Positions 1 to 64,000 of a stretch of 64,000 nt of DNA are shown here, piece after piece. How positions within the stretch are numbered: position 1 is the stretch's first letter; every line of letters begins with the position of its first letter. The stretch is from Zhihengliuella salsuginis (GTDB lineage Bacteria > Actinomycetota > Actinomycetes > Actinomycetales > Micrococcaceae): contig NZ_BMXK01000009.1 in assembly GCF_014651715.1 (NCBI RefSeq), positions 124,001-188,000 on the forward strand. Direction: 5' to 3'. The position numbers were made by a program, and so were the translations under genes. A model generated the notes under the pieces. The model worked only from the letters and a program-made list of their open reading frames with translations, ran no database searches and was not told the origin of the DNA.

Positions 1-2
1 CG

Positions 3-1769
3 GGAGTCGCCGGAACCGTCTCGTGGACGGCCGCGGCCGGCGCGGGGCTGGCCCTCGCGCTCGTCGTCGCCGCCGCTCCGGCGCTCCTGCTGCCGGCAAT
101 CGTCCTGATCGCCGTGGTCGGCGCGTCCGCCGGCCGCCGCGCCAAGACCCTCTGGTGGATCCCGCTGCCGGCCCTGGCCGTGATGGCCGGGCTGGTCGTC
201 GCCGCGTTCACCAACCTGCGGGTCCTCCTGGCAGATCCCGGCGTACCGCAGGCGTTCGACGCCGCGCCGTCGTGGCAGCAGCTGCTCGGTTTCCCCGTCA
301 ACCTCGACACCGCGTCGCCCCCGGCCGGCCTTGACCTGCTGCCGGCCGGCGTGCCCTGGCTCGTGGTTGCGGCGGTCCTCGTGGCCCTGCCGGGCCTCGT
401 CCTGGCGGTTGTCGGCGTGCTGGTGCCCGACCGCGCCGGCTGGACCGCGCGCGGTGCGATGGCCGCGGTCCTGGTTCTGCTGGCCGGGGCGACCGCCGCC
501 CAGCTGGTCGCCACGGGCATCGATTCGGGGGCGGTCGTCACCGCCTTCACGGGGCCCTTCGTCTCCGGCGTCGTCCTGGCTCTGCTGCTGGCCGCGGCCG
601 TCGGGGCCGGCCAGTTGCGCTTCCGCGCGGCACCCGGCCGTGCCGCCCCGGCCCGTCCCGGGCGGGCCGTCCGCGCCGGGCTGTCCGCGGCCGGCGTCTT
701 CGCGACCGTCTCCCTGCTCGTGGCGGGGTCCGGCTGGATCGCCGGCAGCGCCGGCTACGGCGCTGAGTCGCAGGTCGCCCCGACGGCCCCGCGCAGCCTC
801 CCGGCCACGGCCGCCGACCGCGGCCAGAGCCCCCTCGAGGCCCGCACCCTCGTCGTCACGCAGCGGGAGGGCGGGGTCATGGAGACCGCGCTCATGAGCG
901 GGGCGGGCTCGACTCTCGACTCGGTCTCGGCCGTGGCGGAGGCGGATCGCTACTTCGGGCCCGTGCTCGAGTCTCAGCGCAGGGAGGACGACGACGCCAC
1001 CACCGCCCTGCGCGGAACCGTCGCCTCGATCGTGTCCGGCCAGGCGATCGATCCGCGCGAGGACCTGAGCGCCCTCGGCGTCGACTACGTGGTGCTGCGC
1101 AACGTGGACTCCTCGGGCGACTACGCCGCGTCGCAGATCGACGTCGTTCCGGGCCTGGCCTCCGTGGGCAAGACCGACGCCGGCTGGCTGTGGCGCGTCG
1201 AGCCCGTGCAGGTGGCGGGCGCCGAGGGGTCCGGTGATTTCACGGCCCGCGTGCGGATCGTGGACCGCAACCTGCAGAGCAGGCACCTGATCGCCTCCGA
1301 ACGCGGCGAAGTCTCCGCGCAGGACGTTCCGAGCGGCTCGGACGGCCGGCGCGTCGTCCTCGCGGAACGCGCAGCGACGGGCTGGTCGGCGACCTACGAC
1401 GGCCGCCCGCTGCGGTCGACGACGCTCGGCTGGGCCCAGGCATTCGAGCTGCCGGCGGAGGCCGGCGAACTGACCGTCGAGTACTCCGATCCGTGGGCCA
1501 TCCCGGTCGCGACCCTGCAGGGGCTGGTGCTGCTCATCGCGGTGCTCCTCGTGCTGCCGGTGCGCGCCCGGCGGCGGGCCGCGCTCGCGCAGCCGCGCTG
1601 GCGGACCACGGACCACATCGCCGACGAGCCGGAGCCCGCACCGGATGAAGCGGGCGCAGAGCACGACTCGGGCGCGGCCGAGGCGCCGGCCGAGCCGTCG
1701 GCAGCCGAGGACGAGCCGCAGGCGCAGGCACCGCAGCCCGACGCGACGACACCGGAGGAGCAGCGATGA
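3..1769 (+). CDS. C-terminal part of a large multi-pass membrane protein, probably a GT2 family glycosyltransferase (5' partial)
   Basis: The reading frame is open from the first bases of the window, so the N-terminus and any catalytic domain are missing. The visible part has about five hydrophobic segments in its first 230 residues, then a soluble, probably extracytoplasmic domain of about 250 residues, then one more membrane helix (around nt 1510-1560) and an acidic Ala/Glu/Pro-rich tail. The stop overlaps the ATG of the DUF5719 gene (ATGA), so the two are translationally coupled. In actinobacteria a large GT2 glycosyltransferase commonly precedes DUF5719. The glycosyltransferase assignment rests on that context, not on catalytic motifs seen here; the membrane topology is visible directly. 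A polysaccharide export or polymerisation protein is an alternative. Confidence 0.6.
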   Translation, partial: GVAGTVSWTAAAGAGLALALVVAAAPALLLPAIVLIAVVGASAGRRAKTLWWIPLPALAVMAGLVVAAFTNLRVLLADPGVPQAFDAAPSWQQLLGFPVNLDTASPPAGLDLLPAGVPWLVVAAVLVALPGLVLAVVGVLVPDRAGWTARGAMAAVLVLLAGATAAQLVATGIDSGAVVTAFTGPFVSGVVLALLLAAAVGAGQLRFRAAPGRAAPARPGRAVRAGLSAAGVFATVSLLVAGSGWIAGSAGYGAESQVAPTAPRSLPATAADRGQSPLEARTLVVTQREGGVMETALMSGAGSTLDSVSAVAEADRYFGPVLESQRREDDDATTALRGTVASIVSGQAIDPREDLSALGVDYVVLRNVDSSGDYAASQIDVVPGLASVGKTDAGWLWRVEPVQVAGAEGSGDFTARVRIVDRNLQSRHLIASERGEVSAQDVPSGSDGRRVVLAERAATGWSATYDGRPLRSTTLGWAQAFELPAEAGELTVEYSDPWAIPVATLQGLVLLIAVLLVLPVRARRRAALAQPRWRTTDHIADEPEPAPDEAGAEHDSGAAEAPAEPSAAEDEPQAQAPQPDATTPEEQR

Positions 1770-3421
1770 GCGACGCACCAGAGCAGACCACCAGCCGGGC
1801 CGCGCAGCGCGGCCCCGAGGTCGTCGAGGGGCGCCGCGCCCGGCGGGCCCAGCGCCGACGGATCCAGAAGATCCTCGCCGGCTCCGTCGGCGCCGTGCTC
1901 GTCCTCGGGGCCGGCGGCGGCGTCGCCGCGGCGGGGATCTTCGGTGTGCCCAGCGCCGCCGGGGACCTCGGCATCACGCGGTCCGAGGTTCCGGCCGGCG
2001 AGGCCGTGTTCTCCTGCCCCCCGGTGCCACGCGTGGTGGAGGGCAGCACGGCGGAGGGAACCGATCCCCAGTTCGCCGCCGACTCGGAGTCGGCCGAGTC
2101 CGCACTGCGGGCGGCCGTGGTCAGCGACGCCGCCGAGCGACTTCCCGGCAGCGCCATCACGACCCTGGAGGGCGAGGACATCGAGCGCCTCGCCCCGCAG
2201 ATCGACCCGGCCGAGGCCGAGGAGGCGGCAGGTGCAAGCGCCGACGGCTACAGCGGGCAGCGGGCCACGGTGCGCAGCGGCGTGGACGAACCGGACTGGG
2301 CCGTCCTGCGCGCGCAGCCGCTCGGCGGGCTCAAGTCCCTGGCCGGGCAGAGCCGCGCCTACCAGGCCGAAGACGGCGACCTGGCCGGCTTCGCCGCCTC
2401 GACGTGCCGGCCGCCGTCGAACGACCAGTGGATCACCGGCGCCTCCACCGAGGTGGGGCGGACGGGCCTGCTGATGCTCGCCAACCCGTCCGCCTCGGCG
2501 GCGACGGTCAATCTCGACGTCGTCGGTTCGACGGGCCGCGCCGACGCGGGCAACCTGCGCGGGATCGTCCTCGGGCCCGGGCAGACGAAGAACATCGTGC
2601 TCGCCGGCTTCATCGCCGACGACCCCTCCGTCAGCGTGCGCGTCCGGTCCACGGGCGCACCGGTGAACGCCGTCGTGCAGCAGTCCGTGCTGCGCGGGCT
2701 CACCCCCGGCGGCGTCGAGTACCTCGAGGCGGGCGAATCCGCCGGCCCCGCACAGGTGGTCCCCGGCGTCATGGTGCCGGAGGAGTCCAACCTGCCCGCA
2801 GACGACGTCGCCGACGCCCGCCCCGAACTGCAGATCACGAATCCGGGCTCGCGCGAGGCCGAGGTGAACGTGCGGATCTTCCGGACGAGCGGCGAGGTCG
2901 ACGTGCCCGGCGGCGCGACGGTGACCGTGCCGGCCGACTCCGTGGCGACGCTGCCGCTCGACGGGCTGGGGGAGGGGAGCTACACGGTCGCCCTGCAGTC
3001 GGACGAGTCGGTCGTCGCAGGTGCTCGTTCGGTGCGCGGCACCGAGGAGTCCGGACTCGACTTCGGCTGGGCGGCGTCGGCCAAGCGTCTCGGCAACCAG
3101 CACCTGCTGGCCGTGCCGCAGCTGGCCCCCGTCCATCTCGTCTTCGGCTCGGCCGGCGGAGCCTCCGAGGTGACGCTGCGCCCGATCGCCGCCGACGGCG
3201 GCATCGGCGAGGCCTCCACGATCGTGCTCGACGGTGCCACGACCAGGACCTTCGCCCTGGACGACCTCGAACCGGACGCCGTCGCCGTCCTGATCGACGC
3301 TTCCGGCGAAGCGGTCTTCGGGGCGCAGCTCGTGCTCGCGAGTGGCAACGGGATCTCCATCCCGTCCATCCCGCGGGCGAGCGAGGGCCAGCGCAGCATC
3401 GCCGTCGACGTCACGCGTTAG
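1766..3421 (+). CDS. DUF5719 family membrane-anchored protein
   Basis: A 551-residue protein with a basic cytoplasmic N-terminus (RRARRAQRRR near residue 25), one membrane anchor at about residues 36-60 and a long acidic extracytoplasmic region rich in beta-type sequence. There are few cysteines and no recognisable catalytic motif. This organisation, and the position directly after a large membrane glycosyltransferase and before the Rv3259-like and DUF3499 genes, fits the DUF5719 family of actinobacteria. It probably acts at the cell surface with the upstream gene, since its ATG overlaps that gene's stop. Its stop overlaps the stop of the convergent gene by four bases. The biochemical role is unknown. 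Confidence 0.75.
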   Translation: MSDAPEQTTSRAAQRGPEVVEGRRARRAQRRRIQKILAGSVGAVLVLGAGGGVAAAGIFGVPSAAGDLGITRSEVPAGEAVFSCPPVPRVVEGSTAEGTDPQFAADSESAESALRAAVVSDAAERLPGSAITTLEGEDIERLAPQIDPAEAEEAAGASADGYSGQRATVRSGVDEPDWAVLRAQPLGGLKSLAGQSRAYQAEDGDLAGFAASTCRPPSNDQWITGASTEVGRTGLLMLANPSASAATVNLDVVGSTGRADAGNLRGIVLGPGQTKNIVLAGFIADDPSVSVRVRSTGAPVNAVVQQSVLRGLTPGGVEYLEAGESAGPAQVVPGVMVPEESNLPADDVADARPELQITNPGSREAEVNVRIFRTSGEVDVPGGATVTVPADSVATLPLDGLGEGSYTVALQSDESVVAGARSVRGTEESGLDFGWAASAKRLGNQHLLAVPQLAPVHLVFGSAGGASEVTLRPIAADGGIGEASTIVLDGATTRTFALDDLEPDAVAVLIDASGEAVFGAQLVLASGNGISIPSIPRASEGQRSIAVDVTR

Positions 3422-3948
3422 GGTCCGCGCAGGTTGCTGCGGCCGTAGGTCGAGTCGACCTGCTCGGGACTGAGGTTCAGCAGCTCGGCGACGAGCTCGA
3501 TCACCACATCGTGGACGAGCTCCGGCAGTTCGGCGGGGGAGGGCGAGAGCTGCTCCACGGGCTGCCGGTAGACGACGATCTGCTGCAGCCCGGCCACGTC
3601 GCGCTCCCCGGCCGACGTGTCGACCGTCTGCGGCCTGACGCGGAGGCTGCGCCCCAGCGGCGGGGACTCGCCACGGGCGGCGGCCCGGTCCAGGCCGTCC
3701 TTCTCCGGAGCGAAGGACACCATGAACTGGATCCCGGCCACCCGCGTGCCCTGCAGCTGCTCGAGCCGCATGCTGGACTCGGCGACCAGGTCCTCGAACC
3801 GGTCCTGGCGCGTCCTGGACCCCGGCAGCGACGGCGGCATCATCGGCCCCCGCATGCCGCGGCCGTGCCTGTTTCTCCGGCGCCGGCTGAACCCCCGGTC
3901 GCCGCCGGGGCGGTGCTCGGGACCGGAATCGAACGTGAATGAACCCAT
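3418..3948 (-). CDS. Rv3259-like 'metallopeptidase family' protein (zincin-like fold, HExxH not present)
   Basis: A 176-residue protein. From about residue 31 the segment MRGPMMPPSLPGSRTRQDRF closely resembles the start of mycobacterial Rv3259, as I remember that sequence. Family members are annotated as metallopeptidases, but here the expected HExxH is HDVVIELVAE, so classical zinc-peptidase chemistry is doubtful. The first 30 residues are basic and low-complexity. The ATG is supported by a leaderless arrangement, TAGGCT followed by six bases and ATG on the minus strand. The divergent neighbour is DUF3499, the same pairing as Rv3258c/Rv3259. Function is unknown. Confidence 0.75.
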   Translation of the reverse strand: MGSFTFDSGPEHRPGGDRGFSRRRRNRHGRGMRGPMMPPSLPGSRTRQDRFEDLVAESSMRLEQLQGTRVAGIQFMVSFAPEKDGLDRAAARGESPPLGRSLRVRPQTVDTSAGERDVAGLQQIVVYRQPVEQLSPSPAELPELVHDVVIELVAELLNLSPEQVDSTYGRSNLRGP

Positions 3949-4017
3949 CTGACGAGCCTATCCCGCCCGCCGTGCCGGTCCACCGTTCCGTCGCCGGAGG
4001 CGGTAGGGTGGGGGCTC

Positions 4018-4455
4018 GTGGGATCAAATCGTCTGTGTTCGCGTACGGGCTGCCAGCAGCCGGCCATCGCTACTTTGACGTACGTGTACGCCGACTCCAC
4101 GGCGGTGCTCGGCCCGTTGGCCACGTACGCGGAGCCGCACTGCTACGACCTCTGCGCGATCCACGCCGGCCGCCTCACGGTGCCGCGCGGCTGGAACGTC
4201 CTGCGGCTGGAGATCCCCGACGCCCCGCGCGTCGCCCCCGACGAACTCTCCGCCCTGGCCGACGCCGTCAGCGAACGGCCCGGAACCCCCGGCCGCGAGA
4301 ACGCCGCGCCGCCGTCGGACGCGGCGGAGACGGCGGACGAGGACCACCGCACGTGGGGCCAGGCACTGACCCCGCCGGAGGACGCCGGCGTCGACGGTAC
4401 CCCGCAGCCGGGCGAGAAGCCGCGCCTGCGCATGCTGCGCGAACCCAACCAGTAG
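4018..4455 (+). CDS. DUF3499 domain-containing protein, Cys-rich zinc-ribbon-like
   Basis: A 145-residue protein starting at GTG. Its N-terminal half carries paired cysteines, CSRTGC near residues 7-12 and HCYDLCAIH near residues 40-48, which look like a treble-clef or zinc-ribbon metal site. The C-terminal half is acidic, Pro/Ala-rich and probably disordered. This matches DUF3499 (Rv3258c family), found beside the Rv3259-like gene. The start is supported by TAGGGT eight bases upstream of the GTG, the spacing of a leaderless mRNA. Function is unknown; a small nucleic-acid or metal-binding protein is only a guess. Confidence 0.85.
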   Translation: MGSNRLCSRTGCQQPAIATLTYVYADSTAVLGPLATYAEPHCYDLCAIHAGRLTVPRGWNVLRLEIPDAPRVAPDELSALADAVSERPGTPGRENAAPPSDAAETADEDHRTWGQALTPPEDAGVDGTPQPGEKPRLRMLREPNQ

Positions 4456-4535
4456 AGCCCCGGCGCGCGTCGCGGTGTGACGCGCGCCGCCGCGCGGGGG
4501 CACGCGGCGCGCAGCCGACGACCTAGACTGGGGCC

Positions 4536-4709
4536 ATGTCCCACATCTCTGCCGACCTGCTGAAGATCCTGCGCTGCCCGGTCACCGGTTCCACGCTCGA
4601 ACGCCGCGGCGACGAACTGGTCTCCGCGCGGACCGACGACGACGGCGAACGCATCGCGTACCCGGTGCAGGACGGGATCCCCGTGCTCCTGCCGCCGACC
4701 GCATCCTGA
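4536..4709 (+). CDS. Trm112 family protein
   Basis: A 57-residue protein ([20 protein letters not shown]...). The L-x-C-P motif near residue 14 and the C-terminal [12 protein letters not shown] segment are typical of bacterial Trm112/YcaR-like proteins. Eukaryotic Trm112 activates methyltransferases; the bacterial role is poorly defined. Only one cysteine is present, so the usual zinc site is incomplete. TAGACT lies six bases upstream of the ATG (leaderless type). It sits 34 bp before ahcY, whose product removes the S-adenosylhomocysteine made by methyltransferases, so co-transcription makes sense. Confidence 0.85.
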
Positions 4710-4743
4710 TTCCCTCTCTCACCCCATCCACGGAAGAGGCCCC

Positions 4744-6213
4744 ATGACATTCGAGTACAAGATCGCCGACATCTCCCTCCACGAGGCCGGGCGCCACCAG
4801 ATCCGCCTCGCCGAGCACGAGATGCCGGGCCTGATGAGCCTGCGCGCCGAGTACGGCGCGGCGCAGCCGCTGGCCGGCGCCCGCATCGCCGGTTCCCTGC
4901 ACATGACCGTGCAGACCGCCGTGCTGATCGAGACCCTCGTGGCGCTCGGCGCCGAGGTGCGCTGGGCGAGCTGCAACATCTTCTCCACGCAGGACGAGGC
5001 CGCGGCCGCCGTCGTGGTCGGCCCGGCCGGCAGCCCCGAGGAGCCGCGCGGCGTCCCCGTGTTCGCGTGGAAGAACGAGTCCCTCGAGGACTACTGGTGG
5101 ACCGCGGAGCAGATTCTGACGTGGCCCGGCGCCGAGAAGGACCCGGCGCTCGGCCCCAACATGATCCTCGACGACGGCGGCGACGCGACGATGCTCCTGC
5201 ACCAGGGCGTCGAGTTCGAGGCCGCCGGGGCCGTGCCCGAGCCCGGTGAGGACGACCCGCACGAGTACACGATCGTGCTCGCCCGCCTCCGCGCGTCGCT
5301 GGCGGCCGACCCGCAGAAGTTCACGCGCCTGGCCCCTGGCATCAAGGGCGTCACCGAGGAGACCACCACCGGCGTCATGCGCCTCTACCAGCTCGCCGAG
5401 GCCGGCCAGCTGCTCTTCCCGGCGATCAACGTCAACGACTCGGTCACCAAGTCCAAGTTCGACAACAAGTACGGCATCCGCCACTCGCTGCCGGACGGCA
5501 TCATGCGCGCCACCGACGTGCTCATCGGCGGCAAGGTCGCCGTCGTCTGCGGCTACGGCGACGTCGGCAAGGGCGCGGCCGAGGCCCTGCGCGGCCAGGG
5601 CGCCCGCGTCGTTGTCACCGAGATCGACCCGATCTGCGCGCTGCAGGCCGCCATGGACGGCTACCAGGTCGCGCACCTGGACTCCGTGATCGGACAGGGC
5701 GACATCTTCATCACCACCACCGGCGGCAAGGACATCATCATGGCCGCCGACATGCTGAAGATGAAGGACAAGGCGATCGTCGGAAACGTCGGCCACTTCG
5801 ACAACGAGATCGACATGGCCGGGCTCGCCGCCATCGACGGGGTGCGCAAGGTCGAGATCAAGCCGCAGGTGCACGAGTGGGTGCTCGACGCGGGGACCGC
5901 CGCCGCACGCTCGATCATCGTCCTCTCGGAGGGCCGCCTGCTGAACCTGGGCAACGCCACCGGCCACCCGAGCTTCGTCATGTCGAACTCGTTCGCGAAC
6001 CAGACGATCGGCCAGATCGAGCTCTTCACGAAGGACGGCACCGGCGAGTACGCCAAGGACGTGTACGTGCTGCCGAAGATCCTCGACGAGAAGGTCGCCC
6101 GGCTGCACCTCGACGCCCTCGGAGTGGAGCTGACGGAGCTCAGCGGCGAGCAGGCCGCCTACCTCGGCCTCGACGTCCAGGGCCCCTACAAGGCCGCGCA
6201 CTACCGCTACTGA
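4744..6213 (+). CDS. ahcY: Adenosylhomocysteinase (SAH hydrolase)
   Basis: Cytosolic enzyme of the activated-methyl cycle: it reversibly hydrolyses S-adenosylhomocysteine to adenosine and homocysteine using tightly bound NAD. The 489-residue length is normal for the long actinobacterial form. Visible motifs are [13 protein letters not shown] in the substrate domain, the NAD-binding GYGDVGKG near residue 270, [11 protein letters not shown], and the C-terminal [10 protein letters not shown] that closes the active site of the neighbouring subunit. It follows the Trm112 gene by 34 bp and is followed by a strong hairpin terminator. No SAH riboswitch is visible in the short upstream gap. Confidence 0.98.
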
Positions 6214-6225
6214 ATCCACCCCGCC

Positions 6226-6261
6226 GGCAGGCCCGCGCCCCGCACGGGGTGCGGGCCTGCC
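6226..6261 (+). terminator. Strong intrinsic-type terminator after ahcY
   Basis: A 16-bp stem (GGCAGGCCCGCGCCCC with its complement, one G-U pair) closed by a 4-nt loop, starting 12 bp after the ahcY stop. There is no T-tract, as is usual for high-GC actinobacteria. It also lies just beyond the end of the convergent VOC gene and could serve both. Confidence 0.8.
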
Positions 6262-6286
6262 GTCTGCCCGGGCCCCTGCATACGGC

Positions 6287-6694
6287 TCACGCGGCGCCGT
6301 TCGGGTGGGCGGCCGCCCAGTGCGGGCTCTGGATGAGACCGAGGAGGTTGCCGAAGGGATCGGCCACGGAGGCGCTCCACCAGCCGTCGCCTCGCTGTAC
6401 GACCGGATCGAACGTCCGCGCGCCGAGTGCGACGAGCCGGGCGGACGCCGACTGGATGTTGTCGACGTGCATCGACACCAGTGCGCCGCCCGGGGCATCC
6501 AGTGCCGGCCGGTAGGAGGCGTGCATCAGGGCGAACTCGTCCTCGTCGTCGCCGAAGCGCCACTCCGCGTACTGCGGATTGCCCGCCTCGGGGCGCACGA
6601 AGTACGGCGGGGCGCCGAAAACGGCCGAATACCACTCGATGGCCGCCGTCATGTCCTCGGCGACGAAGTTGAGGTTTGCGAGACCTCGCAGCAT
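6287..6694 (-). CDS. VOC superfamily (glyoxalase/bleomycin-resistance-like) protein
   Basis: A 135-residue protein of one VOC unit: NLNFVAEDMTAAIEWYSAVFG at the start and VADPFGNLLGLIQSP at the end are the typical first and last strands, with a Glu/His-type metal site expected. The substrate cannot be told from sequence; members include glyoxalases, dioxygenases and resistance proteins. The start was chosen over an upstream in-frame ATG because gaggagga lies at proper distance. It is divergent from a WYL-domain regulator, and a perfect palindrome lies between them, so it is probably that regulator's target. Confidence 0.85.
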   Translation of the reverse strand: MLRGLANLNFVAEDMTAAIEWYSAVFGAPPYFVRPEAGNPQYAEWRFGDDEDEFALMHASYRPALDAPGGALVSMHVDNIQSASARLVALGARTFDPVVQRGDGWWSASVADPFGNLLGLIQSPHWAAAHPNGAA

Positions 6695-6751
6695 GGCTTC
6701 CTCCTCATGTTCCCGGCGGTCGATCCGCCGTGAACACGACGATTCCACGTG

Positions 6752-6774
6752 AAGTGCTCACCAATTGAGCACTT
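6752..6774. promoter_or_regulatory. Perfect inverted repeat, probable operator of the WYL regulator
   Basis: AAGTGCTCA-ccaat-TGAGCACTT: two perfect 9-bp arms with a 5-bp spacer in the 99-bp gap between the divergent VOC gene and WYL regulator, 20 bp upstream of the regulator's ATG. Position and symmetry suggest binding by a dimeric DeoR/WYL-type repressor that controls both genes. Confidence 0.7.
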
Positions 6775-6793
6775 TCTGTGCGAGACTTCCGCC

Positions 6794-7726
6794 ATGCGGG
6801 CAGACCGACTGATCCGGGTCCTCCTCGTGCTGCAGTCTCGCAGCACGGTGACCGCCGCGGAACTCGCCGACGATCTGGAGGTCTCGATCGCGACGGCGCG
6901 CCGCGACCTCGCAGCCCTTTCCTCCGCAGGCGTCCCGGTCTACCCGCAGCGGGGCCGCGGCGGCGGCTGGAGCCTGGTCGGCGGGGCGCGCACGAACCTC
7001 ACCGGGCTGACCGAACCCGAAGCGACCGCCCTCTTCGCCCTGATCGGCCAGATCCACGGCGTGCCGGGGGAGGCCGCCACTGCGATTCGCAAGCTGGTGC
7101 AGGCCCTGCCCTCGACGTTCCGCAGCGGGGCGGAGCGCGCCATCGGATCGACGGTGCGCGATGACGCGCCGTGGGGCGCGGTGCACCAGGGGCCGCCGGA
7201 GACCGTCGCCGAACTGCAGGCCGCGATCGCCGCGGAGAGCGCGGTCGTGATCTCGTACGCGGACCGCGGGCCCGTCGGACTCACTCCACTGGGCGTCGCC
7301 GCCCGCGGCGGCACCTGGTATCTGCTCGCTTCGCGCGACGCAGGCGAGCCCCGGCTCTACCGGGCCGACCGCATTCGCGACGTGCGGCGGTCCGGACGGG
7401 CCGCGGTGCGCCCGGCGGGCTTCGACCTGACCAAGGCGTGGGCCGCGGCGGTGGCGCGCGTGGAGGAACTGCGCGGCGTCGTGTCCGCGCGGGCTCTGGT
7501 CCATGCGCACGCCGTGGCAGCTCTGGGACGTGCCTTCGGGGCGCAGATGACGCCGATGGGCGCGGCGGCCGACGGCCGGGTGCGAGTGGAGCTGCGGGCG
7601 CAGAGCGCCGAGGCCCTGGCGGAGCAGGTTGCCGGATGGAGCGCGGCGGCCGAAGTCGTCGAACCGGCGGAGGTGCGGTCCGCCATCGCCGCGCTGGGGG
7701 CCCGGCTCGTCTCGACCTACGGTTGA
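6794..7726 (+). CDS. HTH / WYL-domain transcriptional regulator (YafY type)
   Basis: A 310-residue regulator. Residues 1-55 form a DeoR-like winged helix (ADRLIRVLLVLQSRSTVTAA, then LEVSIATARRDLAAL). A WYL domain follows in the middle, here VISYADRGPVGLTPLGVAARGG..WYLLASRD, and then a C-terminal WCX-type extension. WYL domains are thought to sense ligands or nucleic acids. I chose the ATG at MRADRL because the longer frame would start on the other side of the inverted repeat. The gene is divergent from the VOC gene, its likely target, and probably represses its own promoter through the palindrome at 6752-6774. Confidence 0.88.
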   Translation: MRADRLIRVLLVLQSRSTVTAAELADDLEVSIATARRDLAALSSAGVPVYPQRGRGGGWSLVGGARTNLTGLTEPEATALFALIGQIHGVPGEAATAIRKLVQALPSTFRSGAERAIGSTVRDDAPWGAVHQGPPETVAELQAAIAAESAVVISYADRGPVGLTPLGVAARGGTWYLLASRDAGEPRLYRADRIRDVRRSGRAAVRPAGFDLTKAWAAAVARVEELRGVVSARALVHAHAVAALGRAFGAQMTPMGAAADGRVRVELRAQSAEALAEQVAGWSAAAEVVEPAEVRSAIAALGARLVSTYG

Positions 7727-7829
7727 TGAACGCCGCACTACTTCGGTCGGGGGCGGCGCGGGTCATTCGGAGCCAGGGGCCTGCCCGCCGACTAGGGTGG
7801 GGAAGGACGTCAGCCACGAGAGGAACTGC

Positions 7830-8960
7830 ATGAGCGAGAAGGCGAACAGCGCAAGCGCGAGCGAGTCGGCCACCGAGCCGATCGAGCGCCCGTCCGGTCT
7901 CCGTTCCGACGCGGCGCCGGACGCGCAGAAGGCCTCCGGCCCGGGCACGGCTCAGCCCGCCGCCGACCCGGCACCCGAGGAGAAGACGGAGACGGCCGCC
8001 CTGCCCACCTCCGAGCCGCGCCGCGGGCGCCGCTCGGCGGAGTCGGCCGGCGAGGCCTCCGGCGGCGGCACGGCAGCCGACGACCCGGTCGCGGGCGCCG
8101 CCGCCGAACGTGAGAAGAGCCCCGCCTCCGCGACGAAGGTGCTGCGCTCCGCCGAGGCGGCTGCCGCCCGCGCGACCCCGGAACCCGTGGCCGCGCCGGT
8201 CGCGGACCCCGCGGACAGCAAACGGCGCGGCGACGCCCGCGAGGCCGCCCTGCGCGCCAAGCCGCTCGGGCCGCGGATCGTGCAGACCCTGCTCGCCGTC
8301 GTCTACCCGTTCCTGCTGGTCATCGGCGCGCTCAAGGCCGTCGCCAGCCCCTGGTTCCTGTGGCTGGAATACCACCGTCCGGGCTTCCCGGCGGACGAGT
8401 TCGGGTGGGACACGGCCCAGCGGCTGACCTACGGCTCCTACGGCGTCGACTACCTCAACAACGCCGCGGGAGCCGGGTTCCTCGGCGGCCTGGTGGGTGC
8501 CGACGGCGCCCCGCTCATGACGGATTCCGAGGTCTCGCACATGGCCGACGTGAAGGCCGTGATCGCCACGAGCTTCGCCGCCGGATTCGTCCTGCTGGTC
8601 CTGGCCGCCCTCATGGTCTGGTTCCTGGCCAGGCGCTACCCGGGCGGGGTGCGCCGGGGTCTGTTCGCCGGCGCCGTCGCCACGCTGGTCGCCGCCGTCG
8701 CGCTCGCGGCGCTGGCGATCCTGAACTGGGGCGCGTTCTTCACGGGCGTGCACGGGCTCTTCTTCGCCGACGGTACGTGGACGTTCCAGTACTCCGACAC
8801 GCTGCTGCGGCTCTACCCCGAGCAGTTCTGGGTCGACGCCGGCATCGGCGTGGGCGTGCTGGTGCTGCTCGCCGTCGTCGCCACCCTGATCGCCACGTGG
8901 CCGACGCGCAGCCGCCGCGACCGCTCCCGCATCCGGGTCAACGGGCGCCGCTCCGCCTGA
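7830..8960 (+). CDS. TIGR01906/DUF1461 family integral membrane protein with long acidic N-terminal extension
   Basis: A 376-residue protein. The first 140 residues are a charged Ala/Glu/Ser-rich, probably disordered cytoplasmic tail. Four membrane helices follow (about 150-175, 250-275, 285-305, 350-370), with an extracytoplasmic stretch containing RLTYGSYGVDYLNN, which fits the DUF1461 family. A TAGGGT -10 box at 7793 and gagagga before the ATG support this start; the frame extends further upstream but through the -10. Convergent with the acyl-CoA synthetase gene (4-bp gap). Function is unknown. Confidence 0.75.
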   Translation: MSEKANSASASESATEPIERPSGLRSDAAPDAQKASGPGTAQPAADPAPEEKTETAALPTSEPRRGRRSAESAGEASGGGTAADDPVAGAAAEREKSPASATKVLRSAEAAAARATPEPVAAPVADPADSKRRGDAREAALRAKPLGPRIVQTLLAVVYPFLLVIGALKAVASPWFLWLEYHRPGFPADEFGWDTAQRLTYGSYGVDYLNNAAGAGFLGGLVGADGAPLMTDSEVSHMADVKAVIATSFAAGFVLLVLAALMVWFLARRYPGGVRRGLFAGAVATLVAAVALAALAILNWGAFFTGVHGLFFADGTWTFQYSDTLLRLYPEQFWVDAGIGVGVLVLLAVVATLIATWPTRSRRDRSRIRVNGRRSA

Positions 8961-8964
8961 CGGC

Positions 8965-10869
8965 CTAGCGCCGGTAGAGCTCCTCGATCTCCCCGGCGCA
9001 GGTCTCGACGACGGCGGCGCGCTTGAGCTTCATCGACGGCGTCAGGTGGCCCGAGGCCTCCGTGAACTCGCGGTCGACGATCGTGAACTTCTTGACCCCC
9101 TCGGCGTGGGAGACCGTCTTGTTCGCGGCATCGACCGCCGCCTGGATCTCGGAGAGGACCTCGGGGTGCCCGGCGGCCCGGGCGACGTCGAGGCCCTCGA
9201 GCCCGCGGGCGGCGGCCCACTGGGGCAGTTCGCCGGTGTCGAGCGTGACCAGTGCGGCGACGAAGGGGCGCTGGTCGCCGACCAGGACTACCTGGTCGAC
9301 GATCCGCCACGCGCGGATCAGCTCCTCGAGCGGGCCGGGGGAGACGTTCTTGCCGCCGGCGGTGACGATGAGGTCCTTCTTGCGGCCCGTGATGGTCAGG
9401 AACCCGTCCTCGTCCAGCTCGCCGAGGTCGCCGGTGGCGAAGAACCCGTCCTCGGTGAAGGCGGCCGCGGTCGCCTCCCCGTTGCCGTGGTAGCCGGCGA
9501 AGACCCCCACGCCGCGCAGCTGCACCTCGGAGTCGTCGGCGATCCGCACGGTCGTCCCGGGGGTCGGGAAGCCGACGCTGCCGACCCGCACGTAGTCGGG
9601 CTGGTTCACGGTGGCGGGCGCGGTCGACTCAGTCAGCCCGTAGCCCTCGAGCAGCTGCACCCCGGCACCGCGGAAGAAGTGGGCCAGGTCCTCGCCCAGT
9701 TCGCTGGCGCCGGAGATCGCGAACTTCGCCTCACCGCCGAGGACGGCGCGCAGCTTCGGGTAGAGCACCCGGTCGAAGAACGCGTGCTGCGCCCGGACGG
9801 ACAGGGGGAGCCTGGTGCCGGCTCCGCGGCCCACCGCGTCCCGGTGCCGGGACACCTCGATCGCGATCCGTTCGGCGCGCGCGAAGAGCCGGCCCCTGCC
9901 GGACTCCTCGGCCTTGGAAAGGGCGCCGGCGCGCACCTTCTCGAAGATCCGGGGCACCGCGAGCAGGAACGTCGGCTTGAAGCCCGCCAGGTCGCCCATC
10001 AGGTCGGCGACGTCCGGGCCGTGGGCCACGGTCGTGCCGGAGTGCACGCAGCACTGCTGGACGGCCCGCGCCAGCACGTGCGCGAGCGGCAGGAACATCA
10101 GGGTCCGCGAGCGGCCGTGGACGACCTCGCGCATGTGCGGGACGAGGTTCACGGCGACGCCCGCGAAGTTGCCGTGCGTCATCACGCAGCCCTTGGCCCG
10201 CCCGGTGGTCCCGGACGTGTAGACGAGGGTCGCGGTGTCGCTGTAGCCGGCCGAGGTGCGCGCGTCCTCGACCTGCGCGTCGGAGACCCGCGAGCGGGCT
10301 CCGGCGGCCAGGAGCAGCGCCAGGTCGCTGCCCGCGGTCAGGCCCGCGGGCACGACGCCGCCCGTCGCCTCGCCGGCGGCGCCCCCGCCCACGCTGTGCG
10401 CGGCATCGAAGCAGAAGATCTGGACGTCTTCGCCCAGCTTCTCGACGGCGTCCTCGACCACGGCGGCGCGCTCGGCCGACTCCGCGAACACGTGCCGCGC
10501 ACCGGAGTCCCGCAGGATCCACTCGACCTGGACGGCGGAGCTGGTCTCGTACACGGGCACGCTGACGGCCCCGGCGAACCAGACGGCCTGCTCGACGAGC
10601 GCCCACTCGTAGCGGGTCCGGGACATGATCGCCACCATGGAACCCGGCTCGACGCCGCGGTCGATGAGGGACTTGGCGAGGCGGCGCACCAGCGCCACGT
10701 ACCGGGGCGTGCTGATCTCCGTCCACCGGCCCGAGGAGTCCTTGACGGCGTAGAGCGGCGAGGCCGAGTCCGGGTCGGCGTTCTCGCGGTTCATCCGGTC
10801 GATGAGCAGCTGGGTGGTGTTGTAGGACTTGGGGAGCTCGACCAGCAGGTCGGTCCTGGCTTCGCGCAC
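8965..10869 (-). CDS. Long-chain fatty-acid-CoA ligase (AMP-forming, FadD15-like)
   Basis: A 634-residue adenylate-forming enzyme that activates fatty acids to acyl-CoA in two steps via acyl-AMP. Motifs in order: the P-loop YTSGTTGRAKG (around residue 225), GYGLTESTAP, FFATGDLGELDEDGFL with the hinge after it, and GRKKDLIVTAGGKNVSP. This order and length match bacterial long-chain synthetases, including mycobacterial FadD15. The GTG start has tcaggagaga upstream, and a TAGACT -10 lies at about 10904-10909 on the minus strand. It is transcribed separately from pmt. Chain-length preference cannot be read from sequence. Confidence 0.92.
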   Translation of the reverse strand: MREARTDLLVELPKSYNTTQLLIDRMNRENADPDSASPLYAVKDSSGRWTEISTPRYVALVRRLAKSLIDRGVEPGSMVAIMSRTRYEWALVEQAVWFAGAVSVPVYETSSAVQVEWILRDSGARHVFAESAERAAVVEDAVEKLGEDVQIFCFDAAHSVGGGAAGEATGGVVPAGLTAGSDLALLLAAGARSRVSDAQVEDARTSAGYSDTATLVYTSGTTGRAKGCVMTHGNFAGVAVNLVPHMREVVHGRSRTLMFLPLAHVLARAVQQCCVHSGTTVAHGPDVADLMGDLAGFKPTFLLAVPRIFEKVRAGALSKAEESGRGRLFARAERIAIEVSRHRDAVGRGAGTRLPLSVRAQHAFFDRVLYPKLRAVLGGEAKFAISGASELGEDLAHFFRGAGVQLLEGYGLTESTAPATVNQPDYVRVGSVGFPTPGTTVRIADDSEVQLRGVGVFAGYHGNGEATAAAFTEDGFFATGDLGELDEDGFLTITGRKKDLIVTAGGKNVSPGPLEELIRAWRIVDQVVLVGDQRPFVAALVTLDTGELPQWAAARGLEGLDVARAAGHPEVLSEIQAAVDAANKTVSHAEGVKKFTIVDREFTEASGHLTPSMKLKRAAVVETCAGEIEELYRR

Positions 10870-10924
10870 GGTTCTCTCCTGACGAGGCGGTCTTCGGTCA
10901 ACAGTCTAGTCAGCGGCGCGCCGT

Positions 10925-10952
10925 GCCCCGGCCGCCGGTCCCGACCCGGGGC
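10925..10952 (-). terminator. Hairpin immediately after the pmt stop
   Basis: Seven-bp perfect arms GCCCCGG/CCGGGGC with a 14-nt loop, adjacent to the pmt stop codon and upstream of the acyl-CoA synthetase promoter. A short T-less hairpin, so only moderately certain. Confidence 0.5.
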
Positions 10953-12707
10953 CTATCCCCAGCTGGGCAGCCAGACCCTCAGGTGCCAGGCCTCGTAGCT
11001 GATGGTCTGCCCGGTCCAGACCGGCCAGAAGAACGCCGAGAGTGCGATCGCCAGCGCCATGAACACCCCGACGACGGCGAGGCCGGCGCGGCGGCGCTCG
11101 GACGCCACCGCGGTGCGGGCGTCGTCGTGCTCCGGGGGCGCCGCGGACGGCGGCAGGTGGCCCAGCGGCGGGCCGGCCGGCGAGCCCGGCAGCAGGCGCG
11201 GGCGCCGGCCGGCGGTCGGCGCGCCGAGCGCGAGCCCCAGCACGTAGGCGAGGGCGAGCATCATGAACGGGTGGAAGGCGATCGTGTAGAAGAAGAACAT
11301 GGTGCGCTCGGGGTAGAACCACCACGGGACGAACCCGGCGGCGACGCCGGCGAGGATCGCGCCGGCCCGCCAGTCGCGGGCCCCGGCCCAGAAGAACAGG
11401 ACGACCAGCAGGGCCAGGGCCGCCGACCACCAGATGAGCGGGTTCGGCAGGTCCGTGACGACGCGGCTGCACGTCTCGAACGCGCAGCCGTCGGCGGCGG
11501 TGGGGGAGTCGTAGTGGTAGAGGACCGGCCGGCCCGCGAAGAGCCAGGTCTCCGGGCCGGACTCCCAGGAGTGCTCCGACCCGAGCCCCCGGTGGAAGTC
11601 GTAGGCGCTGCGGTGGTATTCGGCGAGCGAGCGCAGCGCATCCGGGACCAGCGGCCACGCCGCCTCCGGGTTGTTCTCCGCCCACTGGCGGTGGTAGCCG
11701 CCCGCCGTGCGCAGCCATCCAGTCCACGTCGCCAGGTACGTGGCGGCGGCCGCGGGGATGATGGTGAGGAACGCCGGGATCCCGTCGCGGAAGAGCCCCG
11801 CGGCGCCCCAGTACCGCACCCCGGCGGCACGGCGCGCGCCCACGTCCCAGAGGACCGTCAGCAGGCCGAACGCCGCGACGTACGCGAGCGCCGACCACTT
11901 GGTGCCCACCGCCGCGCCGAGCATCACGCCGGCGACGAGCCGCCACGGGCGCCACGCGTTCCACGGCCCGTAGAGCAGCTGCGCCGCACGCTGTCCCGGC
12001 ACGACGGCGGCCGCGGCCAGCGCGGCGAGGCGGCGGCGTCCGTCGTCGCGGTCGAGGAGCAGCACGTAGAACGCGGCGAGGCAGAAGAACATCGTGAAGA
12101 TGTCCAGCAGGGCGGTGCGCGACATGACGATGTGGTGGCCGTCGACGGCGGTGAGCAGTGCCGCGATGCCGCCGAGCAGGATCGAGCCGAGCAGCTTGCG
12201 GCCCACCAGGTAGACGAGGAGAACGGAGAGCGTCCCCGCCACGGCCGGGGCGAACCGCCAGCCGAGCCCGTTGTCGGTGCCGAACGCGAGCATGCCGAGC
12301 CCGATCAGCCACTTGCCCAGGGGCGGGTGGACCACGTAGGAGCGCTCGTCGAGGGGCTGCGGGTCGCCCGCGAGGAAGGCCTCGTCGGCACCCTCGTCGG
12401 GCCACTGCCGCTCGAAGCCCGACTGGAGCAGCGTGAAGGCGTCCTTGACGTAGTAGGTCTCGTCGAAGATCAGATCGTGCGGGGTGGACAGGTTCACCAG
12501 CCGCAGCCAGGCCGCCAGGGCCGTGATGAGCGCAGGAACGAGCCAGAAGGCGTGGCGGGTGGCGAAGGCCCAGACGGCCGCCGGCGTGCCCGGGATCCGC
12601 GTCCGCGGCGGCCCGCCGGTGCCGGGCGGCGCGGACGGACCCAGCAGCCGCTCGCGCAGCGCGGTCCGGCTCGTGGCGGCCTCGGGCGATCGGATCCATC
12701 TGGTCAC
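10953..12707 (-). CDS. pmt: Dolichyl/polyprenyl-phosphate-mannose protein O-mannosyltransferase (GT39)
   Basis: A 584-residue multi-pass membrane enzyme that transfers mannose from polyprenyl-phosphomannose to Ser/Thr of secreted proteins. After the first helix come LSTPHDLIFDETYYVKDA, with the conserved acidic DE, and VVHPPLGKWLIGLGM; both are hallmarks of actinobacterial Pmt (Rv1002c family). A large loop (about 300-400) with RSAYDFHRGL and the Cys pair around CAFETC precedes the final helices. The frame extends 24 codons upstream, but that would overlap rsmI. TAGAGT seven bases before GTG (VTRWIRSP) supports the start used here. Divergent from rsmI, as in mycobacteria. Confidence 0.92.
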   Translation of the reverse strand: MTRWIRSPEAATSRTALRERLLGPSAPPGTGGPPRTRIPGTPAAVWAFATRHAFWLVPALITALAAWLRLVNLSTPHDLIFDETYYVKDAFTLLQSGFERQWPDEGADEAFLAGDPQPLDERSYVVHPPLGKWLIGLGMLAFGTDNGLGWRFAPAVAGTLSVLLVYLVGRKLLGSILLGGIAALLTAVDGHHIVMSRTALLDIFTMFFCLAAFYVLLLDRDDGRRRLAALAAAAVVPGQRAAQLLYGPWNAWRPWRLVAGVMLGAAVGTKWSALAYVAAFGLLTVLWDVGARRAAGVRYWGAAGLFRDGIPAFLTIIPAAAATYLATWTGWLRTAGGYHRQWAENNPEAAWPLVPDALRSLAEYHRSAYDFHRGLGSEHSWESGPETWLFAGRPVLYHYDSPTAADGCAFETCSRVVTDLPNPLIWWSAALALLVVLFFWAGARDWRAGAILAGVAAGFVPWWFYPERTMFFFYTIAFHPFMMLALAYVLGLALGAPTAGRRPRLLPGSPAGPPLGHLPPSAAPPEHDDARTAVASERRRAGLAVVGVFMALAIALSAFFWPVWTGQTISYEAWHLRVWLPSWG

Positions 12708-12772
12708 GATGGCCACTCTAGCGGCCGACCCGAACCACCGTGGGCACCCCGCGTCCGCGATAGGCTGGGCGG

Positions 12773-13693
12773 GTGGCACAGCGCAGCAGTGGAGAGACCG
12801 AAGAGAACGCCTCGAGCCCCGCGGAAACGGCGGCCCGGGCGCTCGTCGAGCAGACCCCGGGGAACGGGCAGATCGTGCTCGCCGCGACCCCGATCGGGAA
12901 CCTCTCCGACGCGTCGCCGCGGCTCATCGAGCTGATGCGCTCGGCCCACGTGGTCGCCGCCGAGGACACCCGGCGCCTGCTGCACCTGGCCAACGCCCTC
13001 GGCGTGCGCGTGCCGGGGCGGCTGGTCAGCTACCACGAGCACAACGAGGCCTCCCGCATCGCCGAGCTGCTCGAGATCGTCGAGGCCGGCGCCACCCTGC
13101 TGGTCGTCTCCGACGCGGGCATGCCGGCCGTCTCCGACCCCGGTTTCCGGCTCGTCGAGGCCGCCGTCGCCGCAGGAGTCACGGTCACCGCGGTGCCGGG
13201 CCCGTCGGCGGTGCTGACGGCGCTCTCCCTCTCCGGGCTGCCGACCGACCGCTTCACCTTCGAGGGCTTCCTGCCCCGCAAGACGGGCGACCGGGCCTCC
13301 CGCCTGGCCGACCTGGCCGACGAGCGCCGCACCATGGTCTTCTTCGAGGCCCCCCACCGGCTGCACGCCATGCTCAGGGCGCTGGGCGGGGCGTTCGGCG
13401 GATCCCGTCCGGCCGCCGTCGCCCGCGAACTGACCAAACTGCACGAGGAGGTCAGGCGCGGACCGCTCGACGAGCTGGCCGCCTGGGCGGAGGAGGGCGT
13501 GCGCGGCGAGATCGCCGTCGTCGTCTCCGGCAAGACGGAAGCCGACGCCGAAGACGACGTCGACCACGTGGCCGCGGTGCAGTCCATGATGGACTCGGGG
13601 ATGCGCCTCAAGGATGCCGTCGCCGCGGTGGCCGAGCGCGACCGGATCTCCAAGCGCGAGCTGTACGCCGCCGTCGTGGCCGCGCGACAATGA
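12773..13693 (+). CDS. rsmI: 16S rRNA (cytidine1402-2'-O)-methyltransferase
   Basis: A 306-residue SAM-dependent enzyme that 2'-O-methylates C1402 in the ribosomal P site. The tetrapyrrole-methylase fold is clear: IVLAATPIGNLSDASPR, the AAEDTRRLLHL motif, SDAGMPAVSDPG and AVPGPSAVLTALSLSGL, then FEGFLPRK. The N-terminal 35 residues are extra and low-complexity. The GTG start lies six bases after TAGGCT (leaderless type). Divergent from pmt with a 65-bp shared promoter region. Confidence 0.96.
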   Translation: MAQRSSGETEENASSPAETAARALVEQTPGNGQIVLAATPIGNLSDASPRLIELMRSAHVVAAEDTRRLLHLANALGVRVPGRLVSYHEHNEASRIAELLEIVEAGATLLVVSDAGMPAVSDPGFRLVEAAVAAGVTVTAVPGPSAVLTALSLSGLPTDRFTFEGFLPRKTGDRASRLADLADERRTMVFFEAPHRLHAMLRALGGAFGGSRPAAVARELTKLHEEVRRGPLDELAAWAEEGVRGEIAVVVSGKTEADAEDDVDHVAAVQSMMDSGMRLKDAVAAVAERDRISKRELYAAVVAARQ

Positions 13694-13746
13694 GTCACGA
13701 AGCGACGTGCATCGTAGTCCGATTTTCGCGGCTCTCGGGCGTCGCC

Positions 13747-13752
13747 TAGATT
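13747..13752 (+). promoter_or_regulatory. Probable -10 element (TAGATT) of the aldehyde dehydrogenase gene
   Basis: TAGATT fits the actinobacterial TANNNT -10 and lies 40 bp before the ATG in the only AT-richer stretch of the gap. It leaves a short leader with gggagtt as ribosome binding site. No convincing -35 was found. Confidence 0.4.
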
Positions 13753-13792
13753 TAGCAGCTGTCCAGCACTATCGATTCCCGGGAGTTAAACA

Positions 13793-15274
13793 ATGACGAT
13801 TACGCCCGAACGCGAAGCCGAGCTCCTCGCTTCCGTCCCCACCGGACTTCTCATCGGCGGCGAATGGCGCGACGCCTCCGACGGCGCCACCTTCGACGTG
13901 CACGACCCGGCGACCGGCAAGGTGCTCGCGACCCTCGCCTCGGCCACCAGCGAGGACGCCCTCGCCGCCCTCGACGCCGCGGATGCCGCGCAGGCCGAGT
14001 GGGCCCTGACGCCGGCCCGCGAGCGTTCGAACATCCTGCGCCGCGCCTTCGACCTGATCAGCGAGCGCTCCGAGGACTTCGCGCTGCTCATGACGCTGGA
14101 AATGGGCAAGCCGCTGCCGGAGGCCCGCGGCGAGGTCGCCTACGGCAACGAGTTCATGCGCTGGTTCTCCGAGGAGGCCGTGCGCGACTACGGCCGGTAC
14201 ATCACCACGCCCGAGGGCAAGAACAAGATCCTCGTCCAGAACAAGCCGGTCGGCCCGTGCCTGCTCATCACCCCCTGGAACTTCCCGCTGGCGATGGCCA
14301 CCCGCAAGGTCGGCCCGGCGATCGCCGCCGGCTGCACCATGGTCCTGAAGCCGGCCAAGCTGACGCCGCTGACGAGCCAGCTCTTCGCGGCGACCCTGCT
14401 CGAGGCCGGCCTCCCGGCCGGCGTGCTCAACGTCGTCTCCGGCAAGAGCGCCTCGGCCATCTCCGGCCCGGTCATGGCCGATCCGCGGCTGCGCAAGGTC
14501 TCCTTCACCGGGTCGACGCCGGTCGGCAAGCGCCTGCTGAAGGACGCCGCCGACAACGTGCTGCGCACCTCGATGGAGCTCGGCGGCAATGCCCCGTTCC
14601 TGGTCTTCGAGGACGCGGACCTGGACAAGGCCGTCGAGGGCGCCATGGCGGCCAAGATGCGCAACATGGGCGAGGCCTGCACGGCCGCGAACCGCTTCCT
14701 GGTACAGGACACGATCGCCGAGGAGTTCACGCGCAGGTTCGCCGAGGCCATGGGCCGGCTGACGCCGGGCCGCGGCACCGAGGACTCCTCGACTGTCGGC
14801 CCGCTCATCGAGTCCTCCGCCCGCGACGACGTGCACGCGCTCGTCTCCGGGGCCGTCGACTCCGGTGCGGTGGCCGTCACGGGCGGCGAGCCGCTGGCCG
14901 GCGACGGCTACTTCTACGCCCCGACCGTGCTCGGAAACGTGCCCAACGACGCGGCGATCCTGCGCGAGGAGATCTTCGGCCCGGTCGCCCCGGTGACGAC
15001 GTTCGCGACCGAGGAGGAGGCCATCAAGCTCGCCAACGCCAGCGAGTACGGCCTGGCCTCGTACCTCTTCACGTCCGACTACGCGCGCATGTTCCGGGTC
15101 GCGGAGCAGATCGAGTTCGGCATGATCGGCTTCAACGCCGGCATCATCTCGAACGCGGCCGCCCCGTTCGGCGGCGTCAAGCAGTCGGGCATGGGCCGCG
15201 AGGGCGGCACCGAGGGCATCGCCGAGTACAGCACCGTGCAGTACATCGGCATCGCCGACCCGTACGCGAAGTAG
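13793..15274 (+). CDS. gabD: NAD(P)-dependent succinate-semialdehyde dehydrogenase-type aldehyde dehydrogenase
   Basis: A 493-residue class-3-fold aldehyde dehydrogenase. LLITPWNFPLAMATRKVGPA and KPAKLTPLTS form the cofactor site, FTGSTPVGK is the Rossmann turn, MELGGNAP contains the general-base Glu and NMGEACTAANRF the catalytic Cys. The PWNFPLAM..R segment and the length match GabD-type enzymes that oxidise succinate semialdehyde to succinate at the end of GABA breakdown. No aminotransferase gene is adjacent, so other semialdehydes are possible. Monocistronic by spacing; gggagtt precedes the ATG. Confidence 0.85.
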   Translation: MTITPEREAELLASVPTGLLIGGEWRDASDGATFDVHDPATGKVLATLASATSEDALAALDAADAAQAEWALTPARERSNILRRAFDLISERSEDFALLMTLEMGKPLPEARGEVAYGNEFMRWFSEEAVRDYGRYITTPEGKNKILVQNKPVGPCLLITPWNFPLAMATRKVGPAIAAGCTMVLKPAKLTPLTSQLFAATLLEAGLPAGVLNVVSGKSASAISGPVMADPRLRKVSFTGSTPVGKRLLKDAADNVLRTSMELGGNAPFLVFEDADLDKAVEGAMAAKMRNMGEACTAANRFLVQDTIAEEFTRRFAEAMGRLTPGRGTEDSSTVGPLIESSARDDVHALVSGAVDSGAVAVTGGEPLAGDGYFYAPTVLGNVPNDAAILREEIFGPVAPVTTFATEEEAIKLANASEYGLASYLFTSDYARMFRVAEQIEFGMIGFNAGIISNAAAPFGGVKQSGMGREGGTEGIAEYSTVQYIGIADPYAK

Positions 15275-15316
15275 CACGGGAGGCGCCGGCGGGCGGGTCT
15301 GGCTAGGATGGAACGC

Positions 15317-16285
15317 GTGTCTGATTCGCGCGTGACCCCCGGTTCGACCCCGCCCGCCTTCGTGTCCGAGGAGGCCGACGACGTCGTCGTCCCCGAGGGG
15401 GCGAGCCCGCAAGAGGCCGAGCGGCTGGCCGCCCAGGCGGCCCGGCGCCGTCGTCGTTCCGAATACCCGCCGGCGCCGGAGCCGCTGCCCGTCCCGGTAC
15501 CCGACAACCACACGCACCTGGAGGCGCGGGCAGTGCGGAGCGCGGTGTCCGTCGCGGACGCGCTCGACACGGCGAACGCCGTCGGCGTCCCGGGCGTCGT
15601 GCAGGTCGGCTGCGACGTCGAGTCCTCGAGGTTCGCCGTCGAGGCCGCCGCCGCGGATCCGCGCGTGCTCGCCGCCGTCGCCATCCACCCGAACGACGCC
15701 GCGCCGCTCGCCGAGGCGGGCGGGCTCGACGCGGCGATCGTCGAGATCGACGTGCTCGCCGGGCACGAGCGCGTGCGCGCGGTGGGGGAGACCGGGCTCG
15801 ACTACTTCCGCACCGGCCCCGAGGGGCACGCCGACCAGCGGGCCTCGTTCGAGGCGCACCTGGACATCGCCGTACGGCGCGGCAAGGCGCTCCAGATCCA
15901 CGACCGCGACGCGCACGACGACGTCGTCGACGTGCTCCGCAGCGCTCCGCGGCTTCCCGAGCACGTGGTCTTCCACTGCTTCTCCGGAGACGCGCAGTTG
16001 GCGCGGATCTGCAACGACAACGGCTGGTACATGTCGTTCGCCGGCACCGTGACCTTCAAGAACTCGACGGGACTGCACGAGGCGCTCTCGCTGGCGGACC
16101 CGGAGCTGGTCCTGGTCGAGACGGACGCGCCGTACCTGACCCCGCACCCCTACCGCGGCCGGCCGAACGCCGCCTACATGACCCCCTACACGGTGCGGTT
16201 CATGGCCGGGCACACCGGGCGCGATCTGGCCGGGCTCTGCACGCAGCTGGCGGCGAACACGCGCCGCGTCTACGGGGAGTTCTAG
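15317..16285 (+). CDS. tatD: TatD family metal-dependent deoxyribonuclease
   Basis: A 322-residue TIM-barrel hydrolase. Metal ligands are visible as DNHTHL (HxH, near residue 66), GETGLDYF, QIHDRDAHDD, FHCFSGD and VETDAPYLTP. Family members act as 3'-5' DNases or RNases and are linked to DNA repair. About 60 extra disordered residues precede the barrel. An ATG three codons upstream was rejected because it overlaps the TAGGAT -10, which lies seven bases before this GTG. The 3' end overlaps the convergent MauE-thioredoxin gene by 4 bp. Confidence 0.92.
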   Translation: MSDSRVTPGSTPPAFVSEEADDVVVPEGASPQEAERLAAQAARRRRRSEYPPAPEPLPVPVPDNHTHLEARAVRSAVSVADALDTANAVGVPGVVQVGCDVESSRFAVEAAAADPRVLAAVAIHPNDAAPLAEAGGLDAAIVEIDVLAGHERVRAVGETGLDYFRTGPEGHADQRASFEAHLDIAVRRGKALQIHDRDAHDDVVDVLRSAPRLPEHVVFHCFSGDAQLARICNDNGWYMSFAGTVTFKNSTGLHEALSLADPELVLVETDAPYLTPHPYRGRPNAAYMTPYTVRFMAGHTGRDLAGLCTQLAANTRRVYGEF

Positions 16286-17409
16286 GACTCCACCGAGTCG
16301 GCGACGACGCCGGCCAGCGCGGAGATGTACTCGGCCCCGGTGGTCGGGCCCGCGGCGATGGAGCCGTCCGGCGCCACGAGCAGCGCGGACGGCGTGTAGC
16401 GGACGCCGAGCAGCTGCTGGATCGCGAGGCTGTCGTCCACCAGCACCAGCTCGCGCACCTCGGGGTGCTCCTCGGCGAACTGCTCCGGCGCCCGCGAGAC
16501 GAGCAGACGCACCCCGACCCGGTCGCCGAACCGCTCCCGCCAGTTGTCGAGGGCCTCGAGCACCTCGTCGCACGCCCGGCAGGCGGGGCGCACCAGGATC
16601 AGCAGGGTCGCCCCTCGGGGGAGCGACTGGCGCAGACCGCGCGTCTCGGCGGATCCGGCGGCGCGGACCATGACCTTCGGCAGCGCCACGCCGGTCAGAT
16701 CCTCGGGCTGGGCGTCGTCCAGCGACGACGGCGCGGGACGCTCGCTCAGCAGCCAGCGCACCGGGGTCCCGCCCGCGGGCTCCTCTGCTTCGCCGCCTGC
16801 CGGATCCCCGGCCGGCTCCGGGGCCGTCCGGCCGGCCCCGGCCGGGGCCGCGACGATCGTGCCGGCGCCCGGGCCGCGGCCGGTGAGCTGCTGCCACGTC
16901 AGGGGTACCGCTGCGGCGACGACGACGGCAGCGAGCCACCACCAGTCGCCGGGGGCGAAGGCGAGGAAGTCGGAGGGCACGGAGCGTCCGGAGCCCGCGA
17001 AGACCACCGCGCCGAGTCCCAGAACCACGAGGCCGAGGTTGCGGGCCAGGTCCCAGCGGGTGGTCGCGCCCCGGCCGAATCGGCCGAAGCAGGCGCAGTC
17101 CTGCGCCTCGCCGCTGCGGAGCACCGCCGCGATGAGCCACGTGTAGAACAGGCAGAGAGCGAGGGCGAGAGCCGCGACGACGAGGGCGGCCGGCCAGGGG
17201 GTGGTGACCAGCCCGATGGCCAGCAGGATCTCGAGCCAGGGGTGGAGCCGGCGCACCAGCGGGTGGTTCACGATCCGGGGCACGCCTGGCCCCGATAGCG
17301 GAGTGGCCGTTACCTTTTCTTGAGATTCCGTCATGATCTTCGCCACGCCAGCGACGGTGAGGATCAGGGCGAGGGTCAGAGGTGTGGTGACTAGTGCAAA
17401 CGTCGTCAT
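16282..17409 (-). CDS. MauE/DoxX-like membrane domain fused to a thioredoxin-fold domain
   Basis: A 375-residue fusion. Residues 1-165 hold four to five membrane helices of the MauE/DoxX type, with SGEAQDCACFGRFG between helices supplying a Cys pair. After a Pro/Ala/Gly-rich linker, residues about 230-375 form a TlpA/peroxiredoxin-like thioredoxin domain with LLILVRPACRACDEVLEAL (CRAC active site) and a cis-Pro region at RYTPSALLV. Such fusions are proposed to pass reducing equivalents across the membrane, as in maturation of secreted proteins. The ATG at MTTFALV follows GACAAT by seven bases; an ATG nine bases upstream (MVDM) is also possible. Confidence 0.8.
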   Translation of the reverse strand: MTTFALVTTPLTLALILTVAGVAKIMTESQEKVTATPLSGPGVPRIVNHPLVRRLHPWLEILLAIGLVTTPWPAALVVAALALALCLFYTWLIAAVLRSGEAQDCACFGRFGRGATTRWDLARNLGLVVLGLGAVVFAGSGRSVPSDFLAFAPGDWWWLAAVVVAAAVPLTWQQLTGRGPGAGTIVAAPAGAGRTAPEPAGDPAGGEAEEPAGGTPVRWLLSERPAPSSLDDAQPEDLTGVALPKVMVRAAGSAETRGLRQSLPRGATLLILVRPACRACDEVLEALDNWRERFGDRVGVRLLVSRAPEQFAEEHPEVRELVLVDDSLAIQQLLGVRYTPSALLVAPDGSIAAGPTTGAEYISALAGVVADSVES

Positions 17410-17481
17410 GTCGACCATTGTCGCACCCGCGGTCCCGCCCCGTTCGAGGCGGCGCCGGGCGGTGCGGACGCCGTCAGCTGT

Positions 17482-17510
17482 TTGTGACTTGATAACGGAA
17501 CGGTTACGGT
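17482..17510 (+). promoter_or_regulatory. Putative rpf promoter with an imperfect inverted repeat between -35 and -10
   Basis: TTGTGA - 17 bp - TACGGT, a good spacing. GATAACggaacgGTTAC, an imperfect inverted repeat, lies from 17491 into the -10 and may be a regulator site; flanking TGTGACTT and AAGTGACAC are similar direct repeats. Which regulator binds is not known from sequence; MtrA, which controls rpf genes in related bacteria, is one candidate. Confidence 0.5.
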
Positions 17511-17547
17511 GGAAGTGACACAGCCGGGATCGGGGAAGGTTTCGGGT

Positions 17548-17667
17548 ATGCCGCGCTCCACGCGCGGCATCAGCATCATTCGCATCAACCATCGGTGGTT
17601 TGGACATTCCGTTCGTATGTCCAACCTTGCCTTCTGCCGCCGAGCTCCCCGTACCTGGACGGCAGAA
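17548..17667 (+). promoter_or_regulatory. Structured 5' leader of rpf: three consecutive perfect stem-loops
   Basis: Stem 1: 17548-17556/17562-17570, 9 bp with a 5-nt loop (ATGCCGCGC). Stem 2: 17600-17607/17617-17624, 8 bp with a 9-nt loop (TTGGACAT). Stem 3: 17632-17639/17660-17667, 8 bp with a 20-nt loop (TTCTGCCG). The last stem ends 14 bp before the rpf ATG, over the weak ttgggaa ribosome site. The leader resembles a regulatory RNA in layout, but the conserved GGGGAACC and CCGTCAGCTAACC segments of the ydaO c-di-AMP riboswitch are absent. Confidence 0.5.
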
Positions 17668-17681
17668 CAGTTGGGAATTTC

Positions 17682-18860
17682 ATGAAGAACGCTTTTCGGA
17701 ACCGCTGGGTGAAGGTCGCAGCCCAGGGACTGGTCCTCGCCGCGCTGATCGTCGGCGTGGTCTCCTACGTCGGCGCATCCAAGACCCTGGCGGTGACCGT
17801 CGACGGTGAGACCCAGTCGGTGACCACCTTCGGCAACACGGTCGCCGACGCCCTCGCCTCGTCCGACATCGACGTGGCCGACCGCGACGAGGTCTCCCCC
17901 TCCCTCGACGCGGCCATCGAGGACGGCACCGAGATCTCCGTCAGCCGCCACAAGAGCGTCGAGCTCGTGCTCGACGGCGAGGCGCGCACAGTAGGAACCA
18001 CCGGTGTGACCGTGGCCGACGTCCTCGCGCAGCTCGGCCTGGCCGAGGACGCGGAGGTCTCCGAGGGCAAGGACATGGAGCTCGTCGCGCTGAGCAGCGC
18101 CATCGAGATCCAGACGCCGAAGGACATCAAGTTCGTCGTCGGCGGCGAGGAGAAGCCCTTCACGACGACGGCGCAGACCGTCGAGGAGGCCCTCGCCGAT
18201 GCCGAGGTCGAGGTCGGCGAGAGCGACATCGTCGGCCCCGAGGATCTCAGCACCGAGACCGAGGACGGCATGACCATCAGCGTCATCCGCGTCACCACCG
18301 AGAACCGCACCGAGACCAAGTCCATCGCCCACGAGGTCGAGAAGGTCAACGACTCCTCCATCGACAAGGGTGAGACCGAGGTCTCGACCAAGGGCAAGAA
18401 CGGCGAGCGCGAGCTGACCTACAAGGTCGTCCTCCACAACGGCGAGGTCGAGAAGTCCGAGCTCGTCGCCGACGAGGTCGTCGCCAAGCCGGTCACCGAG
18501 GTCGTCAAGGTCGGCACGCACGTCGAGGAGAAGGCCCCCGCGCCCTCGACGTCCAGCTCGTCCGACTCGAGCTCCTCGAGCTCGGGCGGCGGCACCACCG
18601 CGTCCGGCCCGTCCTCGGGCACCTGGGCCGCGCTGGCGCAGTGCGAGTCCGGTGGCAACTGGTCCATCAACACCGGCAACGGCTACTACGGCGGCCTCCA
18701 GTTCAGCGCCTCCAGCTGGGCCGGTGCCGGCGGCACGCAGTACGCTCCGCTGCCGCACCAGGCGAGCCCGTCCGAGCAGATCGCGACCGCCGAGGTCCTG
18801 CGCTCCAACGGCGGCTGGGGCCACTGGCCCTCCTGCTCGTCGCAGCTCGGCCTGCGCTAA
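17682..18860 (+). CDS. rpf: Resuscitation-promoting factor (DUF348-G5-transglycosylase)
   Basis: A 392-residue secreted or membrane-anchored muralytic enzyme. The order is a short basic N-terminus and hydrophobic signal/anchor (11-32), three DUF348 repeats (LAVTVDGETQSVTTFGNTVA, VELVLDGEARTVGTTGVTVA, KFVVGGEEKPFTTTAQTVEE), a G5 domain (about 195-275), a Ser-rich linker, and the C-terminal Rpf domain from about residue 313. That domain has AQCESGGNW, with catalytic Glu about 322, and the closing cysteine in WPSCSSQLGLR. It cleaves peptidoglycan to promote growth from dormancy. This is the RpfB/Rpf2 layout. The start was set at MKNAF, since the longer frame runs through the leader hairpins. rsmA and ispE follow, as in mycobacterial rpfB-ksgA-ispE. 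Confidence 0.95.
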   Translation: MKNAFRNRWVKVAAQGLVLAALIVGVVSYVGASKTLAVTVDGETQSVTTFGNTVADALASSDIDVADRDEVSPSLDAAIEDGTEISVSRHKSVELVLDGEARTVGTTGVTVADVLAQLGLAEDAEVSEGKDMELVALSSAIEIQTPKDIKFVVGGEEKPFTTTAQTVEEALADAEVEVGESDIVGPEDLSTETEDGMTISVIRVTTENRTETKSIAHEVEKVNDSSIDKGETEVSTKGKNGERELTYKVVLHNGEVEKSELVADEVVAKPVTEVVKVGTHVEEKAPAPSTSSSSDSSSSSSGGGTTASGPSSGTWAALAQCESGGNWSINTGNGYYGGLQFSASSWAGAGGTQYAPLPHQASPSEQIATAEVLRSNGGWGHWPSCSSQLGLR

Positions 18861-18992
18861 ACACTCCGACCGGTTCGCTCCGGCCGCGCAGCCTCCGGCC
18901 CCGCGCGCAGTCCTCCTCCGGGATGGACCGCACGTGGGGCCTCTGCGTGCACCCGGGCGGCGGACGGACGAGGACGAACTAGGATGGACTCC

Positions 18993-19907
18993 GTGACTTC
19001 TGATGCAGCCCGCCCCGCTTCCGGTTCGCCGGCCCCGCTTCTCGGCGCGACCGAGATCCGCCGACTGGCCGACGAACTCGACGTGCGCCCGACGAAGACG
19101 CTCGGGCAGAACTTCGTGATCGACGGGAACACCATCCGCCGCATCGTGGCCGCCGCCGACCTCGGCCCGGACGAGGTCGTGCTCGAGGTCGGTCCGGGGC
19201 TGGGATCGCTCACGCTCGGCCTGCTCGACGCCGCCGAGCGCGTCGTCGCCGTCGAGATCGACCCGAAGCTCGCCGAGCGCCTGCCGCGGACCATCGCCGA
19301 GTTCCGCCCGGAGCGGGCCGGCGCCCTCGACGTCGTGCTCTCCGACGCCATGCGGGTCACCGAGCTGCCGCACGCCCCGACCGCCCTGGTCGCCAACCTG
19401 CCCTACAACGTGGCCGTGCCCGTGGTGCTGCACCTGTTCGAGCACTTCCCCACACTGCGGCACGGGCTGGTCATGGTCCAGGACGAGGTCGCCGACCGGC
19501 TCGCCGCGACGCCGGGTTCGAAGATCTACGGCATACCGAGCGTCAAGTCCACCTGGTACGCGGACATGCGCAAGGCCGGGATCATCGGCAAGAACGTTTT
19601 CTGGCCGGCCCCCAAGATCAACTCCGGCCTCGTCGGCTTCGAACGCCACGAGCCGCCCGCGACGCCCGCCAGCCGCGAGCAGGTCTTCGCCGCGATCGAC
19701 GCGGCCTTCGCCCAGCGCCGCAAGACGCTGCGCGCCGCCCTGGCCGGCTGGGCCGGCAGCGCCGCGGCCGCCGAGACCGCCCTCCGCGCCGCCGGCGTCG
19801 ACCCGCAGGCCCGCGGCGAGAAGCTCGGCATCGAGGAGTTCGCCGCCATCGCGGCCCACCACCCCGACGTCGTGGGCGCGCCCGCCGCGGGGGAGGGCGG
19901 CGCGTGA
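18993..19907 (+). CDS. rsmA: 16S rRNA (adenine1518/1519-N6)-dimethyltransferase
   Basis: A 304-residue KsgA/Dim1 enzyme that dimethylates two adenines in helix 45 of 16S rRNA. Motifs: [28 protein letters not shown] (SAM site), the acidic end of motif II in VAVEIDPKL, and the catalytic NLPYNV. The ATG three codons upstream overlaps the TAGGAT -10, so the GTG seven bases after that box is preferred (leaderless). The TGA overlaps the ispE GTG, so the two are coupled. Confidence 0.96.
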
Positions 19908-20824
19908 GGCCCAGCGTCACGGCCCGGGCACCGGGCAAGATCAACGTCTTCTTCCGCGCCGGGCCGGCGCGGCCGGACGGCTACCACGACGTCGCCAGCC
20001 TCTACCTGGCGGTCAGCCTCTACGAGGACGTGACCGCCACGGCGCGCGACGACGACGGGGTGACCGTGCGGCTGTCGGCCGACTCGACCGCCGTGCGGGA
20101 CCCCGAGGACTTCCCGCTCGACGCCGACAACCTGGTCGTCCGCGCCGCCAAGCTCCTCGCGGCGCACACCGGCGCCGGCCGGGGCGTCGACCTCGAGGTC
20201 GTCAAGCGCGTGCCGATCGCCGGCGGCATGGGCGGCGGCTCCGCCGACGCGGCCGCGACGCTCGTGGCGTGCAACGCGCTCTGGGGGACCTCGCTGACGC
20301 GCGAGCAGTTGTGCGAGCTGGGCTCCGAGCTCGGCGCCGACGTCCCGTTCGCCATCACCGGCGGCGCCGCCGTCGGCCTCGGCATCGGCGACGAGCTCTC
20401 ACCGCTGCTCCTGCGGGACCGCAGCGACTGGGTCGTCCTGCCGGCCAGCTACGGCCTGTCGACTCCGGCCGTGTTCAAGCAGCTCGACGCCCTGCGCGCC
20501 GACGAGGCCGTGGAGACCCCGCGGCAGGTCGACGCCGACGTCGTCCAGGCCCTCGTGGCCGGCGACCACGAACGCCTGCCCCGACTGGTGCACAACGACC
20601 TGGCCCGCGCGGCGATCAGCCTCGCCCCCGAGCTGGGCGACGTGCTCGAGGAGTCCCTGCGCGCCGGAGCACTGGCCGCGATCGTCTCCGGCTCCGGTCC
20701 GACGGCGGCGCTGCTCGCCGAGGACGCCCACCACGCCGACCAGCTGGCGCTGCAGCTGCAGGACGAGCCCGGCCTCGCCGCGCATCCCGTGCACGGCCCG
20801 GTCCCGGGTGCCGGACTGATCTAG
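19904..20824 (+). CDS. ispE: 4-diphosphocytidyl-2-C-methyl-D-erythritol kinase
   Basis: A 306-residue GHMP kinase of the MEP isoprenoid pathway that phosphorylates CDP-methylerythritol. Visible motifs: [24 protein letters not shown] at the N-terminus (in shorter units [10 protein letters not shown] and PDGYHD), the ATP loop [14 protein letters not shown] near residue 107, and [10 protein letters not shown] near the C-terminus. Starts at GTG overlapping the rsmA stop. Length is normal. Confidence 0.96.
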
Positions 20825-20879
20825 CGCGGCGGCGTCGTGCCCCGAATTTCGAAGAACCAACAGCAGATGTAAGGACAGA

Positions 20880-22709
<1,830 letters not shown>

Positions 22710-22736
22710 GCGCGCTGCCCGGCGCCGCGGGGCCGC

Positions 22737-24755
22737 TCAGCCCTCCAGACGCACGACGGCGGCGCCGCCGGCCTCCAGCGTGAGCGACCCGCCCGTGGCG
22801 GCGCCGGTGAGCAGATCGACGCCGTCCACCGGAACGTCCGCCGCCGTGTCCGTGTGGTTGAGGAGCGTGAGGTAGTCGGCCGCCTCGCCGACCCGGCGGA
22901 CCGCCTCCACGCCCTCGGGCAGGCCGGCGGGCGCGATCCCGGCGTCCGCGTAGACGTCGCCCATGACGGTCTCCAGCGCCCCGGCGTCGAGCCGGGTGGA
23001 GAGGTACCAGCCGGTCCCGTCGCCGTGCGCGTTGCGGGTGATCGCCGGCTTGGACGCGCCGGGGCCTTCGGCGTAGGTGCCGCGCACCTCGGCGGTGGTG
23101 ATCCGCAGGTCGTCCTGCCAGTCGTCGGCGCTGAGCCGGTGCGCCCCGCCGTCGGCTGCGGTGTAGTCGACGGCGGCCCGGGCGCCGGCGCGCAGTGGCA
23201 GGAACTCCTCGACGTCGCAGCCGAGCACCTCGCGCAGCGGGGCCATGAACCCGCCGGCATGGACGGCGTCGTGCTCGTCGACGATCCCGGAGAAGTAGGA
23301 GACCGCCAGGGTGCCGCCGCCGGCGACGTAGCGGGTCAGGTTGGCGGCGTCGTCGCGCGTGAGCAGGTACTGCGAGGCCGCGATGACCAGCTTGTAGCCG
23401 GAGAGATCGGCGCCCGGGAGGGCGAAGTCGACCGTGATGCCGTCGCGCCAGAGGCGCTCGTAGAAGGCGCGGATGCGCTCGCGCGGGTCGAGGTCCTGCG
23501 TGGGGCGCCACTCGAGCGACTGCCCCCAGAAGGACTCGAAGTCCCACAGGATCGCGACGTCGGCCTGCACCCGGGCGCCCCGGGCCTCACTCACGCGTCC
23601 CAGCTTGGCGCCCAGGTCGACGACTTCCCGCCAGATGCGCGAATCGGTCCCCGCGTGCGGCAGCATCGTCGAGTGGAACTTCTCGGCGCCGGAACGGGAG
23701 GCCCGCCACTGGAAGAACATGATGGCGTCGGCGCCGCGGCCGAAGTGGGCCAGCGAGTTGCGGGCCATCTCGCCGGGGCGCTTGGCCACGTTGCGCGGCT
23801 GCCAATTCACGGCGGACGTCGAGTGCTCCAAGAGCATCCACGGTTTGCCCCCGCCGACGGACCGCGACAGGTCTGCCGCGATGGCCAAACCGATGTGCGC
23901 CTCGGGATCGGCGGCGGTGAGGTAGTGGTCGTCGGAGACCACGTCGACCTCCTTCGCCCAGGCCCACAGGTCGGTGGTGAACTCCTGGTTGGCCATGAAG
24001 TTGGTGGTCACCGGCTTGTCGGAGTGGGCGCGGATCGCGTCGCGCTCGGCGATGTAGCAGGCGCGCAGCTGGTGGTCGCTGAAGCGGGCGAAGTCGAGGC
24101 GCTGGGCCGGATTCACGGTGCTCGCCGCGGCGGCGGGCGCGCCGACGTGCTCCCAATCGCCGTAGTGCTGACCCCAGAACGCCGTGCCCCAGGCCCGGTT
24201 CAGCTCGTCGAGGCTGCCGTAGCGCTCGCGCAGCCAGGTGCGGAAGGCGCGCACCGCGTGCGGCGAGTAGTCCTCGGCCACGGGCACGCCGTACTCGTTG
24301 TGCACGTGCCACATGAGTACCGCCGGGTGGTCCGCGTAGCGCTCGGCGAGGGCGGAGGCGATCCGCACGACGGCGTCGCGGTATGAGGCGGCCGAGTGGG
24401 AGACCATGCCGCGGGACCCGAAACCCAGGACCCTGCCGTCCCGGTCGATGACGCGGGCGTCCGGGTATTCGGCGAAGAACCACGCGGGAGGCGACGCGGT
24501 GGGCGTGCCGAGATCGACGGCGATCCCGTTCTCGTGCAGCAGCTCGATCACGGTGTCCAACCACTCGAAGTCGAAGACGCCCTCCTCGGTCTCGAGCAGC
24601 GCCCAGGAGAAGATGCCGATGCTGACCATGTTCACGCCGGCTTCGCGCATGAGCCGCACGTCCTCGTGCCACGTCTCGCGGGGCCACTGCTCCGGGTTGT
24701 AGTCGCCCCCGTAGGCGATCTGATCCAGCTGCGGCCAGCGGTGCTGCTCGGGCAT
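22737..24755 (-). CDS. GH42 beta-galactosidase
   Basis: A 672-residue cytosolic glycoside hydrolase family 42 enzyme that removes terminal beta-galactosyl groups. The start IAYGGDYNPEQWP is the family signature. The acid/base Glu lies in MLWHVHNEYGVP (about 150) and the nucleophile in MLLEHSTSAVNWQPRN (about 315). The trimerisation and C-terminal beta domains follow (ISYF, then LLNHTDTAADVPV). There is no signal peptide. A strong cgaaggagt site fixes the ATG. It is divergent from a LacI-type repressor with an 18-bp palindrome in between. No transporter is adjacent, so substrate entry must be encoded elsewhere. Confidence 0.95.
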   Translation of the reverse strand: MPEQHRWPQLDQIAYGGDYNPEQWPRETWHEDVRLMREAGVNMVSIGIFSWALLETEEGVFDFEWLDTVIELLHENGIAVDLGTPTASPPAWFFAEYPDARVIDRDGRVLGFGSRGMVSHSAASYRDAVVRIASALAERYADHPAVLMWHVHNEYGVPVAEDYSPHAVRAFRTWLRERYGSLDELNRAWGTAFWGQHYGDWEHVGAPAAAASTVNPAQRLDFARFSDHQLRACYIAERDAIRAHSDKPVTTNFMANQEFTTDLWAWAKEVDVVSDDHYLTAADPEAHIGLAIAADLSRSVGGGKPWMLLEHSTSAVNWQPRNVAKRPGEMARNSLAHFGRGADAIMFFQWRASRSGAEKFHSTMLPHAGTDSRIWREVVDLGAKLGRVSEARGARVQADVAILWDFESFWGQSLEWRPTQDLDPRERIRAFYERLWRDGITVDFALPGADLSGYKLVIAASQYLLTRDDAANLTRYVAGGGTLAVSYFSGIVDEHDAVHAGGFMAPLREVLGCDVEEFLPLRAGARAAVDYTAADGGAHRLSADDWQDDLRITTAEVRGTYAEGPGASKPAITRNAHGDGTGWYLSTRLDAGALETVMGDVYADAGIAPAGLPEGVEAVRRVGEAADYLTLLNHTDTAADVPVDGVDLLTGAATGGSLTLEAGGAAVVRLEG

Positions 24756-24799
24756 CGGGTTACTCCTTCGAGGACGTGCGGCCGCGCGGGGAGCGCCGA

Positions 24800-24817
24800 C
24801 CTGTGACCGGTCACAGG
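24800..24817. promoter_or_regulatory. Perfect 18-bp palindrome, operator of the LacI-family repressor
   Basis: CCTGTGACCGGTCACAGG is perfectly symmetric with a central CG, the classical form of LacI/GalR half-sites. It lies between the divergent GH42 and lacI genes and overlaps the expected -35 of the regulator (its TAATGT -10 is at 24836), so binding would repress both. Confidence 0.85.
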
Positions 24818-24849
24818 CTACGGCAGCCGGGCTGGTAATGTCCATGCTC

Positions 24850-25863
24850 ATGGAACAGGACAGCCGGGCGCCCAGGCCCACGATCCGGGACGTCGCCGCC
24901 GCGGCGGGAGTCTCGCGGGGGACTGTCTCGCGTGTCATCAACGGCGGCCACTGGGTCTCGCCCGGGGCGCGCGGGCTGGTCGAGGCCGCCATCGAGCGGA
25001 CCGGCTACACCGCCAACCACCACGCGCGCAGCCTCGCGACCGGACGAGCGAACTCGCTGGCCTTCCTCGTGACCGAACCCCAGCACCTGCTCTTCGACGA
25101 CCCGACCTACGCCCTGCTGTTGCGCGGGGCCGCCGAGGCGCTGGCCGAACGGAACATGACGCTCGTGCTGCTGATGGCGGGCACGGACCGGGAGAAGGAG
25201 ACGACCCTCGAGTATCTGCGCGCCGGACACGTCGACGGGGTCCTGCTGATCTCCTCCCGCGCCTCCGATGTGTACATCGGAGAGCTCTCGGCGGCTGGGA
25301 TCCCGGCCGCGTGCAGCGGCCTGCCCGCCGCGCCCGCCGCGGGCGTCCCGTCCGTGTCCATCGACGAGGACGCCTCGACCCGTCGGATGATCCGCCATCT
25401 GCGCGCGCGGGGTCGGCACCGGATCGCCCACCTGTCCGGGCCGGAGGACACGCCCGGCGGGCGCCTCCGCCTGGCCGCGTACCGCGACGAGATGGGCGCG
25501 GAGTTCGACGGGCGCCTCGTCGAGTCCGGTGATTTCGGCCGGGCGTCCGGCGCCGCGGCCATGGAACGGCTGCTGGCGGGCGGGGTCCGCTTCGATGCTG
25601 TATTCGCCGCCTCGGACGCGATGGCCGCCGGCGCGATCGCGACCCTGCGCCGCGCGGGCCTGGGGGTGCCCGACGACGTCGCGGTGGCCGGATTCGACGA
25701 TTCGGGCCTGGCCGAGTCGCTCGACCCGCCCCTGACGACCATTCGCCAGCCGTGGGAGGCGATCAGCCGGGCGATGGTCGGGCTGCTGCTCGAGGCGGTC
25801 GACGGGGCGGAGGGGCGCAGCGTCACCCTCCCGACCACGCTGGTGCAACGCTCCAGCACGTGA
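24850..25863 (+). CDS. LacI/GalR family transcriptional repressor
   Basis: A 337-residue repressor. The N-terminal HTH reads TIRDVAAAAGVSRGTVSRVING, closing with the hinge around YTANHHARSLATGRANSLAF. The periplasmic-binding-protein fold follows and ends in AVFAASDAMAAGAIATL, VAVAGFDDSGLAES and LTTIRQPW. Three ATGs are close together; the third is preferred because TAATGT lies eight bases upstream (leaderless). It probably represses GH42 and itself through the palindrome at 24800. The inducer is likely galactose- or galactoside-derived, inferred from the neighbour only. Confidence 0.9.
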   Translation: MEQDSRAPRPTIRDVAAAAGVSRGTVSRVINGGHWVSPGARGLVEAAIERTGYTANHHARSLATGRANSLAFLVTEPQHLLFDDPTYALLLRGAAEALAERNMTLVLLMAGTDREKETTLEYLRAGHVDGVLLISSRASDVYIGELSAAGIPAACSGLPAAPAAGVPSVSIDEDASTRRMIRHLRARGRHRIAHLSGPEDTPGGRLRLAAYRDEMGAEFDGRLVESGDFGRASGAAAMERLLAGGVRFDAVFAASDAMAAGAIATLRRAGLGVPDDVAVAGFDDSGLAESLDPPLTTIRQPWEAISRAMVGLLLEAVDGAEGRSVTLPTTLVQRSST

Positions 25864-25917
25864 AGGTACTGTCTAGAATGACTCCCGAGACAGGGGTCGA
25901 CGTCGAGGGTGGGGGAA

Positions 25918-26874
25918 ATGCCGACAGCAGTCCAGAGCCGCGTGCAGCGCAGACGAATCGTCCTGACCTCCGACCACGTCATCTCCAACGGCGAGGTGCG
26001 CCCCACGAACGGCGCCAGCGTCTACGGCCTGACGGCGCCGCGCCAGCCGGCCTGGGGCGCGACACTCGAGCGCGTCGACTTCGGGGCTGTGACGGTCGCG
26101 CGGGCGGACATCCGTGAAGGGCGGGGGATTCTCGAATAGGACGGGCAGCGGGGCCGGATACTGCACGCGGCCTTCGTCGAGTCGGGACGCGTCTCGCTGA
26201 TCTCGCCGGACGGGTGCCGGCTCGAGGCGCGCGACGGCGACGTCGTCCTCTACCGCGGGACTCAGACGTACGACGTCGAATGGCACGACGACGTCAGCCT
26301 CCTGGTGATCGGTGTGCCGCTGGAGCTGGCCGACGACTTCGGCATCCCGCACGACGCCATCGACGGACTCGTACCCGAGGCCTCGGCGCTGACCAACCCC
26401 ACACGCGCCTTCTTCGACACGGCGACGGGAGTCGGCGACTCGGTCAGCGCACTCGACGCGTACTTCCTGGAGAAGATCGTCATCGAGCTCATGGGCGCGC
26501 TGCTGCTCTCGAGCCGCGGCGTGGGGCACGCGATGCGGGCCGGCGAGGCGTCGCTGCACGACAAGGCGCTCGCCCTCATGACCGCGCGCCGCGCCGATCA
26601 AGAGCTCAGCCCCGCCAAGATCGCGCAGGACCTGAACGTCTCGCTGCGCCACCTGCAACGCGACTTCTCACGGAACGGGGCCTCCGTGGCCGACACCCTG
26701 CGTCGCCTGCGCGCCGAGCACGCCGTCCAGCTGCTCGGCGACCCGCAGTACGACGTCCTGTCCATTCCGGAGATCGCCCACTACTCGGGCTTCTCCAGTC
26801 CGCAGCTGCTGCGCCGGGCGCTGGCGACCTTCGGCTGGGGCTCCCCGGCCGACGTCCGCAGGGGGCGCGTATGA
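25918..26874 (+). pseudogene. AraC-family regulator interrupted by an in-frame TAG (26137-26139)
   Basis: One continuous reading frame of 319 codons is broken by a single amber codon after residue 73 (...REGRGILE*DGQRGRILHAAF...). Before the stop lies the start of a cupin-like sensor domain. After it the sensor continues (VSLISPDGCRLEARDGDVVLY), followed by a complete AraC HTH domain (SPAKIAQDLNVSLRHLQRDF, then EIAHYSGFSSPQLLRRAL). There is no frameshift on either side, so a point change such as CAG to TAG explains it. The DNA-binding part could be made only by internal initiation, e.g. GTG at 26305. Its stop overlaps the next gene's ATG. A TAGAAT -10 is at 25874. A sequencing error is possible. 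Confidence 0.85.
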
Positions 26875-27917
26875 GCGCCCGCCTCGGCCGGATCGGCGCC
26901 CTCGACGCGGCGCGCGGCGTGGCCATCCTCGGGATGCTCTACGCGCACGCGGCGCCGGTGCTCGGCACCAGCCCGCTGCCGGTCAAGGCGCTCGCCGCCG
27001 CCACACAGGTCACCGCACCGCTTTTCGTGGTGCTCGCCGGCATGTCGATCGGGCTCATGACCGGCGGCGCCGAGCCGCCCGCTTCCGGGGCGGAGCGCCG
27101 GGCGATGCGCCTCCAGCAGCTGCGCCGCGCCGTGGCGCTCGTGGTCATCGGGGTCCTGCTCTGGTGGATCGGCTCGCCGATCGCGGTGGTCATCGACTCC
27201 ATCGGGATCGTGCTGCTGCTGGCGATCCCGCTCCTCTTCTGCCCGCGTGCGGTCATCGCCGGGGTCGGGGCGGCCGCCCTGGTCCTGTCCCCGCTCGCGC
27301 AGGGGTGGGCGGCCAGCCCCGACGTCGTGGTCTTCCTGACCGGGAATCCGGTCCTCGAACGGCTGGCCTCCTGGCTCGTCGCGGGACCGCACTACTGGGC
27401 GCTCCTGTTCCTGCCCTTCCTCGCTGCAGGGCTGGTCGCCGCCAGAACGGACCTGCGGCGCAGCTCGGCGCCCGGGCGGCTCGCGGCCGCCGGGGGAATC
27501 GGCGTGCTGGCGGGCGCCGCGGTCGGGGCCTGGGGCGGAATGTCGATCCATCCCGGATCCACCACGGTGGCCGGCAACCTGGTGGCCCTCGGCTGCGCGC
27601 TGCTGGTGATCGCGGCCCTGCTGCAGATCGAGCGCCTGCCGGCAACGGCGGGCCTCGTGGGCAGATGGAACCCGCTGGTGGCCGCGGGGCGCATGCCGCT
27701 GACCGTCTACTCCCTGCAGATCATCCTCTTCGAGGCCGCACGGCCGTGGGTGGACGTCACGGACTCGTGGCTCTTCCTGGGGGCGATCACGGCGTTCCTG
27801 CTGGTCATCGCGTGGTCGTGGCGGCGCTGGGCGCCGTTTTCGGACGGTTCAGGACCCCTCGAACTACTGGTCGCACGCGTCTCGGGCAGGGGATCGACCA
27901 AGCGAGTGTTCGTATAG
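26871..27917 (+). CDS. Multi-pass membrane protein, DUF418 / HGSNAT acyltransferase-like
   Basis: A 348-residue protein with eight or more membrane helices. It opens with RIGALDAARGVAILGMLYAH, the pattern (ALDxxRGxAxxGM) shared by DUF418 and heparan-alpha-glucosaminide acetyltransferase-like families. Later segments include QLRRAVALVVIGVLLWW and PLTVYSLQIILFE, resembling the DUF418 C-terminus. Members of this superfamily are thought to transfer acyl groups to extracytoplasmic sugars, but no substrate is known here. The ATG overlaps the stop of the AraC-family pseudogene, so its expression may depend on translation of that broken gene. Confidence 0.65.
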   Translation: MSARLGRIGALDAARGVAILGMLYAHAAPVLGTSPLPVKALAAATQVTAPLFVVLAGMSIGLMTGGAEPPASGAERRAMRLQQLRRAVALVVIGVLLWWIGSPIAVVIDSIGIVLLLAIPLLFCPRAVIAGVGAAALVLSPLAQGWAASPDVVVFLTGNPVLERLASWLVAGPHYWALLFLPFLAAGLVAARTDLRRSSAPGRLAAAGGIGVLAGAAVGAWGGMSIHPGSTTVAGNLVALGCALLVIAALLQIERLPATAGLVGRWNPLVAAGRMPLTVYSLQIILFEAARPWVDVTDSWLFLGAITAFLLVIAWSWRRWAPFSDGSGPLELLVARVSGRGSTKRVFV

Positions 27918-28065
27918 CGCCACGATCGGGACCTTTTCGCGACAAACTGGGAGTTTCTTGAGGATCTGCGGACTTTTGTGTATTTGACTGGGGAACGACC
28001 GCGGCGGCCGGACGGAGTTCCGTTGCTGCGGCAGAAAATACTTCGGAATTCAATGGAGGGGAACT

Positions 28066-28635
28066 ATGACCGAGCAGAACATGAAGAAGCAGGGTTTCGA
28101 CCGTCGTACCGTGAACAAGGCGGCCGCCTGGTCGGTGCCCGTCATCGCCGCCGCTGTGAGCGCGCCGATGGCCGCCGCCTCGGTCGTGACGCAGTTCGAT
28201 GTGGCCATCTCGAGCGAGTGCGTCGGCGGCATCACGATCCCGCTGACGAGCATCAATGCTTTCGGCGATCCGACCTTCGAGATTGCGGCAGCTACTGGCA
28301 CGATCCCGGTCGGCACGACGTTCACCCTGTCGAGCGCCGCGGTGCTGAGTGCAGGCGTCATCGACACCGGCGGCAACCTGCTCGACGTGTCGCTGCTCGG
28401 CGACGGTTCGCTGCTGATCACCACCCAGGCCGAAATCGTTGCGGGCTCGCCTGTCACGATCGCGGTGCCGATCTCCGACGGCGCGATCAACACGGACCTG
28501 CTCGGCGACTACTCGCTGACCTTCACCTCGGCACCGTCCGGGTTCGAGGAATCGGGCCCGGGCGCCAACTCGGCGTCCGTCAGCAACACGCAGGTCACCG
28601 CCGCCGGCGCTCAGGTCAGCGTCTGCGCTGCCTAG
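28066..28635 (+). CDS. Secreted protein with twin-arginine-like signal, unknown function
   Basis: A 189-residue protein. DRR at residues 12-14 is followed by TVNKAAAWSVPVIAAAVSAP and a likely cleavage after AMAAAS-type residues 36-39, a Tat-like signal seen in many Arthrobacter-type exported proteins. The mature part is Ser/Thr/Val/Ile-rich, probably a beta-sandwich, with two cysteines placed near its ends (about 52 and 187) that could form a disulphide. There are no catalytic motifs. A strong ggaggggaact site precedes the ATG, and the 147-bp upstream gap is markedly AT-richer than its surroundings and likely holds its promoter. Adhesion or surface-layer roles are only guesses. Confidence 0.7.
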   Translation: MTEQNMKKQGFDRRTVNKAAAWSVPVIAAAVSAPMAAASVVTQFDVAISSECVGGITIPLTSINAFGDPTFEIAAATGTIPVGTTFTLSSAAVLSAGVIDTGGNLLDVSLLGDGSLLITTQAEIVAGSPVTIAVPISDGAINTDLLGDYSLTFTSAPSGFEESGPGANSASVSNTQVTAAGAQVSVCAA

Positions 28636-28658
28636 CAGAGCCTCGTCGCTTCGCTTGA

Positions 28659-28697
28659 CCGCGGGCCCCGTCCTCTTCGCGAGGGCGGGGCCCGCGG
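28659..28697 (+). terminator. Long GC-rich terminator hairpin after the secreted protein
   Basis: 17-bp arms (CCGCGGGCCCCGTCCTC with its complement, one G-U pair) around a 5-nt loop, 23 bp after the stop. It separates this gene from the tRNA-Gln. Confidence 0.85.
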
Positions 28698-28769
28698 TGC
28701 GTGCGCGGGGGTCCGCGAGCATGTGGCAGAATGGATGATCGTGTTCGACGGTAGCCCGCACGGACACGG

Positions 28770-28841
28770 TCCGCCTTGGTGTAACGGCAGCACGCCGGCC
28801 TTTGGAGCCGTGCAGTCTAGGTTCGAATCCTAGGGGCGGAA
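28770..28841 (+). tRNA. tRNA-Gln(TTG)
   Basis: A 72-nt tRNA. The acceptor stem TCCGCCT pairs with GGGCGGA, the anticodon loop CTTTGGA carries TTG in positions 34-36 (reads CAA/CAG), and the T arm is CTAGG-TTCGAAT-CCTAG. The 27:43 pair is mismatched. CCA is not encoded. It lies upstream of glmU. Confidence 0.95.
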
Positions 28842-28926
28842 CACAACGCGCGGACGATCAACCGATAGACTGAGTCGTCCCGGCCGCAGCGCCGGGCTCT
28901 ACGCAGTCGACCGCAGGGAGTAGAAC

Positions 28927-30381
28927 TTGAGCGTGGAAGCCAACGCACCGGCAGCCGTCATTGTCCTCGCAGCCGGGGCAGGCACCCGGATGAAGTCCGC
29001 CAAACCCAAGATCCTGCACGAGATCGGCGGCAAGTCCATGGTGGGGCACGCCATCGCAGCAGCCCGCGGCATCGACCCCGAGCGCCTCGTCGCCGTCGTG
29101 CGCCACGAACGCGACCGCGTGGTCGAGCACCTCCTGCAGATCGAACCCGACCTGACGATCGCCGACCAGGACGACGTCCCCGGCACCGGTCGCGCCGTCC
29201 AGCAGGGCCTCGAAGCCCTCCCCGAGGACATCGAGGGCACCATCGTCGTCACTTACGGAGACGTCCCGCTGCTCACCGGCGAACAGCTCGGCGAGCTTGT
29301 GGCCGCCCACGACGCCGATGCCAACGCCGTCACGGTCCTGACCGCCCGCCTGGGCGACCCGACCGGCTACGGCCGCATCGTCCGCGACGACGACGGCTCC
29401 GTCGCCGGGATCGTCGAGCACAAGGACGCCACCGACGCCCAGCGCGGCATCGACGAGGTCAACTCCGGCATCTACGCGTTCGACGCCGCCGTGCTCCGTT
29501 CGGCACTCGCGCAGGTCACCACGGACAACGCCCAGGGCGAGATGTACCTCACCGACGTCCTCTCCATCGCCCGCGGCGACGGCGGCCGGGTGGCCGCCGT
29601 CGTGACCGGGGACCCCTGGCAGGTCGAGGGCGCCAACGACCGCGTCCAGCTCGCGGCCCTGGGCAAGGAGATGAACCGCCGGACCTGCGAGAAGTGGATG
29701 CGCTCCGGCGTGACCATCGTCGACCCGGACAGCACCTGGATCGACGTCGACGTCGCACTCAGCTCCGACGTCACCCTCAAGCCGGGCACCCAGCTGCACG
29801 GCTCGACGGCCGTCGGAACTGACGCGGTCATCGGCCCGGACACCACCCTCACCAACGTCCAGGTGGGGCAGGGCGCGACCGTCAAGCGCTCCGACGCCAC
29901 CGACTCCACGATCGGCCAGGGCGCCAGCGTGGGGCCGTTCGCCTACCTGCGTCCCAAGACGGACCTCGGCGAGTCCGGCAAGATCGGCGCCTTCTACGAG
30001 ACCAAGAACGCCAAGATCGGCAAGGGCTCCAAGCTCAGCCACCTCGGCTACTCGGGCGACTCCGTCATCGGCGAGTACACCAACATCGGCTGCGGAAACA
30101 TCACCGCCAACTACGACGGCGAGAAGAAGCACCAGACCGTCATCGGATCGCACGTGCGCACCGCATCCAACACCGTCTTTGTCGCCCCCGTCTCCGTGGG
30201 CGACGGCGCGTACACCGGTGCCGGCGCCATCGTCCGCAAGGACGTGCCGGCGGGCGCCCTGGCCCTCTCCGTCGCTCCCCAGCGCAATTCCGAAGGTTGG
30301 ACGCAGGCCAAGCGCCCCGGCTCCGAGTCGGCCGCGGCCGCCGGCGCCGCACCGGGCGCCCCGGTGGCGGACAACTCCTAG
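28927..30381 (+). CDS. glmU: Bifunctional UDP-GlcNAc pyrophosphorylase / glucosamine-1-phosphate N-acetyltransferase
   Basis: A 484-residue cytosolic enzyme that makes UDP-GlcNAc for peptidoglycan. The N-terminal uridylyltransferase has LAAGAGTRMKSAKPK and VTYGDVPLL; the C-terminal left-handed beta-helix has hexapeptide repeats and GNITANYDGEKKHQT, with the catalytic His-containing region AFYETKNAKIGKGSK. The final 30 residues are an Ala/Pro-rich tail. It starts at TTG with cagggag upstream; a TAGACT -10 is at about 28864. It is followed by prs in 43 bp, an order common in actinobacteria. Confidence 0.97.
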   Translation: MSVEANAPAAVIVLAAGAGTRMKSAKPKILHEIGGKSMVGHAIAAARGIDPERLVAVVRHERDRVVEHLLQIEPDLTIADQDDVPGTGRAVQQGLEALPEDIEGTIVVTYGDVPLLTGEQLGELVAAHDADANAVTVLTARLGDPTGYGRIVRDDDGSVAGIVEHKDATDAQRGIDEVNSGIYAFDAAVLRSALAQVTTDNAQGEMYLTDVLSIARGDGGRVAAVVTGDPWQVEGANDRVQLAALGKEMNRRTCEKWMRSGVTIVDPDSTWIDVDVALSSDVTLKPGTQLHGSTAVGTDAVIGPDTTLTNVQVGQGATVKRSDATDSTIGQGASVGPFAYLRPKTDLGESGKIGAFYETKNAKIGKGSKLSHLGYSGDSVIGEYTNIGCGNITANYDGEKKHQTVIGSHVRTASNTVFVAPVSVGDGAYTGAGAIVRKDVPAGALALSVAPQRNSEGWTQAKRPGSESAAAAGAAPGAPVADNS

Positions 30382-30424
30382 ATCCCCTCTCAAGCACCCA
30401 CCACCCATCCCAGGAAGAGGACCC

Positions 30425-31405
30425 ATGACGGAACTGCGCCGCACCGACGACAAGAAGATGGTCGTTGCATCAGGCCGAGCCCACCCCGAGCTCGCGGAAG
30501 AAGTCGCATCGGAGCTGGGAATCGACCTCCTCCCGATGAGCGCCTACGACTTCGCCAACGGTGAGATCTACGTGCGGTCCGGTGAGTCCGTCCGCGGCAA
30601 GGACGTCTTCCTGCTCCAGTCGCACCCCGCGCCGCTGAACAACTGGCTCGTCGAGCAGCTCATCATGATCGACTCGATGAAGCGCGCCTCGGCACGGCGG
30701 ATCACGGTGGTTTCCCCGTTCTACCCGTACGCGCGGCAGGACAAGAAGGGCCGCGGCCGCGAGCCGATCTCGGCCCGGCTGATCGCCGACATGTACAAGA
30801 CCGCGGGCGCCGACCGCGTCATCAGCGTGGACCTGCACACCGCGCAGATCCAGGGCTTCTTCGACGGCCCGGTCGACCACCTCGTCGCCATCCCGCTGCT
30901 GGCCGACTACATCCGCGGCCGTGTCGGATCGGACAACGTCACGGTGGTCTCCCCGGACACGGGCCGCGTCCGCGTCGCCGAGCAGTGGGCCGACCGCCTG
31001 GGCGGCGTCCCGCTCGCATTCGTCCACAAGTCCCGCGACCTGACGGTCCCGAACCAAGCTGTCTCCAAGACCGTCGTCGGCGACATCAAGGACCGCACCT
31101 GCGTGCTGATCGACGACATGATCGACACCGGCGGGACCATCTCGGGCGCCGTCCGCGTCCTGAAGGACGCGGGAGCCAAGGACGTCATCATCGCCGCCAC
31201 GCACGCCGTGTTCTCCGACCCGGCGGCGCAGCGCCTCTCCGAGTCCGGCGCCCGCGAGGTGGTCGTGACCAACACGCTGCCGATCCCGTCCGCCAAGCGG
31301 TTCAACAAGCTGACGGTCCTCTCCATCGCGCCGCTGCTGGCCCGGGCCATCAAGGAGGTCTTCGAGGACGGCTCGATCACGAGCCTCTTCGACGGCAACA
31401 ACTGA
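30425..31405 (+). CDS. prs: Ribose-phosphate pyrophosphokinase (PRPP synthetase)
   Basis: A 326-residue enzyme making PRPP from ribose-5-phosphate and ATP for nucleotide, His and Trp synthesis. Motifs: NGEIYVRSGESVRG, the flexible loop PYARQDKKGRGREPIS, VDLHTAQIQGFFD, and the PRPP-binding signature VLIDDMIDTGGTI. Downstream of glmU, probably in one transcript, and closed by a perfect 13-bp hairpin. Confidence 0.98.
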   Translation: MTELRRTDDKKMVVASGRAHPELAEEVASELGIDLLPMSAYDFANGEIYVRSGESVRGKDVFLLQSHPAPLNNWLVEQLIMIDSMKRASARRITVVSPFYPYARQDKKGRGREPISARLIADMYKTAGADRVISVDLHTAQIQGFFDGPVDHLVAIPLLADYIRGRVGSDNVTVVSPDTGRVRVAEQWADRLGGVPLAFVHKSRDLTVPNQAVSKTVVGDIKDRTCVLIDDMIDTGGTISGAVRVLKDAGAKDVIIAATHAVFSDPAAQRLSESGAREVVVTNTLPIPSAKRFNKLTVLSIAPLLARAIKEVFEDGSITSLFDGNN

Positions 31406-31428
31406 CCCGCGCACAGCCGCTCCACGCC

Positions 31429-31458
31429 AGAGGGCGCCACCAACCGGTGGCGCCCTCT
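31429..31458 (+). terminator. Perfect hairpin terminator after prs
   Basis: AGAGGGCGCCACC and its exact complement with a 4-nt loop (aacc), 23 bp after the prs stop. It separates the glmU-prs unit from the phosphatase gene. Confidence 0.85.
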
Positions 31459-31494
31459 GCGCGTTCGATACCCGGCAGCGGATAAGCTGGTCGC

Positions 31495-32106
31495 GTGGTC
31501 ACACTTCTCACCGTCTGCACCGGAAACATCTGCCGTTCCCCGTACGCGCACCTCCTGCTCGGCAACCGACTCGACGAGATCGCCCCGGGGGCCTTCTCCG
31601 TGGCGAGCGCCGGCACCATGGGCCTGACCGGCAAACCCATGGACGAGCGCAGCGCAGCCCGCCTCGCGGCGACCGGGGTGAGGGAGCGCGCCTACACCGT
31701 CGACTCGTTCTCGGCGCGCCGGCTCGGCGATGCTGACGTGGCCGGGGCCGACGTCGTGCTGGCGCTGACCCAGGAGCACCGCGACGCGGTGATCCAGATG
31801 AGCCCGCGCATGCTCAAGCGGGCCTACACCGTGCGTGAGTTCGCCCGGCTCGTCGCGCACGTCTACCGCGAGGCGGGCGACTCGATCCCCGGCGGGGCGG
31901 GTCCCGAACAGGTCGCCGCGCGCTGGAAGGCGCTGATCAAGTACGCGACGCTCTACCGCTCGGGCCTGAGCGCGCCCGCAGCCGATGACGACGTCGTCGA
32001 CCCCTACCGCCGCGAGGACGCCGTGTACGACGAGATGGTCGACCAGCTGCTGCCCGCGCTGGAGGCGATCATCGACCTCGAACGAGCCGCAGCGGCGCGC
32101 GCGTAG
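31495..32106 (+). CDS. Low-molecular-weight protein tyrosine phosphatase
   Basis: A 203-residue phosphatase. The N-terminal VCTGNICRSP is the CX5R(S/T) active site (Cys8, Arg14), and VVDPYR near residue 167 supplies the general-acid Asp. It is about 40 residues longer than typical LMW-PTPs owing to inserts. TAAGCT six bases before the GTG supports a leaderless start. The convergent neighbour is a BY-kinase pseudogene; such phosphatase/kinase pairs control exopolysaccharide synthesis, so this was probably its partner. Confidence 0.93.
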   Translation: MVTLLTVCTGNICRSPYAHLLLGNRLDEIAPGAFSVASAGTMGLTGKPMDERSAARLAATGVRERAYTVDSFSARRLGDADVAGADVVLALTQEHRDAVIQMSPRMLKRAYTVREFARLVAHVYREAGDSIPGGAGPEQVAARWKALIKYATLYRSGLSAPAADDDVVDPYRREDAVYDEMVDQLLPALEAIIDLERAAAARA

Positions 32107-32119
32107 CCCGCAGATGCGA

Positions 32120-32156
32120 AGAAGGCGGCCAGTCGAAAATCGACTGGCCGCCTTCT
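32120..32156. terminator. Bidirectional terminator between the phosphatase and the BY-kinase pseudogene
   Basis: Perfect 17-bp arms (AGAAGGCGGCCAGTCGA and complement) with an AAA loop, centred between two convergent genes. Confidence 0.9.
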
Positions 32157-32184
32157 GCTGTGCGAGATCCTGGTGGCCGGGGCC

Positions 32185-33732
32185 TCAGGAGGGACGGCGG
32201 GCGTGGCGCACCGGCCGGCCGCCGATCGCCTGCGCGAACTCGTCCTCGTCGGGGGCGGCCTCGGCCGGCACCACGTCGGCTGCCGCGGCCGTCGGCTTCT
32301 TGTCGTCCGAATTCGTGTAGTAGTAGTACTTCCCGTAGTACCCGTACTGCGCCGAATCCGCGCCCTTGGTGGGAACCTGGTTGAGGATCGTGCCGAGGAT
32401 GTGGGCGCCGACCTTGGTCAGGTTGCCGGCCGACTTCTCCAGCTCGTCGACGGTCGTGTGGCCGGCCTTGATCGTGATCAGGGCGCCGTCGGCCGCCTTC
32501 GCCAGGATCGCCGCGTCCGTCACGGGCAGCAGCGGCGGGGCGTCGATGAGCACGACCGCGTCGCGCGAGAGCTCCGCGAGCAGGTTCTTCATGGCCTTGG
32601 AGCCGAGCAGCTCCGACGGGTTCGGGGGGACGCGGCCGGCGGCCAGGAGTTCGAGCGCCGGGGCGTCCGTGTAGGGCATCAGCACGTCGTCCAGTTCAGC
32701 TGCGCCCGAGAGGACATCCGTCAGGCCGGCGCCGGCCGGCAGGTGGAACAGGTCGGTCAGCACCGGGCGGCGCAGGTCGGCATCGATGAGGACCGTGCGC
32801 CGGCCGGTGGCCGCGATGGCGACGGCGAGGTTCGCGGAGATCGACGACTTGCCCTCGCCCGGAACGGAGGAGGTCACCACGATGATCCGCGGCGGGTTGT
32901 CCACGTCCATGTAGGAGAGGTTGGTGCGCAGCTCCCGCAGGGCCTCGGCGAAGGCGTGGGCGGCGCGGTCGCTGGTCTTGGCGTTACCGGACTCGACGAC
33001 CTGGCGGCCGCCGGAGAGGCGGTTGTCGGCAGGGATCGTGCCGACGACCGCCTGGCCGATTCGTTCGACGGCCTCGACCGAGCGGATGCGGCGGTCGAGG
33101 TGCTGGCGGATCAGCGCGTAGCCCAGCCCGAAGGCCAGACCGGCGACGCCGCCCACGGCGAGGGCGAGCTTGGTGTTGGGGGAGACCGGCGCCGTCGGCA
33201 GGGCCGCACGGCCGAGCGGGACGATGCGCACCAGCGAGGGCACGGCCTGGTCCTCGAACCCGGCGGATTCGATCTCCTCCACCTCGGAAGCCAGGACCTC
33301 GACCTAGGCGTTCGCGATCTCCTGGGCCTGGGCGGGATCGGTCGACTGGGCGCTGATGCGGATCTCGGCCGTGTCGGACGGAACCTGAACCGTCACGTCG
33401 TTGAGCAGCTGGTTCTCGCCCGTGTCGAGGCCCAGGTCCTCCTTGACCGCGACCGCCACCGGACGGGTGCCGGCGATGCTGGAGTAGGACGTGGCCTTCG
33501 ACTTGGCGAGGCTGTCACCGGCGGAGGCGAGCCCGACGTTGTCGGCTCCGCCCGTCGTCACGAGGCCCGAGGACGAGGCCTGGTAGATCTTGGGCTGCGT
33601 GAGCGTCCACACGAAGGCGAGCAGGACGGCGGCGAGCAGGATCGCGAGGATGCCGCGCCAGTAGCTGCGCACCACGGAGAAGTAGTGGCGCAGGTCGGGG
33701 CCGGCGGTCGTCTCGACGTCTTGTGTATCCAA
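32185..33732 (-). pseudogene. Wzz-like / BY-tyrosine kinase (polysaccharide co-polymerase) interrupted by an in-frame TAG (33304-33306)
   Basis: A single frame with one amber codon (QEIANA*VEVLASEVEEIE). Upstream, 142 residues hold a membrane helix (RGILAILLAAVLLAFVWTL) and the Wzz periplasmic part. Downstream are the second helix (LALAVGGVAGLAFGLGYAL) and a complete kinase: Walker A SSVPGEGKSS, A' LIDADLRRP, Walker B VLIDAPPLL and a Tyr-rich C-terminus (YGYYGKYYYY). Homologues usually have ANAW, so TGG to TAG is the likely change. GTG at 33282 could restart the kinase alone. The start is a TTG with gaggga upstream. When intact the protein would control exopolysaccharide chain length, opposed by the adjacent LMW phosphatase. 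Confidence 0.85.
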
Positions 33733-33861
33733 TATGTCAGTCCCTCGGGAGAGTTCGCCCGTCCAGACCGCCGCGCGGCGAGGGACCCGCAATCCCCCCG
33801 GACCGGCCACGGCCTCGACGCGCAACGAAGTGAGCGTGAAAGCGTGTCTTAGTTGAAGAGT

Positions 33862-34173
33862 CTAGACGGGTCTGGAAACCGAAAAGATCAGGTGACGTCC
33901 CGCGAGTTCGTCGAGGAACGCGCAAACCTGTTCGAAGATGGCCTCCGGGGCCACGTTGTAGCGGCCGGCGAGCCGGCCGACGAGCTCGTCGGTGGTGCCC
34001 CCGGCCTGAATCTCCTCCCAGACCGCGCCGCCCGTCTCCACGAGGATGAGCGGTGCCTGCTGCCCGGTGCCGAGCGGGAGGACGGCGTAGCGCCCCTCGT
34101 CCGGCGAGGGGACCTCGGCGACGTTCTCGGACCGGACCCACCCGGTCCCGGGTTCCATGGTGGCGGCTGTCAT
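33862..34173 (-). CDS. PqqD-like small protein (RiPP-recognition fold)
   Basis: A 103-residue protein. LILVETGGAVWEEIQAGGTTDELVGRL followed by FEQVCAFLDELAGRHLI shows the PqqD pattern (strand pair, ...tGaxxWxxi.gg.t..el, then helices), seen here in overlapping short units such as ETGGAVWEEIQAGG. PqqD-like domains bind leader peptides of ribosomal peptides, but many stand-alone actinobacterial copies accompany polysaccharide genes. TAAGAT six bases before the ATG supports a leaderless start. It lies upstream of the BY-kinase pseudogene on the same strand. No precursor peptide or radical-SAM gene is nearby, so its partner is unknown. Confidence 0.75.
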   Translation of the reverse strand: MTAATMEPGTGWVRSENVAEVPSPDEGRYAVLPLGTGQQAPLILVETGGAVWEEIQAGGTTDELVGRLAGRYNVAPEAIFEQVCAFLDELAGRHLIFSVSRPV

Positions 34174-34228
34174 GGACCCATCTTAGGGGGACGGGTGCCC
34201 GGCGCACACCGCACGCCGGCCGCGCTGG

Positions 34229-34436
34229 TAGGATGGTCTCGAATGCCCAGGCGAGGGAGCGGAACCACCCGGTACCGCTCCGTGATCGACGAGGTCGGCG
34301 GCCGCACCCGAGTGTGCGCCCCAGAATTTCGAGAACGTCACCCGCGCAGCCAGAGCCGTCCTCGGCTCCGCGCGGACCACGACGCAACTGATCTGCACCC
34401 GGGCGTGAGAACAGACCACGCACAGATGGAGTCACC
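34229..34436 (+). promoter_or_regulatory. Promoter and long structured leader of rplY
   Basis: TAGGAT at 34229 is the likely -10, giving a leader of about 195 nt. It holds a 7-bp hairpin (GGAGCGG/CCGCTCC, 34256-34281) and a nested two-part stem (CCGCGC/GCGCGG enclosing AGCCG/CGGCT, 34342-34375). No ORF of note is seen. Such a leader could allow control of L25 by its own product, but that is only inferred. Confidence 0.5.
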
Positions 34437-35054
34437 ATGACTGATCAGATCAAGCTTCCAGTAGAGGTCCGCACCGAGTTCGGCAAGGGCTACGCCCGCC
34501 GTGCACGCGCCAACGGCCAGGTCCCGGCGGTCATCTACGGCCACGGCACCGACCCGATCCACATCCTGCTGCCGGCCCAGGAGGCCTCGCTGGCTCTGCG
34601 CCACAGCAACGTCCTGCTGAACCTGGACGTCGAGGGCGCGCCCCAGCTGGTCCTGACCAAGGACGTCCAGCGCGAGCCGATCCGCGGCTTCCTGATGCAC
34701 GTCGACCTGCTGGTCGTCCGCAAGGGCGAGAAGGTCTCCGTGGACGTCAACGTCCACGTCGAGGGCGAGATCGCTGCCGGCGGCCTGCTCGAGCAGGAGC
34801 TCTTCACGGTGTCCATCGAAGCCGAGGCGACCCACCTGCCGGAGTACGTCACCCTGAACGTCGAGGGCAAGGAGGTCGGCGACGTCATGCACGCTTCCGA
34901 CCTGATCCTGCCGGAGGGCACCGAGCTGCAGATCGAGGGCGACGCCGTCGCCGCGACCGTCCACGCTCCGCGCGCCGAGACCGCTGCGTCGGCCGACGAG
35001 GCCGCCGAGAGCGCGACTTCGGGGACGGCCGCCGAGGCCAAGTCCGCCGAGTAG
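34437..35054 (+). CDS. rplY: 50S ribosomal protein L25 (general stress protein Ctc type)
   Basis: A 205-residue long-form L25/TL5/CTC protein that binds 5S rRNA. VRTEFGKGYARRARANGQVPAVIYG is the 5S-binding beta-barrel start (e.g. FGKGYARRAR); EVGDVMHASDLILPEG belongs to the C-terminal TL5 domain; an Ala/Glu-rich tail ends the protein. ggagtcacc precedes the ATG. pth follows 14 bp downstream. The glmU-prs-rplY-pth order typical of actinobacteria is interrupted here by the phosphatase/kinase/PqqD patch. Confidence 0.96.
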   Translation: MTDQIKLPVEVRTEFGKGYARRARANGQVPAVIYGHGTDPIHILLPAQEASLALRHSNVLLNLDVEGAPQLVLTKDVQREPIRGFLMHVDLLVVRKGEKVSVDVNVHVEGEIAAGGLLEQELFTVSIEAEATHLPEYVTLNVEGKEVGDVMHASDLILPEGTELQIEGDAVAATVHAPRAETAASADEAAESATSGTAAEAKSAE

Positions 35055-35068
35055 GACCCCTCTTCTAG

Positions 35069-35650
35069 ATGTCTCAGGACACCTGGTTGGTAGCCGGGCT
35101 CGGGAACCCCGGGCCCGGCTACACCCATAACAGGCACAACATCGGCCAGCACGTCGCCGATGAGCTCGCCGACCGCCTCGGTGCCAACTTCAAGACGCAC
35201 AAGGCCCGGGCGCAGGTCGCCGAAGGACGGCTCGGCATCGGCGGGCCGCGCCTGGTCGTGGCCAAGCCCATGACCTACATGAACCTCAACGGCGGCCCCG
35301 TGTCCGCGCTGAGCAAGTTCTACTCGATCCCCCCGGCGAACATCATCGCGCTGCACGACGAGATCGACATCGACTTCAACACCGTCAGGCTCAAGCTGGG
35401 CGGGAGCGAGAACGGCCACAACGGACTGCGCGACATGTCCAAGGCACTCGGGACCAAGAACTACCTCCGCGTGCGCATCGGAGTCGGCCGGCCCCCCGGG
35501 CGAATGGACGCGGCCGCCTTCGTCCTGAAGGACTTCAACGCCGCCGAGAAGAAGGAGCTGCCCTTCCTCCTCGACGACGCGGCCGACGCCGCCGCACTGC
35601 TCGTCACCGACGGGCTCGAGGCCGCCCAGGCCCGCTTCTCCGGCAGGTAG
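35069..35650 (+). CDS. pth: Peptidyl-tRNA hydrolase
   Basis: A 193-residue enzyme that recycles peptidyl-tRNAs released from stalled ribosomes. LVAGLGNPGPGYTHNRHNIG contains the catalytic His and binding Asn; KPMTYMNLNGGPVSAL and HDEIDIDFNTVRLKLGGSENGHNGLRD (in units HDEIDIDF and GSENGHNGLRD) are further signatures. It is in an operon with rplY; the ribosome binding site is weak, so translation may be coupled. Confidence 0.97.
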   Translation: MSQDTWLVAGLGNPGPGYTHNRHNIGQHVADELADRLGANFKTHKARAQVAEGRLGIGGPRLVVAKPMTYMNLNGGPVSALSKFYSIPPANIIALHDEIDIDFNTVRLKLGGSENGHNGLRDMSKALGTKNYLRVRIGVGRPPGRMDAAAFVLKDFNAAEKKELPFLLDDAADAAALLVTDGLEAAQARFSGR

Positions 35651-35773
35651 GGGCCCGCTCCGCGCCCCTCGGCCGGGTAGTTAGGGTGCACTGACGTGTC
35701 AGCTGCGCCGACAAGTGGGATGATAAGGGCACAAGTTTGTAGCGGAATTATTTTCCAACCGAAGGGCAGACCC

Positions 35774-37111
35774 GTGGCCGCAGCACAGAACGTCCCCCAG
35801 CCGTCCGCCGGTCCCGGAGCCGGACAGCAGCACGCGGAGGCCCTCGACGCCGCCGAGGTGTCGCGGCTGCGTGCCGACTTCCCGATCCTCGAGACGCAGG
35901 TCGGCGACCAGCCCCTCGTCTACCTCGATTCAGGGGCCACCAGCCAGAACCCGCGCTGCGTGATGGAAGCCGAGCAGCAGTACTACGAGCAGTTCAACGC
36001 GGCCGTCCACCGCGGCGCGCACACGCTCGCCGTCGAGGCGACGGACCACTTCGAGGCGGCGCGCGCCGCCGTCGCACGGTTCATCGGCGCCGGAGACGAC
36101 GAGGTCGTGTGGACCTCCAACGCCACGGAGGCGCTTAACCTGCTCGCCTACGCCTTCTCCAACGCGTCCGCGGGGCGCGGAGGCAGCGCGGCCGAGCGTT
36201 TCCGCCTGGGCCCCGGCGACGAGATCGTCGTGACGGAGCTCGAGCACCACGCCAACCTCATCCCGTGGCAGGAGCTGGCCTTCCGCACCGGCGCCGCACT
36301 GAAGTACATCCCCGTCGACGCCGCTGGTGCGCTGCGGATGGATCTGGCCCCGGAGGTGATCGGCCCGCGGACGCGCGTCGTCGCCTTCACCCACGTCTCC
36401 AACATGCTCGGGACGATCACCGACGTCGCCGCGCTGGTCGCGCTGGCCCGCGAGGTCGGCGCCCTGACCGTCCTCGACGGCTGCCAGTCCGTCCCCCACC
36501 TGCCCGTCGACGTGAAGCGGCTCGACGTGGACTTCATGGCCTTCTCCGGTCACAAGATGCTCGGCCCCACCGGCATCGGCGCGCTCTACGGGCGCCGCGA
36601 GCTGCTCAACGCGATGCCGCCGTTCCTCACGGGCGGCTCCATGATCACGACCGTCACCATGGAGCGGGCGGAATTCCTCGAGGCACCCAACCGGTTCGAG
36701 GCCGGCACGCAGCGCATCTCGCAGGCAGTCGGGCTGGCGGCCGCCGTCGGCTACCTCGACGAGGTCGGCATGGGCCGCGTCGCCGCCTGGGAGGAGCGGC
36801 TGGGCGCCCGCATGGCGGACGGCCTCGCGCAGCTGCCGGGCATCCGCCTGCTCGGCCCCGACGGCGTCGCGCGGATCGGCACGGCCACGTTCGACGTCGA
36901 GGGCGTCCACCCGCACGACGTCGGCCAGTTCCTCGACGCCCGCGGCGTCGCCGTCCGCGTGGGCCACCACTGCGCCCAGCCGCTGCACCGCGCGCTCGGC
37001 GTGACCGCCTCGACGCGCGCGAGCACGTACCTGTACAACACCGAGCAGGACGTCGACGCGATGCTGAACGCGGTCGCGGACGTCCGCGGATTCTTTGGAG
37101 CAGAAGCATGA
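35774..37111 (+). CDS. sufS: Cysteine desulfurase SufS
   Basis: A 445-residue PLP enzyme that removes sulfur from cysteine for Fe-S cluster assembly. Motifs: VYLDSGATSQNP, ELEHHANLIPWQ, the PLP Lys in FSGHKMLGPTGIG, RFEAGTQ, and the active-site Cys in RVGHHCAQPLH. An upstream GTG at 35696 sits eight bases after TAGGGT, but the 26 extra codons are AT-rich and use rare codons (ata, agg, aga), so this GTG with gaagggcag is preferred. The stop overlaps sufU. No other suf genes lie nearby. Confidence 0.93.
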   Translation: MAAAQNVPQPSAGPGAGQQHAEALDAAEVSRLRADFPILETQVGDQPLVYLDSGATSQNPRCVMEAEQQYYEQFNAAVHRGAHTLAVEATDHFEAARAAVARFIGAGDDEVVWTSNATEALNLLAYAFSNASAGRGGSAAERFRLGPGDEIVVTELEHHANLIPWQELAFRTGAALKYIPVDAAGALRMDLAPEVIGPRTRVVAFTHVSNMLGTITDVAALVALAREVGALTVLDGCQSVPHLPVDVKRLDVDFMAFSGHKMLGPTGIGALYGRRELLNAMPPFLTGGSMITTVTMERAEFLEAPNRFEAGTQRISQAVGLAAAVGYLDEVGMGRVAAWEERLGARMADGLAQLPGIRLLGPDGVARIGTATFDVEGVHPHDVGQFLDARGVAVRVGHHCAQPLHRALGVTASTRASTYLYNTEQDVDAMLNAVADVRGFFGAEA

Positions 37112-37554
37112 GCGGCCTCGAACAGCTGTACCAGCAGATCATCCTCGACCATGCCAAGCGCCGGGTCGGCGACGGATTGCAGGAGCCGGCGCCGGGCCAC
37201 GCGAGCGGGGAGTCGCACCAGCACAACCCGATCTGCGGCGATCAGATCCAACTGCGCGTCGAACTCGACGGGACCCGCATCGTGCGGATCTCCTGGGACG
37301 GAACCGGCTGCTCCATCTCGATGGCGGCGGCGTCCGTCCTGACCGAGCTCGCCGAGGGCGTCGAGCGGGACGAGCTGATCGGGCTCATCGACCAGTTCCG
37401 CGAAGTGATGCGCTCACGCGGTAGCGTTGAGGCAGATGAAGAGGTTCTCGGCGACGGAGCGGCCTTCGCGGGGGTCGCGAAGTTCCCCGCCCGCGTGAAG
37501 TGCGCGATGCTCGCGTGGGTCGCGGCCGAGACCGCACTGCTCGCAGCTGCCTAG
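37108..37554 (+). CDS. sufU: Fe-S assembly sulfur-transfer protein SufU
   Basis: A 148-residue zinc-dependent sulfurtransferase that accepts sulfur from SufS. The three conserved Cys are in NPICGDQI, GTGCSISMA and RVKCAML, with Asp in CGDQ as a further zinc ligand; the insert between them (about 85-125) is characteristic of SufU as opposed to IscU. The ATG overlaps the sufS stop, a direct sign of paired function. Confidence 0.96.
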   Translation: MSGLEQLYQQIILDHAKRRVGDGLQEPAPGHASGESHQHNPICGDQIQLRVELDGTRIVRISWDGTGCSISMAAASVLTELAEGVERDELIGLIDQFREVMRSRGSVEADEEVLGDGAAFAGVAKFPARVKCAMLAWVAAETALLAAA

Positions 37555-37562
37555 GGAGACTC

Positions 37563-38309
37563 ATGGAACAACGGCCGGACGAAGCCCTCGAGCCGGCTGC
37601 CGCCGACGCCAGGACGTCGCGGGGGGAGGGGCGCCAGTGGCCCTTCTGGGCCAGCTTCGGGCTCAATCTGGTCGTCGCCCTGCTGGTGGTCTCGCTCTTG
37701 CAGGGGTTCGTGATCAAGGTCTTCAACGTCCCCAGCGGCTCCATGGAGCAGACCCTCAACGTCGGAGACCGCATCCTGGTGAACCGTCTCGCCTACGCGG
37801 GAGGCGAACCTGAGACGGGCGACGTCGTCGTGTTCGAGGCGGAGGGCGACTGGGAGGAGGCGGGCGCCGCGCCGGGCGGGCCGCTGCGCCGCGCGGCCGA
37901 GTTCTTCGGGGACCTCACCGGGATCGGGCCCTCCAGCCACCACTACCTCGTCAAGCGCGTCATCGGCACCGGCGGGGACACGGTGGAGTGCTGCGGAGAA
38001 TCCGGAAGCGTCCTGGTGAACGGGGACCCTCTGGAGGAGCCGTACATCCACAACGACTACCCCTTCGTGCGCGGCGCCCGGGACTGCACGAGCACGGGAC
38101 GTTCTCTGCGCTGCTTCGGTCCCATCGACGTGCCGGAGGACTCCCTCCTCGTCATGGGGGACCACCGCTCCAACTCGGCGGACTCCGTCATCCGCTGCCG
38201 AGGGCGCGAGCCCGACGGCGGTGCGTGCCTGCGTCCCGTCGACGACGATGCGGTGCTCGGACGCGTCGTGTTGACGATCTGGCCGCTGGGACGCGAGGGG
38301 CTCGACTAG
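37563..38309 (+). CDS. lepB: Signal peptidase I
   Basis: A 248-residue type I signal peptidase. One N-terminal membrane helix (about 28-48), then VPSGSMEQTLNVGDRILVNRL with the catalytic Ser, HHYLVKRVIGTGGDTVECC with the Lys base, and MGDHRSNSADSV. It cleaves secreted proteins outside the membrane. An acidic insert (about 90-115) lies before the Lys. It starts 8 bp after sufU, with gggag upstream, so it probably shares that transcript. Its TAG lies in a 12-bp palindrome (38302-38313) shared with the convergent gene's stop. Confidence 0.95.
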   Translation: MEQRPDEALEPAAADARTSRGEGRQWPFWASFGLNLVVALLVVSLLQGFVIKVFNVPSGSMEQTLNVGDRILVNRLAYAGGEPETGDVVVFEAEGDWEEAGAAPGGPLRRAAEFFGDLTGIGPSSHHYLVKRVIGTGGDTVECCGESGSVLVNGDPLEEPYIHNDYPFVRGARDCTSTGRSLRCFGPIDVPEDSLLVMGDHRSNSADSVIRCRGREPDGGACLRPVDDDAVLGRVVLTIWPLGREGLD

Positions 38310-39439
38310 TCGACTTCTCGACTGGCCTCGAGCAGGCCGTGGCCCACCAGGTCCGCCACGTGCGCGTCCAGCAGCTCGCGTGCCTGCGGGTGGTCGCCGG
38401 CGGCCGCGACGACTGTCTCGAGCAGTTCCTCCGTGGTTCGCCAGGCAGATGCGGCGCCCCAGAGCAGCGGCCCCAGGCCGTGCAGCACGGTGAGGGCCTC
38501 GCCCTTCAGGACGGCCACGGCCTCCGTCGAGCCGGTGCTGATCCGCACCGCATCGGCCGGGACGATCCGGCGGTACTGCAGGAGCGCCGGATCGGCCGGT
38601 GTCTCACTGCGGGAGAGGTCGAGCGGCGCCCACGCGTCCCCGGGCTCGTCCGCGGGCGGGGCGGCGAGCAGGTCGCGGGCCAGTTCGGCGAGCTGGGTCG
38701 CCTCGCCGTACTCCAACCGCAGCGCCCCGCCGCACGCGTGCAGGGTGCTGCAGAGCCGGACCAGGCCGCGGTCGAGCCAGGCCAGACCGGAGATCTGCGG
38801 GCTCAGGTGTTCCAAGGCCTCGGCCAGGGGAAGCCGGCGGGCGACGGCCCGCTCGCGTCCGGCGAGGCGGTCCAGCACGGCGACCCGCCACAGCACGCTG
38901 CGGTCGACGGCGGGCAGGAGGCCGAGCTCGTCGGGCGCGGCCTGGTCCTTGGGGCGCCGCCCGGAGGCGGGCAGGATGGACAACGGCTTGGGGAAGGGGC
39001 GGATGCCGCGGGCGGCGTCGACGGCCACCGTCTCGTCCGTCAGGTAGGCGAACGAACGGCCCAGCGTCCGCGTCGCCGTCGTCTTGCCCGTGCCGCTCTC
39101 GGCAACCAGGGCGATGGCGCGGCCCGTGACCGGATCGGCGAGTGCCGCGGCATGGAACATCAGCAGCTCGCCGCGACCGGATGCGATCGCCCGGCTCGTC
39201 GCCGTGTAGACCAGCTCCTCGTGGAAGCTGGCCCAGCCCTGCTGGGGCCGGCGCGCCAGCGAGCCGTGCCGGTCCTCGGCCGCGACGGCGTCGGCGGCGG
39301 TCAGCCGGGGATCGCAGCGGGACCACGCGGCCGCCAGTGCCTCGGCCTCGGCACGGGAGAGGTCCGTCGCGGTGATCCTGCCGTCCAGCACCCGGGCCGT
39401 GAAGGCCAGCGGCCCCGACGGGGCGCTGCGGAGCTCCAC
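38306..39439 (-). CDS. HPr kinase-like P-loop domain fused to a PqqD-like C-terminal domain
   Basis: A 377-residue protein. The central part has a nucleotide-binding loop, ALVAESGTGKTTATRTLG (about 155-172), preceded by MFHAAALAD and followed by YLTDETVAVD, the layout of HprK-like kinases (FHAA..., P-loop, DE). The last 75 residues (VLHGLGPLLWGAASAWRTTE ... LVGHGLLEA) read as a PqqD-like fold. HprK-like proteins in lasso-peptide clusters phosphorylate precursors; others are of unknown use. Starts at GTG one base after the DUF2505 stop, so coupled. No HPr or precursor peptide is adjacent. The fold calls come from pattern reading. Confidence 0.6.
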   Translation of the reverse strand: MELRSAPSGPLAFTARVLDGRITATDLSRAEAEALAAAWSRCDPRLTAADAVAAEDRHGSLARRPQQGWASFHEELVYTATSRAIASGRGELLMFHAAALADPVTGRAIALVAESGTGKTTATRTLGRSFAYLTDETVAVDAARGIRPFPKPLSILPASGRRPKDQAAPDELGLLPAVDRSVLWRVAVLDRLAGRERAVARRLPLAEALEHLSPQISGLAWLDRGLVRLCSTLHACGGALRLEYGEATQLAELARDLLAAPPADEPGDAWAPLDLSRSETPADPALLQYRRIVPADAVRISTGSTEAVAVLKGEALTVLHGLGPLLWGAASAWRTTEELLETVVAAAGDHPQARELLDAHVADLVGHGLLEASREVD

Positions 39440-39440
39440 G

Positions 39441-39941
39441 CTAGTTGCGGGCGTCCAGCCAGGCCTTCGCCTGGGTGGCCTGGAGGTTCAGGGCCTTGCC
39501 GAGGTACGGCTCGGCAGCGGAGGCGATCTTGCCGCCCATGAAGGGAATGCTGGAGGTGACCTGCCCGTCCAGCTCGACGACGGTCTCCCCGCCGCGCGCG
39601 ACGAGCTTCTGCGTCGCCTTGACGTCCACGGGGGCGCCGGCGACCTCGATCGTGATCGAGGCCGTGCGGCTGCCGTCGGCGGCGGGGGCCGACCAGACCT
39701 CGCGCTGCGTGACGGTCATGGTGGCGCCGACGAACTTCCGGGCCAGATCCGGCAGGCGGTCGGTCGGCACGGCGCGAACGGACGTCACGTCGAAGGCGCC
39801 GGTGATGGGGCCCGTGACCTGGAAATCGGTCAGCCGGCCGCCGGCCTTGGCGCTGACCTCCTGCACGAACTCGCGGTCGGTGAAGACCGAAGCCACGGCG
39901 TCGGCGGGGTACGGCAGAGTGGTGCTGGCGTTCAGGGCCAC
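39441..39941 (-). CDS. DUF2505 domain-containing protein (SRPBCC/START-like)
   Basis: A 166-residue protein covering the whole domain from LPYPADAVASVFTDREFVQEV to the C-terminal helix ALNLQATQAKAWLDARN. The pattern of an opening strand, a two-helix clamp, a long beta-sheet and a final helix fits the START-like DUF2505 family common in mycobacteria and relatives. A hydrophobic ligand is likely but unknown. aaggag before the GTG fixes the start. It is upstream of, and coupled to, the HprK-like gene, and divergent from mfd. Confidence 0.85.
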   Translation of the reverse strand: MALNASTTLPYPADAVASVFTDREFVQEVSAKAGGRLTDFQVTGPITGAFDVTSVRAVPTDRLPDLARKFVGATMTVTQREVWSAPAADGSRTASITIEVAGAPVDVKATQKLVARGGETVVELDGQVTSSIPFMGGKIASAAEPYLGKALNLQATQAKAWLDARN

Positions 39942-40073
39942 GGGGTGCTCCTTCGATCGATTCGGCGGTTGGGTTGCCCGCCGCCCGCGCGGCCGGATCC
40001 GGGCCGCGCTGGGTTGCTTCGTCCATGCTATGCGAGCCGGACGGACTTTCGGGCACGCGGGCCCGTGGCGCGG

Positions 40074-40079
40074 TAGGCT
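40074..40079 (+). promoter_or_regulatory. Probable -10 element (TAGGCT) of mfd
   Basis: TAGGCT followed by ggga suggests a start near 40086 and an mfd leader of about 108 nt. The 251-bp gap to DUF2505 holds no ORF I would support. Confidence 0.45.
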
Positions 40080-40193
40080 GGGAGGGCTTCCCCGGTACCG
40101 CAGCAGCAGTGCGGGCGCGACTCGTCGCCCCCGCCGATGCGTGGTCACCGGGTTTTCGTGCTGCGCACACTGGCCTCTGTGAAAGGTGAAACC

Positions 40194-43100
40194 ATGTCCC
40201 TGTCCGGTCTCCGCGCCGCGCTGTCCGCCGACTCCACCTACGCGAAGATCCGGCAGTACGCGTCGCGGCCGTTCGACTCCCGGAGCCGGACCCTCGAGGT
40301 CTCCGCGCCGACGGGCCTGCGCGCAGCGGTCGTCGCCGAGGCCGTGGACGGCCTGGCCGCCGGGGGAGCGGACGGCGGCGACGCCGTCGTGCTGGCCGTG
40401 ACGGCCACCGGCCGCGAGACCGAGGACCTCGCCGCCGCGCTGGAGGCCTACCTGCCGGCGGGTTCCATCGCCCAGTTCCCCGCGTGGGAGACCCTGCCGC
40501 ACGAGCGCCTCTCGCCGCGCTCGGACACGGTCGGCCGGCGCCTCTCCGTGCTGCGCCGGCTGGCGCACCCGGACGGGACGCTGAAGGTCGTCGTCGCGCC
40601 GATCCGCTCCGTGGTCCAGCCGCTCGTCGAGGGGCTGGGCGATCTCGAGCCCGTGCACCTGGAGGTGGGTCAGGAGCGCCCCTTCTCCTCCATCGTCAAG
40701 GCGCTGGCCGACGCCGCCTACTCCCGGGTCGACATGGTGACCCAGCGCGGCGAGTTCGCCGTCCGCGGCGGCATCCTCGACGTCTTCCCGCCCACCGAGG
40801 ACCACCCGCTGCGCATCGAGTTCTTCGGCGACGAGATCGAGCAGATGCGCTGGTTCTCCATCGCCGACCAGCGCTCGCTCGAGGCCGAGGGCGAGGACGC
40901 CCCCACCCGCCTGTACGCCCCGCCGTGCCGCGAGCTGCTCATCACGCCGGACGTCATGTCGCGGGCCGCCCGGCTGAAGGACGCGATGCCGGCGGCCGCC
41001 GACATGCTCGAGAAGATCGCCGGCGGCGTCGCCGTCGAGGGCATGGAGTCGCTCGCCCCCGTGCTGGTGGAGCGCATGGTCCCGTTCGTGGACCAGCTCC
41101 CGGCCAGCTCGATCGCCGTCGTCATGGAACCGGAGCGCGTGCGCTCCCGCGCCCACGACCTCGTCGCCACCAACGAGGAGTTCCTGGCGGCGGCGTGGTC
41201 GACGGCGTCCGACGGCGGCAGCGCGCCCGTCGACCTGTCGCAGGCCGGGGGAGTGGCCGAGGCCCTCGACGCGGGCGGCTTCGCCGACCTCTCGGCGACC
41301 TTCGACGCCGCGCTCGAGGCGGAGGTCTCCTGGTGGGCGATGACGTCCCTCGAGCGGGACGCCGACGTCGTGCTCGACATCGACTCCCTCGCCGTGAACG
41401 CCCGCGAGCCGCGCGGGTACCGCGGCGAGGTCGCCGAGATGATGGAATTCATCGGCTCCCGGATCCGGGACGACTGGCGGATCGTCGTGGCGACCGACGG
41501 CCCGGGCCCGGCCCAGCGCCTGGCCGAGCTGTTCCACGACGCCGACATCCCGTGCCACCGCGTCGACTCCCTCGACGCGGACCCGACGCCGGGGCTCATC
41601 GAGATCACGACGGCGGTCGCCGGGCGCGGCTTCGTCTTCGACGGGCTGCGCCTCGGCCTGCTGACCGAGGCGGACCTGCTCGGCCGTTCGAGCGCCTACG
41701 CGCAGGGCAAGAAGGGCCGCAAGCTGGCCGCGAAACGGCGCAACGCCGTCGATCCGCTCCAGCTGGCCGAGGGCGACTTCGTGGTGCACGAGCAGCACGG
41801 CATCGCCCGCTTCGTGGAGCTCATCCAGCGCAAGGTCGGCGGCGGCCGGGACGCCCCGATGCGGGAGTACCTGGTCCTCGAGTACGCGCCGTCCAAACGC
41901 GGGGCGCCGGGTGACCGGCTCTTCGTCCCCACCGACCAGCTCGACCAGGTCACCCGCTACGTCGGCGGGGAGGCCCCGGTGCTGTCGAAGATGGGCGGCT
42001 CGGACTGGTCGAACACCAAGTCCAAGGCGCGGCGCGCGGTCAAGGAAATCGCCTCCGAGCTGATCCGCCTGTACTCGGCGCGCATGGCCAGCCGGGGCCA
42101 CGCCTACGCGGCCGACACCCCGTGGCAGGGCGAGCTCGAAGCTGCCTTCCCCTACACCGAGACCCCCGACCAGCTGACCACGATCAACGAGGTCAAGGAG
42201 GACATGGAGAAGTCGATCCCCATGGACCGCCTCGTCTCGGGCGACGTCGGCTTCGGCAAGACGGAGATCGCCGTCCGCGCCGCTTTCAAGGCGGTCCAGG
42301 ACGGCAAGCAGGTCGCCGTGCTGGTGCCGACGACCCTCCTGGCCCGGCAGCACCACGAGACGTTCACCGAGCGCTTCGCCGGCTTCCCGATCCGGGTCGA
42401 GGCGCTCTCGCGGTTCCAGACGCCCAAGGAGTCCAAGTCGATCCTCGCCGGGCTGGTGGACGGCACGGTCGACGTCGTCGTCGGAACACACCGCCTGCTG
42501 AGCAAGACCATCGAGTTCAAGGACCTCGGCCTGGTGATCGTCGACGAGGAGCAGCGCTTCGGTGTCGAGCACAAGGAGGCGCTCAAGCACATGCGCACCA
42601 ACGTCGACGTCCTCGCGATGTCGGCGACGCCGATCCCGCGAACCCTCGAGATGAGCCTGACCGGCATCCGGGAGACGTCGACGCTGGCCACGCCGCCGGA
42701 GGAGCGTCACCCCGTCCTGACCTACGTGGGCGCGCACACCGACCGGCAGGTCACCGCCGCGATCCGGCGCGAGCTCATGCGCGAGGGGCAGGTCTTCTTC
42801 GTCCACAACCGGGTCTCCTCCATCGACCGGGTCGCCTCGCAGCTCCGCGAGCTCGTCCCCGAGGCCCGCGTCGAGGTGGCCCACGGCAAGATGAGCGAGA
42901 CGCAGCTCGAGCGCATCATCGTCGACTTCTGGGAGCGCAAGTTCGACGTCCTCGTCTCCACCACGATCATCGAGACCGGCCTGGACATCTCCAACGCCAA
43001 CACGCTCATCGTCGACCGGGCCGACGCCTACGGGTTGAGCCAGCTGCACCAGCTGCGCGGCCGTGTGGGACGAGGCCGGGAGCGCGCCTACGCCTACTTC

Positions 43101-43799
43101 CTCTGGAACGCGGAGAAGCCGCTCGGCGAGGTCGCGCTCGAGCGGCTCAAGGCAGTCGCCGCGCACAACGAGCTCGGCTCCGGCTACCAGTTGGCGATGA
43201 AGGACCTCGAGATCCGCGGTGCCGGCAACCTGCTCGGCGGCGAGCAGTCGGGGCACATCGCCGGGGTCGGCTTCGACCTGTACCTGCGGCTCGTCGGCGA
43301 GGCCGTGGCCGACTTCCGCGGCGACGCCGAGGAGAAGCCGGTCGAGATGAAGATCGAGCTGCCCGTCAACGCGCACCTGCCGCACGACTACGTGCCCGGC
43401 GAGCGGCTGCGCCTGGAGGCCTACCGCAAGCTCGCGGCCGCCCTGGACGGCGAGTCGATCGACGCCGTCGTCGAGGAGCTCAAGGACCGGTACGGCGAGC
43501 CGCCGGCACCGGTCCAGCACCTGCTCGCGGTGGCCCGCTTCCGCGTCAGGGCCCGCGCCGCCGGCCTGACCGACGTGGCGAGCCAGGGCAATTTCATCAA
43601 GTTCGCCCCGGCCGACCTGCCGGAGTCCAAACAGATGCGCATGGAGCGCATGTACAAGGGCGCGCAGGTGAAGCCGGCCCTGAACAACGCGCTGCTGATC
43701 CCCAAGCCGAAGACGGCGCCGGTCGGCGGCAGGGACCTGGCCGACGGCGAGATCCTCGACTGGGCGTCCCAGGTCCTGAAGGCCCTGTTCGAGGACTGA
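40194..43799 (+). CDS. mfd: Transcription-repair coupling factor
   Basis: A 1201-residue DNA translocase that removes stalled RNA polymerase and recruits the UvrABC machinery. In order: the UvrB-homology region (FPAWETLPHERLSPRSDTVG, GEFAVRGGILDVFPP), the RNAP-interaction domain with GDFVVHEQHGIARF (about 527), the helicase Walker A GDVGFGKTEIA (about 684), DEEQRFG (about 783), SATPIPRTL, and QLHQLRGRVGRG. The C-terminal domain follows. The ATG was chosen at MSLSGLRAAL; 19 upstream codons are open but aggtgaaacc fits this one. Length is typical. Confidence 0.98.
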   Translation: MSLSGLRAALSADSTYAKIRQYASRPFDSRSRTLEVSAPTGLRAAVVAEAVDGLAAGGADGGDAVVLAVTATGRETEDLAAALEAYLPAGSIAQFPAWETLPHERLSPRSDTVGRRLSVLRRLAHPDGTLKVVVAPIRSVVQPLVEGLGDLEPVHLEVGQERPFSSIVKALADAAYSRVDMVTQRGEFAVRGGILDVFPPTEDHPLRIEFFGDEIEQMRWFSIADQRSLEAEGEDAPTRLYAPPCRELLITPDVMSRAARLKDAMPAAADMLEKIAGGVAVEGMESLAPVLVERMVPFVDQLPASSIAVVMEPERVRSRAHDLVATNEEFLAAAWSTASDGGSAPVDLSQAGGVAEALDAGGFADLSATFDAALEAEVSWWAMTSLERDADVVLDIDSLAVNAREPRGYRGEVAEMMEFIGSRIRDDWRIVVATDGPGPAQRLAELFHDADIPCHRVDSLDADPTPGLIEITTAVAGRGFVFDGLRLGLLTEADLLGRSSAYAQGKKGRKLAAKRRNAVDPLQLAEGDFVVHEQHGIARFVELIQRKVGGGRDAPMREYLVLEYAPSKRGAPGDRLFVPTDQLDQVTRYVGGEAPVLSKMGGSDWSNTKSKARRAVKEIASELIRLYSARMASRGHAYAADTPWQGELEAAFPYTETPDQLTTINEVKEDMEKSIPMDRLVSGDVGFGKTEIAVRAAFKAVQDGKQVAVLVPTTLLARQHHETFTERFAGFPIRVEALSRFQTPKESKSILAGLVDGTVDVVVGTHRLLSKTIEFKDLGLVIVDEEQRFGVEHKEALKHMRTNVDVLAMSATPIPRTLEMSLTGIRETSTLATPPEERHPVLTYVGAHTDRQVTAAIRRELMREGQVFFVHNRVSSIDRVASQLRELVPEARVEVAHGKMSETQLERIIVDFWERKFDVLVSTTIIETGLDISNANTLIVDRADAYGLSQLHQLRGRVGRGRERAYAYFLWNAEKPLGEVALERLKAVAAHNELGSGYQLAMKDLEIRGAGNLLGGEQSGHIAGVGFDLYLRLVGEAVADFRGDAEEKPVEMKIELPVNAHLPHDYVPGERLRLEAYRKLAAALDGESIDAVVEELKDRYGEPPAPVQHLLAVARFRVRARAAGLTDVASQGNFIKFAPADLPESKQMRMERMYKGAQVKPALNNALLIPKPKTAPVGGRDLADGEILDWASQVLKALFED

Positions 43800-43825
43800 C
43801 CCGGTCGGGCGCCGCGCGGGTCAGT
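43795..43825. terminator. Bidirectional terminator overlapping the stop codons of mfd and the convergent gene
   Basis: Nine-bp arms ACTGACCCG/CGGGTCAGT with a 13-nt loop; each arm contains one gene's TGA. Confidence 0.6.
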
Positions 43826-44156
43826 CGCCGATCGTCTCGACCCCGTCCTTGCCGCCCCACTCCGCGAGGAACTCCTCGCGGGTGAGGTTCTCGAGGTCGC
43901 GCCGCACCAGGGCGAGCAGGCCCTCGGCCTCGTCGATGTTGTTGCCGGTGATGCGCAGGATCTCGGCGTCGTTGTCGATCCGGCGGACGACGACGGTGGC
44001 GCCGAGCGCGTCCGAGCCGTCGCCGCCGAGGAACGCGTCGGCCACGCCCGCGAACCAGCGGCCGGCCGCCATGAAGGGACCGTCGTCGGCCTGCTCGTAG
44101 GCGGCGTCGTAGTTCTCGGACGCGTGGTGCTCCTCAGGCTGTGCGGACGATGTCAC
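43821..44156 (-). CDS. Small acidic protein of unknown function
   Basis: A 111-residue protein with an acidic N-terminus (QPEEHHASENYDAAYEQADD), then FMAAGRWFAGVADAFLGGDG, a beta segment GATVVVRRIDNDAEILRITG and a helix GLLALVRRDLENLTREEFLAEWG. There are no cysteines and no membrane segment. The GTG start is chosen for gaaggggaa at good distance; an ATG six codons upstream is possible. I do not recognise the family. Convergent with mfd. Confidence 0.65.
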   Translation of the reverse strand: MTSSAQPEEHHASENYDAAYEQADDGPFMAAGRWFAGVADAFLGGDGSDALGATVVVRRIDNDAEILRITGNNIDEAEGLLALVRRDLENLTREEFLAEWGGKDGVETIGD

Positions 44157-44247
44157 GGTGTTCCCCTTCCTCACACGGGCCCGGGGTCCCGGGCCTGCGT
44201 CTCAGTCTATGACCGGAACGGGCAAACGGGGAGGGTATTAACGACGA

Positions 44248-44275
44248 AGGGCCCGCGATGCGTATCGCGGACCCT
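44248..44275 (-). terminator. Hairpin after the YtxH-like gene
   Basis: AGGGCCCGCGAT/ATCGCGGACCCT, 12-bp arms with one mismatch and a 4-nt loop, 18 bp beyond the stop of the minus-strand gene and before the next minus-strand gene. Confidence 0.7.
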
Positions 44276-44292
44276 GACGTCAGAGCTCGGTT

Positions 44293-44562
44293 CTAGCCGA
44301 CCGAGTCGGCCTGCTTGGCCGTCCGGGAGCCGGCCCCGCGGACCTTCTCGGCCACTTGCGGGGACTTCTCCCTGACGTAGGAGGCGACCTGCGGGGCCTT
44401 CTCCTCGACGGCGGACGTCACGCGGGAGACCTGCTCCTGCGTCCGCGGGTCGTCCCACAGCTCGGAGGCCTTGTTGCGGATGGCCTCGTACTTCTCACGG
44501 CCCGCACGGGCACCCAGCACGTAGCCGAGGGCTGCGCCGGCGATGAAAGTCAGAATGCGCAT
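44293..44562 (-). CDS. YtxH-like small membrane-associated protein
   Basis: An 89-residue protein that opens with the glycine-rich hydrophobic stretch ILTFIAGAALGYVLGARAGREKYE, typical of YtxH-type proteins (read as FIAGAALGYVLGARAGREKY). An amphipathic helical tail follows with repeated EKAPQVASYVREKSPQVAEK. It probably sits at the membrane with a coiled tail. taggagg directly before the ATG is a near-perfect ribosome site. Function is unknown; stress association is known for some family members. Confidence 0.8.
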   Translation of the reverse strand: MRILTFIAGAALGYVLGARAGREKYEAIRNKASELWDDPRTQEQVSRVTSAVEEKAPQVASYVREKSPQVAEKVRGAGSRTAKQADSVG

Positions 44563-44660
44563 GGTGGCCTCCTAAAGACCGATCGGTTCAACGGCGCTAA
44601 CTGCGCCGCATCGCCTCTACAGTAGTCACACCTGCTGTGCCGGGCGCAACAGAAAGCGCG

Positions 44661-44903
44661 TCAGCGCTGTTCCTGCTCCTCGACCTTGATCTCGGAGCGG
44701 CCCATGATGCCCTGCGGGATCAGGAACGCGGCGGTGGCCAGCACGAGGCAGGCGAGGCCCGGAAGCCAGCCGTTCTCCAGCGTCCAGAAGCTCAGGGAGT
44801 AGAGGGATCCGAGGAACAACACAAACATCACGGCGAAGGCGGCGAGGCTCGAGCCGAGGTTTCCCTGGCCCGAGTAGGCCTTGTTCTTGCTGTCCGAGTA
44901 CAC
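44661..44903 (-). CDS. Small two-helix membrane protein, unknown function
   Basis: An 80-residue protein with two membrane segments (about 20-40, LAAFAVMFVLFLGSLYSL, and 48-65, LPGLACLVLATAAFLIP) and a charged C-terminal tail ending KVEEQEQR. The second of two nearby GTGs is chosen because aaggag lies seven bases before it; the first, two codons upstream, would have almost no spacing. Not recognised. It lies downstream of deoC on the same strand but with its own gap. Confidence 0.6.
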   Translation of the reverse strand: MYSDSKNKAYSGQGNLGSSLAAFAVMFVLFLGSLYSLSFWTLENGWLPGLACLVLATAAFLIPQGIMGRSEIKVEEQEQR

Positions 44904-44966
44904 TGTCACGCTCCTTGTATTGCCCGTTCCCGTCCGTCCGGGTGGGCGCTGACCTGTGACGGCCGT

Positions 44967-45638
44967 CTAGTAGGCGGCCGAAGACTGTTCGCCTTCTACA
45001 ATACCAACTCCCGAGCTCGCTCCGAGCCGCGTGGCGCCGGCCTCGATGAACGCCAGGGCGTCCTCCAGGGAGCGGACGCCGCCGGAGGCCTTGACCCCGA
45101 GATCGGGTCCCACCGTCGCGCGCATGAGCTTCACATCCTGGATGGTCGCCCCGCCGCCGCCGAAGCCCGTGGACGTCTTGACGAAGTCGGCGCCCGCGGT
45201 CACGGCCGCCCGGCAGGCGAGGACCTTGGCGTCGTCCTCCAGCATGGCGGTCTCGATGATGACCTTCAGGATCGCGCCTCCGGCGTGCACCGCCTCGGCG
45301 ACGGCGCCGATGTCGGCCACGAGAGCGGCCTCGTCGCCCCGCTTCGCGGCGGCGATGTCGATGACCATGTCGATCTCGTCGGCGCCCGCCTCGACGGCGG
45401 CAGCCGCCTCGAACGCCTTCACGGAGGTGAGCGTGGCGCCGAACGGGAAGCCGATCACGGAGCACGTCAGGACGCCGGAACCCGCCAGCGTCTTCGCGAC
45501 CGTCGGGACCCACACGGGGTTCACGCAGACGGACTTGAACCGGTACTGGCGCGCCTCCGCGGACACCTTCAGGATGTCCTCCTCGGTCGCGTCCTGCTTC
45601 AGGAGGGTGTGGTCGATGTAGCTGGCGATGTTCGTCAT
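44967..45638 (-). CDS. deoC: Deoxyribose-phosphate aldolase
   Basis: A 223-residue TIM-barrel class I aldolase splitting deoxyribose-5-phosphate into acetaldehyde and glyceraldehyde-3-phosphate. YIDHTLLKQDATEEDI, FKSVCVNPVWV, KVIIETAML with the proton-relay Lys, and the Schiff-base Lys in FVKTSTGFGGGGAT are visible. ggaaggaacc precedes the ATG. It is last of a PNP-phosphomutase-deoC operon for nucleoside catabolism. Confidence 0.97.
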   Translation of the reverse strand: MTNIASYIDHTLLKQDATEEDILKVSAEARQYRFKSVCVNPVWVPTVAKTLAGSGVLTCSVIGFPFGATLTSVKAFEAAAAVEAGADEIDMVIDIAAAKRGDEAALVADIGAVAEAVHAGGAILKVIIETAMLEDDAKVLACRAAVTAGADFVKTSTGFGGGGATIQDVKLMRATVGPDLGVKASGGVRSLEDALAFIEAGATRLGASSGVGIVEGEQSSAAY

Positions 45639-45670
45639 GGTTCCTTCCAGGGGTTCCGGTGCGCGGCGCG

Positions 45671-47422
45671 TCAGGCGCCGAGCGCGGCGGCGATGTCGTT
45701 CTTCACGGCGGCGAGGCGTTCGGCGGCCCGTCCGCGGGCGGCGGGGAGGCCGGCAGCGGAGGCGACCGGTTCGACCACCTCGAGGTAGGCCTTGAGCTTC
45801 GGTTCGGTTCCGGACGGGCGCACGATCACGCGCGAGTCGTCCGTGCTCACATACAGCAGCGCGTCGGTCGGCGGCAGGTCGCCGCCGGCGCCCAGGTCCT
45901 GCGCCGAGGCGATCGGGGCACCTGCCAGGGACGACGGCGGCGCGGCGCGCAGTCGTGCCATCATCTCGCCGAGCCGTGCCAGCGAGTCCACGCGCACCGA
46001 GAGCTGGTCGGTCGCGAAGAGTCCGTGCTCGACGGCCAGCTCGTCGAGCCGCTCGGGCAGCGAGCTGCCGGCGGCCTTGAGCGTCGCGGCCAGGTCGGCC
46101 AGCACGAGCGCTGCCGACATGCCGTCCTTGTCGCGGGCCAGGTCCGGGGCGACGCAGTAGCCCAGCGCCTCCTCGTAGCCGAAGGTCAGCCCCGGGACGC
46201 GGGCGATCCACTTGAAGCCGGTCAGCGTCTCGTGGTGCTCGATCCCGCAGCTGGCGGCGATGCGCCCTAGCAGGCGGGAGGAGACGATCGAGTTCGCGAA
46301 CACCGCGGACGCGGCGCCGTCGTTCCCAGAAGCGGCGATCCGCGAGGCCGTGTGGGCACCGAGCAGCGCGCCGACCTCGTCGCCGCGCAGCATCCGCCAG
46401 CCGGCGCCGGGGTCGTTCACTGCGGCGGCGCAGCGGTCCGCGTCCGGATCGTTGGCGATCACGAGGTCGGCGCCCACGCGCTCCGCCGTCGCGAGGGCGA
46501 GGTCCATCGCGCCCGGTTCCTCGGGATTGGGAAACGCGACCGTCGGGAAGTCCGGATCCGGCTCGGCCTGCTCGATGACGGGCATCACCCGGGAGAACCC
46601 GGCCCGGTCGAAGACGCCGAGCATCGTCGCCGACCCGACGCCGTGCAGCGAGGTCAGCACGATGCTGGTCGCGGCGCGCGCGGGGCGGCTGGCCTCCGTG
46701 GCGGGGGAGAGCGCGACGACGGCGCCGGTGTAGTCGTCGGCGATCGACTCGGGGAGCACGGTCCAGCCCGACCTGGCGAGTTCGATGCGCGCCAGGGGGC
46801 CGTCGTAGCTGATCTTCGCGGCGATCGCCGCGTCGACCGGGGCGACGATCTGCGCGCCGCGCCCGGCACCGTCCACGGCGCGGCCGCCGAGGTAGACCTT
46901 GTAGCCGTTGTCGCGCGGCGGGTTGTGGCTGGCCGTGACCATCACGCCGGCCTCGGCCTCCAGCGCCCGGACCGCGTACGCCAGCACGGGCGTCGGCAGG
47001 GCCGAGGGCAACAGGAGGGCGTCGATGCCGGCGGCGGTGAAGATCGCGGCGGTCTCCTCCGCGAAGACGTCAGAATTGCGTCGGGCGTCGAACCCGATGA
47101 CGGCGCGCGGCTTGTAGGCTCCGCCCGCCTGCTCCAGCAGGTAGGCGGCCAGGCCTGCCGCGGTGCGGCGCACGACCTGGCGGTTCATGCGGTTCGGGCC
47201 CGCGCCGAGCTCGGCGCGCAGGCCGGCGGTCCCGAAGGCCAGCGTCGTGGCGAAGCGGGCCCCGAGATCCGCCTGCGCAGCGGCGTCCCCGGCCTGGGCG
47301 GCGGCGAGCACCCGGGACAGCTCGGCCGCCGTCGTGGCGTCCGGGTCCTCAGCGGCCCAGCGGCGGGCCTCCGCGTGGAGATCCGAGGGCGGGTAGGTCC
47401 GGGTGTCGGCGAATGCGTTCAT
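45671..47422 (-). CDS. Phospho-sugar mutase (PGM2 / phosphopentomutase-like)
   Basis: A 583-residue alpha-D-phosphohexomutase. The phosphoserine loop is MVTASHNPPRDNGYKVYLGG, the metal loop NDPDADRC, the sugar loop GYEEALGYCV (the PGM2-type YEEALG rather than GEMSG) and the phosphate loop VRPSGTEPKLKAYLE. Placed 7 bp after a purine nucleoside phosphorylase and 32 bp before deoC, it most likely converts (deoxy)ribose-1-phosphate to the 5-phosphate, as PGM2 enzymes can. Glucose-1-phosphate activity is also possible. Confidence 0.88.
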   Translation of the reverse strand: MNAFADTRTYPPSDLHAEARRWAAEDPDATTAAELSRVLAAAQAGDAAAQADLGARFATTLAFGTAGLRAELGAGPNRMNRQVVRRTAAGLAAYLLEQAGGAYKPRAVIGFDARRNSDVFAEETAAIFTAAGIDALLLPSALPTPVLAYAVRALEAEAGVMVTASHNPPRDNGYKVYLGGRAVDGAGRGAQIVAPVDAAIAAKISYDGPLARIELARSGWTVLPESIADDYTGAVVALSPATEASRPARAATSIVLTSLHGVGSATMLGVFDRAGFSRVMPVIEQAEPDPDFPTVAFPNPEEPGAMDLALATAERVGADLVIANDPDADRCAAAVNDPGAGWRMLRGDEVGALLGAHTASRIAASGNDGAASAVFANSIVSSRLLGRIAASCGIEHHETLTGFKWIARVPGLTFGYEEALGYCVAPDLARDKDGMSAALVLADLAATLKAAGSSLPERLDELAVEHGLFATDQLSVRVDSLARLGEMMARLRAAPPSSLAGAPIASAQDLGAGGDLPPTDALLYVSTDDSRVIVRPSGTEPKLKAYLEVVEPVASAAGLPAARGRAAERLAAVKNDIAAALGA

Positions 47423-47429
47423 GCCGGCC

Positions 47430-48239
47430 CTAGACGCGCTCGACGATGCTCGCGAGCAGCTTCGAGATGCGCGGTCCTGCGGCTCGGCCGGCCTCGATGA
47501 CCTCCTCGTGGCTGAGGGGCTCGTCGCTGATGCCCGCGGCGAGGTTGGTCACCAGCGAGATGCCGAACACCTCGAGGCCTGCGTGGCGGGCGGCGATCGC
47601 CTCGAGCGCGGTCGACATGCCGACGAGGTCGGCGCCGATCGCCTTCGCGTAGCGGACCTCGGCGGGCGTCTCGTAGTGCGGGCCCGTGAACTGGGCGTAG
47701 ACGCCCTCGTCGAGCGACGGGTCGACCTCGCGGGCGATGCCGCGCAGACGCGGCGAGTAGAGGTCCGTCAGGTCCACGAACGTGGCGCCCTCGAGCGGGG
47801 ACGTCGCCGTCAGGTTGATGTGGTCGCCGATGAGGACCGGGGTTCCGGGGGCCCACGCGGGGTCGAGCCCGCCGCAGCCGTTGGTCAGCACCAGGCTCCG
47901 GCAGCCGGCGGCCGCGGCCGTGCGGACGCCGTGGACGACGGAGCGAACGCCCCGGCCCTCGTAGAAGTGGGTCCGTGCGCCGAGCACGAGCAGCCGCTTG
48001 CCCGCGGCCGTCACGATCGAGCGGACGGTGCCGACGTGGCCGGCGACGGCCGGTGCGTGGAAGCCCGGCAGCGTGGAGGCGTCCAGGGTGTGGGTCGTCT
48101 CGCCCAGCAGGTCGGCGGCGCCGCCCCAGCCGGAGCCCAGGACGAGGGCGATGTCGTGCTTTTCGACGCCGGACTGCTCGGCGATGGCGGCCGCGGCGCG
48201 GGCCGCAAGGTCAAAAGGGTCCTCAAGATGTTCGCTCAC
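47430..48239 (-). CDS. punA: Purine nucleoside phosphorylase
   Basis: A 269-residue trimeric-type PNP that phosphorolyses purine (deoxy)nucleosides. ALVLGSGWGGAADLL is the phosphate loop, RTHFYEGRG, LVLTNGCGGLDPAW (base-site Asn region) and GMSTALEAIAARHAGLEV are family signatures. A longer frame exists, but TAGGTT seven bases before this GTG supports a leaderless start. First gene of the PNP-phosphomutase-deoC operon, divergent from lpdA. Confidence 0.94.
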   Translation of the reverse strand: MSEHLEDPFDLAARAAAAIAEQSGVEKHDIALVLGSGWGGAADLLGETTHTLDASTLPGFHAPAVAGHVGTVRSIVTAAGKRLLVLGARTHFYEGRGVRSVVHGVRTAAAAGCRSLVLTNGCGGLDPAWAPGTPVLIGDHINLTATSPLEGATFVDLTDLYSPRLRGIAREVDPSLDEGVYAQFTGPHYETPAEVRYAKAIGADLVGMSTALEAIAARHAGLEVFGISLVTNLAAGISDEPLSHEEVIEAGRAAGPRISKLLASIVERV

Positions 48240-48354
48240 GCGACCCAACCTACCGGTAACCAGCCGCTTCGGCACGCGGGAACCGGGGGAGAAATGTGCC
48301 GCGTTTCACCCGGCGCGGTGTGCAACTGACGTGGCTCTGGGGGACAATAGGCGC
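48240..48354. promoter_or_regulatory. Divergent promoter region of punA and lpdA
   Basis: A 115-bp gap. On the minus strand TAGGTT seven bases before the punA GTG, on the plus strand GACAAT six bases before the lpdA GTG; both are leaderless arrangements. No convincing operator palindrome was found. Confidence 0.5.
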
Positions 48355-49755
48355 GTGACCTCAACTCATACACTCACCAACACCCGACTCGTCATCCTCG
48401 GCGGCGGCCCCGGCGGCTACGAGGCCGCCATGGTGGCCGCGCAGCTGGGGGCCGACGTGACCGTCGTCGAGCGCCAGGGCATGGGCGGCTCGGCGGTGCT
48501 GACCGACGTCGTCCCCTCGAAGACCCTGATCGCGACCGCCGACGCCATGCGCCGCGTGGGCACCGCCGTGAACTTCGGCGTGCAGGTGGGGGCCGACGAG
48601 GCGACGGCCGATCTCGGCATCGTCAACCACCGCCTGCTCGACCTGGCGAAGAACCAGTCCGAGGACATCCACACCGGACTCGAGCGCGCAGGCGTCAAGG
48701 TCGCGCTGGGCGCCGGCCGGCTGCTCGACAACCGGACGGTCGAGGTCACCGCCGACGACGGCGCCGTCACGACCCTCGAGGCCGACGCCCTGCTGCTGGC
48801 GGTCGGCGCGCAGGCCCGCGAGCTGCCGACGGCCGAGCCCGACGGGGAGCGCATCTTCAACTGGACGCAGATCTACAACCTGCAGGAGATCCCCGAGCAC
48901 CTCATCGTGGTCGGCTCCGGCGTCACCGGCGCCGAATTCGCCTCCGCATACAACCTGCTCGGCACCAAGGTCACCCTCGTCTCCTCCCGCGACCGCGTGC
49001 TGCCGGGGGAGGACGCCGACGCGGCCAACGTGCTCGAGGCCGCCTTCGAGCGCAACGGCGTCATCGTGAAGTCCCGCGTCCGCGCCGAGGCCGTTGACCG
49101 CGAGGGCGACGTCGTCAAGGTCACGCTCTCCTCGGGCGAGGTCATCGAGGGCAGCCACTGCCTCGTCGCCGTCGGCGGCACCCCGTGCACGGCCGGGATC
49201 GGCCTCGAGGAGGCGGGCGTCCAGCTCTCCGAGTCGGGGCACATCAAGGTCGACGGCGTCTCGCGCACCACGGCGGCCAACGTCTACGCGGCCGGCGACT
49301 GCACGGGCGTCTTCGCGCTCGCCTCCGTCGCGGCCATGCAGGGCCGCATCGCGATGGCGCACCTGCTCGGCGACGGCGTGAAGCCGCTCAAGCTCACCGA
49401 GGTCTCCGCCAACATCTTCACCTCCCCGGAGATCGCCACGGTCGGCGTCTCCGAGCAGGAGGTCGCCGAGGGCAAGTACCAGGCCGACATCATCAAGCTG
49501 AACCTGGCGACGAACGCCCGCGCGAAGATGATGAACGTGAGGGAGGGGTTCGTGAAGATCCTCGCGCGCAAGGGCTCCGGGACGGTCATCGGCGGCGTCG
49601 TCGTCGCCCCGCGCGCCTCGGAGCTGATCTTCCCGATCGCGCTCGCCGTGCACAAGCGCCTGCACGTGGACGACCTGGCCGAGACGTTCACCGTCTACCC
49701 GTCGCTCGCGGGTTCGATCTCCGAGGCAGCGCGCCGCCTGCACGTGCACCTCTAG
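48355..49755 (+). CDS. lpdA: LpdA-type NAD(P)H:quinone oxidoreductase / flavoprotein disulfide reductase family
   Basis: A 466-residue flavoprotein. LVILGGGPGGYEAAMVAAQLG binds FAD, LIVVGSGVTGAEFAS binds NAD(P)H, VYAAGDCTG is the second FAD motif, and LHVDDLAETFTVYPSL is the dimer interface. The usual CxxxxC pair is replaced by GMGGSAVLTDVVPSK, as in mycobacterial LpdA (Rv3303c), which reduces quinones rather than lipoamide. The GTG lies six bases after GACAAT. Divergent from punA; followed by a strong terminator. Confidence 0.9.
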   Translation: MTSTHTLTNTRLVILGGGPGGYEAAMVAAQLGADVTVVERQGMGGSAVLTDVVPSKTLIATADAMRRVGTAVNFGVQVGADEATADLGIVNHRLLDLAKNQSEDIHTGLERAGVKVALGAGRLLDNRTVEVTADDGAVTTLEADALLLAVGAQARELPTAEPDGERIFNWTQIYNLQEIPEHLIVVGSGVTGAEFASAYNLLGTKVTLVSSRDRVLPGEDADAANVLEAAFERNGVIVKSRVRAEAVDREGDVVKVTLSSGEVIEGSHCLVAVGGTPCTAGIGLEEAGVQLSESGHIKVDGVSRTTAANVYAAGDCTGVFALASVAAMQGRIAMAHLLGDGVKPLKLTEVSANIFTSPEIATVGVSEQEVAEGKYQADIIKLNLATNARAKMMNVREGFVKILARKGSGTVIGGVVVAPRASELIFPIALAVHKRLHVDDLAETFTVYPSLAGSISEAARRLHVHL

Positions 49756-49768
49756 CCCCGCGCGCCCT

Positions 49769-49805
49769 CAGCGGCCCGCCCACCGTCCCGGTGGGCGGGC
49801 CGCTG
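49769..49805 (+). terminator. Perfect 16-bp hairpin terminator after lpdA
   Basis: CAGCGGCCCGCCCACC and exact complement with a 5-nt loop, 13 bp after the lpdA stop, followed by ccgttt. Confidence 0.88.
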
Positions 49806-49835
49806 CCGTTTCGGCAGTTCCCGCTGTTCACAATG

Positions 49836-49850
49836 TGGACATGAAGTCCA
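49836..49850. promoter_or_regulatory. Small inverted repeat upstream of the MHS transporter promoter
   Basis: TGGAC-atgaa-GTCCA lies about 20 bp before the TAGGAT -10 (49870), next to the expected -35. Possible operator for a GntR-type or similar regulator; weak evidence. Confidence 0.35.
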
Positions 49851-49929
49851 GAGTGTGGCGCGAGGTGTCTAGGATATTGGTCCTGATCGACGCAGAAGCA
49901 GTCACTGCACCACGAGAAAAGGAAGTACC

Positions 49930-51312
49930 GTGTCAGCACCAGTTGCCAACGTGCCGAAGCAAAACACGCGCGGCCGCGTTATCTTCGCCAGCTTGATCGG
50001 CACCACGATCGAGTTCTACGACTTCTACATCTACGCCACCGCGTCAGTCCTCGTCTTCCCGGCGCTCTTCTTCCCGGACGCGACCGAGATCAACGCGATC
50101 CTCAGCGCGTTCGCCATCTTCGGCGTCGCGTTCGTCGCCCGCCCGCTCGGTTCGATCCTGTTCGGCCACTTCGGCGACAAGTTCGGCCGCAAGGGGACTC
50201 TCGTCGCGTCGCTGCTCACGATGGGTATCGCGACCTTCCTCATCGGCTTCCTCCCTGCCGCGCAGGGCAGCTTCGTGGTGCTCGCGCCGCTGATGCTCGT
50301 GCTGCTGCGCTTCGCCCAGGGTCTCGCACTCGGCGGCGAGTGGTCCGGTGCCGCGCTGCTCGCCACCGAGAACGCCCCCAAGGGCAAGCGCGCCATCTAC
50401 GGCACGTTCCCGCAGCTGGGTGCGCCGATCGGCTTCATCGTCGCGAACCTTCTCTTCGTCGGGCTCCAGCTGGGCCTGACGCCCGAGCAGTTCCAGGCGT
50501 GGGGCTGGCGCGTCCCGTTCATCCTGTCGGCCGTCATGGTCGCCGTCGGCCTGTACGTCCGCCTGAAGCTGGTCGAGTCCGTCTCCTTCACCAACGTGGT
50601 GGCCCAGAAGAAGGTCGCCAAATCGCCGCTGGCCGCGACGTTCAAGCACCACTGGCGCCCGGTCGTCGCCGGCACGTTCATCATGGTCGCGACCTACGTG
50701 CTGTTCTACCTGATGACCTCGTTCACGCTGACCTACGGCACCGCCAAGACCACCCAGCAGGCGGCCGCCGCCGCCGAGGCGGCAGGCGAGCCGTTCGACG
50801 CCGCCGCGTTCGTCCCCGGCCTGGGCATCGAGCGTCCGCTCTTCCTGACCATGCTCATCATCGGCGTCGTCTTCTTCGGCATCTTCACCGTGGTCTCCGG
50901 GCCGCTCGCCGAGAAGTTCGGCCGCCGCAAGTTCCTGCTCCTGGTCACGTCCGCCATCCTGGTGTTCGGTCTGGCCTGGCCGCTCTTCTTCGGACCGGGT
51001 ACGGCGGCCGCGATGGTCGGCCTGATCATCGGCTTCACACTCATGGGCCTCACGTTCGGTCCCATGGCGGCGATCCTGCCCGAGCTGTTCCCGGCGAACG
51101 TCCGCTACACCGGCTCGGCCGTCGCCTACAACCTGGCGTCGGTCATCGGCGCGGCCCCGGCCTCGTTCGTGGCGATCGCCCTGTGGCAGGCCGGCGGCGG
51201 CAACACCGTCCTGGTCGGCGTCTACCTGATGATCGGCGCGATCGCGACGCTCATCGCCCTGTGGCTGACCCGTGAGACCCGCGACGTCGACTACGACAAC
51301 AACGTCGGCTGA
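49930..51312 (+). CDS. MFS transporter, metabolite:H+ symporter (MHS) family
   Basis: A 460-residue, twelve-helix transporter. The start GTTIEFYDFYIYATASVLVF and the loop RPLGSILFGHFGDKFGRKGTL are signatures of the MHS group, which includes ShiA, KgtP and ProP. TAFKHHWRPVVAG marks the central loop and GPLAEKFGRRK repeats the loop motif in the second half. Substrates of this group are organic acids, betaines or shikimate; the actual one is not readable. The GTG has aaaagga upstream. A perfect 17-bp hairpin follows. Confidence 0.92.
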   Translation: MSAPVANVPKQNTRGRVIFASLIGTTIEFYDFYIYATASVLVFPALFFPDATEINAILSAFAIFGVAFVARPLGSILFGHFGDKFGRKGTLVASLLTMGIATFLIGFLPAAQGSFVVLAPLMLVLLRFAQGLALGGEWSGAALLATENAPKGKRAIYGTFPQLGAPIGFIVANLLFVGLQLGLTPEQFQAWGWRVPFILSAVMVAVGLYVRLKLVESVSFTNVVAQKKVAKSPLAATFKHHWRPVVAGTFIMVATYVLFYLMTSFTLTYGTAKTTQQAAAAAEAAGEPFDAAAFVPGLGIERPLFLTMLIIGVVFFGIFTVVSGPLAEKFGRRKFLLLVTSAILVFGLAWPLFFGPGTAAAMVGLIIGFTLMGLTFGPMAAILPELFPANVRYTGSAVAYNLASVIGAAPASFVAIALWQAGGGNTVLVGVYLMIGAIATLIALWLTRETRDVDYDNNVG

Positions 51313-51348
51313 CGCCTTCCCCCGTTCCGGGGGGATCTCATTGGAACG

Positions 51349-51386
51349 CGGCGGGGTCCGGCACCACACGGTGCCGGACCCCGCCG
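51349..51386 (+). terminator. Perfect hairpin terminator after the MHS transporter
   Basis: CGGCGGGGTCCGGCACC and exact complement, 4-nt loop, followed by tttcc. The rest of the 274-bp gap to the convergent GH13 gene shows nothing further I can support. Confidence 0.9.
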
Positions 51387-51586
51387 TTTCCTTGTCCGCC
51401 GGCTGCCCTCCTCCGGCTCTCTCGCCACCTGGCTTCCCGCCTGCCCGCCTGAACGGACACGGAGCCGATCCAGCGGGGTGGGCGGCCGTTCGGTGCCGGG
51501 TTCGCGGCCGCGCGGAGCGGATGCGACGACGGCGCCGCCCACCTCGGCAGGAGGGCGGCGACGTCGTGCGTGGTGGCGTCCCGGGG

Positions 51587-53284
51587 CTACTGGCGCAGCC
51601 AGGCCGTCGACTCGCCGGGCAGCGTGCCCCCGGCGGCGTCCGCGCTGGCCACGAGGACCTCGCCGTCGGGCAGTTCGAAACCGTCGGTGCCGAAGTTCGT
51701 GACGGTCAGCCAGCCGCCGGGGCGGCGGAAGGCGAGGACGTCGTCGCGGCCCGTCTCGATCCACTCGAGCGTCTCTCCGGTCTGCAGCTCGCGGCGCAGG
51801 CGCAGCGCCGTGCGGTACAGCTCGAGCGTCGAACCGGCGGCGCCGTCCTCGGCCTCGACCGAGTAGTCGCCGAACCAGCCCGGCTGCGGCAGGTGGGCGC
51901 CGCCGTCGCCGAAGCCGAACGAGGACCCGGAGCGCGCCCACGGCAGCGGGACGCGGCAGCCGTCGCGTCCCTTGTCGACGCCGGTGTTGCGGAAGAACGC
52001 CGGGTCCTGGCGGGCTTCGTCGGCGATGTCGCCGACCTCGTGCAGGCCCAGCTCCTCACCCTGGTACAGGTACGCGGAGCCCGGCAGCGCCAGCTCGAAC
52101 AGCGAGGCGGCGCGGGCGCGCCGCTCGCCCCCGACGCGGTCCAGGGAGTCCTCGGGGGCGCCGGCGAGGAGCCATGCGGCGCCCTGCTTCTGGTCCGCCT
52201 CGGTGCTTCCGACCCCGGTGGGCAGGGGAGGGAGCCCGTAGCGCGTGGCGTGGCGGACGACGTCGTGGTTGGAGAGCACCCACGTCGAGGAGGAGCCGGA
52301 CTCGGAGGCCAGGGCCAGGCTGTCGACGACGACCTCCTTGAATGCGGCTGCGTCGAATTCCTGCGTCAGCAGGTCGAACTCGAACGCCTGGCCGAGGCCC
52401 TCGGCGCTGGCGTAGCGCGGGCGGCGGTGCCGCTCGACCCAGGCCTCGGCCACCGCCGTGCGCGGAGGATCGTAGGAGTCGAAGACCTTCCGCCACTCGG
52501 CGTAGATGTCGTGCACCTCGTCGCGGTCCCAGATCGGGTGCTGGCCCTCGCTGCGCGGGATCGCGTCGAGCTCCGCCGAGGACGGCAGGGGGTCGGCCAG
52601 GTCCTTGGTGAGCGCGTGGGCGACGTCGATGCGGAAGCCGTCGACGCCGCGGTCCGACCAGAAGCGCAGGGTCTTGAGGAAGTCGGCGCGGACCTCCGGG
52701 TTGGCCCAGTTGAAGTCCGGCTGCTCGGAGGCGAAGAGGTGCAGGTACCACTGCCCGTCCTCGACCCGGGTCCATGCCGGCCCGCCGAAGATGCTCTGCC
52801 AGTCCGTCGGCGGCTCGGAGCCGTCCGGGCCCTTCCCGTCGCGGAAGATGTAGCGCTCGCGCTCCGGGCTGCTCGGTGCGGCGGCCAGGGCCTCCTGGAA
52901 CCAGACATGGTCGTTGGAGGAGTGGTTCGGGACGATGTCCACGACCACCTTGATGTTCTCGGCGTGCAGTGCCGCGACCATCTGGTCGAACTCCTCGAGC
53001 GTGCCGATCTTCGGGTCGACGTCGCGGTAGTCGGCGACGTCGTACCCGCCGTCGGCCAGAGCCGAGGGGTAGAACGGGCTCAGCCAGACGGCGTCGATCC
53101 CGAGCTGCGCCAGATAGGGGACGCGGGAGATGATGCCCTTCAGGTCGCCGATGCCGTCGCCGTTCGCATCGGCGAAACTGCGGGGGTAGATCTGGTAGAC
53201 GGCCGCCTGGCGCCACCAGGTGGCCGAATCGTCAGCGGGGGCGGGGTTCGAAGCGGTGGCCTCGGTCTGATGGGTGAGAGTCAC
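51587..53284 (-). CDS. GH13 alpha-glucosidase (oligo-1,6-/maltose-type)
   Basis: A 565-residue cytosolic enzyme. YQIYPRSFADANGDGIGDL is the GH13 start with the QIYPRSF form of alpha-glucosidases. VDIVPNHSS, GFRIDVAHAL (Asp nucleophile), AVAEAWVE (Glu acid/base) and LSNHDVVRHATRYG (third Asp) form the catalytic set. It hydrolyses alpha-glucosides such as maltose, isomaltose or sucrose; the exact one is unknown. GTG start with gaaaggatc upstream. Last gene of the ABC uptake operon, 44 bp after the second permease. Confidence 0.95.
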   Translation of the reverse strand: MTLTHQTEATASNPAPADDSATWWRQAAVYQIYPRSFADANGDGIGDLKGIISRVPYLAQLGIDAVWLSPFYPSALADGGYDVADYRDVDPKIGTLEEFDQMVAALHAENIKVVVDIVPNHSSNDHVWFQEALAAAPSSPERERYIFRDGKGPDGSEPPTDWQSIFGGPAWTRVEDGQWYLHLFASEQPDFNWANPEVRADFLKTLRFWSDRGVDGFRIDVAHALTKDLADPLPSSAELDAIPRSEGQHPIWDRDEVHDIYAEWRKVFDSYDPPRTAVAEAWVERHRRPRYASAEGLGQAFEFDLLTQEFDAAAFKEVVVDSLALASESGSSSTWVLSNHDVVRHATRYGLPPLPTGVGSTEADQKQGAAWLLAGAPEDSLDRVGGERRARAASLFELALPGSAYLYQGEELGLHEVGDIADEARQDPAFFRNTGVDKGRDGCRVPLPWARSGSSFGFGDGGAHLPQPGWFGDYSVEAEDGAAGSTLELYRTALRLRRELQTGETLEWIETGRDDVLAFRRPGGWLTVTNFGTDGFELPDGEVLVASADAAGGTLPGESTAWLRQ

Positions 53285-53328
53285 GGGACGTGATCCTTTC
53301 CTGAGTGGTGGTTTCTGGTGGGGAGGGG

Positions 53329-54225
53329 CTAGGACTTCACAGCGCCCTGGGTGACCCCCGAGAGGACCCAGCGCTGCGTGAAGACGAAGACGATGATCGC
53401 CGGGGCCATCGCCATGAGATAGGACGCGAAGGAGATGTGGTAGTTGCTGCTGAACTGGCTCTGGAAGAGCTGGTTCACGACGGGCAGCGTCTGCAGGGCC
53501 GGATCGGAGATGATCATCGACGGCATCATGAAGTCGTTCCAGGAGAAGAGGAATGCGAAGATGCCGACGGTCGCGGCCATCGGGGAGAGGACCGGGAAGA
53601 TGACCCGCCAGAACGTCTGCCAGGTGGAGGCGCCGTCGATACGTGCGGCCTCCTCCAGCTCGTGCGGCATGCCGCGCAGGAAGGTCGTCAGCAGCAGGAC
53701 GTTGAATCCCAGCATGAACATGATGTGCAGGATGCCCACGCCGAGCGGGGTGTCCAGACCGACGAGGCCGCTGAGTTTGATCTGCGACAGTGCCAGCACG
53801 GGGAACGGCAGGAACATCGCGGCCAGGATGTAGAAGAACGCGAACTTGAAGAACTTGCGCCCCCAGTTGGCGTGGATCGCGTAGGCCGCCATGCTGCTGA
53901 TCAGGACGGCGCCGGCGACGGCGATCGCCGAAACGAAGACGGAGAGTCCGAAGGAGACCGGGAAGTCGGTCATCTTCCAGGCCTCGACGAAGCCTTCGAT
54001 GCTGAGCGGTTGCGGCAGCGAGAACGCCTTGCCCTCAACGGCCTGGGCGCCGGTCTTGAACGCCATGGACACCGTGACGAACAGGGGGACGAGCACGGCG
54101 AGGGTGCACACGGCGAGGACGATGGTCAGCGGCAGGTTGTACTTGTCCTTGCCGAGCCGGGCCTTGGACCGGTTGGTGGGGATTCGGCGGGTGGTCCCGA
54201 TCGAATCGATGCTTGAGCTCGACAT
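53329..54225 (-). CDS. Carbohydrate ABC transporter permease (CUT1, MalG type)
   Basis: A 298-residue inner-membrane subunit with six helices. The EAA loop, which contacts the ATPase, is ELEEAARIDGASTWQTFWRVIFPVL (seen as EEAARIDGAS...FWRVIFP). The N-terminal 35 residues are charged. The ATG lies 2 bp after the other permease's stop, with aaaggacc upstream. Functions with the two genes before it. Confidence 0.95.
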   Translation of the reverse strand: MSSSSIDSIGTTRRIPTNRSKARLGKDKYNLPLTIVLAVCTLAVLVPLFVTVSMAFKTGAQAVEGKAFSLPQPLSIEGFVEAWKMTDFPVSFGLSVFVSAIAVAGAVLISSMAAYAIHANWGRKFFKFAFFYILAAMFLPFPVLALSQIKLSGLVGLDTPLGVGILHIMFMLGFNVLLLTTFLRGMPHELEEAARIDGASTWQTFWRVIFPVLSPMAATVGIFAFLFSWNDFMMPSMIISDPALQTLPVVNQLFQSQFSSNYHISFASYLMAMAPAIIVFVFTQRWVLSGVTQGAVKS

Positions 54226-54227
54226 GG

Positions 54228-55145
54228 TCACTGGTCCTTTCGGCGCATGAGGCGCATCTGCACGACGGCGATGGCCAGGGTGATCAGGAAGAAGATCGTG
54301 GCGGTGGCCATCTGGTAGGCGTAGTCGCCGGTTTCGAAGCCGGAGAAGATCGTCATGGCCACGGACCGGGTCGATGTGCCCGGACCGCCGTCGGTCAGAC
54401 CCACGATGATGTCGTAGGCGTTGAGGAAGTTCTTGAAGGTGAGGATGACGTTGATGACGATGTAGCTCGCCATGAGAGGGATCGTGATCATCTGCATCTG
54501 CTTCCACGGGCCGGCGCCGTCGAGGGCGGAGGCCTCGTAGAGGTCGCCGGGAATCGCGAGGAGGCCGGCAATGTAGATGAGCATGGCACCGGGCACGGCC
54601 TGCCATGCGGTGACGATGACGATCGACGCCCAGGCGAGGTTCGGGTTGGCGAGGATGCTGTCCTCGAGCGGTCCGAAGCCGACCGCACGTGCCGCTGTCG
54701 GCAGGGTCCGGGCGAAGAGGAACTGGAAGACGAACGCGATGATGATGGGGGAGACCACCATCGGGATCACGAAGATCGCCCGCATGGGCACGCGGGCGCG
54801 GATCTGCGCGGTCAGGCCCACCGCCAGCAGGAACGCGACGATGTTCGTCGCGATCACGGTCACGGCCGAGAACCACAGGGTGAACCAGAAAGAGGCCATG
54901 ATCGCCGGGTCGGTGAACAGGAGCTCGTAGTTCGCCAGCCCCACGAAGTCCCACTCGCCGTAGCCGACCGAGTTGGTGAAGCTGTAGAAGATGCCCATGA
55001 CGGCCGGGAGTGCGATGCACAGCGTGAAGGCGGCGAGCGTGGGCAGGAGGAAGAACAGGTGGGTCTTGTCGGGCCGGCGCTTCGGGGTCGGCCTCAGTCC
55101 GGCCGGCGCGGTGCGTGCCGGCGCTTCAGATGAAGTGAGAGACAT
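54228..55145 (-). CDS. Carbohydrate ABC transporter permease (CUT1, MalF type)
   Basis: A 305-residue six-helix permease subunit; HLFFLLPTLAAFTLCIALPA is the first helix and LYEASALDGAGPWKQMQMITIPL the EAA loop (EASALDGAGPWK). It lies 24 bp after the binding-protein gene and nearly abuts the second permease. No ATP-binding subunit is encoded in the operon; in actinobacteria a shared MsiK-type ATPase usually serves such permeases. Confidence 0.95.
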   Translation of the reverse strand: MSLTSSEAPARTAPAGLRPTPKRRPDKTHLFFLLPTLAAFTLCIALPAVMGIFYSFTNSVGYGEWDFVGLANYELLFTDPAIMASFWFTLWFSAVTVIATNIVAFLLAVGLTAQIRARVPMRAIFVIPMVVSPIIIAFVFQFLFARTLPTAARAVGFGPLEDSILANPNLAWASIVIVTAWQAVPGAMLIYIAGLLAIPGDLYEASALDGAGPWKQMQMITIPLMASYIVINVILTFKNFLNAYDIIVGLTDGGPGTSTRSVAMTIFSGFETGDYAYQMATATIFFLITLAIAVVQMRLMRRKDQ

Positions 55146-55169
55146 GTTGCTCCTTGAGTGATCCGCCGG

Positions 55170-56441
55170 TCAGGCGCGCTTGGCCAGACGGGCCCAGTCG
55201 GCGTCGAGCCTCGCGAGCATGGGCTCGAGGTCGGCTCCGAAAACAACGTCCTGGCAGTAGTTGTAGAAGGGGATGTTCGTGGGAATGCCCTGGGACACCC
55301 CCTGGAAGACGGCTCCGCGGTCGACATACGGCTGCATCTGGGTGATGCGCTCGTCGGTGACCGGCGGGGCGTCCTTGCGGACGCCGAAGCCGAGAGCGTG
55401 CTCGTTGTAGGGGTCCTGAATCTCGGGCCTGGCCAGGAACCGCAGCAGTTCGCGGGCCTCGTCCTGGTGCTTCGCCTTTTCGGGGATCCACAGTGCGAGG
55501 TCGAGATTGACGCGGACCTTGTTGTCGGCGGGATCCTCGGTCATCGGCAGCGGGAACGTTCCGACCTGCGTGTCGGGGTTGATCTTCCCGATTTCGACGA
55601 CGGCCCACGGCCCCTGGAGGTACATGGCAGCCTGACCGTTGGCGAAGGCGTTGTTGCCGTCGCCGTAGTTGCGCCCGTTGGCATCGCCCTGGTGGAACGG
55701 CAGCAGCGTCAGCATCTTCTCGAGCGGCTCGCGCAGGACCTTGCTGAAGGAGACCCTGGAGTCGGGCCCGACGTCCGGGCCCAGCTCGCGGAGCTGCTGG
55801 AAGAGGCCGATCACGTCGACCATGCCGCCCACCGTGTAGTCGACGAGCCCCTGGGCGATGGTCCACGGGTCCGCCCAGGTGCCGTAGATCGGCGTGACGC
55901 CGGCGTCTTGGAACGTCTCGCACGCGGCGATGAACTCGCTGTGCGTGGTCGGGACCCCGACGCCGTGCTGGGCGAAGATCTCCTTGTTGTAGACCACCGC
56001 GGCGGACATCATCGAGTAGGGCAGGACGGAGAGGCGCCCCGGGTACGACGGGTAGAGGTCGAGCTGCTCCTTCACGGAGTCGGTGATCATCGCGGCCTCG
56101 GGGAGATCCGAGAGATCGCTCAGCTCGCCGCGCTCCTGGAAGCGCGCCATCTCGTAGTTGTAGAGCTGGAGGGCGAGATCGGGCGGCGAGCTGCGGACGA
56201 ACTGGCCGTTCAGGGTTCCTTCGCTGGTGTCGTGGATCGGCCGAATACCCGGGAACTCGGCGTGGAACTCCCCGAGCAGCTCCCTGATGTAGGGGATGAC
56301 CTCGCGCTTGGTCTGGTAGAAGCGGATTGCGGTCGCGTCGCCGCTGCTTCCGGAGCACCCGGCGAGGGTGAGCCCGGCGAGCCCTGCGGCGCCGGCGAGA
56401 AGACTCCGCCGCGAAACCGTCGATGGTGGCTGAGTAGCCAT
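55170..56441 (-). CDS. Extracellular sugar-binding lipoprotein of the ABC transporter
   Basis: A 423-residue family-1 solute-binding protein. SRRSLLAGAAGLAGLTLAGC is a twin-arginine-like lipoprotein signal with lipobox LAGC at about residue 29. The mature part has DLALQLYNYE, GTWADPWTIAQGL and GQAAMYLQGPWAV, a glycan-binding protein pattern. aaaaggagacggg fixes the ATG; 20 upstream codons are open but lie in the operator region. The alpha-glucosidase downstream suggests alpha-glucosides as ligand. Confidence 0.94.
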   Translation of the reverse strand: MATQPPSTVSRRSLLAGAAGLAGLTLAGCSGSSGDATAIRFYQTKREVIPYIRELLGEFHAEFPGIRPIHDTSEGTLNGQFVRSSPPDLALQLYNYEMARFQERGELSDLSDLPEAAMITDSVKEQLDLYPSYPGRLSVLPYSMMSAAVVYNKEIFAQHGVGVPTTHSEFIAACETFQDAGVTPIYGTWADPWTIAQGLVDYTVGGMVDVIGLFQQLRELGPDVGPDSRVSFSKVLREPLEKMLTLLPFHQGDANGRNYGDGNNAFANGQAAMYLQGPWAVVEIGKINPDTQVGTFPLPMTEDPADNKVRVNLDLALWIPEKAKHQDEARELLRFLARPEIQDPYNEHALGFGVRKDAPPVTDERITQMQPYVDRGAVFQGVSQGIPTNIPFYNYCQDVVFGADLEPMLARLDADWARLAKRA

Positions 56442-56484
56442 ACCCGTCTCCTTTTGAGGTTGGAAAATGAGCGATGAGGACGAA

Positions 56485-56549
56485 CATGTGATGACCACCA
56501 CATGATTTCGGGTGTAAATTTATCATCTAAATCAAGACGCGTCTATACT
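56485..56549. promoter_or_regulatory. Divergent promoter/operator region of the ROK regulator and sugar-uptake operon
   Basis: CATGTG/CACATG arms at 56485-56490 and 56499-56504, an AT-rich 8-bp palindrome TAAATTTA at 56515-56522, and TATACT (-10 of the ROK gene) at 56544. AT-rich palindromes are typical ROK/NagC targets, so repression of both directions is likely. Confidence 0.55.
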
Positions 56550-56555
56550 CTCGTT

Positions 56556-57884
56556 GTGGACACAGTTGCCGGAATCCGAACAGGTCATTGGGCACCGCGG
56601 TGGGACGCCGCCGGCCCCGCCGCCGAACGCGCGGCCCCGGGGCGGGGATCGGCTCCGGCTGAACTCTCGCCCCGCACCGTCAACGCGCGGCGCGTCCTCG
56701 AGGCGGCCTGGGACGGCGAGGCGCTGACGGCCTCGGACATCATGGAGCGGACCGGCCTGACGCGGGCGACCGTGCTGTCCGTGTGCCGCGATCTGGTCAC
56801 CGCGGGCTGGCTGCGCGAGGTCGCCGACGCCCGTGCCGCCGGGCTCTACGCCAAGGGGCGCCCGGCCCTCCGCTACGGATTCGTGCACGGCTCGCGCCTG
56901 GTCGTCGGGGTCGACGCCGGGCAGCACAGCCTGGTCGCCAGCGTGGCCGACCTGCACGGGAATCAACTCGGCCGCGTCAAGCGGGCCAGCGACCCGGCTG
57001 CGACAGCGGAACGGCGCCGCACGGACCTGCGCGATCTCGTCGGGGCCGCGATCGCCGAAGCCGGAGTGGACCGGGACGCGGTGGCGGCCGTCGTCATCGG
57101 GGCCCCGGCCCCGGTCGACCGCGACGGGCGCTCCCCGTCGGACGCGGCCGACAACTTCTGGCCGCGCATGAATCCGGATTTCGTCACGGTCTTCGCCGAC
57201 GAGCCCTGGGACGTCGTCGTCGACAACGACGCCAACCTGGCCGCGATCGCCGAGGCCGCCGCCGGCGCCGACGACGGGGTCCGCGCCTTCGCGACGCTGC
57301 TGTCCGGGGAGCGGTTCGGCGCCGGCATCGTCGTCGACGGGATGCTGCTGCGCGGTTCCCACGGCGGGGTGGGGGAGATGCGCGTGCTGGACATGGTGTC
57401 CGGGGTCGAGCACCCGCACGGCCTCGCGCAGCGGGCGCGCGCCGCCATCCGGGAGGCGCCCGCCGACCGGTTGGCCCGGAGCGCGCTGGGGAACCTGGGG
57501 CGCGCAGAGATCGAGGCCCACCACGTGTTCGCGGCTGCGCGCTGCGGGGACCCGTTCGCGCGCGAGATCGTCGACGGCCTCGCCGAGCGCCTCGCTCCGG
57601 TCGTCATGCTCCTGTCCGGGCTGCTCGACCTCGACCGCATCATCATCGCCGGAGCCGTCGCCGAATCCGTGGAGCCCGTGCTGCAGCGCACCCGCGAGAT
57701 CGTCAACCAGGACGCGACGCTCTCCAAGGCCGAGCTGGTCGCCTCCCGCCACGGGAACGACGTCGTCCTGCGCGGTGCCGTCGAGGCCGCCATCGGCCTC
57801 GTGCGCGCAGGGGCCATGCGCCCGCAGCCGGCGTCTGCCGGGACCCGGCCGGAGCACGACGGCGCCGCCCACCCCGTGGGGTGA
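56556..57884 (+). CDS. ROK family transcriptional regulator
   Basis: A 442-residue repressor. The N-terminal winged helix (about 50-115) has LTASDIMERTGLTRATVLSV, and the ROK kinase-like domain begins at VVGVDAGQHSLVASVADLHG. IGAPAPVDRDG, VDNDANLAAIAEA and LSGERFGAGIVVDG are ROK signatures. The typical zinc-binding HCxCGxxGC motif is absent, the corresponding stretch being EMRVLDMVSGVEHPHG. TATACT six bases before the GTG supports the start. It likely controls the divergent alpha-glucoside operon. Confidence 0.9.
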   Translation: MDTVAGIRTGHWAPRWDAAGPAAERAAPGRGSAPAELSPRTVNARRVLEAAWDGEALTASDIMERTGLTRATVLSVCRDLVTAGWLREVADARAAGLYAKGRPALRYGFVHGSRLVVGVDAGQHSLVASVADLHGNQLGRVKRASDPAATAERRRTDLRDLVGAAIAEAGVDRDAVAAVVIGAPAPVDRDGRSPSDAADNFWPRMNPDFVTVFADEPWDVVVDNDANLAAIAEAAAGADDGVRAFATLLSGERFGAGIVVDGMLLRGSHGGVGEMRVLDMVSGVEHPHGLAQRARAAIREAPADRLARSALGNLGRAEIEAHHVFAAARCGDPFAREIVDGLAERLAPVVMLLSGLLDLDRIIIAGAVAESVEPVLQRTREIVNQDATLSKAELVASRHGNDVVLRGAVEAAIGLVRAGAMRPQPASAGTRPEHDGAAHPVG

Positions 57885-57900
57885 GCGGCGCCGTCGTGCT
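57853..57900. terminator. Long bidirectional terminator overlapping the ROK stop codon
   Basis: 16-bp perfect arms (AGCACGACGGCGCCGC and complement); the loop itself can fold as CACCCC/GGGGTG. The ROK TGA lies inside it, so coding sequence forms the left arm. The convergent carboxylase gene ends 19 bp beyond. Confidence 0.85.
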
Positions 57901-57918
57901 GGTGCGGGCGGGGCGGAG

Positions 57919-59691
57919 CTAGTCCGCGATCGTCGCGATCGCGGCGCCCGCGTTGACCGTCTCGCCCACGGCGGCGGTCAGTCCTTCGATGGTGCCGGCC
58001 TTGTGGGCCGTGAGCGGCTGCTCCATCTTCATGGCCTCGAGGACCACGATCAGGTCGCCTTCGGCCACGGTGTCGCCGTCCTGCGCCGCCACCTTGACGA
58101 TGGTGCCCTGCATCGGGGACGTCAGAGCGTCGCCAGAAGCCGCCGCGGCCGCGGAGCCGGAGCGCGAGGAGCGCTTGCGTTTCGCCTTGCCGGACTTGGC
58201 CGGGGCCGCCGCGGCGCCGAGGCCGGCCGGCAGCACGACCTCGAGGCGCTTGCCGCCGACCTCGACCGTGACCGACTGGCGCTCGCCCTCGTCCTCAGCG
58301 GCCAGCGCGGAGCCGGCGGCATCGAACGGGGCGATCGTGTTCTCGAACTCCGTCTCGATCCAGCGCGTGTGGACGCTGAACGGGCCGTCGGCCGGGACGA
58401 ACGCGGCATCCGCCATGACGGCGCGGTGGAACGGCAGGACCGTCGGCATGCCCTCGATCGCCATCTCGGCGAGGGCGCGGCGGGCGCGCTGGGCGGCCTG
58501 GGCGCGGGAGGAGCCGGTGACGATGAGCTTGGCGATCATCGAGTCGAAGTTGCCGGAGACGGACTCTCCCTCCTCCACGCCGGAGTCGACGCGCACGCCG
58601 GGACCAGTCGGCAGCTTCAGGCAGGAGATGGTGCCGGGTGCCGGCATGAAATTGCGGCCGGCGTCCTCGCCGTTGATGCGGAACTCGAAGGAGTGCCCGC
58701 GGATCTCGGGGTCGGTGTAGCCGAGCGCCTCGCCGCGGGCCAGCCGGAACTGCTCGCGGACCAGGTCGAGTCCCGTGACCTCCTCGGAGACGGGGTGCTC
58801 CACCTGCAGGCGGGTGTTGACCTCCAGGAAGGAGATGACGCCGTCCTGGCCGACGAGGAACTCGCAGGTCCCCGCGCCGACGTATCCGGCCTCGAGCATG
58901 ATCGCCTTCGACGCCTCGTAGATCCGTTCGTTCTGTTCCGCGGAGAGGAACGGCGCGGGCGCCTCCTCCACGAGCTTCTGGTTGCGGCGCTGCAGCGAGC
59001 AGTCGCGGGTCGAGACGACGACGACGTTGCCTTGCGCGTCGGACAGGCACTGCGTTTCGACGTGGCGCGGGGCGTCGAGGAACCGCTCGATGAAGCACTC
59101 GCCGCGGCCGAACGCCGCGGTGGCCTCGCGGACCGCCGACTCGTAGAGCTCGGCGATGTCCTCGCGGTTGCGCGCGACCTTGATGCCGCGGCCGCCGCCG
59201 CCGTACGCGGCCTTGATGGCCAGGGGCAGGCCGTGCTCGTCGGCGAAGGCGACGACCTCGTCGGTGGACTCGACGGGGTTCTTGGTCCCGGGGACCAGCG
59301 GGGCGCCGACCTTCTCCGCGATGTGGCGGGCCTGCACCTTGTCGCCCAGCTTGGCGATCGCCTCCGGGGAGGGGCCGATCCACGTCAGGCCGGCGTCGAT
59401 GACCCGCTGGGCGAACTGGGCATTCTCGGAGAGGAATCCGTACCCGGGGTGGACCGCGTCGGCGCCGGAGGCGGCCGCGGCGTCGAGGACCTTGTCCATC
59501 ACGAGGTAGGACTCGGCGGCGGTGTCGCCGCCGAGGGCGTACGCCTCGTCGGCGAGGCGGACGTGCAGGGCGTCGCGGTCGGAATCGGCGTACACGGCGA
59601 CGGAGGCGATGCCCTCGTCGCGTGCGGCGCGGATCACGCGGACGGCGATTTCACCGCGGTTGGCGATGAGGACCTTGGACAGCTTGGCCAT
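57919..59691 (-). CDS. Acyl-CoA carboxylase alpha chain (biotin carboxylase + BCCP)
   Basis: A 590-residue AccA3/AccC-type fusion that carboxylates biotin with ATP and bicarbonate. The N-terminal [36 protein letters not shown], the ATP-grasp loop [27 protein letters not shown] and [14 protein letters not shown] cover biotin carboxylase. After an Ala/Lys/Ser linker the BCCP domain carries EAMKM with the biotinylated Lys at about 555. Partner beta chains (carboxyltransferases) are not in the window. Function is likely acetyl-/propionyl-CoA carboxylation for fatty acids. gaaggaga precedes the ATG. Confidence 0.96.
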
Positions 59692-59929
59692 GGTGTGTGC
59701 GGTCTCCTTCTCTCGAACACGAAGGAGCCTACCGGCACTTGTGGGGTTTCAACGCACCAAACCGGGATTTTCCGCGTGCCGCCCCGGCATATTTGTAGGG
59801 TCCCTACAACGACCGTGGGTCGAGACTGCCCCGTGCCGAGCCGGTGGGAGCGGAGAGTGCGACGGGGAGTTCTCCACAGCCCGGCCGGCAGCGTGCCCGC
59901 CGGAGTTTGGACGACGGCAGAGTGGGCGG

Positions 59930-60910
59930 ATGATCTTCCCTCTCATCTTCACTGGCTCCGGCGAGCAGGGCGTGGACGGTGCCGCGATACGCAGGGCCTA
60001 CCACCGGGGCGAGCTGCTGCGACTTCGTCGGGGATGCTATGTCGACGCCGACGATTGGCGGCGTCGCAGCGCCTGGGGACGCTACGACTACTTTGCCGAG
60101 GCGGTTGCCAGGTCGCTGCCGGGACATGCGTTCATTCTGCGCACGGCCGCCCGGATCTGGGGACTGCCGCTGAAGACCGTCCCGCCGGATGTGGAGGTCA
60201 GAGCCGTTCGGCACGGTGGGATCCGCCGCGACGAGCCCCGGCGCCTCCGGAGTCCGCACGCCGTCGCGCCACCGAACGAGAGGTTCCCACCCCGCGGATT
60301 CGGCGTCCGGCACCAGTACCTTCCGCTTCCGCGAATTCACGAGTTGCAAGGGGGAATCGCCATCTCGGAGTTCGTGGACACCGTTGCCCAGTGCGCCGGG
60401 TACCTGCCGTTCGACGAGGCCGTCATTGTTCTCGATGCGGCACTCGCCGGCCGCGCCAGGCAGCGGACGGACAAAGCGGCCGTGCTCGCCCGGATTCCTC
60501 ACGTTGTGGAGAGCCGCAAGAGCAACCGAGCTCGACGAGTCGTCGGGTTCGCAGATGCTGCTGCGGAGTCGCCGGGGGAATCCCTGAGTCGTGTGGTGAT
60601 CGACCGGCTGGGTTTCGCGGCCCCGGTTCTCCAATACGAGGTGCGCGACGCGGACGGATTCGTCGCGCGGACGGATTTCGGCTGGCCGGAAGCCGATGTG
60701 GTCGGCGAATTCGACGGCGAGGAGAAATACGGGCGGATCGCGGCGGAGGCGGGCCGGGCCGGCGGATCCGTCCTGATGGCGGAGAAGGTGCGGGAGGACC
60801 GCATCAGGCGCACGGGGGCGGGGGTCGCCAGATGGACATGGGGGGATGTGCTGGATCCCGGGCGGCTCGAACGGATTCTGACGGTCGCCGGCGTGCCGCG
60901 CAGGGGATGA
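59930..60910 (+). CDS. AbiEi-antitoxin-like / Vsr-fold nuclease-like protein
   Basis: A 326-residue protein of the group often annotated as type IV toxin-antitoxin AbiEi-like or DUF559-like in actinobacteria. The N-terminus has a winged-helix pattern (IRRAYHRGELLRLRRGCYVD), and near the C-terminus FGWPEADVVGEFDGEEKYG resembles the catalytic face of Vsr-like nucleases (Asp/Glu-x-D-G). Third codon positions are less GC-saturated than in neighbouring genes, which hints at horizontal gain. No AbiEii toxin gene is adjacent, so a toxin-antitoxin role is unproven. The ATG is chosen at MIFPLIF; a 230-bp gap lies upstream. Confidence 0.65.
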   Translation: MIFPLIFTGSGEQGVDGAAIRRAYHRGELLRLRRGCYVDADDWRRRSAWGRYDYFAEAVARSLPGHAFILRTAARIWGLPLKTVPPDVEVRAVRHGGIRRDEPRRLRSPHAVAPPNERFPPRGFGVRHQYLPLPRIHELQGGIAISEFVDTVAQCAGYLPFDEAVIVLDAALAGRARQRTDKAAVLARIPHVVESRKSNRARRVVGFADAAAESPGESLSRVVIDRLGFAAPVLQYEVRDADGFVARTDFGWPEADVVGEFDGEEKYGRIAAEAGRAGGSVLMAEKVREDRIRRTGAGVARWTWGDVLDPGRLERILTVAGVPRRG

Positions 60911-60939
60911 TACCGGCGTGACTCTGGTCTTGCGTCGAA

Positions 60940-60963
60940 ACTCTGCTGTTAAACCGGCAGAGT
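60940..60963. terminator. Possible hairpin between convergent genes
   Basis: ACTCTGC/GCAGAGT with a 10-nt AT-rich loop, in the 154-bp gap between the AbiEi-like gene and maf. A short stem, so weak evidence. Confidence 0.35.
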
Positions 60964-61064
60964 ATCGACGTGCCGACAGAGCCAGGTGGTGCCCGGACAG
61001 GGGGTGTGGTTCCGTAGGCGCTGCCGGAAATTGCCGGTGCAGGGTGATGGGCCGGTCGGGCGGT

Positions 61065-61772
61065 TCAGGTCCAGAGATCGGTGATGGACAGGCCCATCGG
61101 GTCCAGCAGGTCGCGCAGCGTCGAGACCGAGAGCCCGACCACCGCGTGCGGGTCGCCCTCGACGCGCTCGATGAACGCCGCGCCGCGGCCGTCGATCGTG
61201 AAGGCGCCGGCGCAGAAGAGCGGTTCCCCGGTCGCCACGTAGGCCGCGATCTCCGCATCGGACGGGCGGCCGAACGTGACGGCGGCCGAGGCGACAGCGC
61301 CCATGGTGACTCCCGTGCCGGCGTCCTCCTCGGAGTCTCCGCCCGGGGCGCGGTTGTCGATCAGCCAGTGCCCGGTGTGCAGTACGCCGGTGCGCCCGCG
61401 CATCCCGCGCCAGCGCTCTGCGGCGACCTCCCGGGTGTAGGGCTTGCCGTAGGGCTCGCCGTCGAGCTCGAAGACCGAGTCGCAGCCCAGCACCACGGCC
61501 CCGTCCGCGCCCTCGACCGCGGCGACGGCCTCGGCCTTCGTCCGCGCCAGCAGAAGCGCGGTGTCGGCGGGGGAGAGGCCCCCGAAGCGCTGCTCCGCGT
61601 CGGCCACGGCCGCGTCCTCGTCGACCTCGGACACGATCGTCTCGAACGCGATCCCCGCGTCGGTGAGGATCTTCGCGCGCCCCGGCGACTGGGAGGCGAG
61701 GACCAGCAGCGGCAGGTCGGCGGTGTCGGCGGCGGCGGCGGGTGCGGGTGCGGGGTCGGCGTTCTCGGTCAT
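61065..61772 (-). CDS. maf: Maf family nucleotide pyrophosphatase
   Basis: A 235-residue Maf/YceF-type house-cleaning enzyme that hydrolyses nucleoside triphosphates, often dTTP/UTP or modified nucleotides. LVLASQSPGRAKILTDAG is the signature (S-x-R), VLGCDSVFELDGEPYGKP the metal/acid site, and AGAFTIDGRGAAFIERVEGD the closing motif. The first 20 residues are Ala/Pro-rich. TACGGT six bases before the ATG supports a leaderless start. Placement near a carboxylase alpha chain is common in actinobacteria. Confidence 0.94.
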   Translation of the reverse strand: MTENADPAPAPAAAADTADLPLLVLASQSPGRAKILTDAGIAFETIVSEVDEDAAVADAEQRFGGLSPADTALLLARTKAEAVAAVEGADGAVVLGCDSVFELDGEPYGKPYTREVAAERWRGMRGRTGVLHTGHWLIDNRAPGGDSEEDAGTGVTMGAVASAAVTFGRPSDAEIAAYVATGEPLFCAGAFTIDGRGAAFIERVEGDPHAVVGLSVSTLRDLLDPMGLSITDLWT

Positions 61773-61809
61773 GGCACCACCGTATACGCCTGCGCTCGCC
61801 CGTGCCCGT

Positions 61810-61843
61810 CCCTCCCGCCACGGTGGATGCCGCGGCGGGAGGG
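61810..61843 (-). terminator. Hairpin after the MMPL gene
   Basis: Perfect 10-bp arms CCCTCCCGCC/GGCGGGAGGG, 14-nt loop, between the MMPL stop and the maf promoter, 15 bp beyond the stop. Confidence 0.7.
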
Positions 61844-61858
61844 GGAACGACGCCGGGG

Positions 61859-64000
61859 CTAGGGGCGGCTGCTGGTCGCCGGCAGTTCGCTCGTCGCCGG
61901 TGAGGACGGAGTCTCGGCGTAGAACTCGCCGTCCCGGCCGAACGCGGCGTCCACGCCGAGGGCGCCGTCGGCGGCGGGCGCCGCGTCCTGCCGGCCCTGG
62001 AGCCTGGCCCCCTCGACGTCGACATCCGGCAGGATCCGATCCAGCCAGCGCGGCAGATACCAGGCGTGGCGGCCCAGCAGGTGCATGACGGCCGGGGTGA
62101 GCGTCATGCGGACCACGAACGCGTCGAAGAGGACGCCGAAGGCCAGCGAGAAGCCGATGGCCCGGATCATCGTCATGTGGCTGAAGATGAAGCCGGCGAA
62201 GACGCTGGCCATGATCAGCGCCGCCGCCGTCACCACCGGAGCGGCGTGCCGGAAGCCGGACTTCACCGCGTCGCGCGCGTTCTCCCCGTGGGCGAAGGCC
62301 TCGCGCATCCCGGAGACCAGGAAGACCTGGTAGTCCATGGCCAGTCCGAACAGGATCCCGGTCAGCAGAATGGGCAGGAAGCTCATGATCGGACCCGGCG
62401 CGGTGACGCCGAAGACCCCGCCCAGCCAGCCCCACTGGTAGACCGCCACGGTGGCGCCGAACGCGGCGAACAGCGAGAGCAGGAACCCGGCCGTGGCCAG
62501 CAGCGGCACCACGATCGACCGGAAGACCAGCAGGAGCAGGATCAGCGACAGGCCCACGACGATGCCCAGGTAGACCGGCAGCGCCTCGGCGAGCTTCTCC
62601 GACACGTCGATCTGGCCGACCACCTGGCCGGTGACGGACACCTCGGCCCCGGTGGCCGACGCGATCGCACCCTTCTCGGCGCGCAGGTCGTGCACCAGCT
62701 CCTCGGTCGCCGCGTCCGACGGCCCCGTTTCCGGGATGATCTGGATGACGCCGACCGTGTTCTCCTCGTTGGTGGACACCGGAACCGCGGCGACGACGCC
62801 GTCCATCTCGCGCAGGTAGTCGGACACGTCGAGGTTCGCCTCGAGCGCGGCGTCGTCTTCGAGAGCAGCGCCACCGTCCGCGCGGGGCAGGTCGACGACG
62901 GCCATGAGCGGGCCGTTGTAGCCGGCGCCGAAGCGCTCGGCCACCTCGTCGTAGGCGGTGCGGGCGCTGGAGCCCTCCGGCTCGGCGCCGCCGTCCGGCA
63001 GGGCCGTGCGCAGATCGAGCGCGGGCAGGGCGACGATGCCGAGCACCGCCACGGAGACGATCGCGGTGATCCACGGGCGGCGGGTCGTGAGGGCACCCCA
63101 GCCGCGCTTCGCCGTCGTGCGCTCGTGGCCGGTTCCGGACCCGGCGTCCGCGTGCGGCGGCGCCACGCCGCCGGCCACGGACTGGCGGGCCGCCGCCGCG
63201 CGGGCGCGGGCCTTCCTGGACAGCAGCCGATGCCCGAGCGCGGCGAGGAGCGCCGGGGTCAGGGTGAGCGCCATGACCACCGAGACCGCCACGGTGAACG
63301 CCGCCGACAGCCCCAGGATCGACAGGAAGGGCAGGCCCGGGACCACGAGGGCGGCCAGGGCGATGACCACGGTCAGGCCGGCGAAGACGACGGCGTTGCC
63401 GCTGGTACCCGTCGCGCGGCCGATCGACTCCTCCATCTCCATGCCCTCGAGCAGCTGTCGGCGGTGGCGGTGGACGATGAACAGCGAGTAGTCGATGCCC
63501 ACCGCGAGGCCGAGCATGAGCGCCAACGCCGGGGTGATCGAGGCCATCTCGATCACGCTGGAGAGGGCCATCGTGGACCCGACGCCGACGGCGACCCCGA
63601 GCACGGCGACGACCAGCGGCAGTCCCGCCGCGACGACCGTTCCGAGCATGACGAACAGGACGATCGCGGCGATCACGATGCCGATGATCTCCGCCGCCCC
63701 GAAGACCTCGCTGAGGTCCTGGACGATCTCCTTGGAGTAGTCGACGTCGATGCCGTCGGCCTCGACGGCGCCGGCGACCCGCTGGATCTCCTCGCGCTCC
63801 TCGGGAGTCATCGCGTCGGTCGAGCCGACGAGTTGGATGGAGGCGGCCGCCGTCGTGCCGTCCTCGGAGACGAAGCGCAGGCCCTCGCTCGACGCGGCCT
63901 GGCGGGCGCCGAGGCTGATCTGGTCCTCGGCGTCGGCGAGTTCGGCCTCTCCCTCTGCGATCTCGGCTTCGGCGTCAGGGATCTTTGCGGCCTCGGCCTC
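61859..64000 (-). CDS. MMPL family transporter (RND superfamily), 5' end beyond the window
   Basis: 714 residues are visible; the frame stays open to the window end, so the N-terminus is missing. The first visible residues form a Glu/Ala-rich coiled segment (AEAEIAEGEAELADAED) in the extracytoplasmic loop. Next come helices with MALGLAVGIDYSLFIVHR-like sequence (LMLGLAVGIDYSLFIVHRHR), a second loop, and the repeat of the helix set with LFGLAMDYQVFLVSGMREAF. The Asp-Tyr pairs in these helices are the proton-relay residues of MMPL proteins. Members export lipids, surfactants or drugs; the cargo is unknown. Confidence 0.93.
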   Translation of the reverse strand, partial: EAEAAKIPDAEAEIAEGEAELADAEDQISLGARQAASSEGLRFVSEDGTTAAASIQLVGSTDAMTPEEREEIQRVAGAVEADGIDVDYSKEIVQDLSEVFGAAEIIGIVIAAIVLFVMLGTVVAAGLPLVVAVLGVAVGVGSTMALSSVIEMASITPALALMLGLAVGIDYSLFIVHRHRRQLLEGMEMEESIGRATGTSGNAVVFAGLTVVIALAALVVPGLPFLSILGLSAAFTVAVSVVMALTLTPALLAALGHRLLSRKARARAAAARQSVAGGVAPPHADAGSGTGHERTTAKRGWGALTTRRPWITAIVSVAVLGIVALPALDLRTALPDGGAEPEGSSARTAYDEVAERFGAGYNGPLMAVVDLPRADGGAALEDDAALEANLDVSDYLREMDGVVAAVPVSTNEENTVGVIQIIPETGPSDAATEELVHDLRAEKGAIASATGAEVSVTGQVVGQIDVSEKLAEALPVYLGIVVGLSLILLLLVFRSIVVPLLATAGFLLSLFAAFGATVAVYQWGWLGGVFGVTAPGPIMSFLPILLTGILFGLAMDYQVFLVSGMREAFAHGENARDAVKSGFRHAAPVVTAAALIMASVFAGFIFSHMTMIRAIGFSLAFGVLFDAFVVRMTLTPAVMHLLGRHAWYLPRWLDRILPDVDVEGARLQGRQDAAPAADGALGVDAAFGRDGEFYAETPSSPATSELPATSSRP

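Follow-up and report, generated by a model that had tools for sequence, protein, structure and literature searches.

A kinase with a PqqD-like domain co-occurs with a Tat-type signal peptide on unrelated exported proteins of actinobacteria and is a candidate for their modification

In Zhihengliuella salsuginis and related actinobacteria, a kinase of the HprK/PEPCK fold, here joined to a C-terminal PqqD/RRE domain, co-occurs almost perfectly with an N-terminal signal peptide that is common to otherwise unrelated exported proteins, and this signal contains the binding motif published for RRE domains. We consider it probable that the kinase belongs to an actinobacterial RiPP-like system in which the Tat-type signal peptide would serve as the leader and the exported proteins would be phosphorylated, perhaps phosphoglycosylated. 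The kinase gene and its neighbors in the window (the whole stretch of DNA analyzed, 64,000 nucleotides) are listed in Table 1.

Table 1. Features of the window around the kinase gene
Feature	Coordinates	Strand	Basis and remarks
HprK/PEPCK-fold kinase (~residues 1-265) with C-terminal PqqD/RRE domain (~residues 285-374)	38306..39439	-	profiles, AlphaFold2, Foldseek, residue conservation
Discrete PqqD-family (RRE-like) protein, 103 aa	33862..34173	-	PF05402, 44.2 bits (cut-off 23.4)
Candidate substrate, 189-aa secreted protein with signal FDRRTVNKAAAWSVPVIAAAVSAPMAAAS	28066..28635	+	signal profile, E 1.1e-13 in its own genome
Signal peptidase I (lepB)	37563..38309	+	PF10502, 120.9 bits; convergent with the kinase gene, 4 bp overlap
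Low-molecular-weight protein-tyrosine phosphatase (LMW-PTP), Wzb-like	31495..32106	+	PF01451, 66.9 bits
Wzz/BY-kinase (polysaccharide co-polymerase) gene	32185..33825	-	split by an in-frame stop
DUF2505 protein	39441..39941	-	PF10698, 143.6 bits; one base upstream of the kinase gene, same strand

The open reading frame of the kinase begins with GTG, encodes 377 amino acids and contains the P-loop AESGTGKTT. Searched as a single sequence it matched 0 Pfam families above cut-off, with the C-terminal domain lying below detection, and the family libraries returned weak hints, namely HprK_rel_A (TIGR04352; E 7.4e-5) and ScmC (E 3e-4) from NCBIfam, as well as AAA. An AlphaFold2 model, computed from an alignment with 13 relatives (mean pLDDT 89.2, pTM 0.88), matched PEPCK structures with Z values up to 13.7, placing the first ~265 residues in the PEPCK/HprK fold. 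Foldseek likewise paired the model with PEPCK (E 4.7e-5) and with the HPr(Ser) kinase 3tqf_B (E 3.8e-3, probability 0.99). Across 40 homologues, His96, Lys119 and Asp135 were each kept in 38, and position 136 was Glu in 38 and Asp in the remaining 2. The homologues without the P-loop Lys are the second copy at locus L051 and the copy at L060, both from one genome (G099) that also has an intact copy. Based on the modeled fold, the P-loop and the conserved His and Asp, the protein can be assigned to the HprK/PEPCK-fold superfamily. It resembles HPr kinase/phosphorylase and HprK_rel_A in fold, in the P-loop, in the conserved His that precedes it and in the acidic pair that follows; it differs in its HprK_rel_A score of 22 bits, which against a cut-off of 200 leaves it outside that family, and in its C-terminal RRE domain.

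For the C-terminal domain, the family profile was compared with the PDB. The best match in this region was the RRE protein LppB (9x8z_B; E 1.6e-7, profile positions 276-364), and the lasso B1 protein TbiB1 (5v1u) was also matched (E 2.8e-5, positions 290-363). By similarity to these winged-helix RREs of known structure the domain is assigned to the PqqD/RRE type, an assignment drawn from the family profile. Both halves of the original prediction, an HPr-kinase-type P-loop protein and a PqqD-like C-terminus, were thereby borne out, the former by the model and by the conserved P-loop Lys. The family was present in 26 of 118 related genomes (28 profile matches, of which two weak partial ones, in G022 and G086, were left out), and no match was found among 72,556 plasmid records.

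Recurring secreted neighbors were screened for in 39 stretches, comprising 26 kinase loci (27 rows) and 13 named loci. At least one protein with a common N-terminal signal is encoded in 13 of the 39, and by profile none is encoded nearby in the other 26. The consensus of the signal is SRR-x(4)-GAAW(S/A)xP(A/V)(I/V)-x(6)-P-A-x-A|x-S, in which the bar marks the presumed cut, read by eye from the AxA pattern. A profile was made from 17 aligned signals of kinase neighborhoods and searched over whole genomes. WxxP was present in 60 of the 63 distinct signals at E<=1e-3, and one of the three exceptions (L151) looks spurious. In these 60, the residue at W+5 is I, V or L in 59, W+12 is Pro in all 60, W+15 is Ala in 50, and at W+17 Ser occurs in 53 and Thr in 2. 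The Trp lies 15 residues before the presumed cut, and the near-invariant Ser (53/60) is the second residue past that cut. Because the spacing from the twin arginine to the Trp varies (7, 8 or 11) while the Trp and the prolines keep step, the Trp, Pro and Ser form one unit. With its twin arginine, hydrophobic stretch and AxA-like site the signal is classed by sequence as Tat-type; RR is found in 61/61 signals at E<=1e-4, a set selected by the profile, and Ala at the presumed -1 position in 50 of the 61. The signal also holds WxxPx[IVL], in agreement with the motif [Y/W]xxPx[L/V/I/F/A] that discrete RREs of lasso systems bind according to the available part of PMC13381572. Such a hydrophobic helix containing W and P could have another reader.

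After removal of the signal, 60 mature sequences fell into 41 BLAST clusters, and the common part is therefore the signal rather than the cargo protein. Of ten cargo proteins scanned with Pfam, three contain RCC1 or DUF5122 propellers and seven gave nothing at E<=0.01. Signal matches were most numerous in G046, with 17 at E<=0.5 and 15 at the stricter E<=1e-3; the genome of the window has a single confident signal protein, whose gene lies ~10 kb from that of the kinase. The original prediction held that no precursor peptide is nearby. In spirit this did not stand: rather than small peptides, exported proteins of full size with a common signal peptide are the candidate substrates, one of them encoded in the window. 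The accompanying idea, recognition by the PqqD domain followed by phosphorylation by the HprK-like kinase, holds up as an idea.

Among the 118 related genomes, the signal (E<=1e-3) was detected in 26/26 with the kinase and in 2/92 without it (26/28 for the former if the weak partial kinase matches are retained); counted by genus, kinase and signal coincide in the same 14 of 62. Since the signals used to build the profile came from kinase neighborhoods, it would be circular to count adjacency in those loci, and a sample of 394 members of the class was used as the independent test. This sample overlaps the first by at least four genomes (G000, G006, G081 and G087). The genomes counted as having the kinase score at least 215 bits, the next genome scoring 58; 49 of the 68 matches, all below 60 bits, were taken for HprK-like proteins of other kinds or for unrelated P-loop matches and left out. 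The signal (E<=1e-4) was found in 17/19 kinase genomes and in 5/375 others, or 17/19 and 9/375 when signals at E 1e-4 to 1e-3 (G128, G139, G144 and G175) are counted too. For the test that excluded genomes common to both samples, N was approximated at 379. Of the two class genomes in which the profile missed a signal, G329 has its kinase and PqqD genes directly followed by a gene with a variant signal (L113), and in G417 the kinase is present and no signal was detected. In six genomes the signal is present but no kinase was detected (G063 and G081 among the relatives; G081, G242, G348, G426 and G466 in the class), and within ~10 kb of their signals there was no kinase-profile match at E<=1e-3.

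Because the seeds came from kinase neighborhoods, clustering was tested again in those 16 kinase genomes of the class that do not belong to the first sample. A signal gene lies at most 10 kb from the kinase gene in 7 of them, with 0.33 expected. The named seed loci and the class loci are not from the same species, the best match between them over at least 500 bp being 86%.

Several genomes bring the components together more closely than the window does. In Nocardioides (L065) the order is PqqD, nucleotidyltransferase (NTase), Wzc, HprK, PqqD and signal protein, and in a Propionibacteriales MAG (L076) it is PqqD, Wzc, HprK, a small gene, signal protein and NTase, the small gene having only a weak, C-terminal domain-like match to the kinase profile. 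Locus L056 reads NTase, PqqD, Wzc, a PTP-HprK fusion, a weak PqqD and five signal proteins. In L070 and L075 (Demequina) an LMW-PTP domain is likewise fused to the kinase, with four and three signal proteins, respectively, and in L054 and L058 a signal protein, HprK and lepB follow on one strand. By profile, the HprK kinase, a discrete RRE and the NTP transferase occur together in L056, L065, L075 and L076. Where the kinase has no C-terminal domain, a small PqqD-like gene comes next in L056 (20 bits, below the Pfam cut-off), L065 and L070, and probably also in L077, which fits the fusion seen in the window. In more distant relatives (kinase scores of 40-58 bits, with a PqqD match in the same stretch), a signal protein of the W..P kind stands beside the kinase in 8 of the 11 loci L117-L127, found by pattern and by eye without a background rate; these are L117 and L121-L127, not L118-L120, and an LPxTG motif is present in five.

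The discrete PqqD gene of the window, ~4 kb from the kinase gene and beside the Wzz/BY-kinase and LMW-PTP genes, is the only PqqD match above cut-off in its genome, and phmmer of its product against the PDB (E<=0.01) gave no match. This discrete PqqD gene and that of the signal protein had been overlooked earlier. A PF14907 nucleotidyltransferase is also present in this genome, on another contig. Among the 118 relatives, PF14907 is found in 24/26 kinase genomes and 8/92 without the kinase. As a class-wide specific partner it was rejected, being present in 18/19 kinase genomes of the class sample but also in 139/375 others; phmmer of one such NTase against the PDB (E<=1) gave no match. Wzz was likewise rejected as a specific partner (26/26 kinase genomes but also 60/92 others), as was sortase, which is found in 115/118 genomes and is missing from the kinase genomes G039 and G099.

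For the RiPP-like system that we favor, the following sequence of events may be proposed. In the cytoplasm, the PqqD/RRE domain of the kinase, or a discrete PqqD protein, would bind W-x-x-P-x-[IVL] in the hydrophobic part of the signal, and the HprK-fold domain would then phosphorylate the near-invariant Ser two residues past the presumed signal-peptidase cut (mature position 2). Less securely, a PF14907 nucleotidyltransferase encoded elsewhere in the genome might add a sugar or nucleotide to the phosphate; the model for this step is PsmN, which is reported to add a hexose in pseudomycoidin (available parts of PMC8498205 and PMC9266682). The precursor would finally be exported, presumably in a Tat-dependent manner, and cut by signal peptidase I, with a possible tie to surface polysaccharide through Wzz/BY-kinase and LMW-PTP.

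The nearest described counterpart is the family of linear polyphosphorylated peptides (LPP), which the available part of its source (PMC13381572) describes as restricted to Bacillota. There, Ser3 of the LppA core, beside a signal-peptidase-type cut, is the residue that LppK phosphorylates, the RRE LppB and the NTP transferase LppN are clustered with this kinase, and deletion of the NTP transferase left the detected products unchanged. Both systems combine an RRE, an HprK-like kinase, an NTP transferase and a signal peptidase in polysaccharide loci, the NTase here being a PF14907 protein and the putative counterpart of LppN. Both also have precursors with a conserved N-terminus, a variable C-terminus and an aromatic-xxP motif. 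Counted from the printed consensus and numbering in PMC13381572, the LPP cut lies 15 residues and the phosphorylated Ser 18 residues after the Tyr; here the presumed cut is also 15 after the aromatic residue, and the Ser is at +17. The differences, set against what is available of PMC13381572, are several. The aromatic residue is W instead of Y, and the signal departs from the LPP precursor motif YxxPxVLxHQxIxFETxxS in having no HQ/FET part. A twin-arginine signal peptide is found where LPP has a leader and, to export it, an MsbA-like transporter; none of the latter kind was recognized in the gene listings of L054, L056, L058, L065, L070, L075 and L076. The signal peptidase matches PF10502 and may differ from the SipW homologue (archaeal-type) of LPP; kinase and RRE are fused here; cargo reaches several hundred residues and includes beta-propellers, against LPP precursors of 35-200 residues; and one genome can hold up to 17 signal matches (G046, E<=0.5). 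By analogy, the kinase-signal system appears to work as the LPP branch does. It falls outside the definition of LPP because it has no Y-type motif, a Tat-type signal and larger cargo.

With the lasso pathways of paeninodin and pseudomycoidin, as far as described in the available parts of PMC8498205 and PMC9266682, the system shares an HprK-like kinase, which in those pathways acts on a Ser hydroxyl, as well as an RRE (there B1, the reader of the leader) and a nucleotidyltransferase (there PsmN, tied to a hexose on the phosphate). According to the same sources the modified Ser is C-terminal in lasso peptides, whereas the candidate Ser here is beside the leader, and the lasso kinases carry a His-Lys-Asp-Asp motif, to which His-Lys-Asp-Glu would correspond here. 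By the genes scanned, among which neither an AsnB-like macrolactam cyclase nor B2 was found, the locus is not a lasso cluster. Pfam scanning of 20 window genes, of which 19 lie between 26.8 and 45.7 kb, turned up neither a lasso cyclase nor a B2 peptidase nor a radical-SAM family; for cyclase and radical-SAM genes this agrees with the original prediction. In the available part of PMC1569441, PEP-CTERM/exosortase offers a further likeness, in that a single sorting signal is spread over many exported proteins of unrelated sequence, is linked to polysaccharide genes and was discovered by phylogenetic profile; it differs in that the signal here is N-terminal and Tat-like and the partner is a kinase-RRE where that system has a membrane protein predicted to act as a transpeptidase. 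A literature search of a PubMed Central set found no paper that describes the kinase-signal system or contains the signal strings.

Other readings of these data were weighed. The kinase-PqqD protein might act on the machinery of surface polysaccharide (Wzz/BY-kinase, LMW-PTP or a lipid-linked sugar), with the signal proteins co-inherited and read by something else. Wzz/BY-kinase genes are found in 21/39 kinase stretches, above the 13/39 with a signal gene, every kinase genome has Wzz, and the fusions of LMW-PTP to the kinase point the same way. We nevertheless judge this reading unlikely, given that Wzz is so common in genomes without the kinase while the signal is found in 2/92 of them, that an RRE motif in the signal is matched by an RRE-type domain on the kinase, and that in the deeper relatives a W..P signal protein still accompanies PqqD and HprK (8/11 loci). 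A lasso-peptide or other small-RiPP pathway whose precursor peptide was overlooked is, in our estimate, improbable. Related members of the order do have such clusters; in L096, for example, genes that we take to be asparagine-synthase-like adjoin PqqD and HprK-like genes. Lasso clusters are also described as combining HprK-like kinases, PqqD/B1 proteins and nucleotidyltransferases (available parts of PMC8498205 and PMC7533575). Against this stand the outcome of the window scan, the absence of a cyclase or B2 from listings and profiles of L056, L065, L075 and L076, and the two genomes with lasso-type clusters, G093 and G115, in which no signal was present at E<=1e-3.

We give similarly little credence to a purely regulatory role in export, in which PqqD would hold the precursor, a phosphate near the cut would delay or license Tat export or cleavage, and a phosphatase (LMW-PTP or another) would reverse it, so that no phosphate is kept on the mature protein. 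The position of lepB next to the kinase gene in several contexts and the existence of PTP-kinase fusions would suit such a switch, but an NTase that co-occurs with the kinase (24/26) makes more sense if the phosphate is modified further. As for the favored modification of exported proteins, a wider form of it is possible and is put forward tentatively: a general actinobacterial tagging route in which the Tat signal would double as a RiPP leader, the kinase-RRE would read W-x-x-P on many unrelated full-size proteins and phosphorylate the N-terminal part of the mature chain, and the NTase would make a phosphosugar link, leaving the protein to carry a phosphoglycan, or to be anchored to polysaccharide, at residue 2.

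RiPP chemistry is generally thought of as the making of small peptides, and its set of tools, consisting of an RRE, an HprK-like kinase, a nucleotidyltransferase and a signal peptidase, here seems to serve ordinary exported proteins through a portable signal on dozens of unrelated sequences, beta-propellers included. If so, Gram-positive surfaces would have a route of protein modification and sorting whose design recalls LPXTG/sortase or PEP-CTERM/exosortase, and the predicted modification site is clear enough to be open to proteomics at once.

The genes that flank the kinase gene in the window gave a mixed outcome in the neighborhood survey, in which lepB and signal proteins recur. The survey covered 26 loci, the kinase gene of L041 (G018), missed by the simple gene caller, not being among them. 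The DUF2505 gene had been described as coupled to the kinase gene, which is correct as to position (Table 1). In other genomes the DUF2505 cluster was near the kinase only where mfd was also present (7 loci, with one gene between in L039, as well as the window), so the link looks like hitch-hiking; DUF2505 was rejected as a functional partner and is probably a syntenic neighbor that is not part of the kinase system. Convergence with lepB, also predicted originally, was confirmed by the PF10502 match; lepB adjoins the kinase gene or is next-but-one in 12/26 kinase loci, and it is found beside the kinase gene also without mfd in L043, L044, L046, L054 and L058.

Among the more distant HprK-like kinases from the class-wide genome sample, those at loci L117 and L121–L127 had a PqqD match within the same stretch. 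The secreted proteins that adjoin them are short and carry an SRR...W(S/T/A/V)xP signal. LPxTG was found at L121, L122, L123, L125 and L126, and a proline-rich stalk was seen in several of the eight. These loci suggest a second, sortase-anchored branch. Close by in L121 and L122 is an ORF that we take to be LMW-PTP-like; fusions of an LMW-PTP domain to the kinase itself are listed in the table.

Features in the window and at related loci
Feature	Locus	Coordinates	Strand	Remark
MauE-family redox membrane protein gene (PF07291)	Window	16282–17418	−	
Wzz/BY-kinase gene	Window	32185–33825	−	Split by in-frame stop at about 33304
Kinase paralogue	L051 (G099)	10239–11765		P-loop lost
Kinase paralogue	L060 (G099)	3026–4213		P-loop lost
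LMW-PTP–kinase fusion	L056	8924–10318		LMW-PTP at kinase N-terminus
LMW-PTP–kinase fusion	L070	9260–10714		LMW-PTP at kinase N-terminus
LMW-PTP–kinase fusion	L075	9170–10546		LMW-PTP at kinase N-terminus
Possible decaying system	L159 (G063)	19168–19776		Genome with orphan signal protein and nucleotidyltransferase-like ORF

Genome G099 also carries an intact kinase copy, and its P-loop-less paralogues are a possible pseudokinase partner. The kinase was not detected in G063, where the nucleotidyltransferase-like ORF lies about 8–10 kb from the orphan signal protein; this locus may be a decaying system.

Within the same order, lasso-type or related clusters were observed inside polysaccharide loci (L095 and L096; genomes G093 and G115). 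They contain an HprK-like gene and PF14907, with PqqD in L096, together with a small ORF that is presumably B2-like and genes that are presumably asparagine-synthase-like (AsnB). The signal was not found in either genome at E ≤ 1e-3.

Two congeners have an undivided Wzz/BY-kinase gene (524–527 amino acids); the split in the window's gene may reflect a pseudogene or a sequencing error. A PF07291 gene was found repeatedly near the kinase (the window, L054, L058, L061 and others), and its MauE-family product is possibly linked to disulphides of the exported proteins.
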